Virus record (IMG/VR): IMGVR_UViG_3300025133_000638
Location: 1-22,437 of that record
Reading direction: 5' to 3' (one strand)
Length of the DNA stretch: 22,437 nucleotides
Source of the DNA: a virus
The position numbers and the translations under genes were made by a program. Shown here piece by piece: positions 1-22,437 of the stretch (the stretch's first letter is position 1; the number at the start of each line of letters is the position of its first letter). The notes beneath the pieces are model-generated. The model did not search any database. It was not told where the DNA came from and worked only from the letters and a program-made list of their open reading frames with translations.

Positions 1-2
1 GG

Positions 3-272
3 GTAGGAGGTATAGATGAGGTTGATGTTGAGTATGAAAATACTTGTTGTGATCTCATGCTTGGATGTACTAAGCAGTGTAAAGGTTCTATTAGATTGGA
101 ACTCAAAGTATCCCCCAACAACGAGATCACGATACATCCTATCAAGGACAGTTGGACGAGAGAGGAGGTAGTAGCTTTATGTTCTGAAGCAATGCTTCAA
201 GGTGTACTTTTAGGTACTAAAGGAGAAGGTATGGCTACTAAATTTATTGAGTTTGTAGAAGAAAACCTATAA
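3..272 (+). CDS. 3' end of an unknown cysteine-containing protein (5' partial)
   Basis: The frame is open from base 3 at the window edge to the TAA at 270-272, giving 89 visible residues. An internal ATG at 57 exists, but the residues before it read as protein, so the true start is probably upstream of the window. Four cysteines cluster near residues 15-31 (CC, then C...C in 'GCTKQCKG'), which could bind metal. The second half contains 'SWTREEVVALCSEA', a helical segment. I do not recognise the family. A competing frame with an AGGAGG box and ATG at 16 gives only a 51-residue arginine-rich peptide and is judged a shadow. Confidence 0.6.
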   Translation, partial: VGGIDEVDVEYENTCCDLMLGCTKQCKGSIRLELKVSPNNEITIHPIKDSWTREEVVALCSEAMLQGVLLGTKGEGMATKFIEFVEENL

Positions 273-623
273 AGAATTCATCTGTGAACAATGGACAGTG
301 AATGGTGGTATTTTCCCATAGAGGAGAAGTAATGATGAAAAACTCACCCATAATTTACAGCTCTGCCAAAGAGCGTTGTCTGTTGTTCTGTGCAAGGAGG
401 GGTCTCCGTTATAAAGCATCCGTTTGGCAACGGCAGATGATATTTTATTGAGAGAGTGTATAGAAATCGCGGGTTCAGTATTCCTCCCACTTACGCGTAT
501 GCAAAGGAGGTCGAACACTCTCTCATCTTATTGTAACAGTGCTATTGACGCATTGAGGAGGCTTAAATACAACTATCGATGTTGTAGCTGTTACATATTT
601 TACTAACTAAAAAACTCATACAA
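273..623 (+). other. 351-base spacer without a convincing gene
   Basis: No convincing coding frame is seen. Short frames exist (332-451, 39 codons; 424-606 from a TTG start, 60 codons), but they overlap each other, are arginine/cysteine rich and cover an inverted repeat. A hairpin follows the upstream stop directly: ATTCA/TGAAT plus CTGT/ACAG around 276-304, with one bulged base. A perfect 11-bp inverted repeat lies at 449-525 and is listed separately. The last 25 bases are A-rich and form the leader of the gene at 624. No T-run typical of an intrinsic terminator and no tRNA were found. Confidence 0.5.
449..525 (+). ncRNA. Candidate structured RNA closed by an 11-bp stem
   Basis: TGAGAGAGTGT at 449-459 is perfectly complementary to ACACTCTCTCA at 515-525. 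Inside, CCTCC (483-487) can pair with GGAGG (506-510), and CGCG at 468-471 could pair with CGCG at 494-497, which would make a pseudoknot or an alternative fold. The element sits in a spacer where no good gene is seen. It could be a small RNA, a processing site or a leader structure for the gene at 624. The family is unknown; the pairing is seen directly, the RNA role is inferred. Confidence 0.35.
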
Positions 624-1610
624 ATGAAGTACAAAGGAGAAATAAAAGATTTCCCACATGAAGTGGTAAAGAAAATGCTTGAACGACAGGTTGAACAAGG
701 TAATCAATGCGATTCATCTGTGTTTAAGACGATGAAACGAAGTGAGTATAGAGGATTCACTTGGGGAAAGTCTCCAGAAGGACATGATTTTTGGTATAAA
801 GTAATAAACAATGAAAACTTTGATGTGTTCTTTGAGAAGTATCCTAAGAAAGATGATGGCTTCGTAGTAGGAGAGTGGTATGAAAACAATGGAAACTCTC
901 TTGTTTATCAATTTGCAGGGTATTGTGAGGATGACGATAAACGTATTCGGTTGTCTCATATGAAACAGAAAGGTCTTAGGAAAAAAGTATCAAAAATAGA
1001 ACCAAAAAACTCACAGTATTTAAAGGCTTCATTCTTACCAATGCATCATTACAAAGAAGTAAATGCAGGGCTTGAGATGTACACCATTGATGATCTTAGG
1101 CACGGAAGAGTAGGGCTGTTAAAGGAAGGTTCTGATGAGAAAGTGCTTACAAGACTAATGAAGAAAGCGTTCAAGTATAATATAGATCTCAGACATGCGC
1201 GTTTTGCTTTAGGAACCACATCTTATAAAAATAAAGAGATTCCTGGATGTTGTAAAGGATCACAGAACACAGGACATAAGCATGTTAAACGCTGGGTGAC
1301 AACACATCAAATAAAAGAGGATTCCGACACCTCTACCTCTGTCGGAAATAAACAAATAATCAGTACCAATGGCAACAAAGAAAAAAGTAACAGTAATGAA
1401 GGCGAAGGCTCTATTGAATCAGAGTCAGGAAGAGAAAGACAGCATCTCAATGTCTCGCAACTTGGAAGACGCGGAGAAGGACTTGATCCGAGCGATCGAA
1501 GACGGAGAGAGAGCAATCTCAACTTCGGAGAGGGAAGAAGACGCTGCGGTGAAGGCATTCGTGGAAACGGGAAACCTCGCAGGACTTCTTACGCCGTGTC
1601 AGAATCTTGA
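624..1610 (+). CDS. Unknown phage protein with a GFTW/PEG motif; C-terminal end doubtful
   Basis: A 328-codon frame with an A-rich leader. Residues 1 to about 225 look like a normal soluble protein. Around residues 43-60 lies 'YRGFTWGKSPEGHDFW', a motif that recurs in the 555-residue product at 1890-3557 ('YGFTWSETPEGSSYW'), so the two share a small domain. The last 80 or so residues are low-complexity, rich in Arg, Gly, Ser and Glu, and overlap a convincing gene at 1369-1665 in another frame. A perfect 8-bp hairpin at 1322-1347 lies inside this frame. The natural C-terminus may therefore be near 1320, with the stop lost by mutation or a sequence error, or the overlap may be genuine. No enzymatic motif is recognised. 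Confidence 0.6.
   Translation: MKYKGEIKDFPHEVVKKMLERQVEQGNQCDSSVFKTMKRSEYRGFTWGKSPEGHDFWYKVINNENFDVFFEKYPKKDDGFVVGEWYENNGNSLVYQFAGYCEDDDKRIRLSHMKQKGLRKKVSKIEPKNSQYLKASFLPMHHYKEVNAGLEMYTIDDLRHGRVGLLKEGSDEKVLTRLMKKAFKYNIDLRHARFALGTTSYKNKEIPGCCKGSQNTGHKHVKRWVTTHQIKEDSDTSTSVGNKQIISTNGNKEKSNSNEGEGSIESESGRERQHLNVSQLGRRGEGLDPSDRRRRESNLNFGEGRRRCGEGIRGNGKPRRTSYAVSES
1322..1347 (+). terminator. Perfect 8-bp hairpin upstream of the gene at 1369
   Basis: TTCCGACA (1322-1329) pairs perfectly with TGTCGGAA (1340-1347) around a 10-base pyrimidine-rich loop. It is followed by an A-rich leader and the ATG at 1369. There is no T-run, so a standard intrinsic terminator is not shown; RNA processing or translation control is as likely. 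Its intergenic character suggests the long frame at 624-1610 originally ended before it. Confidence 0.3.
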
Positions 1611-1665
1611 AGCAAAACGTCAAGACGTAGCATCGCTTAAGAGAATCCTTTCAGAGAGATTCTAA
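1369..1665 (+). CDS. Small coiled-coil protein, unknown function
   Basis: 98 residues. The first 15 are lysine-rich ('MATKKKVTVMKAKALL'); the remainder is highly charged, rich in Glu, Lys, Arg and Ala, and predicted by eye to be alpha-helical with heptad-like spacing ('RNLEDAEKDLIRAIEDGERA', then 'NLEAKRQDVASLKRIL' near the end). No signal peptide or membrane segment is seen. The ATG follows an A-rich leader of the type used by other genes here. The frame overlaps the end of the 624-1610 frame by 242 bases, and this frame looks more protein-like. A structural or accessory phage protein is possible; the function is unknown. Confidence 0.65.
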   Translation: MATKKKVTVMKAKALLNQSQEEKDSISMSRNLEDAEKDLIRAIEDGERAISTSEREEDAAVKAFVETGNLAGLLTPCQNLEAKRQDVASLKRILSERF

Positions 1666-1889
1666 AGAACCATTCCGATGCGATCGGATAGTGACCACAC
1701 ACGATGAACCTCTTTCGCACGAGGGTGGATAGAAGCATGCGTTTGTAGACCATCAGGATACCTGTAGACAGTGAAGTACTGACGACAGTTGGTATGGAGT
1801 CATCCTTGAGATAGCAGGGGTCGAGCATGCTTTGAAGAAAAGGTCATATGTAGAACCTATAGATCTACAATAACATAATATTTCAGATC
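1666..1889 (+). ncRNA. 224-base spacer with a candidate multibranched RNA (core 1732-1833)
   Basis: No coding frame is seen. A perfect TCCGAT/ATCGGA hairpin lies at 1674-1688 just after the upstream stop. CCAC (1695-1698) pairs with GTGG (1725-1728) around an inner CCTC/GAGG stem. A 9-bp stem with one G-U pair (1732-1740 with 1825-1833, centred on GCATGC) encloses a three-way-junction-like fold: CCAT/ATGG (1750-1753 with 1794-1797) around CAGG-ATA-CCTG (1754-1764) and ACTG-ACGA-CAGT (1778-1789). TGTAGA/TCTACA near 1849-1869 forms a last hairpin before the leader of the gene at 1890. The density of pairing suggests a structured leader or small RNA. No tRNA or known riboswitch is recognised. 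Confidence 0.35.
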
Positions 1890-3557
1890 ATGGGATATAT
1901 ATGCGATTTACCAGATGACTCAACTAAGGTCACATGGTATGAAGTAATAAAGAGAATAGATAAGGATGTGAGCCATACATGTAAGCGTGTTCCAGATATG
2001 CCAGTAGGTACTGTAACATGGATGAAAGGAGGTCGTATACCAGACTTGGGAAGAGAAAGATACGTTCATCCTGAAAATAACAAGTATGAGGCCAATATAT
2101 CTTTTTCTTACTTTCGTGAGTTAGGTGAAGTAGTTGTAAATGAGTGGGTAACGATACTTGACATCGGACACTGTCGTAATAATAAGAGTTTTCCTGTAAG
2201 CAAAAGTTATCTTGTTGAGAGAATTGAAAATAACTCTACAGGTGGTTATGCATACAATCAAAAGATAAATCCAGATGTTGTAAAGGGAACCTGTACCAGT
2301 TTATCAAACGTACGTCGTGCTACTTTTGGAGAGATCGAAAAGGCAATGAAAGACGTGACCCTTCAGGTAGGGGATCTATGTACATTCAATAAAATAGGTC
2401 CTTGTGGGTCTCATTATGGTGAAAAGGTAACTATTGCTAAGATAGATCGTGGAAGTTCTTTCACCACGTTTCATGTCTCTGACAATAAAGGAACATATTC
2501 ACATAGAGCTCTTACACTTTTAAAGAGAGGGGTGTCACAGGATGAACCTAAAGAAGCTGTTGTAAAAGAGAAGCCAGTGTTCAAATATGACATTGGATCC
2601 ACTGTAGTATTTCATGTGAATGGTAAGTCATATGAATACAAGGTGCAAGGTAATGCGAACCATTGTGATAGAAGTGCTCCCTTTGGAGAGAATGGCGCAA
2701 TATTCAATGCATTGGGGATGTCAGATAGTGCTGAAAGGTATAGATTTGCGGACAGGTTCTACCTTAGTAAACCTGCACACGGATGTTGGCCTGTTACTAC
2801 TGGATCTACTGTGGAAGTAAGACTGAAGGAGTTGAATGCTCTTATTGAAGGTCTGCATCAGTTGTGTGCCAATACCGATCGAAGATTGAAACAGATCAAA
2901 GAGGAATATCCTGATGGTTCGAGTTTTATAAGTGCGTCAGGATCAGGTAATAGGTATATGATGGATCATGATAATATCACACTAAAGGTCAATAGTGACC
3001 ATACTGATGTATTCAGTAACGGTGGTATTGTAGTATGCAATGGTCAATGGGCAGAGCGTGTAATAGTAGAGAAAGCGCCTGAAAAGGAAGTTGTCGAGAT
3101 AGAAAACTGGAGGATCGATCATCAGTATTATAATAATTACATAGTTCTGTTGAGCGGAATAACTGATGTTACCGTGAGGACCAAAGCTCTTCACAACTTT
3201 CGTTATGCAAAAGATGATTTATCTGATGATCCACCTACTACTATCTCTGATGCTTTAGCATACGGGTTCACTTGGTCTGAAACTCCAGAAGGATCTTCTT
3301 ATTGGGGTGATATACACTTAAGGGAAGTAAATAAGCCGACATATGTCGGAAAAGGTATTCGACAGCAGATGGAGGATGCCTGTGAAAAAACCGACGGAGG
3401 ACCAGTGTTTGATGTTTCAGAATGGGATACGAGTAAGATGACTCCTTTGGGGGGATATCATAGCGGAGTTGATCCATATTTACCTAAAGAACCAGTAAGA
3501 TCAGTAGGTCGTTACCAGGTAGACGACGATATAAAATTACCTACATTCAATAAGTAA
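1890..3557 (+). CDS. Large beta-rich phage protein of unknown function
   Basis: 555 residues, the longest uninterrupted protein here. The composition suggests several beta-rich modules. A segment around residues 155-215 with 'LQVGDLCTFNKIGPCGSHYG' looks SH3- or KOW-like, and a second one begins near residue 230 ('YDIGSTVVFHVNGKSYEY'). Near residue 310-340 is a short helical stretch with 'NALIEGLHQLCANTDRRL'. Around residues 455-475 it carries 'YGFTWSETPEGSSYW', shared with the product at 624. No catalytic motif, signal peptide or membrane segment is seen. The leader ATTTCAGATC just before the ATG almost matches that of the next gene. It may be a multi-domain binding protein; the function is unknown. 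Confidence 0.8.
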   Translation: MGYICDLPDDSTKVTWYEVIKRIDKDVSHTCKRVPDMPVGTVTWMKGGRIPDLGRERYVHPENNKYEANISFSYFRELGEVVVNEWVTILDIGHCRNNKSFPVSKSYLVERIENNSTGGYAYNQKINPDVVKGTCTSLSNVRRATFGEIEKAMKDVTLQVGDLCTFNKIGPCGSHYGEKVTIAKIDRGSSFTTFHVSDNKGTYSHRALTLLKRGVSQDEPKEAVVKEKPVFKYDIGSTVVFHVNGKSYEYKVQGNANHCDRSAPFGENGAIFNALGMSDSAERYRFADRFYLSKPAHGCWPVTTGSTVEVRLKELNALIEGLHQLCANTDRRLKQIKEEYPDGSSFISASGSGNRYMMDHDNITLKVNSDHTDVFSNGGIVVCNGQWAERVIVEKAPEKEVVEIENWRIDHQYYNNYIVLLSGITDVTVRTKALHNFRYAKDDLSDDPPTTISDALAYGFTWSETPEGSSYWGDIHLREVNKPTYVGKGIRQQMEDACEKTDGGPVFDVSEWDTSKMTPLGGYHSGVDPYLPKEPVRSVGRYQVDDDIKLPTFNK

Positions 3558-3589
3558 CTTTTTAATTAATCAATAAATAATTTCAAATC

Positions 3590-4033
3590 ATGAGTAAAGC
3601 AAAAAATTCACAAACGTTAGCACAAAAGATCATTGCATTCTTCAAATTGGGAGAAGAAGGTAAAATTCAGTCATTCTTTGACAGAGAGCTTAAGAAGCTT
3701 CTTAAATTGATCGCAGGATACAATCGTAAGATAGGTAATTTCACCTATAATTATGAGCAGACATGCGATGATCTTAAGGATCAGCTTGAAGATGCTGAAT
3801 CGTCATTGGAACAGGCTTACCTTGCTGTAGTACCTGAGAATGTTGCTACCAATTCAGAGCAGGATGATTTCTCTGTAATATACTGGGGTAATATTACCAA
3901 TGCTGAGAATAAGATCGAACTGTTAAATGAGAAATTGACACGTGAAAAAGATGATTATGATGAAGCTGTCAAGATGATGCAAGAGAAGATCGATGACACT
4001 CAGGCACGTATCGATGTGATCGTAGGAAAATGA
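3590..4033 (+). CDS. Coiled-coil protein, unknown function
   Basis: 147 residues with a lysine-rich N-terminus ('MSKAKNSQTLAQKIIAFFKL') followed by long charged helices with heptad-like patterns, such as 'LKDQLEDAESSLEQAYLAV' near residues 61-79 and a second coil over the last 45 residues. No enzyme motif is seen. The leader is AT-rich (3558-3589) and ends with ATTTCAAATC before the ATG, matching the leader of the gene at 1890. The stop overlaps the ATG of the small zinc-finger-like gene at 4030, so the two are probably translated together. A scaffold or assembly role is conceivable but not shown. Confidence 0.75.
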   Translation: MSKAKNSQTLAQKIIAFFKLGEEGKIQSFFDRELKKLLKLIAGYNRKIGNFTYNYEQTCDDLKDQLEDAESSLEQAYLAVVPENVATNSEQDDFSVIYWGNITNAENKIELLNEKLTREKDDYDEAVKMMQEKIDDTQARIDVIVGK

Positions 4034-4173
4034 TAAGTAAGAAACAACGGAGGTGTGCTCAGACAGGTCATGTCTGGGCATACAACCGATTGTATTTTCA
4101 CTATCAATGTCGAGTATGTGGATCGGTACGCGACAAACCAGTAAAGAAAGACGATCTTGAAAAACCTTTTTAA
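4030..4173 (+). CDS. 47-residue zinc-finger-like protein
   Basis: The ATG at 4030-4032 overlaps the TGA of the upstream coiled-coil gene (ATGA), and the frame runs to TAA at 4171-4173. The product is basic and contains Cys9, His14, then Cys27-x-x-Cys30 in 'HYQCRVCGSVRDKP', the usual knuckle of a small zinc-binding domain. Many phages carry such tiny zinc-finger proteins, which bind nucleic acid or host proteins. Translational coupling and the conserved knuckle support it being real. The exact family is not recognised. Confidence 0.65.
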   Translation: MISKKQRRCAQTGHVWAYNRLYFHYQCRVCGSVRDKPVKKDDLEKPF

Positions 4174-4337
4174 TGAAGGTAACCTTTAGAACCATCTGTA
4201 AACAATGATGGAACCTGCCCAAGTATAGTTCTGAAATGACTTATCATGAAAATGTAAGATGAACATACGTAGCTCATGCCGTAAGGAGAGATTAAAATGT
4301 AGTAATAAGGTTATTTTCATTTCATAAAAACAAAAAG
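4174..4337 (+). other. 164-base spacer with inverted repeats
   Basis: No substantial coding frame is seen; an 11-codon frame begins at the TAATG at 4173. CCATC/GATGG (4192-4210) forms a small hairpin soon after the stop. ATGAAAAT (4246-4253) can pair with ATTTTCAT (4313-4320), enclosing TACG/CGTA. The end is an A-rich leader for the gene at 4338. The stretch CATCTGTAAACAATG (4193-4207) matches 279-293 at 14 of 15 bases, both just downstream of a stop codon. This may be a structured leader; the 8-bp stem alone could be chance. Confidence 0.3.
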
Positions 4338-4787
4338 ATGAAAGAATCACACGATAGAAAAATGAAGAGCGCTTATCTCAGTGCGATCAAAGAGATCAAA
4401 AGCATTATAGAAGCAAATAGGGTAAAGACCCTCGTGGATCTAAGACATAGGCTTAGAAATGCAGGATTCGTCTTCAATAATAACCTGACGAATGTTCTTA
4501 GAGATAAGGGTGTATTGGGAAAAACGTCCAGTGGTAGGATCATATGGAAAGCTCCTATAGAACCTACACTTGAGATGGCAAATGCTACGGTGGATAGAAT
4601 GAGAGAGATCACAAATAACTGTGTAGCGAAAGCGTTGGCAAAACCTGTCGAAACATCTTCTCCTGTTGAAACAAAGGAGGCTGAACCTCAGAATGTAATG
4701 ATAAATCTCAATGGAGTAGATGTCACTTTGCCTAAAGGCACAAAGGCATCTCTTTATCCTGATGGTAAATTAGAACTTCAATTTTAG
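4338..4787 (+). CDS. Possible winged-helix protein
   Basis: 149 residues. The N-terminal half (about 15-72) reads as three helices followed by a short beta hairpin: 'SIIEANRVKTLVDLRHRL', then 'NNNLTNVLRDKGVLGKTSSG' and 'RIIWK', a layout like a winged helix-turn-helix DNA-binding domain. A variable linker rich in Pro, Glu and Thr follows (about 102-118), and the last 30 residues form a beta-hairpin-like end ('VMINLNGVDVTLPKGTKASL'). The leader is A-rich without a Shine-Dalgarno box. It could be a small regulator, but the fold assignment is by eye and the target is unknown. Confidence 0.65.
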   Translation: MKESHDRKMKSAYLSAIKEIKSIIEANRVKTLVDLRHRLRNAGFVFNNNLTNVLRDKGVLGKTSSGRIIWKAPIEPTLEMANATVDRMREITNNCVAKALAKPVETSSPVETKEAEPQNVMINLNGVDVTLPKGTKASLYPDGKLELQF

Positions 4788-4797
4788 AACTTGAACA

Positions 4798-5205
4798 ATG
4801 GATGCTAAAGATAGTAATGATCAAACATTAGTAGTGAATGATAGAGTAATATGTGTGACAGCTTCCACTCGGATGATACCGATATGCACAGAGTTGTTCA
4901 GAAAGCCCTTTCTATTGTATAAGAAGAAGAGGAAGGAAGTTACCATAGAAGAAGGTGACGATGATGATGACATCCGTATCAAGAAGTTCAATGCAAGTAT
5001 GGTAAACTGTAGATTGCATAAGGATGATCTACCATCTACCACACGTGAGCAATTGAGAAATGGTACCGAGAGAGTGCTTGTTATCAAAAAGATAAATAAC
5101 GGACATCTCCAGTTCTGGAATAATAAGGAATGGACACGGGAAGAAAGCTTACAGCATTTTCATCCTGCAAATAGATTTAGAAAAGTCAAAAGAAAATGGA
5201 AGTAG
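4798..5205 (+). CDS. Unknown basic protein with an acidic central stretch
   Basis: 135 residues. A run of acidic residues ('EEGDDDDDIRIKKF' near residues 51-64) separates two basic halves, and the C-terminus is strongly basic ('NRFRKVKRKWK'). No catalytic or metal motif is seen. It starts 10 bases after the previous stop, and its last 10 bases overlap the ATG of the next gene, so it sits in an operon leading into the DNA polymerase. Nucleic-acid binding is suggested only by charge. The family is not recognised. Confidence 0.65.
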   Translation: MDAKDSNDQTLVVNDRVICVTASTRMIPICTELFRKPFLLYKKKRKEVTIEEGDDDDDIRIKKFNASMVNCRLHKDDLPSTTREQLRNGTERVLVIKKINNGHLQFWNNKEWTREESLQHFHPANRFRKVKRKWK

Positions 5206-5663
5206 AAATAGAAAAACTCTTACAGTTTGTAAAATTGTTCGATAGAGGTAGTATAGCACTGTATGGAGAACATGACCATGTCAAACCTTCAATGTACATG
5301 ATGGTAGGAAGATTCTCAGATAAGGGTACAGCAAATGATAGAGTGACATATACAGTAGAGGATATGAGCCATTTATCAGATGTATGTACTCTTCAGGACA
5401 GTACAGGTGAATCTATTTCAGACGTCCCCTGCAGTGATATATGTAGAACAATAACATATTCCAAGTTGGGAGGTAACTTTCGTAATGCGTTGGAAAATAT
5501 TGATGCTCTACGGAGTACGTTCCACCTTATTGAAAATTATAAGGATGAAATGAAGACATGTCGCATAGTAAGGGATAACAGTAAAGTGGTCGCTTCATTG
5601 ATGTCAGATGATTACGATGTTGCTGATCTCAAAAAGGTCTTAGCTCTTTCTCAATCTCAATGA
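5196..5663 (+). CDS. Unknown protein immediately upstream of DNA polymerase
   Basis: 155 residues starting inside the end of the upstream gene and ending with the ATGA overlap that starts the polymerase. The N-terminal half looks beta-rich ('SMYMMVGRFSDKGTANDRV', 'YTVEDMSHLSDVCTL'), the C-terminal half helical ('RNALENIDALRSTFHLIENY'), with the end reading 'DVADLKKVLALSQSQ'. There are no recognised motifs. The tight coupling to the polymerase gene suggests expression with the replisome and possibly a related role; that is inference only. Confidence 0.7.
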   Translation: MEVEIEKLLQFVKLFDRGSIALYGEHDHVKPSMYMMVGRFSDKGTANDRVTYTVEDMSHLSDVCTLQDSTGESISDVPCSDICRTITYSKLGGNFRNALENIDALRSTFHLIENYKDEMKTCRIVRDNSKVVASLMSDDYDVADLKKVLALSQSQ

Positions 5664-6766
5664 GCACGTGGAACAAGGAGGTAGCTGACATTGAGGTATA
5701 TCCTGATATGTTCTGTTACGTCGGTCACACTTTTGATAGCGATGATACATATGAATTCCTCTTATGTCCTCAGGTAGGGGATATAAAGGAGTTCGTTGTA
5801 CGCATGCTTGATAAAGTGGGAGTGATGGGATACAACGTAAAGGGATATGACGCTCACGTGATAGAGCATATCATAAAGAGGGTACATGACTTTGATAACA
5901 TGAATAATGTTGCAATATGCAATGAGATATTCAAGTTCTCAAAGGATCTGATCCATACGGAGAAGAAACCATGGCTGAAGAAACCAGTGTTACCTTATTT
6001 TGATATCTATAAATTACATCATTTTGATAATAGGAATAAGTCCTGTAGTTTGAAGTGGATAGAGTTTGCTCTACGCATGTCAAACATATCAGACCTTCCC
6101 TACCCTCCTGAAGTGCCCTTAGGTACAAAAGAAAAGATAGATGAGGTAGTGAAGTACTGTCATCATGATGTGAAGGCAACAAAGATGTTCATTGAGGCAT
6201 CTGAGAAAGAGATCGTATTACGACGTGAACTGTCTAAGAAGTATGAGCTCGATCTATATGACGTCAATGAGTCTAAGATGGGAGCTGAGATAGTTCTGAA
6301 GAAGGTGTCTGAAAAGATGAATGTACCTTCTTGGGAAGTACGTAAGATGCGTACCTGGAGACCTGAAGGTATTGTATTGAAAGATATAATACTTCCGTAT
6401 GTGAGTTTCAGAACACAGGAGTTCAATGAGCTGCTTGACAAGTATATGTCAAAGACAGTGAAGGACACCAAAGGTGAACTGAAGCATCGTCAATGGTTCA
6501 AAGGTATTCCGTATGATTACGGGACAGGAGGATTGCATGCATGTACCAAGAGTGGTTCATTCCATGCTGATGATGAGTATGCGATCATAGACATTGATGT
6601 AACGTCATATTACCCGAACATAGCTATACGTAATAAGCAGTATCCAAGACATCTTGGTACATCGTTCTGTTACGTGTATGAAGGTATGTTTGAGGAGCGC
6701 AAATTGCATCCTAAGGGAACGCCTGAAAACTATGTATTAAAGATCGCTTTGAACGGGGTATTTGGT
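5660..6766 (+). CDS. Family B DNA polymerase, exon 1 (3'-5' exonuclease and palm motifs A/B)
   Basis: The first 369 residues of a replicative family B polymerase. Exonuclease motifs are intact: Exo I Asp10-Ile-Glu12, Exo II Asn59 to Asp64 in 'GYNVKGYDAHV', Exo III Tyr166 to Asp170 in 'YCHHD'. The Y-GG/A-like turn 'YGTGGLHA' is at about 287-294. Polymerase motif A is 'DIDVTSYYPNIAI' (311-323, catalytic Asp313). Motif B begins with 'KIALNGVFG' (361-369). The frame then meets TGA at 6767, where a group I intron begins. Splicing to 7878 restores 'NGVFG-KSNEVYSYLYDP', the expected motif B continuation, giving about 649 residues in total. The start is an ATGA overlap with the upstream gene. It copies the phage genome with proofreading. 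Confidence 0.92.
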
Positions 6767-7877
6767 TGAAATAAATTAGTGTTTTATCGCATTTAGTAGT
6801 ATCTTTATAATATGAAGATAAGTACAATTGCGAATGTACACCTGCGAGGTGTATATCGAATAAAGAATATCACTACTGGTAAACAATATATCGGTAGTAC
6901 AGTTATGTCGTTCTTGAAACGACTTCAACATCATCATGCGATGTTAAAGAGTGGTAAACATAAGAACACATATCTACAGAACGCATGGAATAAATACGGA
7001 GAAGATGATTTTATCTTTGAAGTAGTTGAAGTATGTGAAAAGAAGGATTGTTTGTTGAAAGAGCAAATATATCTTGATAATGAAACTGATCTTTACAATA
7101 TAAACCCATTGGCAACAGGAACTCCTGATATGTCAAAGGAAACTATTGAAAAGAGAAGTATCAAAATTAAGGAAACGGCTCAAAAAGTTTCAAAATGGTA
7201 TAATAAGGTTAAAGAAGGTTCAATATCTATTGACGATGTTCCAGAAAAGTATAAAGAGCGCATCCGAATATGGAGTGCTCAAGTACCTTGGAATAAAGGA
7301 AAGAAGTATGAATCTACTGATCATCTTAAAGTACCCAAGAAAACTTCAGATCGAAAGTTATTCTCTACAAATCTCAGAAAGAGATTGCCGATGATAACAG
7401 TTTACCATGAGGGTAAATTATTATCATTGTTTGAGAGTGCTAAAGATCTTGAAGAGTGGAGTCTTACAGAGAGAAATACATTACCTATTAACAGTAGGTT
7501 TTCTAAATCTCGAATGGGACATCCTATAAATTATTTGAAGTCAGCAAATATTAACAAAGCCTGTAGGACAGGTAAACCTTATAAGGGTTTGATATTTAAA
7601 TTCGTGAAATAATAATTTCACAGCCCCTACATGTAGTAATACATGATAGGAATCGGATGAATTCATGGGAAGTCTTAGGTCAGTAATGACAAGATAATCA
7701 TGAGCCAAGCTGAAGCAGGAATGCTACAGAAGGTGCAACGACTAATAGCATACTACCAGAACGGTAATGAAGCTAACACGAGCGTCCGACATCTCATGCG
7801 TTGAGATGATGATATAGTCTGAGCAATATGGAAACATATTGAACTTAAAGTTAAACGCTTTAGGGATAACAAAACTG
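6767..7877 (+). ncRNA. Group I self-splicing intron in the polymerase gene
   Basis: The intron interrupts motif B after GGT (Gly369), with T at the last exon base as group I introns require. The 3' part has core features: 'GAGCCAAGC' near 7702 and GTGCAACGACTA at 7733-7744, the usual P6/P7 sequence. P7 pairs GACTA (7740-7744) with TAGTC (7815-7819). P8 is CATCTCA/TGAGATG (7790-7808). P9 is CAATATG-GAAA-CATATTG (7824-7841), a GNRA-capped stem. I place the terminal G at 7877 (in CTG) because this restores 'FG-KSNEVYSYLYDP' in frame. The 5' guide pairing P1 was not identified, so both ends could shift by a few bases. The endonuclease gene is inside the 5' portion. Confidence 0.88.
6812..7612 (+). 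CDS. GIY-YIG homing endonuclease, intron-encoded
   Basis: 266 residues. The GIY-YIG nuclease domain occupies about residues 12-100: 'GVYRIKN', 'YIGST', the conserved Arg in 'FLKRLQHH', 'LQNAWNKYG' and the catalytic Glu in 'LLKEQIYLD'. The C-terminal part carries DNA-binding modules of the NUMOD type: 'PWNKGKKY' near 152-159, as in NUMOD3, and an end 'ACRTGKPYKGLIFKF' typical of NUMOD1/IENR repeats. Family members cut intronless copies of the host gene so that the intron is copied in. The domain order is complete, so the enzyme may be active. It has its own AT-rich leader (6780-6811) inside the intron and is not translated in frame with the polymerase exon. Its AT-richer sequence fits a mobile origin. 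Confidence 0.9.
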   Translation: MKISTIANVHLRGVYRIKNITTGKQYIGSTVMSFLKRLQHHHAMLKSGKHKNTYLQNAWNKYGEDDFIFEVVEVCEKKDCLLKEQIYLDNETDLYNINPLATGTPDMSKETIEKRSIKIKETAQKVSKWYNKVKEGSISIDDVPEKYKERIRIWSAQVPWNKGKKYESTDHLKVPKKTSDRKLFSTNLRKRLPMITVYHEGKLLSLFESAKDLEEWSLTERNTLPINSRFSKSRMGHPINYLKSANINKACRTGKPYKGLIFKFVK

Positions 7878-8720
7878 AAAAGTAACGAGGTTTATTCGTA
7901 TCTTTATGACCCGAAATTCTTCCTATTCATTACGGTCAATGGTCAGTTATTACTGACAATGTTAGCAGAGGACATCCTGCTCGAAACAGGGGCTGAACTA
8001 CTTCAGGCAAATACGGACGGCATTACGGTGAGGATCTTAAAGACAGAGGTCGATAAGATGAAGGAATGTATGGTCAATTGGGAGAAGTTGACCGATCTAC
8101 AATTAGAAGAAGCAGAGTACAAGAGTATGTTCATACGCGACGTCAACAATTATCTTGCAGTAACAACCGATGATAAGTATAAGTTCAAAGGTGCGTTTGA
8201 GATAGACAAAACGTGGCATAAGGATCATTCGATGAGGATAGTCCCAATTGCTGTAGCACGAGCATGCATACATGGTATTCCTGTTGAACAGACCATTGAA
8301 GATCACATGAATGTTGATGTGTATGATGACATAGGCTGTAAAGCTCATGGTATCTATGACTTCTGCAGTGCAAAGCGTGCTAAAGGAGGAGGGAAGTATA
8401 TGACCGAGACAGCTATTGGAGTGATAGAGGACCTACCTAAGACGGTAAGGTACCATATTGCAAACGATGGAGTGTTCCTGCGTAAGATGCTACCCATGCA
8501 TGTCAATAAGCAAGGTCTTGTTGAGAAGCATAAGGAGAAGTTCCCTAATCAGACAAACATATTTGATCTGATAGATGATGTTAAAGTTGAGCCTGAGCGC
8601 ATATCAACTGTCGAGGTGGGTAATACCGTCGCAGTCATGAATGATGTGTCTGAGGGTCCCTATGATGTCAATCTGGATCATTATGTAAAAGAGTGTAACA
8701 AAATACTTGATAAGCTATGA
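7878..8720 (+). CDS. Family B DNA polymerase, exon 2 (motif C and thumb)
   Basis: 280 residues after splicing. It begins with 'KSNEVYSYLYDPKFFLF', which completes motif B of exon 1, followed by 'ITVNGQLLLTMLAEDIL', a helix strongly conserved in phage family B polymerases. Motif C is 'ANTDGI' (codons 8007-8024; the catalytic Asp is at 8016-8018, Thr-Asp-Gly rather than Thr-Asp-Ser). The rest forms the palm end and thumb. An open frame extends upstream to a TTG at 7839, but those codons lie in intron stem P9 and beyond, so they are not expected in the protein. The last bases overlap the next start (ATGA). Confidence 0.9.
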   Translation, partial: KSNEVYSYLYDPKFFLFITVNGQLLLTMLAEDILLETGAELLQANTDGITVRILKTEVDKMKECMVNWEKLTDLQLEEAEYKSMFIRDVNNYLAVTTDDKYKFKGAFEIDKTWHKDHSMRIVPIAVARACIHGIPVEQTIEDHMNVDVYDDIGCKAHGIYDFCSAKRAKGGGKYMTETAIGVIEDLPKTVRYHIANDGVFLRKMLPMHVNKQGLVEKHKEKFPNQTNIFDLIDDVKVEPERISTVEVGNTVAVMNDVSEGPYDVNLDHYVKECNKILDKL

Positions 8721-9085
8721 AAGAAGAATTGATAAAATTTGAAACAGCAAAGCTTGCTAAAGAGAAGGGGTTTGATGAGCCTGCATATTTCTTGTACAGG
8801 AAAGGGAGAGTATATGATATATTCTCTCCTGAAATAATAAACTCTGTAAAGAAGTCTGTGATAGCAGCACCAACACAATCACTCCTTCAAAAATGGTTGA
8901 GAGAGGTGCATAAGATTGATATGTGGGTAGAGAAGTATAATGATGATATTCGATTTTTCTATCAATGTCCTAAAGTTCATGACAACGATACAGATAGAAG
9001 ATTAAATCATTGGGCAGACACTTATGAAGATGCTCTTGAAGCAGGGTTGTTAGAAGCACTAAAACTTATTGAAGATGGAGGATAA
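8717..9085 (+). CDS. Conserved small phage protein (APTQSLLQKWLRE type), unknown function
   Basis: 122 residues. The sequence resembles a hypothetical protein often met in Bacteroidota phages and mobile elements, recognisable by 'APTQSLLQKWLREVHKIDM' (about 51-69) and a C-terminal 'YEDALEAGLLEALKLIED'. No catalytic motif is known to me. It is coupled to the polymerase by an ATGA overlap, and its end overlaps the start of the CxxC protein at 9075. The recurrence of this family is from memory and cannot be checked here; no function is assigned. Confidence 0.75.
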   Translation: MKEELIKFETAKLAKEKGFDEPAYFLYRKGRVYDIFSPEIINSVKKSVIAAPTQSLLQKWLREVHKIDMWVEKYNDDIRFFYQCPKVHDNDTDRRLNHWADTYEDALEAGLLEALKLIEDGG

Positions 9086-9236
9086 AATAGAAAATTGTCT
9101 CCGATGTGGAGACCAACTTGATAACGAGATCGTTCTATGTAACAACTGTTGTGCTATAGCTATTGATACTTTAGCAGAAAAAGAGAACTATGCCGAATGG
9201 TCAGTTGAATATGGTAAATTAAGTGAAGAAGAATGA
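9075..9236 (+). CDS. 53-residue zinc-ribbon-like protein
   Basis: The ATG at 9075 overlaps the previous gene by 11 bases, and the frame ends at TGA 9234-9236, sharing ATGA with the helicase start at 9233. The product has Cys8-x-x-Cys11 ('NCLRCGDQL') and Cys22-x-x-Cys25 ('LCNNCC'), the four ligands of a compact zinc ribbon or treble-clef knuckle, then an acidic helix ending in three Glu. Both overlaps and the paired knuckles make it convincing despite its length. It may contact the replisome or host transcription proteins; this is inference. Confidence 0.75.
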   Translation: MEDKIENCLRCGDQLDNEIVLCNNCCAIAIDTLAEKENYAEWSVEYGKLSEEE

Positions 9237-10444
9237 AACTTGACGAAAAGAAGAGAGGGGTGCAGATCAATGCTTATCAAGCATGGGATGCAGCTGATAA
9301 TAAAGGTACTGTTGAGCTTGCAACTGGTATGGGTAAAACATTTGTTGCAATTGATGCAATGATGTCATGCAAGAAGGGTGCTAAGGTGCTCTTTCTTGCT
9401 GAGACCAATCTGCGTGAGATGGACCTTAATGCTCAGATAGCATTGTATGCCAGGTTCTTCAATAAGAGTGTGGATGATCATGTGGACATAACGTTCGCGT
9501 GTTATCAGTCAGCATGTAAGTGGACAGGACGTAAGTTCGACCTTGTCATAGCTGATGAGATTCATGATAGTCTCACGTCAGTATACTCAAAGTTCTATAG
9601 GAACAATGAGTATGATCGGATACTCGGTCTGAGTGCAACAGTGAAATCTTCACAGGTGTATGTCATAGATGGAGTAGAGGTGAGTAAAGAAGTACTGCTT
9701 GATGATATAGCACCTGTCTGTTATACCTATGATATAGGAGAGGGACAGCGTGAAGGTACAAGTAGGAAACTGAACCTCTATTTTGTCTACCATCGTCTTG
9801 ATGGTACAAAGAAGGTGATCGAAGGTGGTAATAAGAAGAAACGTTTTATGACCACTGAGGCATCTCAATACAATTATCTGAATAATATGTTTCAAAAGGC
9901 AATTTATGCAGGTAATGACGGTATGTTCAAGATGGCTGCAGGTAAACGAGCACGGTTCCTATATGCTTTTCCAAGTAAAGTTGCTGCAGTAAAGCAATTA
10001 CTTAAGAGTATAAAGGGTAAGTCCATAGTGTTCGGAAATGATCTTAAGGCATTGGAGGAAATAACTCCGAATGTAGTGAGATCAGCAGAGAAAGGTGTAA
10101 GGACAAAGGTGCAGCAGGACGAGCGGAACTTCTCATTGAGAAATAGGTTCGATCTTGGACGCATCAGAACAATAGCATCATTCAAGATGCTGAAACAGGG
10201 TGCTAACCTGAAGGGTGCAGACAATGTGATACAGATGTCATACTACTCAACACTTCCTGACTTTGTTCAAAGGATAGGAAGACTTCGTGTAAATGGAGAT
10301 AAGATGGGTAATGTGGTAATAATGATCACGTTAGGTACTCAGGAGGAGAAGTGGTTCGATAAGATGATGAAAGATGTACCTCTTGATGAATTTACAGTGC
10401 ATACATGTCGTAACATGAATGAGTGTATAAAACTATTAAAATAA
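9233..10444 (+). CDS. Superfamily 2 DNA helicase (UvsW/DEAD-like)
   Basis: 403 residues. Motif I 'ATGMGKT' (30-36, Lys35), motif II 'DEIH' (108-111), motif III 'SAT' (134-136), a motif V-like 'MLKQGANLKGADNVI' (319-333) and motif VI 'QRIGRLR' (346-352) are all present, so both RecA-like lobes are complete. Domains such as UvsW in T4 remodel branched DNA, R-loops and recombination intermediates, and this compact enzyme probably acts in phage replication or recombination. No nuclease or extra DNA-binding domain is attached. It starts by ATGA overlap with the CxxC gene, and its stop overlaps the next start (TAATG). Confidence 0.9.
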   Translation: MKLDEKKRGVQINAYQAWDAADNKGTVELATGMGKTFVAIDAMMSCKKGAKVLFLAETNLREMDLNAQIALYARFFNKSVDDHVDITFACYQSACKWTGRKFDLVIADEIHDSLTSVYSKFYRNNEYDRILGLSATVKSSQVYVIDGVEVSKEVLLDDIAPVCYTYDIGEGQREGTSRKLNLYFVYHRLDGTKKVIEGGNKKKRFMTTEASQYNYLNNMFQKAIYAGNDGMFKMAAGKRARFLYAFPSKVAAVKQLLKSIKGKSIVFGNDLKALEEITPNVVRSAEKGVRTKVQQDERNFSLRNRFDLGRIRTIASFKMLKQGANLKGADNVIQMSYYSTLPDFVQRIGRLRVNGDKMGNVVIMITLGTQEEKWFDKMMKDVPLDEFTVHTCRNMNECIKLLK

Positions 10445-10656
10445 TGGGATTACAAGAGAAGATCAAAGAGTTTCTTAAGACGTACGGCAAACCTGATCAT
10501 CCTGATATGGATGATTCGATACATATGTTGTTGATGGATGATCACTTCTATTACATTACTGATGATCTCAGTGGTTATTATATCAAGAAGGACATAGCAG
10601 GATTGACAGATGTAGATGAGTTGGTGCATGAGTTTTTATATAACAGTAAAGAATGA
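10444..10656 (+). CDS. Small acidic protein, unknown function
   Basis: 70 residues from the ATG that overlaps the helicase stop (TAATG). An in-frame ATG at 10423 lies inside the helicase gene and is less likely. The protein is rich in Asp ('KPDHPDMDDSIHMLLMDDHF') and looks alpha/beta with aromatic residues 'YYITDDLSGYYIKKD'. No motif is recognised. Translational coupling suggests expression with the helicase. Confidence 0.65.
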   Translation: MGLQEKIKEFLKTYGKPDHPDMDDSIHMLLMDDHFYYITDDLSGYYIKKDIAGLTDVDELVHEFLYNSKE

Positions 10657-10676
10657 GGTAGAAAAACAATGAAAAG

Positions 10677-11231
10677 ATGATAGCAATAGATGAGAAGAAG
10701 GCGATAAAGAGCGGGTTGACATTCAACGAGGTGTTCTTTTTGAGAGGATTGATGGAGGGCTATAAAGATAAGGTCCATATTGTGAACGTAGACCTGTTGA
10801 AGAACAGGAAATTGATCTCTGATGAAGCGGAGATCACTGACGTAGGTAAGACATTGGTGGGAAAGATATTCTGTGATGTGTCAAGAAGACCTATAGTTCT
10901 GCCGAGAGAAGCAGAGGTACAGGATCTTTCTGAGAAGTTCAGAGAGCTGTTTCCAAAGGGAGTGAAAAGTGGTGGATACGCCGTGAGAAGTAATATCAAG
11001 AACATCTCACATAAGATGAGACTGTTCAAATCTGAATGGCCTCAGTATACTGACGAACAGATACTTAAAGCAACTGAAAAATATGTGAAGGAGAAGGAGA
11101 GAGAAGGATATGCGTTCATGAAGACCGCAGAGTATCTCATAATGAAGGATAGAAATTCAGCACTTGCATCCTTGATAGATGCTACAATAGAAGGCGCAGA
11201 TGACACAACAACCTGGGGAAGACGTATATAA
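10677..11231 (+). CDS. Possible helicase-loader-like replication protein
   Basis: 184 residues. The N-terminal half reads as a helical domain that may be winged-helix ('GLTFNEVFFLRGLMEGYKDK'). The C-terminal half contains 'RLFKSEWPQYTDEQILKATE' and 'EREGYAFMKTAEYLIMKD', a pattern I associate with phage proteins encoded directly before a DnaB-like helicase. The gene overlaps the helicase gene by 32 bases. By position it could load or regulate that helicase; no ATPase motif is present, so a DnaC-type loader is excluded. The family assignment is tentative. Confidence 0.7.
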   Translation: MIAIDEKKAIKSGLTFNEVFFLRGLMEGYKDKVHIVNVDLLKNRKLISDEAEITDVGKTLVGKIFCDVSRRPIVLPREAEVQDLSEKFRELFPKGVKSGGYAVRSNIKNISHKMRLFKSEWPQYTDEQILKATEKYVKEKEREGYAFMKTAEYLIMKDRNSALASLIDATIEGADDTTTWGRRI

Positions 11232-12330
11232 GTTAGCTCTGGCTCAAATTGAGCTTAGGCGTGACAGAGCACTGTCAGGACATGCTAACTGTATACCTAA
11301 TCCGTTCAAACGGACAAGTGAGGTCTCTCCAGGAATAGAGCGTGGTACATATGATATTGTAACCGCTAACTCTGGAATAGGTAAATCAAAATACACAAGG
11401 TTCAACTATGTGATGGTTCCTTACATGTTCATCAAGAGTAATCCTGATGCAGATATCAGATTGAAGATCTTTTACTTCTCCTTAGAGGAGAGTAAGGAGA
11501 AATTCATGATGTCGATCATATCTTACTACCTGAATTGGAAGTATAAGATACGTGTATCAGTGAAGCAGTTGCGCTCGGTAGGTAAACTCGGATACAGTCT
11601 ATCTGACGACCATCTTGAAAAGATCAAAGAGGCACAGGAGTTCTTTGCTGATCTTGAAAAGATAGTCACGGTCATAGATGACATCAAGAATCCTACTGGG
11701 ATATTCAAAACAATGAAGACATACCATGAACAGAATGGTACGTGGACATTCAGAGAGTATCATGAGCCTAAGACAGGCAATCTGAGAAGAGTGCATGACA
11801 AGTATGATGCAAATGATCCCAATGAGTATGTGATATGTATCACTGACCACGTAGGACTGCTTCATGCTGAGAAAGGACTGAGCAAATGGGAGACCATAGG
11901 TAAATTCTCTTCTGAATATTGTGTAGAGTTGCGAAATAAGTATGCTGCCATCATGGTGAACATACAGCAACAGAACGCAGATAAGGAGAAGAAGCAGTTT
12001 ACCTTCAAAGGTACTTCGATTGCTGAGAAGCTTGAGCCGTCACTTGACGGTTTGGGATTGAATAAGAATACACAACAGGATGCTGATAACGTGTATGGAC
12101 TATTTGCGCCAGACAGGTATCAACTACCTGAGTGTGAAAGGTATAATATTGAGGTGATGCAAGATCACTTCAGATTATTGATAACTCTCAAAAGCCGTGA
12201 TGGTGAAGAGAATGTGAGGACACCTCTGTTCTTTGATGGAGCATGCAGTAATTTCTTTGAGATGCCAAGAGCAGAGAGTACAGCAGAGGTGAATGAAGTG
12301 TACACTCATGTACAGAATTTATACAATTAA
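11200..12330 (+). CDS. DnaB-like replicative helicase (RecA-fold domain)
   Basis: 376 residues. Walker A 'ANSGIGKSKYT' (56-66), 'FYFSLEES' (91-98) with the catalytic Glu, Walker B 'ICITDHVGLL' (212-221, Asp216), 'NIQQQNAD' (254-261) and the DnaB H4-like 'QQDADNVYGLFAP' (292-304) are all present, followed by 'KSRDGEE'. The usual DnaB N-terminal primase-interaction domain (about 150 residues) is absent: only about 45 residues precede the ATPase core, so the protein is closer to T7/T4-type core helicases. A charged insertion lies before Walker B (about 177-210). It should form a ring and unwind DNA ahead of the polymerase. The ATG lies inside the upstream gene. Confidence 0.88.
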   Translation: MTQQPGEDVYKLALAQIELRRDRALSGHANCIPNPFKRTSEVSPGIERGTYDIVTANSGIGKSKYTRFNYVMVPYMFIKSNPDADIRLKIFYFSLEESKEKFMMSIISYYLNWKYKIRVSVKQLRSVGKLGYSLSDDHLEKIKEAQEFFADLEKIVTVIDDIKNPTGIFKTMKTYHEQNGTWTFREYHEPKTGNLRRVHDKYDANDPNEYVICITDHVGLLHAEKGLSKWETIGKFSSEYCVELRNKYAAIMVNIQQQNADKEKKQFTFKGTSIAEKLEPSLDGLGLNKNTQQDADNVYGLFAPDRYQLPECERYNIEVMQDHFRLLITLKSRDGEENVRTPLFFDGACSNFFEMPRAESTAEVNEVYTHVQNLYN

Positions 12331-12332
12331 AT

Positions 12333-13034
12333 ATGGGAGCGATAGGAATATTAGTGATAGGTCCAAGCGGGACAGGAAAGAGTGCATCATTGAGAAATAT
12401 GGATGCCAAGACAACATATCTGATGAATGTGCACGGTAAACCGTTGCCGTTCAAGACCGATGGTTACAAGAAAGTAGGACCAGGTGAGAAACCTGACAGC
12501 GGTAACATGTATGTGACAGATGACGTGTCCACCATGATGAAGGTGATGCAGTTCGTAAGTGACAGCATGCCTCATGTGAAGGATATTGTGATCGATGATT
12601 GGCAGTATGCGATGAGCAATGAGTTCATGCGTAAGGCGAATGAAAAAGGATACGAGAAATTTACTCAGATAGCATTGCATATATGGGAACTTGCAAATAA
12701 ACCTACTGAACTACGTGATGATCTGACGGTCACATATCTTACTCATGATGAGGAGATAATAGACTCTCAGGGAGTACGTAGAAAGAAGGCAAAGACCATC
12801 GGAAAGCTTGTTGATGAGAAGATCGTCCTTGAAGGAATGTTCAGTATAGTTCTCTATTCTGACACGGAATCAAGGGATAATAATGGTGTGAAGGAGATCG
12901 ACCATGTGTTTGTTACCCAGAATACGGGTGCAACAACCGCAAAGTCTCCTATGGGAATGTTCAGCGACCTCAAGATCTCTAATGATCTAAAGGTGGTTGT
13001 TGATACAGTGAACGACTTTTATGGTCGTAAATGA
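12333..13034 (+). CDS. RecA-fold P-loop ATPase, Sak4-like
   Basis: 233 residues. Walker A 'GPSGTGKS' (10-17), Walker B 'DIVIDDWQYAM' (84-94) and a sensor-like 'TVTYLTHDEE' (132-141) match the short RecA-like ATPases found in phage recombination modules, such as Sak4. These promote single-strand annealing together with an SSB. An SSB candidate two genes downstream fits. The protein has no extra domain. A general AAA ATPase with another role cannot be excluded. The gene starts two bases after the helicase stop. Confidence 0.75.
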   Translation: MGAIGILVIGPSGTGKSASLRNMDAKTTYLMNVHGKPLPFKTDGYKKVGPGEKPDSGNMYVTDDVSTMMKVMQFVSDSMPHVKDIVIDDWQYAMSNEFMRKANEKGYEKFTQIALHIWELANKPTELRDDLTVTYLTHDEEIIDSQGVRRKKAKTIGKLVDEKIVLEGMFSIVLYSDTESRDNNGVKEIDHVFVTQNTGATTAKSPMGMFSDLKISNDLKVVVDTVNDFYGRK

Positions 13035-13036
13035 AA

Positions 13037-13051
13037 GGTCCGAAAGGATCC
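13037..13051 (+). promoter_or_regulatory. Small GAAA-loop hairpin after the ATPase gene
   Basis: GGTCC (13037-13041) and GGATCC (13046-13051) pair around a GAAA tetraloop with one bulged T, directly after the stop. No T-run follows. It may mark an mRNA end or a processing point in the 44-base spacer, whose remainder is the A-rich leader of the gene at 13079. Confidence 0.2.
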
Positions 13052-13078
13052 CAAGAGTGAACGCTTAAAATAATAAAA

Positions 13079-13390
13079 ATGAGCGAAGTAACAGAAGGAG
13101 TGAGCATCAAGATATCTGATGTGATCAACATGATGGGTACAGGGTTTACCCGAACACCGAAGAATGCTAATTATAACTCTGAGATAGGGTCAATAATGGA
13201 GCATTATGACCTTGATGAGAAGAATACAAGAGAACTGTTCAGACATCCAAAATTGAGTGGATTGAAGACATCAGTACCGTTTGTTCCTGTATTCTCAGTG
13301 ATTGATGATGTGGCAGTAGGAGATAGTCCTGCAACTGTAGATAATACAGGTGAGCCAGTGGATAGTGCAAATGAAGAATCTAACGACTAA
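13079..13390 (+). CDS. Small protein between the Sak4-like and SSB genes, unknown
   Basis: 103 residues. The N-terminal 70 look helical ('SIKISDVINMMGTGFTRTP', 'EHYDLDEKNTRELFRHPKL'), and the C-terminus is an acidic disordered tail ('VDNTGEPVDSANEESND'). Such a tail is common in proteins that work next to SSBs, but here it lacks the aromatic end of an SSB tail. It lies between two recombination genes and probably shares their mRNA. The family is not recognised. The leader is A-rich without a Shine-Dalgarno box. Confidence 0.7.
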   Translation: MSEVTEGVSIKISDVINMMGTGFTRTPKNANYNSEIGSIMEHYDLDEKNTRELFRHPKLSGLKTSVPFVPVFSVIDDVAVGDSPATVDNTGEPVDSANEESND

Positions 13391-13395
13391 GAAAT

Positions 13396-14199
13396 ATGGC
13401 AGTAGGAGTGAGAGATGGTAGCGAACAAGTAACAGGAGGAAACTTCTTGCGAACGGGAGCTACTTTAGTGGAGGTAGCAGTTGTCGCACCGACAATTGAG
13501 CAAATGAAGACGATTCTCGGATTTGATGACCCGAAAGAACCTGGATCACCAGTTGATACAGATGAAAAGGGAAATCCAAGAGTGAGAATCGATGTTTGGA
13601 TACAACGTCCTGAGGACAAGTTCCAGACAAAGATCGCTTTCTTCCTTGTAAAAGCTGACAGTGTCGCTTCTACAGGAAAGATCGAGTGGGTAAATAATAA
13701 AGGACAATTCTGTTACGGACCTAAAGACGGGGGAGATCCCAACTATGAGTGGTTCGATCTTGAAGGTGCTCGTAAGGCATTTCAGGGAGAGCGTACCTTT
13801 ATCAATTGGTTGAGAGCATTGACCAACCACAAAGGCGGTAAGACCGCAGATGATATGTATCTTGATACTTGGGATGCCATCTTTGCAGGAAACTTTGCAG
13901 AGATCAACAGCATCATTACTGCAGCAAACCAGAAGGGAAACCGATTCGGAATGTTGTTCGGTGTACGTACTTCAGCAGAAGGAAAGCAGTATCAGGGAGT
14001 ATACATGAAATTGTTCACTCGTCAATATGGTAATCTGTTCGGTGAGTTCCAAGGTTCTCTCAATGGAGAATATGGTGCTTATAAGCATGATTATCAGAAT
14101 AGTCTTGTATGGCAGCCTTATGGAGGTAATGCCACTGTAGGAACTCCTGAAGGAGCTACAGCAGCAGGATCGGATGACGGTGCCGCACCTTGGAAATAA
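13396..14199 (+). CDS. Probable single-stranded DNA-binding protein
   Basis: 267 residues, beta-rich with many Gly, Asn and aromatic residues, as expected of an OB-fold: 'RVRIDVWIQRPEDKFQTKIA' (about 62-81), 'YEWFDLEGARKAFQGERTF' and 'GVYMKLFTRQYGNLFGEF'. The C-terminus is flexible and Ala/Gly-rich, then acidic and ends with a tryptophan ('GSDDGAAPWK'), similar to the acidic hydrophobic tip with which SSBs recruit partners. Its place between the Sak4-like ATPase and the primase supports the call. No cysteine zinc site like that of T4 gp32 is seen. The call rests on composition and context more than on a motif. Confidence 0.6.
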   Translation: MAVGVRDGSEQVTGGNFLRTGATLVEVAVVAPTIEQMKTILGFDDPKEPGSPVDTDEKGNPRVRIDVWIQRPEDKFQTKIAFFLVKADSVASTGKIEWVNNKGQFCYGPKDGGDPNYEWFDLEGARKAFQGERTFINWLRALTNHKGGKTADDMYLDTWDAIFAGNFAEINSIITAANQKGNRFGMLFGVRTSAEGKQYQGVYMKLFTRQYGNLFGEFQGSLNGEYGAYKHDYQNSLVWQPYGGNATVGTPEGATAAGSDDGAAPWK

Positions 14200-14202
14200 C
14201 AC

Positions 14203-15144
14203 TTGAACATGCCTGTACACGTAAATCATACTCTGACAGTGGATCGCATTCTGTCCAGAGTGGGAGAAATAGACATCTATCAACGTTACATCGGTAATGT
14301 TGGACTAAGACAGATGATAAATTCCCCGCTCAGACAGGATGATGATACACCTTCTTTCCGTCTTTATGTCGGAAGTGGAGGAAATGTCAGGTTCAAAGAT
14401 TTCGGTACAGGCGTTACAGGTGGAGTTTTCGATCTGGTAAGCCTTCTGTATCCAGGTCTCAACTTTTCAGAAGTACTTGAAAAAGTATGGAATGAAATGA
14501 ATTGTCATGCGCAGGTGGATACTGTGCAGGTGACATATCCTAAAAGAGCAGTGTCCAAACCTGATCTACTCGTTGCGAAACGAAGAGCATCAGTAGAGGA
14601 CATTGCCTATTGGGATGAGAACGGCATTACGAAGGATACCCTCAGTAGGTTCCGTGTATCTCCTATTTCGAGATTTTGGATCGATAGATCTCTTTTCATA
14701 TGTAGAAGTCCTTCTTTTGCATATGATCTGTTGACCGAATGGAAGATATATAGACCTTTTGAAAAGAGGCTCCGATTCATATCAGGAGGTGACACGCTTC
14801 AAGGATACGACCTTCTACCTGAAAAAGGGGAAGTATGCGTAATTCAGAAGAGCTATAAAGATGTCATGCTCCTGCATGAATTCGGAATCCCTTCGTTTGC
14901 ACCGCAGGCAGAATCAGTAGATGTCAAACAGGCGATCATGGACGATGTCCGAGAACGCTTTGAAAAAGTGTACATATGGGGTGATCCTGATTCATCAGGA
15001 GAAGCCTTTATGCAGAGACACGTTGATGAATACGACATTCTACCTGTTGTGAATGATGATGGCACTAAGGATATTACCGATCACTGTAAAGAGTTCGGTA
15101 AAGACAGTGCCAAGAAAATGACCATAAGACTCTTAAAGATATGA
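14203..15144 (+). CDS. DnaG-like primase with a degenerate zinc domain and altered Toprim
   Basis: 313 residues. The N-terminus follows the DnaG CHC2-domain pattern 'SPLRQDDDTPSFRLY' (41-55), then 'NVRFKDFGTGVTGGVFDLV' (61-79), but the zinc-binding Cys/His residues are missing. The Toprim region includes 'VCVIQKSYKDVMLL' (211-224) and 'WGDPDSSGEAFM' (259-270) with the Asp-x-Asp pair. The first Toprim acid, normally Glu, appears to be Gln215, unless Glu210 or Glu238 substitutes. It should make primers for the DnaB-like helicase and family B polymerase, or be a reduced form. Phage primases of this reduced type are known to me only in general. It ends with an ATGA overlap to the nuclease gene. 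Confidence 0.8.
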   Translation: MNMPVHVNHTLTVDRILSRVGEIDIYQRYIGNVGLRQMINSPLRQDDDTPSFRLYVGSGGNVRFKDFGTGVTGGVFDLVSLLYPGLNFSEVLEKVWNEMNCHAQVDTVQVTYPKRAVSKPDLLVAKRRASVEDIAYWDENGITKDTLSRFRVSPISRFWIDRSLFICRSPSFAYDLLTEWKIYRPFEKRLRFISGGDTLQGYDLLPEKGEVCVIQKSYKDVMLLHEFGIPSFAPQAESVDVKQAIMDDVRERFEKVYIWGDPDSSGEAFMQRHVDEYDILPVVNDDGTKDITDHCKEFGKDSAKKMTIRLLKI

Positions 15145-15503
15145 GTGGAAGTAGAAATCGTACCGCAGGACATAACTGGGAACGAGTGTGTTGTAAGAAG
15201 CTTATTGGAATCTATCCTGATGTAGTGACATCACGGGCAGAAAGTAGAACACGGGATGACCAGAAGGTCGATCTGTGCAAAACTGGAGTGTTGAATGTGC
15301 AATGTAAGACACGTTCTCAAAAGGAGGATTACGTCAAGGTACTTGGCGAAATGCCTGATGAGGAAGGTCAGATCAATGTGATATTTGACAAGCAGACACG
15401 TAAGAAGGGAACACGTTTCCTTCCTGCAGGTGAATTCGTGCATATGCATTTGGATGATTTCATAGACCTAATACGTAAAGCCAATATTTATAATGCGCTT
15501 TAA
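15141..15503 (+). CDS. PD-(D/E)XK nuclease, Holliday junction resolvase-like
   Basis: 120 residues. The motif set fits the archaeal Hjc-like resolvase fold: Glu14 ('GHNWERVCC'), Asp44 ('KVDL') and Gln54-x-Lys56 ('NVQCKT'). The usual Glu of the E-x-K motif is Gln, which occurs in some members. The short length equals that of Hjc-type enzymes. It would cut four-way junctions formed in phage recombination, consistent with the Sak4-like and SSB genes upstream. A restriction-type nuclease is the alternative. It overlaps the primase stop by ATGA. Confidence 0.75.
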   Translation: MSGSRNRTAGHNWERVCCKKLIGIYPDVVTSRAESRTRDDQKVDLCKTGVLNVQCKTRSQKEDYVKVLGEMPDEEGQINVIFDKQTRKKGTRFLPAGEFVHMHLDDFIDLIRKANIYNAL

Positions 15504-15512
15504 TCCATATAG

Positions 15513-15791
15513 ATGATGTTTGGAAATCAACTTTCCAATGACACGCTCGAAGCTATTGATGGGGTATTGACCCCATACGATAGAGAAGTGATCGAAATGA
15601 CCACAGTAGATAAGTTACGATCTGAAGTAGAATATGCATATGATGATGCCAAAGGTATTGTCATGGGTGCTGTTCATAATAATTCAGTAATAACTGCAGA
15701 AACTGAAAGGTTCAATGAGATACAAAGAGCATATTCCCTGCTGATGCAGGAGATTGAGAGTCACCTTGATAAAGGTGGCATATTACTTTAA
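15513..15791 (+). CDS. Small helical protein upstream of the ubiquitin-like gene
   Basis: 92 residues, mostly helical and acidic ('VDKLRSEVEYAYDDAKGIVM', 'ERFNEIQRAYSLLMQEIESH'). It has no recognised motif, signal peptide or membrane segment. It begins 9 bases after the resolvase stop with two ATG codons in a row (15513 and 15516) and ends 17 bases before the ubiquitin-like gene. By position it could be an accessory part of the ubiquitin-like cassette or simply belong to the replication operon. Confidence 0.65.
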   Translation: MMFGNQLSNDTLEAIDGVLTPYDREVIEMTTVDKLRSEVEYAYDDAKGIVMGAVHNNSVITAETERFNEIQRAYSLLMQEIESHLDKGGILL

Positions 15792-15808
15792 ATCCTTAAA
15801 TAAATAAA

Positions 15809-16420
15809 ATGACAAGGACAGTATTTGTAAAAGCTGATGGCGTAGCTCGCCCTCATAAATTTGAAGGGTTCTCAGGAGCCACATACGGAGAGTTCAAACA
15901 ATTCGTAAAAGATCAAGGGTCAGACCTGAGTTTTGACGGTAACAAACGTATCGTACTTAAATCTTCAGGAAGTGATCTTGTAGATGATAATGCCAAGATG
16001 TCTGACGTTGATAACGATGTGATCTTCATCATGGTAGATAAGATGGAGAACGGAGCATCATATGATTCTTTGACATATGCGGAGCTTAAGGAACAAGCAC
16101 GTGAGATCGTCCTCAAAGACGGCGATAATGCACGAGCATATTTCGGTTCATATCATATGGTACCACGTTTAGCATTGGTTGCTCTATTGAACGGGTATGT
16201 CAGTGCTGCACCACAGACTGCTGTTGTAGCAGAAACTGTAGAGGATACGGATGAGATGATCAAGTTACGTGCTGCATATGGAGATCTTCTTGCAGCAATG
16301 AATGAGCTCGGTGAAGTTCTCTTGGACAGCACCAGTGAGCAGTTCGGAGGATTCTCTCTTGATGATCTGAATGCAGATTGGGAAGCTCATAATGAAGCTA
16401 CCAAGAAGCGCAGAGGGTAA
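15809..16420 (+). CDS. Ubiquitin-like modifier with a C-terminal Gly and a possible SAP-like middle domain
   Basis: 203 residues. Residues 1-80 follow the beta-grasp order: strand 'TRTVFVKAD', strand 'ARPHKFEG', helix 'TYGEFKQFVKDQ', strand 'RIVLKSSG', turn 'SDLVDDNAKMSD', strand 'VIFIMVDKM'. Residues 86-130 ('SLTYAELKEQAREIV' to 'LALVALLNGY') resemble the helix-extended-helix or SAP type of small DNA-binding domain. The helical rest ends in 'ATKKRRG', a single terminal glycine exposed for adenylation, like the Arg-Gly-Gly tail of ubiquitin. The downstream genes encode E2-, JAB- and E1-like proteins, so this is the expected modifier. Its position matches protein C of PRTRC systems, but it is far longer. 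Target proteins are unknown. The fold is inferred by eye. Confidence 0.72.
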   Translation: MTRTVFVKADGVARPHKFEGFSGATYGEFKQFVKDQGSDLSFDGNKRIVLKSSGSDLVDDNAKMSDVDNDVIFIMVDKMENGASYDSLTYAELKEQAREIVLKDGDNARAYFGSYHMVPRLALVALLNGYVSAAPQTAVVAETVEDTDEMIKLRAAYGDLLAAMNELGEVLLDSTSEQFGGFSLDDLNADWEAHNEATKKRRG

Positions 16421-16432
16421 TTAACACTGATA

Positions 16433-16456
16433 GGGAGGGGTGTAAAAACCTCTCCC
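16433..16456 (+). terminator. GC-rich hairpin between the ubiquitin-like and E2-like genes
   Basis: GGGAGGGG (16433-16440) pairs with CCTCTCCC (16449-16456), eight pairs with one G-U, around an 8-base A-rich loop. It lies 13 bases after the stop of the modifier gene and 19 before the E2-like start. No T-run follows, so it may be a partial terminator or an RNA end-stabiliser that makes the modifier more abundant than its enzymes. The role is inferred. Confidence 0.45.
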
Positions 16457-16475
16457 ATATCATAATAACAAGAAC

Positions 16476-17651
16476 ATGAAAAAAGTGCTCGTAATAGAAG
16501 CAGGTGATGAGACGATGCGTCTGATACAGGATGCGGAAAATCTCAGGACCACCAATTATAATTATAGCAGTGCTCCTCCTGCTGATGCTGAAGAATGTCA
16601 GACGATCGTCAATTATGCGAACAGCGATGAGTTCAGTAAAGAGAGCTTGAAATATGGACCTCTTATGAAGTTCATGGAAAAGATCGTCAAAGCATCCAAT
16701 AGCGTATTAGGAAAGGAGTCATGTGAAATGAGGGTAATGAAGTATAGGTACGAAAATTCATATGCTATTTATGCAACCTTTAAAATGGGAGATATAGAGC
16801 TCAGAAATGATCTTGGCTATAAATTCTTATTGAGAGAAGTATATATTGAGACAGAATTTGCCATGTCAACAACTACAGGAAATTATAAACTCAAAAGTCT
16901 GAGAATGATGCGGACCAGGTATAATACTCTTGAGGCAGCAGCAGGGTTCATGTATTCACATGCCACACGTATTTACGGTGTAGGTGGTAATGCTGTTAAT
17001 ATGCAATGGAGCGGTTGCTGTTTAGGAACATCTTCTCTTTATCAAGAGTTCAGTAAACGTTACAGGACAGTAAGTTTCTTTGATGCGGAACAGTTCATAT
17101 TCATACTTCAGAACTATGTGTCATGGGAAAGCCTCACAGGTGGTCCATATGTTAAGATGGAAGATGTGATCACTAACACAATAGGTGAAAGTGTTAATGT
17201 AAAGAGTAAAAACCATGACATAACAAAAGAGGCTTTAGAGAATTTTACAAAGATCGTAGAGACAGGGTCACTCGAAGCGTCAATAAGTGATTCTGAGATA
17301 TTCATAACGCCTGAGAGTATTGATGAGGCGCTCCTTAATATGAGTACTGCAGCATTCCATAGGAATTTTCAATATGTTCCTGAATGGAGAGAGAATCTTA
17401 AAGTGACGCAGCTTACAGGAGAAAGTGAAAATGGGATAGACTTCAGAGGAAAATCCATGAAAGCTATCACACATCATCCTGATAAGGGAGAATATGATGA
17501 TGTTATCACGCAGATGTTCTGTCATGGTAATCCTGAATGGAAACAAGTATTTATCAAGTACGCCAATGATCTACTTTATGCAAGGCATAATGAACTGATC
17601 ATTACAACAGATAAACCGACAAGAGGTAAATTAACATTAAAGGAAGCATGA
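16476..17651 (+). CDS. E2-like ubiquitin-conjugating protein (PRTRC-B-like)
   Basis: 391 residues. The middle part (about 75-230) follows the layout of divergent prokaryotic E2 folds: beta strands 'ENSYAIYATFKMGDIELR', then 'ATRIYGVGGNAVNMQW' and 'SGCCLGTSSLYQEF' (179-192), where Cys181 or Cys182 occupies the place of the E2 active cysteine ('G-x-C-x-G'), followed by helical 'DAEQFIFILQNYVSWESL'. The histidine in 'YSHATRI' (His162) echoes the E2 'HP' element. The C-terminal 150 residues are unrecognised and helical. It should accept the modifier from the E1-like protein and pass it to a target. It lies between the modifier and JAB genes, overlapping the latter by ATGA. The E2 call rests on a short motif plus context. 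Confidence 0.65.
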   Translation: MKKVLVIEAGDETMRLIQDAENLRTTNYNYSSAPPADAEECQTIVNYANSDEFSKESLKYGPLMKFMEKIVKASNSVLGKESCEMRVMKYRYENSYAIYATFKMGDIELRNDLGYKFLLREVYIETEFAMSTTTGNYKLKSLRMMRTRYNTLEAAAGFMYSHATRIYGVGGNAVNMQWSGCCLGTSSLYQEFSKRYRTVSFFDAEQFIFILQNYVSWESLTGGPYVKMEDVITNTIGESVNVKSKNHDITKEALENFTKIVETGSLEASISDSEIFITPESIDEALLNMSTAAFHRNFQYVPEWRENLKVTQLTGESENGIDFRGKSMKAITHHPDKGEYDDVITQMFCHGNPEWKQVFIKYANDLLYARHNELIITTDKPTRGKLTLKEA

Positions 17652-18814
17652 AAAAAGAAGAAAAGAAAGAATCTACTGAGAAGAAGGTTGAGAAAAGGAT
17701 CTCTCATTCAGTTACCGAACTCGGTAGTAAAGGGAAGCTGATAATCACACGGAAAGTGAAGGCTCAGATCGATCAATTACATAGGATAGTAGGAAATAAG
17801 GAGTGGTGCGGTTTCATACTGTATGAAAAGGTGTCAGGTAATATTACCGATCCTTCAACATATGTAGCTAAGACCACAGGTCTATATCTTATGGACATAG
17901 GCAGCGAAACATATACTGCAAGTGATAATAATCCATTGGATATTGTAGAGATGGATAAAAGAGTACCTGAGTTCATGACAAGCCGTTACGGTCTTGTGCA
18001 TACTCATCACACGATGACAGCATACTTTTCAGGAACTGATATTCAAGAACTGCATACCAATGTAGGTAACTATTCTTATTATCTGTCTCTGATACTGTCA
18101 ATGCGTACTCAATATGTGGCAAAGGTTGTAAAGCTTGTGACATTTCCTGAGAATGCGGTAGAACTGCATGATGAGGATGATAACAGTAAAGGAAAGGTAA
18201 CCTTAAGAGGAATGCAGACGATGATCTCATTCGATCTTGATGTTGAGATAGAAGGTCAGGAAGAAGATCCTATTGTGGATCTACGTGTTAAAGAGCTTCT
18301 TGAGATCAAAAAGAAGGAAAAAGCTCTTAAATTCTCATCAGGATATAAATTTCCATCAGGACATACTTCTGCTCCTGCTCATGGACATGAATTGCCGTCA
18401 TTTTGGTATGATGATACTCCCAGTGGTAAAAAAGGACGTCAGTTGACATTTGATCCACATTTCGGACGTGAAGAAATGCCTACAAGTATTGTGACAAGTC
18501 ATACGGCGCGTGAATCATTGAGACAGATACTGTCTCTCGGTAAGAAGGATCCTAATGAGCTTGGGCAGATATTCGTAGAACTTGCGAGTATGACAAAGCC
18601 TGAACTTGCGACATATCTTACTTCGCTTTCAAAATCGTTCTCTATGAGCGTAGTGACAGATTTCGGAGTTGATAATGCCGCAGAAGCTGTAGAGTACATG
18701 AAGGAGATCCTTTTCGGATTCGGCAGAAATGAAATATTTGAAGAGGTGGTTGATGAGCTATATGATCTCATTGAGTCTGAGGAAGCAGTATTCACAGAGA
18801 TGCTGTCATATTGA
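17648..18814 (+). CDS. JAB/MPN+ metalloprotease (deubiquitinase-like)
   Basis: 388 residues. The JAMM motif is complete: Glu52 in 'NKEWCGFIL', His118 and His120 in 'VHTHHTMTAYFSGTD', Ser128 and Asp131, with the canonical H-x-H-x7-S-x2-D spacing. JAMM enzymes use zinc to cut isopeptide bonds or process ubiquitin-like precursors. Here the modifier already ends in Gly, so removal from targets is the likelier task. The N-terminal 20 residues are Lys/Glu-rich. A charged linker (about 213-235) leads to a 150-residue helical extension with no recognised motif, probably for substrate or partner binding. It starts by ATGA overlap with the E2-like gene and is followed 14 bases later by the E1-like gene. 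Confidence 0.9.
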   Translation: MKKEEKKESTEKKVEKRISHSVTELGSKGKLIITRKVKAQIDQLHRIVGNKEWCGFILYEKVSGNITDPSTYVAKTTGLYLMDIGSETYTASDNNPLDIVEMDKRVPEFMTSRYGLVHTHHTMTAYFSGTDIQELHTNVGNYSYYLSLILSMRTQYVAKVVKLVTFPENAVELHDEDDNSKGKVTLRGMQTMISFDLDVEIEGQEEDPIVDLRVKELLEIKKKEKALKFSSGYKFPSGHTSAPAHGHELPSFWYDDTPSGKKGRQLTFDPHFGREEMPTSIVTSHTARESLRQILSLGKKDPNELGQIFVELASMTKPELATYLTSLSKSFSMSVVTDFGVDNAAEAVEYMKEILFGFGRNEIFEEVVDELYDLIESEEAVFTEMLSY

Positions 18815-18828
18815 TAAAAGAATGATCT

Positions 18829-19515
18829 ATGAGTGAAATAAAAGATTCCCATATCAGGTTCAACAAGGTTGATTGGTATGGAGCAAACAGAGAAATAACT
18901 ATCGGTGGTGTAGGAACCATCGGTAGTTGGCTGACCTTCTTACTCGCAAGAGCAGGAGATCATGAGCTTCTCATGTATGATCCTGATGTTGTTGAAATAG
19001 AAAATCTTGCAGGACAACTGTATAATAAGGAGCATGTAGGCGAAGGAAAAGGAAAAGCAATGAGTAACATGTTGAGAGCCTTTACAGAACATCCTTCTAA
19101 GAAGGTGTTCGTGTTCAAAGAGTTCTTTGATGATACATCCCATGCGCATCCAGTATGCTTTTCATGTTTTGACAATATGAAGGCCCGTAAGGATATGTTC
19201 GAGAGATGGAAGTCAAATTCTAACAGAGAGATATTCATTGACGGGAGAATGACAATTGAGAGTTATGAGGTATATGCTGTAACGCCAGGTAGGGAAAAAG
19301 AGTACGAAAAGACCCTATTTGACAGTAGTGAGATAGAGGAGGAACAGATCTGTTCTCTCAAGAACACTTCTCATACAGGTGCTCTCATAGCAGGTAGAAT
19401 GGTTTCAATATTTACGAATCATCTTACCAATCAAAAACTTGGAATTCCTCTTAGGACAATACCGTTCAAGGTACGTGAGGAAATGCAACTACAACGAATA
19501 GAGATATGCAAATAG
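18829..19515 (+). CDS. ThiF/E1-like adenylating enzyme
   Basis: 228 residues, a single Rossmann-type adenylation domain as in ThiF, MoeB and prokaryotic E1 proteins. The nucleotide loop is 'GGVGTIGSW' (26-34), followed by 'YDPDVVEIENLAGQLY' (50-65), where Asp51, Asn59 and Gln63 correspond to the conserved Asp, Asn and Arg/Gln positions, then Lys74 in 'GEGKGKA' and 'CFDNMKARK' (113-121) with Asp115. Cys175 ('EEQICSLKN') is the best candidate for the thioester cysteine. No CxxC zinc pair is seen. It would activate the C-terminal glycine of the modifier with ATP. It is short, without a ubiquitin-fold domain. Confidence 0.88.
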   Translation: MSEIKDSHIRFNKVDWYGANREITIGGVGTIGSWLTFLLARAGDHELLMYDPDVVEIENLAGQLYNKEHVGEGKGKAMSNMLRAFTEHPSKKVFVFKEFFDDTSHAHPVCFSCFDNMKARKDMFERWKSNSNREIFIDGRMTIESYEVYAVTPGREKEYEKTLFDSSEIEEEQICSLKNTSHTGALIAGRMVSIFTNHLTNQKLGIPLRTIPFKVREEMQLQRIEICK

Positions 19516-19970
19516 AAATAGGTAGAATACTCAGTTCCACTGTTTTAACAACGCCATGTGAGAATACCATAGTAGGAAATTATATATCAGTGTGTGAAGC
19601 ACTCCTTGGAAAACATGAGTATGAAAGTAACCATCTCAGGTATTCTGTAGAGCATGATCTCTCAATAGGTCGTTTTTCGATAGTTACCAAAAAGAAAGGA
19701 ATGGAGATCCGAGAAGCGTTCTTAAAGGCAGCTCTCAATGGTGAAAAAGTCTTTTTAATAGATAATGAACATGTTATAATAGCTACCATCAAAGAAGGAA
19801 TTCCTGTAAAAGGGTATGAAGACATGAAGAATAAGATCAAAGAACTAAATGAAGATCTTAACGATGATATCACAATTAAAATAAAAGAAGATGAGGAACG
19901 ATTACTTCAAGAAGAAAGCCGCTTCGCAGACATTGCTTTCACAGTTACGAGTACACCCACTGCATGCTAA
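19506..19970 (+). CDS. Unknown protein following the E1-like gene
   Basis: 154 residues, overlapping the E1-like gene by 10 bases and the nuclease gene by 80. The N-terminal 65 residues look beta-rich with three cysteines or so ('LTTPCENTIVGNYISVCEAL'). A middle segment 'SIVTKKKGMEIREAFLKAAL' leads to 'KVFLIDNEHVIIATIKEG'. The C-terminal 40 are acidic and helical ('DDITIKIKEDEERLLQEE'). No family is recognised. Its place, coupled directly to the E1-like gene, makes it a candidate extra component, substrate adaptor or target of the conjugation cassette. A second frame covers its last 80 bases, and both seem to be coding. Confidence 0.6.
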   Translation: MQIEIGRILSSTVLTTPCENTIVGNYISVCEALLGKHEYESNHLRYSVEHDLSIGRFSIVTKKKGMEIREAFLKAALNGEKVFLIDNEHVIIATIKEGIPVKGYEDMKNKIKELNEDLNDDITIKIKEDEERLLQEESRFADIAFTVTSTPTAC

Positions 19971-20949
19971 GGCAATGATAGACGGAAAAGAACTGTCCAT
20001 GACAGAAGCGTTGGTTGACGGAAGCATGTTCGATAGCATGATGTTCGATACCAGAGAAGACTTTGAGCAGCAGTTTGTAGTGCTGAAGTACCCTAATGCT
20101 TTTCCTGAGGCTAATACTAATCCAGGTAAAGTAGTAAAGGCTGTCAAAGAAATGATAGCTGAGACGGGCGGATATAAGGAGAGTATGATCTCTCTTGCTC
20201 ATACTAAGTTGGGTATTAAAGAGAGTGTGACATCTGTCTTTGATAAACTTGTGAAGGGGAATGCTCCTGAGCACTTTGAAGAGCTCGGTTCATTGAACGG
20301 ACGTCTTGGTGTGACCAGAGAGAAGATCAATAAGTTTGAGGTACTAAGGAAGCAATTGCTCAATCACCCTACTGTAGGATGGTTGTTCAAGGATGATATT
20401 ACTCCTTGGGACACAGTGAAAAAGATCATTGACTCAGATGATAAGCTTCTACAGGAAGTTCATTATCAGGTAGCAGTACATTGGGTCGTCAGTGATCTGG
20501 ACTGTAAGGGTCTACTTGACATCATGGTCATCGATCATGAGAATAAGACCATCAAAGGATATGACCTGAAGACGACATCGTCAAAAGATCATGACTATGA
20601 GAAGTCTGCAGTAAAGTACGGATATGACACTCAAGCAGGTATGTACCTGTTAGCCCTTCAGGCGTATCAACAACAGCATGAAGAGCTTAAGGATTATACT
20701 CTGATCAGAGATTTTGATTTTGTATTCGTTGAGAAGTCAGGAACATTTGCTCCTATGATATTTAGAATAGGAAGTGCTGATACAACACGGGCCATCAATG
20801 GCGGTGATAGATATGGTAAGCGCCGTAAAGGTGTCTATACTCTATTGCACGAATTGAATTGGCATCTGAAGAACGATAAATGGGAATATCCTCAAGAGGT
20901 ATATAACCAAGGACACGTAACAGGACAGATCTATGACAACGCTTTATGA
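19891..20949 (+). CDS. PD-(D/E)XK nuclease, RecB/Cas4-like exonuclease
   Basis: 352 residues. Catalytic motifs are in order: Glu189 ('LLQEVHYQ'), Asp210 ('GLLDIMVID'), Asp225-x-Lys227 ('YDLKTTS'), and the helical Gln248-x3-Tyr252 ('TQAGMYLLAL') typical of the RecB/lambda-exonuclease-like group. The N-terminal part 'LSQLRVHPLHAKAM' and 'ALVDGSMFDSMMF' matches the start of phage exonucleases of this class, which supports the ATG at 19891 despite an 80-base overlap with the upstream gene. It probably resects DNA ends for annealing by the Sak4-like and SSB pair. No Fe-S cysteine cluster is seen. Confidence 0.85.
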   Translation: MRNDYFKKKAASQTLLSQLRVHPLHAKAMIDGKELSMTEALVDGSMFDSMMFDTREDFEQQFVVLKYPNAFPEANTNPGKVVKAVKEMIAETGGYKESMISLAHTKLGIKESVTSVFDKLVKGNAPEHFEELGSLNGRLGVTREKINKFEVLRKQLLNHPTVGWLFKDDITPWDTVKKIIDSDDKLLQEVHYQVAVHWVVSDLDCKGLLDIMVIDHENKTIKGYDLKTTSSKDHDYEKSAVKYGYDTQAGMYLLALQAYQQQHEELKDYTLIRDFDFVFVEKSGTFAPMIFRIGSADTTRAINGGDRYGKRRKGVYTLLHELNWHLKNDKWEYPQEVYNQGHVTGQIYDNAL

Positions 20950-21760
20950 GAAAACACCTTTTGTAGGGATAGTATCCCTCAATGGATTCAGTATTCAGAT
21001 AGGTGTCAAAGACACTGATGACATTACTGACGTAGAAACTTTACGACCAGGAATCACGATATCAAAGACTTTGATGCGTGTCGATCATAAGGGAAAGAGG
21101 TTTCTGCATCAGGGAGATCATGTCTACGTACCTGAGAAAGGATGGTATCAGCTTAATGAGCTACAGCTTATTAAGAAGGTCAATGGCGTAAGACTGTATC
21201 GTGGTATTACCATGTATCGGTCTGACACCTCATTGATGGCTCTACCTTTCTTAGGAGGAGACAGGAAGATGTTCGGTTATACTGAGCATATGATGAATGC
21301 CTTCTGTTTCAGGGAAGGAGAGAAAGAAGGTCAGTACCGTATATGGGTACTCATAAGGATAGGGGACAGTACAGGGTATGAACATGCGAATAACGCACTG
21401 ACCTCATCTCCATGTCTGATAAATACAGAAGAGTACGGAGGAGAATTCATTATTCATACCTTTACTATCCCTAATGTATTCAGACCCGACTTTGATCTTT
21501 TTCTGAAGAGTAAGTTCAGTAGAATGTCAGAAGGAGCAAAAGAGAGGATCTATGATTTTCACAAAATACAGGACAGACACAATCGGTTGCGCATGCAGCT
21601 TGAAAGAAGTAAACGTCTTCGTGAGAACATGGAGAAAGAATGGGATCTTGAAGAACCTTTGAGTCCTCAGGTTGAATTGCGGGATCCTCTCTCTATAGAG
21701 CGTGAGACCTTTTACGACCGATATATAATAGATGATGGAAGGAAAAGAAAAAGCACTTAG
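20933..21760 (+). CDS. Unknown phage protein with a C-terminal coiled coil
   Basis: 275 residues. The N-terminal 200 look like a globular alpha/beta domain ('TPFVGIVSLNGFSIQIGV', 'RGITMYRSDTSLMALPFLG'), including 'FRPDFDLFLKSKFSRMSEGA' near 182-201. The C-terminal part is strongly charged and helical ('QDRHNRLRMQLERSKRLREN'), then acidic and basic again at the end. The first bases overlap the nuclease gene by 17, and the end overlaps the glycosylase start by 29. No catalytic motif is known to me. It is embedded among DNA-processing genes. Confidence 0.75.
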   Translation: MTTLYEKTPFVGIVSLNGFSIQIGVKDTDDITDVETLRPGITISKTLMRVDHKGKRFLHQGDHVYVPEKGWYQLNELQLIKKVNGVRLYRGITMYRSDTSLMALPFLGGDRKMFGYTEHMMNAFCFREGEKEGQYRIWVLIRIGDSTGYEHANNALTSSPCLINTEEYGGEFIIHTFTIPNVFRPDFDLFLKSKFSRMSEGAKERIYDFHKIQDRHNRLRMQLERSKRLRENMEKEWDLEEPLSPQVELRDPLSIERETFYDRYIIDDGRKRKST

Positions 21761-22437
21761 AGGCATATTCGGTGACGGATGGTTTGATGCTATGAGACCT
21801 ACTCTGATGTCAGAAGGGTTCGATAAACTCGGACACTTTCTGATGGAGGAGAGGAAGAATAAGGTCATTTATCCAGAACATGAGCATGTGTTCCGTGCAT
21901 TCAAAGAGACTTCATTTGAAACTCTGAAGGTGGTATTCCTCGGGCTTGATCCTTATATCAATAAGGGTCAGGCTCTCGGAAGATCATTCGGAATAGATAT
22001 GAACCAGACGAATGGTAAAATACCACCGTCATTGAGAGTTATACATAAAGAACTTGAGAGCGATCTTGATTGTCTCAGTATCAATTTTGATTACACATTG
22101 GAAGGGTGGGCAAACCAGGGAGTACTGATGTTGAATACAGCTCTCACAGTAGAGCATAAAGCAACAGGTTCACATCTTCATCATTGGGATCCGTTCTTAA
22201 AAGGTGTTATCGATGCTGTAAACGCAAAAGATGACAGGGTGATATTCATCCTATTGGGTAAGAAGGCTCAAGGGTACAGACAATTTCTGAATCCTGATGC
22301 GACATTCACTATTGAAGCACCTCATCCTGCTGCGGAAGCCTATGCAGGCGGTAAAGCAGGGTTCTACGGTAGTAGAATATTCAGTAAATGCAACTCCATG
22401 TTGTATATGCTGACCAAAGAAGAGATCGATTGGAACA
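21732..22437 (+). CDS. ung: Uracil-DNA glycosylase, family 1 (3' partial)
   Basis: The first 235 residues; no stop is reached before the window ends. ATG codons at 21732 and 21735 are both possible, overlapping the upstream gene. Motifs: 'VVFLGLDPYINKGQALG', in which Gln-Asp-Pro-Tyr-His of family 1 appears as Leu-Asp-Pro-Tyr-Ile, keeping the catalytic Asp; 'PPSLRVIHKEL'; 'WANQGVLMLNTALTVE', keeping the uracil-binding Asn; 'SHLHHWDPF'; 'VIFILLGKKAQG'; and the leucine-loop region 'APHPAAEAYAGG' to 'FYGSRIFSKCN', keeping the catalytic His. It removes uracil from DNA during phage replication. The usual length is about 225 residues, so only a short tail is missing. Confidence 0.9.
   Translation, partial: MMEGKEKALRGIFGDGWFDAMRPTLMSEGFDKLGHFLMEERKNKVIYPEHEHVFRAFKETSFETLKVVFLGLDPYINKGQALGRSFGIDMNQTNGKIPPSLRVIHKELESDLDCLSINFDYTLEGWANQGVLMLNTALTVEHKATGSHLHHWDPFLKGVIDAVNAKDDRVIFILLGKKAQGYRQFLNPDATFTIEAPHPAAEAYAGGKAGFYGSRIFSKCNSMLYMLTKEEIDWN

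Follow-up and report, generated by a model that had tools for sequence, protein, structure and literature searches.

A probable four-component ubiquitin-like conjugation module in an exchangeable slot of crAss-like phage genomes

Introduction

Four neighbouring genes of a phage replication operon, encoding a ubiquitin-like (Ubl) modifier, an E2-like protein, a JAB isopeptidase and an E1-like adenylating enzyme, are best explained as a whole as a four-component phage Ubl conjugation module, and we regard this reading as probable. The existence of all four genes, and their grouping as a single unit, is confirmed. The sequence-only reading of the window (the whole 22,437-nt stretch of DNA analysed) had described four consecutive genes on one strand, and all four open reading frames (ORFs) were indeed recovered on the plus strand, nearly abutting one another. 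These ORFs, their candidate functional residues and the genes that border them are as follows:

14203-15144, plus strand: DNA primase, which bounds the exchangeable slot on the left (phrog_12622, 5.9e-32; kept in 81/85 loci)
15809-16420, plus strand: Ubl precursor ORF, 203 aa
15809-16054, plus strand: Ubl beta-grasp domain, the modifier proper, residues 1-82 (AlphaFold2 model, VIA-align, Gly82 in 61/61)
16052-16054, plus strand: codon of invariant Gly82, end of the modifier (conserved 61/61)
16055-16420, plus strand: helical extension behind the modifier in the Ubl precursor (residues 83-203), which the JAB is predicted to cut off (variable length among relatives; free-standing homologue in rII-type phages)
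16476-17651, plus strand: E2-like protein, 391 aa (invariant residues, model topology, weak UEV/E2 fold matches)
16959-16961, plus strand: codon of invariant E2-like His162
17019-17021, plus strand: codon of invariant E2-like Cys182, candidate catalytic residue
17648-18814, plus strand: JAB/JAMM isopeptidase, 388 aa (JAMM residues 58/58; Prok-JAB 1.4e-4)
17801-17803, 17999-18001 and 18005-18007, plus strand: JAMM residues Glu52, His118 and His120 of the JAB
18029-18031 and 18038-18040, plus strand: JAMM residues Ser128 and Asp131 of the JAB
18829-19515, plus strand: E1-like adenylating enzyme, 228 aa (ThiF 1.9e-16, invariant columns, UBA5 profile match)
19351-19353, plus strand: codon of E1 Cys175, candidate thioester residue (invariant column)
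19506-19970, plus strand: gene directly 3' of E1, here in a short lineage-specific form
21732-22436, plus strand: uracil-DNA glycosylase (UDG), right border marker of the slot, cut by the window end

The position directly after E1 is occupied in most relatives by a fast-evolving companion family, and the UDG of the window clusters with the annotated UDG of crAss001, cr111_1 and Fpv3.

Conservation and Phage Lineage

Ubl, E2-like, JAB and E1 genes recur in the same order and on the same strand in 80 E1-anchored and 80 JAB-anchored IMG/VR loci. Within the E1-anchored set, E2-JAB-E1 is present in 84 of 85 loci and the Ubl as well in 81 of the 85, counts that come from loci related by descent and hence are not independent. 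The Ubl gene directly adjoins E2 in nearly all loci, and each incomplete IMG/VR locus of the JAB-anchored set stops at a contig end. Conserved co-occurrence in related phages had been proposed as a check, and it is what we find; JAB and E1 without their partners are not the pattern. Presence is all-or-none, as crAss-like relatives free of the cassette are without all four genes: the Steigviridae cr116_1, cr108_1 and phi14:2 have neither E2, JAB, E1 nor beta-grasp, whereas crAss001 has them all. A full cassette among phage replication genes had been noted from this one stretch; many crAss-like phages share the cassette, cultured Bacteroides and Flavobacterium phages among them.

The 22-kb window ends short of structural genes. 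Both crAss-type MCP and TerL, which the closest long relatives carry, were found in 15 of the 16 long relatives tested, one of which (L037) stands at 43% (MCP) and 40% (TerL) to crAss001. A GTDB scan returned two MAG contigs only, which we read as phage because one of them (L085) carries all four genes and the UDG, and no cellular source of the cassette was found in that scan. In the open-access library searched, no paper was found that names crAss-like phages together with ThiF or with ubiquitin-like proteins, while Crassvirales and ubiquitin occur together in two papers that are general reviews by title; a prior mention is possible in subscription papers, which lay outside this scope. The main texts of Yutin 2021 and Shkoporov 2018 likewise contain none of the terms looked for.

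An Exchangeable Slot Between Primase and UDG

In a primase-anchored census of 50 loci, the slot held the Ubl cassette in 24, rIIA/rIIB in 18, amidoligases in 6 and other genes in 2, with double occupancy in none, where the rII and amidoligase identities derive from record annotation plus weak to moderate HMM scores. The amidoligase alternative is an ATP-grasp/COOH-NH2-ligase/amidoligase cassette. Correspondingly, no rII or amidoligase genes were found in the E1/JAB-anchored loci. Parsimony on the primase tree gives eight slot switches, with a Ubl pair nested inside an rII clade on starred branches, and comparison of two loci (L223 and L208) displays a clean module swap with conserved flanking genes. 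This pattern is consistent with a takeover slot between primase and UDG that holds one of three unrelated modules (the Ubl system, rIIA/rIIB or an amide-ligase cassette), and in which the Ubl system is a tagging pathway carried by the virus, its modifier being joined to a phage protein resident in the slot and then set free from it, a reading that we hold about as readily as we doubt it. Eukaryotic ubiquitin, by comparison, is fused to ribosomal proteins.

The role that we favour, with belief and doubt near balance, is host takeover or counter-defence, because the slot in close relatives carries rIIA/rIIB or the amidoligase cassette. That the genes lie in a replication operon is not in itself a sign of replication targets. 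Ubiquitin and SUMO regulate the replisome through PCNA, and on this model the Ubl might instead be conjugated to the phage's own primase, helicase, exonuclease and UDG in order to regulate the replisome. In relatives as in the window, the cassette has primase on one side and exonuclease/UDG genes on the other, which agrees with such a role, but close relatives swap the whole cassette for rIIA/rIIB or amidoligases and keep the replication genes on both sides, which argues that the replisome works without it; we consider regulation of the phage's own replisome unlikely. The sequence-only reading had left the choice between tagging of replication proteins and tagging of host proteins against defence, and slot exchange favours the host side of that choice while counting against the other.

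The Modifier and Its Tail

The AlphaFold2 model of the Ubl (pLDDT 90) contains a single beta-grasp, with strands 3-9, 16-21, 46-50 and 69-76 around helix 26-35, and the remainder of the protein is helical. VIA-align relates the model to DIX, ubiquitin and NEDD8 at Z 6.2-7.5, values that are weak when taken alone (Z < 8), and in several VIA-align rows residue 82 pairs with residue 76 of ubiquitin/NEDD8. Gly82 is invariant in 61/61 non-redundant Ubls and in 81/81 of a fuller set. It stands as one glycine, in most cases SG, in place of the GG pair, which speaks against conjugation. A modifier with a beta-grasp and a C-terminal glycine had been proposed; the modelled fold agrees with this, but the terminal Gly203, while present, is not conserved in relatives, and the conserved glycine is Gly82.

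Twelve of the 61 non-redundant Ubls end 1-5 residues past the glycine and none ends at the glycine itself, so that trimming would always be needed. The tail behind the glycine ranges from 1 to 217 aa among relatives. In rII-type crAss-like phages, a homologue of the tail is a separate protein that starts just past the Gly position; the Ubl-profile match in these phages starts at model position 83/84, with the glycine at about position 81, which places the fusion joint at the glycine. The existence of bare Ubls in a fifth of relatives, together with a separate tail protein in rII-type phages, indicates that the long form is a fusion precursor that the JAB probably cuts after Gly82. Nothing informative came from profile searches of Pfam and the PDB with the alignments of the Ubl and the E2; one tail matched the Ribosomal_L12 C-terminal domain and one matched SAP.

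E1, JAB and E2-Like Proteins

The identity of the E1-like protein as an adenylation-domain enzyme, read from the sequence, is upheld by a significant Pfam ThiF match (1.9e-16), and its 228 aa hold a single ThiF domain. Conserved features include a glycine-rich loop from Gly27 to Ser33, Asp53, Asn59, Asp115, Arg120 and Cys175, among which the loop, Asp115 and Cys175 are invariant in 61/61. Its best relative of solved structure by profile is UBA5 (2.3e-13), and it also matches PADLOC E1-E2 models and Cap2 structures. In crAss-like phages this gene is annotated as a "thiamine biosynthesis protein" and the rest of the cassette as hypothetical genes. The assignment of the third protein as a JAB isopeptidase with a full JAMM motif likewise stands: its Prok-JAB score in Pfam (1.4e-4) falls under the cut-off, but residues E52/H118/H120/S128/D131 (E-HxH-S-D) are invariant in 58/58 non-redundant relatives. 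As judged from sequence, the invariant residues of all four proteins are the catalytic ones.

The E2 assignment is the weakest point of the case, drawing as it does on modelled topology, His/Cys invariance and context. The G-C-C-L-G motif reported earlier is present, its second Cys being Cys182, and His162 and Cys182 are invariant in 61/61, with G184, E218, S219, G222 and P224 also invariant. The model runs from a helix (58-78) through a four-stranded meander (83-150) to the His, the Cys and further helices, and this alpha-beta4-His-Cys-alpha order with its conserved residues corresponds to the criteria for prokaryotic E2s of Iyer et al. (2006; PMC1779556). The E2-like claim is supported at the level of topology and active-site residues, whereas the fold matches lie below significance. 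No significant sequence or Foldseek match to known E2s was obtained, and Foldseek of the model in the PDB gave nothing under E 0.001; five BFVD matches fell below 0.001, and those that carry a name are phage proteins, crAss-like or other, that are uncharacterised. By hhalign there was no match to one Cap2 and a weak match, though at the right motif, to a Xanthomonas E2-like protein. The second protein could accordingly be an adaptor or structural partner, with the E1 charging the Ubl and transferring it directly or via another carrier, as the lack of a significant fold match and VIA Z values of 3.5-5.6 to UEV/E2 entries, below the 6.5 of CapZ, would allow. Yet the E2-type order with invariant His162, Cys182 and Gly184 argues otherwise, as does the weak alignment, at the same spot, of a jumbo-phage protein whose motif reads HPHM..SLCLG, and we find the adaptor improbable.

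As a conjugation module, the cassette would operate as follows. The Ubl would be made as a precursor consisting of the beta-grasp, Gly82 and then the extension, and the JAB would cut after Gly82, exposing the glycine and freeing the extension. The E1 would adenylate the glycine carboxylate and then hold the Ubl as a thioester on Cys175, from which the E2-like Cys182, with His162 nearby, would take it and pass it to target amines; the JAB could later strip the tag from targets. We have good confidence in this course of processing, thioester relay and conjugation. No E3 was recognised for the cassette, a point against this reading.

Comparison with Known Systems

The plasmid-borne PRTRC system, which corresponds to operon type 6d in Iyer et al. 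(2006; PMC1779556), comprises a Ubl (C), a helical protein (F), an E2 (B), a JAB (A) and a ThiF protein. The phage cassette shares with it a Ubl gene 5' of E2, JAB and E1, a small E1 of ThiF type whose Cys occupies the equivalent position (PSCS in PRTRC, CSxKxTS in the phage) and C-x-G at the E2 cysteine. Unlike plasmid PRTRC loci, however, it lacks both a ParB-related gene and an F-like gene separating Ubl from E2, its Ubl is made as a tailed precursor, and its E2 His precedes the Cys, whereas in type 6d the His follows it (PMC1779556); no His stands among the invariant columns after the phage Cys (G184, E218, S219, G222, P224). When NCBIfam PRTRC models were compared with the window proteins, PRTRC_ThiF reached 22.1 bits against a cut-off of 144.75 and no other PRTRC model matched, and profile comparison of phage E2s with PRTRC B gave a probability of 1% (the PRTRC side holding only five sequences). 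The gene order does recall PRTRC, as had been remarked, but the proteins do not, and membership was rejected on the missed cut-offs, the E2 profile and the His placement.

The BilABCD defence operon has the same Ubl-E2-JAB-E1 set, in which the JAB exposes the Ubl glycine (PMC11354881). It differs in that BilA has two Ub domains, against one beta-grasp in the phage Ubl, BilB has a CEHH motif after the Cys, against a phage His before it, and BilD has two adenylation domains (inactive and active) plus a Cys domain, against a 228-aa E1 with a single ThiF domain (PMC11354881). Bil is, moreover, an anti-phage system, whereas this cassette is phage-borne. Bil was rejected on architecture (one beta-grasp, single ThiF domain), and the cassette is neither PRTRC nor Bil. 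Type II CBASS (Cap2/Cap3) is similar in its E1-E2 relay and JAB peptidase, but Cap2 is an E1-E2 fusion acting on a CD-NTase, whereas the phage E1 and E2 are separate ORFs with a dedicated Ubl; no CD-NTase was recognised among family hits of the scanned window proteins, and type II CBASS was rejected on these grounds. In the UFM1 system the E1 is small, and the modifier has a single Gly and is produced as a precursor that bears a short cap. The phage cassette resembles UFM1/UBA5/UFSP in its single-Gly precursor and its small, UBA5-related E1, but its peptidase is a JAB and not a cysteine protease, it has no recognised E3, and the sequence relation is confined to the ThiF domain. Lambda-type tail proteins TAPI/TAPK likewise pair a Ubl bearing an extra C-terminal domain with a JAB predicted to cut at Gly (PMC1779556). 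That tail module, in contrast, is without E1 and E2.

Type II CBASS and Bil defences run on this same chemistry, and rII in T4 is known for anti-exclusion. The cassette might thus be a decoy or antagonist mimicking host CBASS/Bil-type Ubl pathways, its JAB stripping host conjugates and its Ubl, E1 and E2 serving as sponges; the shared chemistry (PMC11354881) and the slot common to rII agree with this, but all four active sites are intact in non-redundant relatives and not every catalytic residue would be needed in a decoy, which makes the proposal decidedly improbable. Sulfur carriage, with a ThiS/MoaD-like Ubl adenylated by the E1 for thiocarboxylation, to yield a thiolated nucleotide, tRNA or cofactor, would fit the ThiF family of the E1 and the sulfur transfer of ThiF-JAB-Ubl sets elsewhere (Iyer et al., 2006; PMC1779556), but is very improbable given the strict linkage of an E2-like protein in which Cys and His are invariant, the single Gly in place of GG, the fusion of the Ubl domain to an unrelated protein, and no rhodanese or sulfur-transfer family among hits of the scanned neighbouring proteins.

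Significance

An abundant lineage of gut and environmental phages itself carries an apparently complete Ubl set, annotated as thiamine biosynthesis and hypothetical genes. In bacteria, whole Ubl pathways are known from plasmids and from anti-phage defences; the probable conjugation module described here, in its exchangeable slot, suggests that some phages tag proteins for host takeover. Its fusion joint at Gly offers a clean model for Ubl precursor processing, and its exchange with rIIA/rIIB provides a handle on the long-standing question of the role of rII and of phage amidoligase cassettes. As carriers are cultivable (crAss001, DAC15 and F. psychrophilum phages), conjugation, its targets and its purpose are directly testable.

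A Conserved Four-Gene Ubiquitin-Like Cassette

Within the 22.4-kb virus record, the four ORFs reported by a sequence-only reading lie where that reading placed them, on the same strand and nearly abutting:

15809-16420, plus strand, ubiquitin-like protein (Ubl; 203 residues)
16476-17651, plus strand, E2-like protein
17648-18814, plus strand, JAB
18829-19515, plus strand, E1 (228 residues)

By Pfam, the fourth ORF is a ThiF protein (1.9e-16) and the third a weak Prok-JAB match (1.4e-4); the Ubl and E2-like ORFs of the window gave nothing above cut-off in the family search, and all four proteins match PHROGs of unknown function. The solved structures nearest to E1 by profile are UBA5 (2.3e-13), MccB, PaaA and ThiF.

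Among 85 E1-anchored loci (80 from IMG/VR, four phage records and the window), E2, JAB and E1 occur in fixed order and strand in 84, joined in 81 by the Ubl in the same arrangement. A JAB-anchored set of 82 loci, two genome contigs and a Xanthomonas phage among them, holds the complete cassette in 72, and every incomplete IMG/VR locus of that set is cut by a contig end. Across the E1-anchored loci the E2 gene as a rule overlaps the JAB gene, and the JAB and E1 genes abut, as expected of co-translated partners. Four loci have their primase on the downstream side of an intact cassette; the cassette thus moves as a block.

Many Ubl and E2 relatives fall to 8-20% overall identity with the window. 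In the non-redundant alignments, G82 is the sole invariant Ubl column (61/61). The E2-like protein keeps H162, C182, G184, E218, S219, G222 and P224 (61/61), the JAB keeps E52, H118, H120, S128 and D131 (58/58), and E1 keeps its glycine-rich loop, D53, N59, K74, D115, N116, R120 and C175 (61/61). These are the residues that a working pathway would require. The invariant Cys175 of E1 stands within CSxKxTS, at the place taken by PSCS in PRTRC E1s.

Conserved cassette genes are also intron targets. Group I introns interrupt the JAB genes of three relatives (L005, 7711-8164; L062, 7133-7345; L070, 6555-6814) and the E2 gene of a fourth (L066, 5225-5456), and similar interruptions with no Rfam match occur in L014, L073 and L067. 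The window's DNA polymerase gene (region 5660-8720) is itself split into 5660-6769 and 7839-8720 by a group I intron (Rfam RF00028, 7568-7841), with a GIY-YIG-like ORF at 6812-7612 between the halves.

Affiliation With Crass-Like Phages

In tblastn searches the window E1 matched phages of Flavobacterium psychrophilum at 41% and Steigviridae, crAss-like phages of Bacteroides, at 32-36%, relatives mostly annotated as "thiamine biosynthesis protein." The crAss001 genes run in the order primase (gp80), gp79, gp78, gp77 ("metalloprotease"), gp76 (ThiF), gp75 and UDG; alignments identify gp79, gp78 and gp77 as counterparts of the window's Ubl, E2-like protein and JAB, and the same four-gene run occurs in Fpv3, DAC15 and cr111_1. 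The window very likely derives from a crAss-like phage whose own structural genes lie outside the fragment, because crAss MCP and TerL are both present in 15 of the 16 long relatives from IMG/VR. Many Steigviridae-type phages (L002, L004, L061-L080) have E1 proteins of 300-430 residues, whose N-terminal extension the window's E1 lacks. In one relative (L068, G016), TerL is open only when TAG is read through (21 TAG); this is likely a recoded crAss-like phage that has kept the cassette.

The Ubl Domain and Its Tail

The AlphaFold2 model of the Ubl (mean pLDDT 90) has the order beta-beta-alpha-beta-beta, and its top VIA-align matches are DIX domains, ubiquitin, NEDD8, FAT10 and ISG15 (Z 6.2-7.5; rmsd 1.9-3.0 over about 72 residues). 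Several of the ubiquitin and NEDD8 alignments end with model residue 82 paired to residue 76. The terminal Gly203, which the sequence-only reading had noted, is unconserved among relatives. A bare Ubl, ending 1-5 residues past the conserved glycine and typically in KVKSGK, occurs in 12 of the 61 non-redundant relatives; the remainder have tails of 21-217 residues, and none of the 61 ends exactly at the glycine.

The phage cr116_1 lacks the Ubl domain, E2, JAB and E1 altogether, and a small protein of this phage matches the Ubl profile at model positions 84-128 only. Moreover, Ubl-profile matches in rII-type IMG/VR phages start at position 83/84. Because these matches begin just behind the glycine, the long Ubl in phages of the gut crAss-like type is a beta-grasp domain fused at that residue to a protein that is free-standing in sister phages. 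Cleavage by the JAB at this joint would be the natural reading.

The E2-Like Protein

The model of the second protein (pLDDT block means at least 81 across residues 61-230) comprises a helix (58-78), a four-stranded meander (83-150), His162, Cys182 and then helices, the layout by which Iyer et al. recognize prokaryotic E2s (PMC1779556). Its fold matches are CapZ (Z 6.5), FTS, a UEV protein (5.6), the VPS37A UEV (5.5), a BRCA1-A subunit (5.3), Cap2 (4.2, within its E2 part, residues 7-153) and Ubc1 (3.5). Because these are weak, and Foldseek against the PDB returned nothing significant, we term the modelled protein E2-like.

An Exchangeable Slot Between Primase and UDG

Three Steigviridae that lack the cassette carry other genes between primase and UDG: rIIA/rIIB in cr116_1, and ATP-grasp, COOH-NH2 ligase, glutamine amidotransferase and amidoligase genes (Pfam checked) in cr108_1 and phi14:2. 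A primase-anchored scan, independent of the cassette, covered 50 loci having 6.5 kb or more of downstream sequence and found 24 complete Ubl cassettes, 18 rII sets, 6 amidoligase sets and 2 others. None of the 50 held two module types, the 17 loci scored "UBL only" being matches to the tail part alone, with rII genes. Were Ubl and rII independent, the chance of no overlap would be 9e-8, a figure that ignores the kinship of loci. No rII or amidoligase genes were found in the E1- or JAB-anchored loci.

On the primase tree the three slot types need 8 switches, against a shuffled mean of 26, and a Ubl pair is nested within an rII clade on starred branches. Most of the replication genes that flank the slot are common to a Ubl-bearing locus (L223) and an rII-bearing one (L208), with identities of 53-91% (76% for the primase), but their slot contents are unrelated. 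None of the three modules was recognized in the primase-anchored loci L232 and L244 (11464-17418); the slot proteins of the latter may be diverged rII-like genes.

Proposed Role

The Ubl would be matured by the JAB, activated by E1 and transferred by the E2-like protein, and the JAB could reverse the tagging. The rIIA/rIIB genes are anti-exclusion genes in T4. Action on the host or its defences is more likely than action on the phage replisome, because the replisome genes on either side persist when rIIA/rIIB or amide-bond-forming enzymes replace the module. In most loci a further gene directly follows E1 (window 19506-19970; L004 9711-10523; L001 9663-10751). These genes form two main fast-evolving clusters of 38 and 19 members, joined by hhalign (probability 91%), with no catalytic-looking invariant residues in either family; the family may serve as an adaptor or be a target. 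The short gene of the window's group has no detectable kinship to these families.

The crAss-like cassette would work like Bil and PRTRC, yet falls outside both by their defining tests. A second phage Ubl set, which differs from it in detail, occurs in Xanthomonas jumbo phages. In PhiXhv-12 (L166, 2730-6606) it lies between DNA ligase and topoisomerase genes and comprises a 140-residue protein ending KASGG, an 892-residue protein with an E2-like motif (HPHM..SLCLG) and a Cys-rich RING-like tail, and ThiF. No JAB of the crAss-like cassette's family was found in this set. We found no published description of the crAss-like cassette in the open literature, key subscription papers falling outside the search. 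As predicted from sequence and models, the cassette is a real, conserved and probably complete phage module for Ubl conjugation, and its most surprising features are the exchangeable slot that it occupies and the fusion joint at the Ubl glycine.
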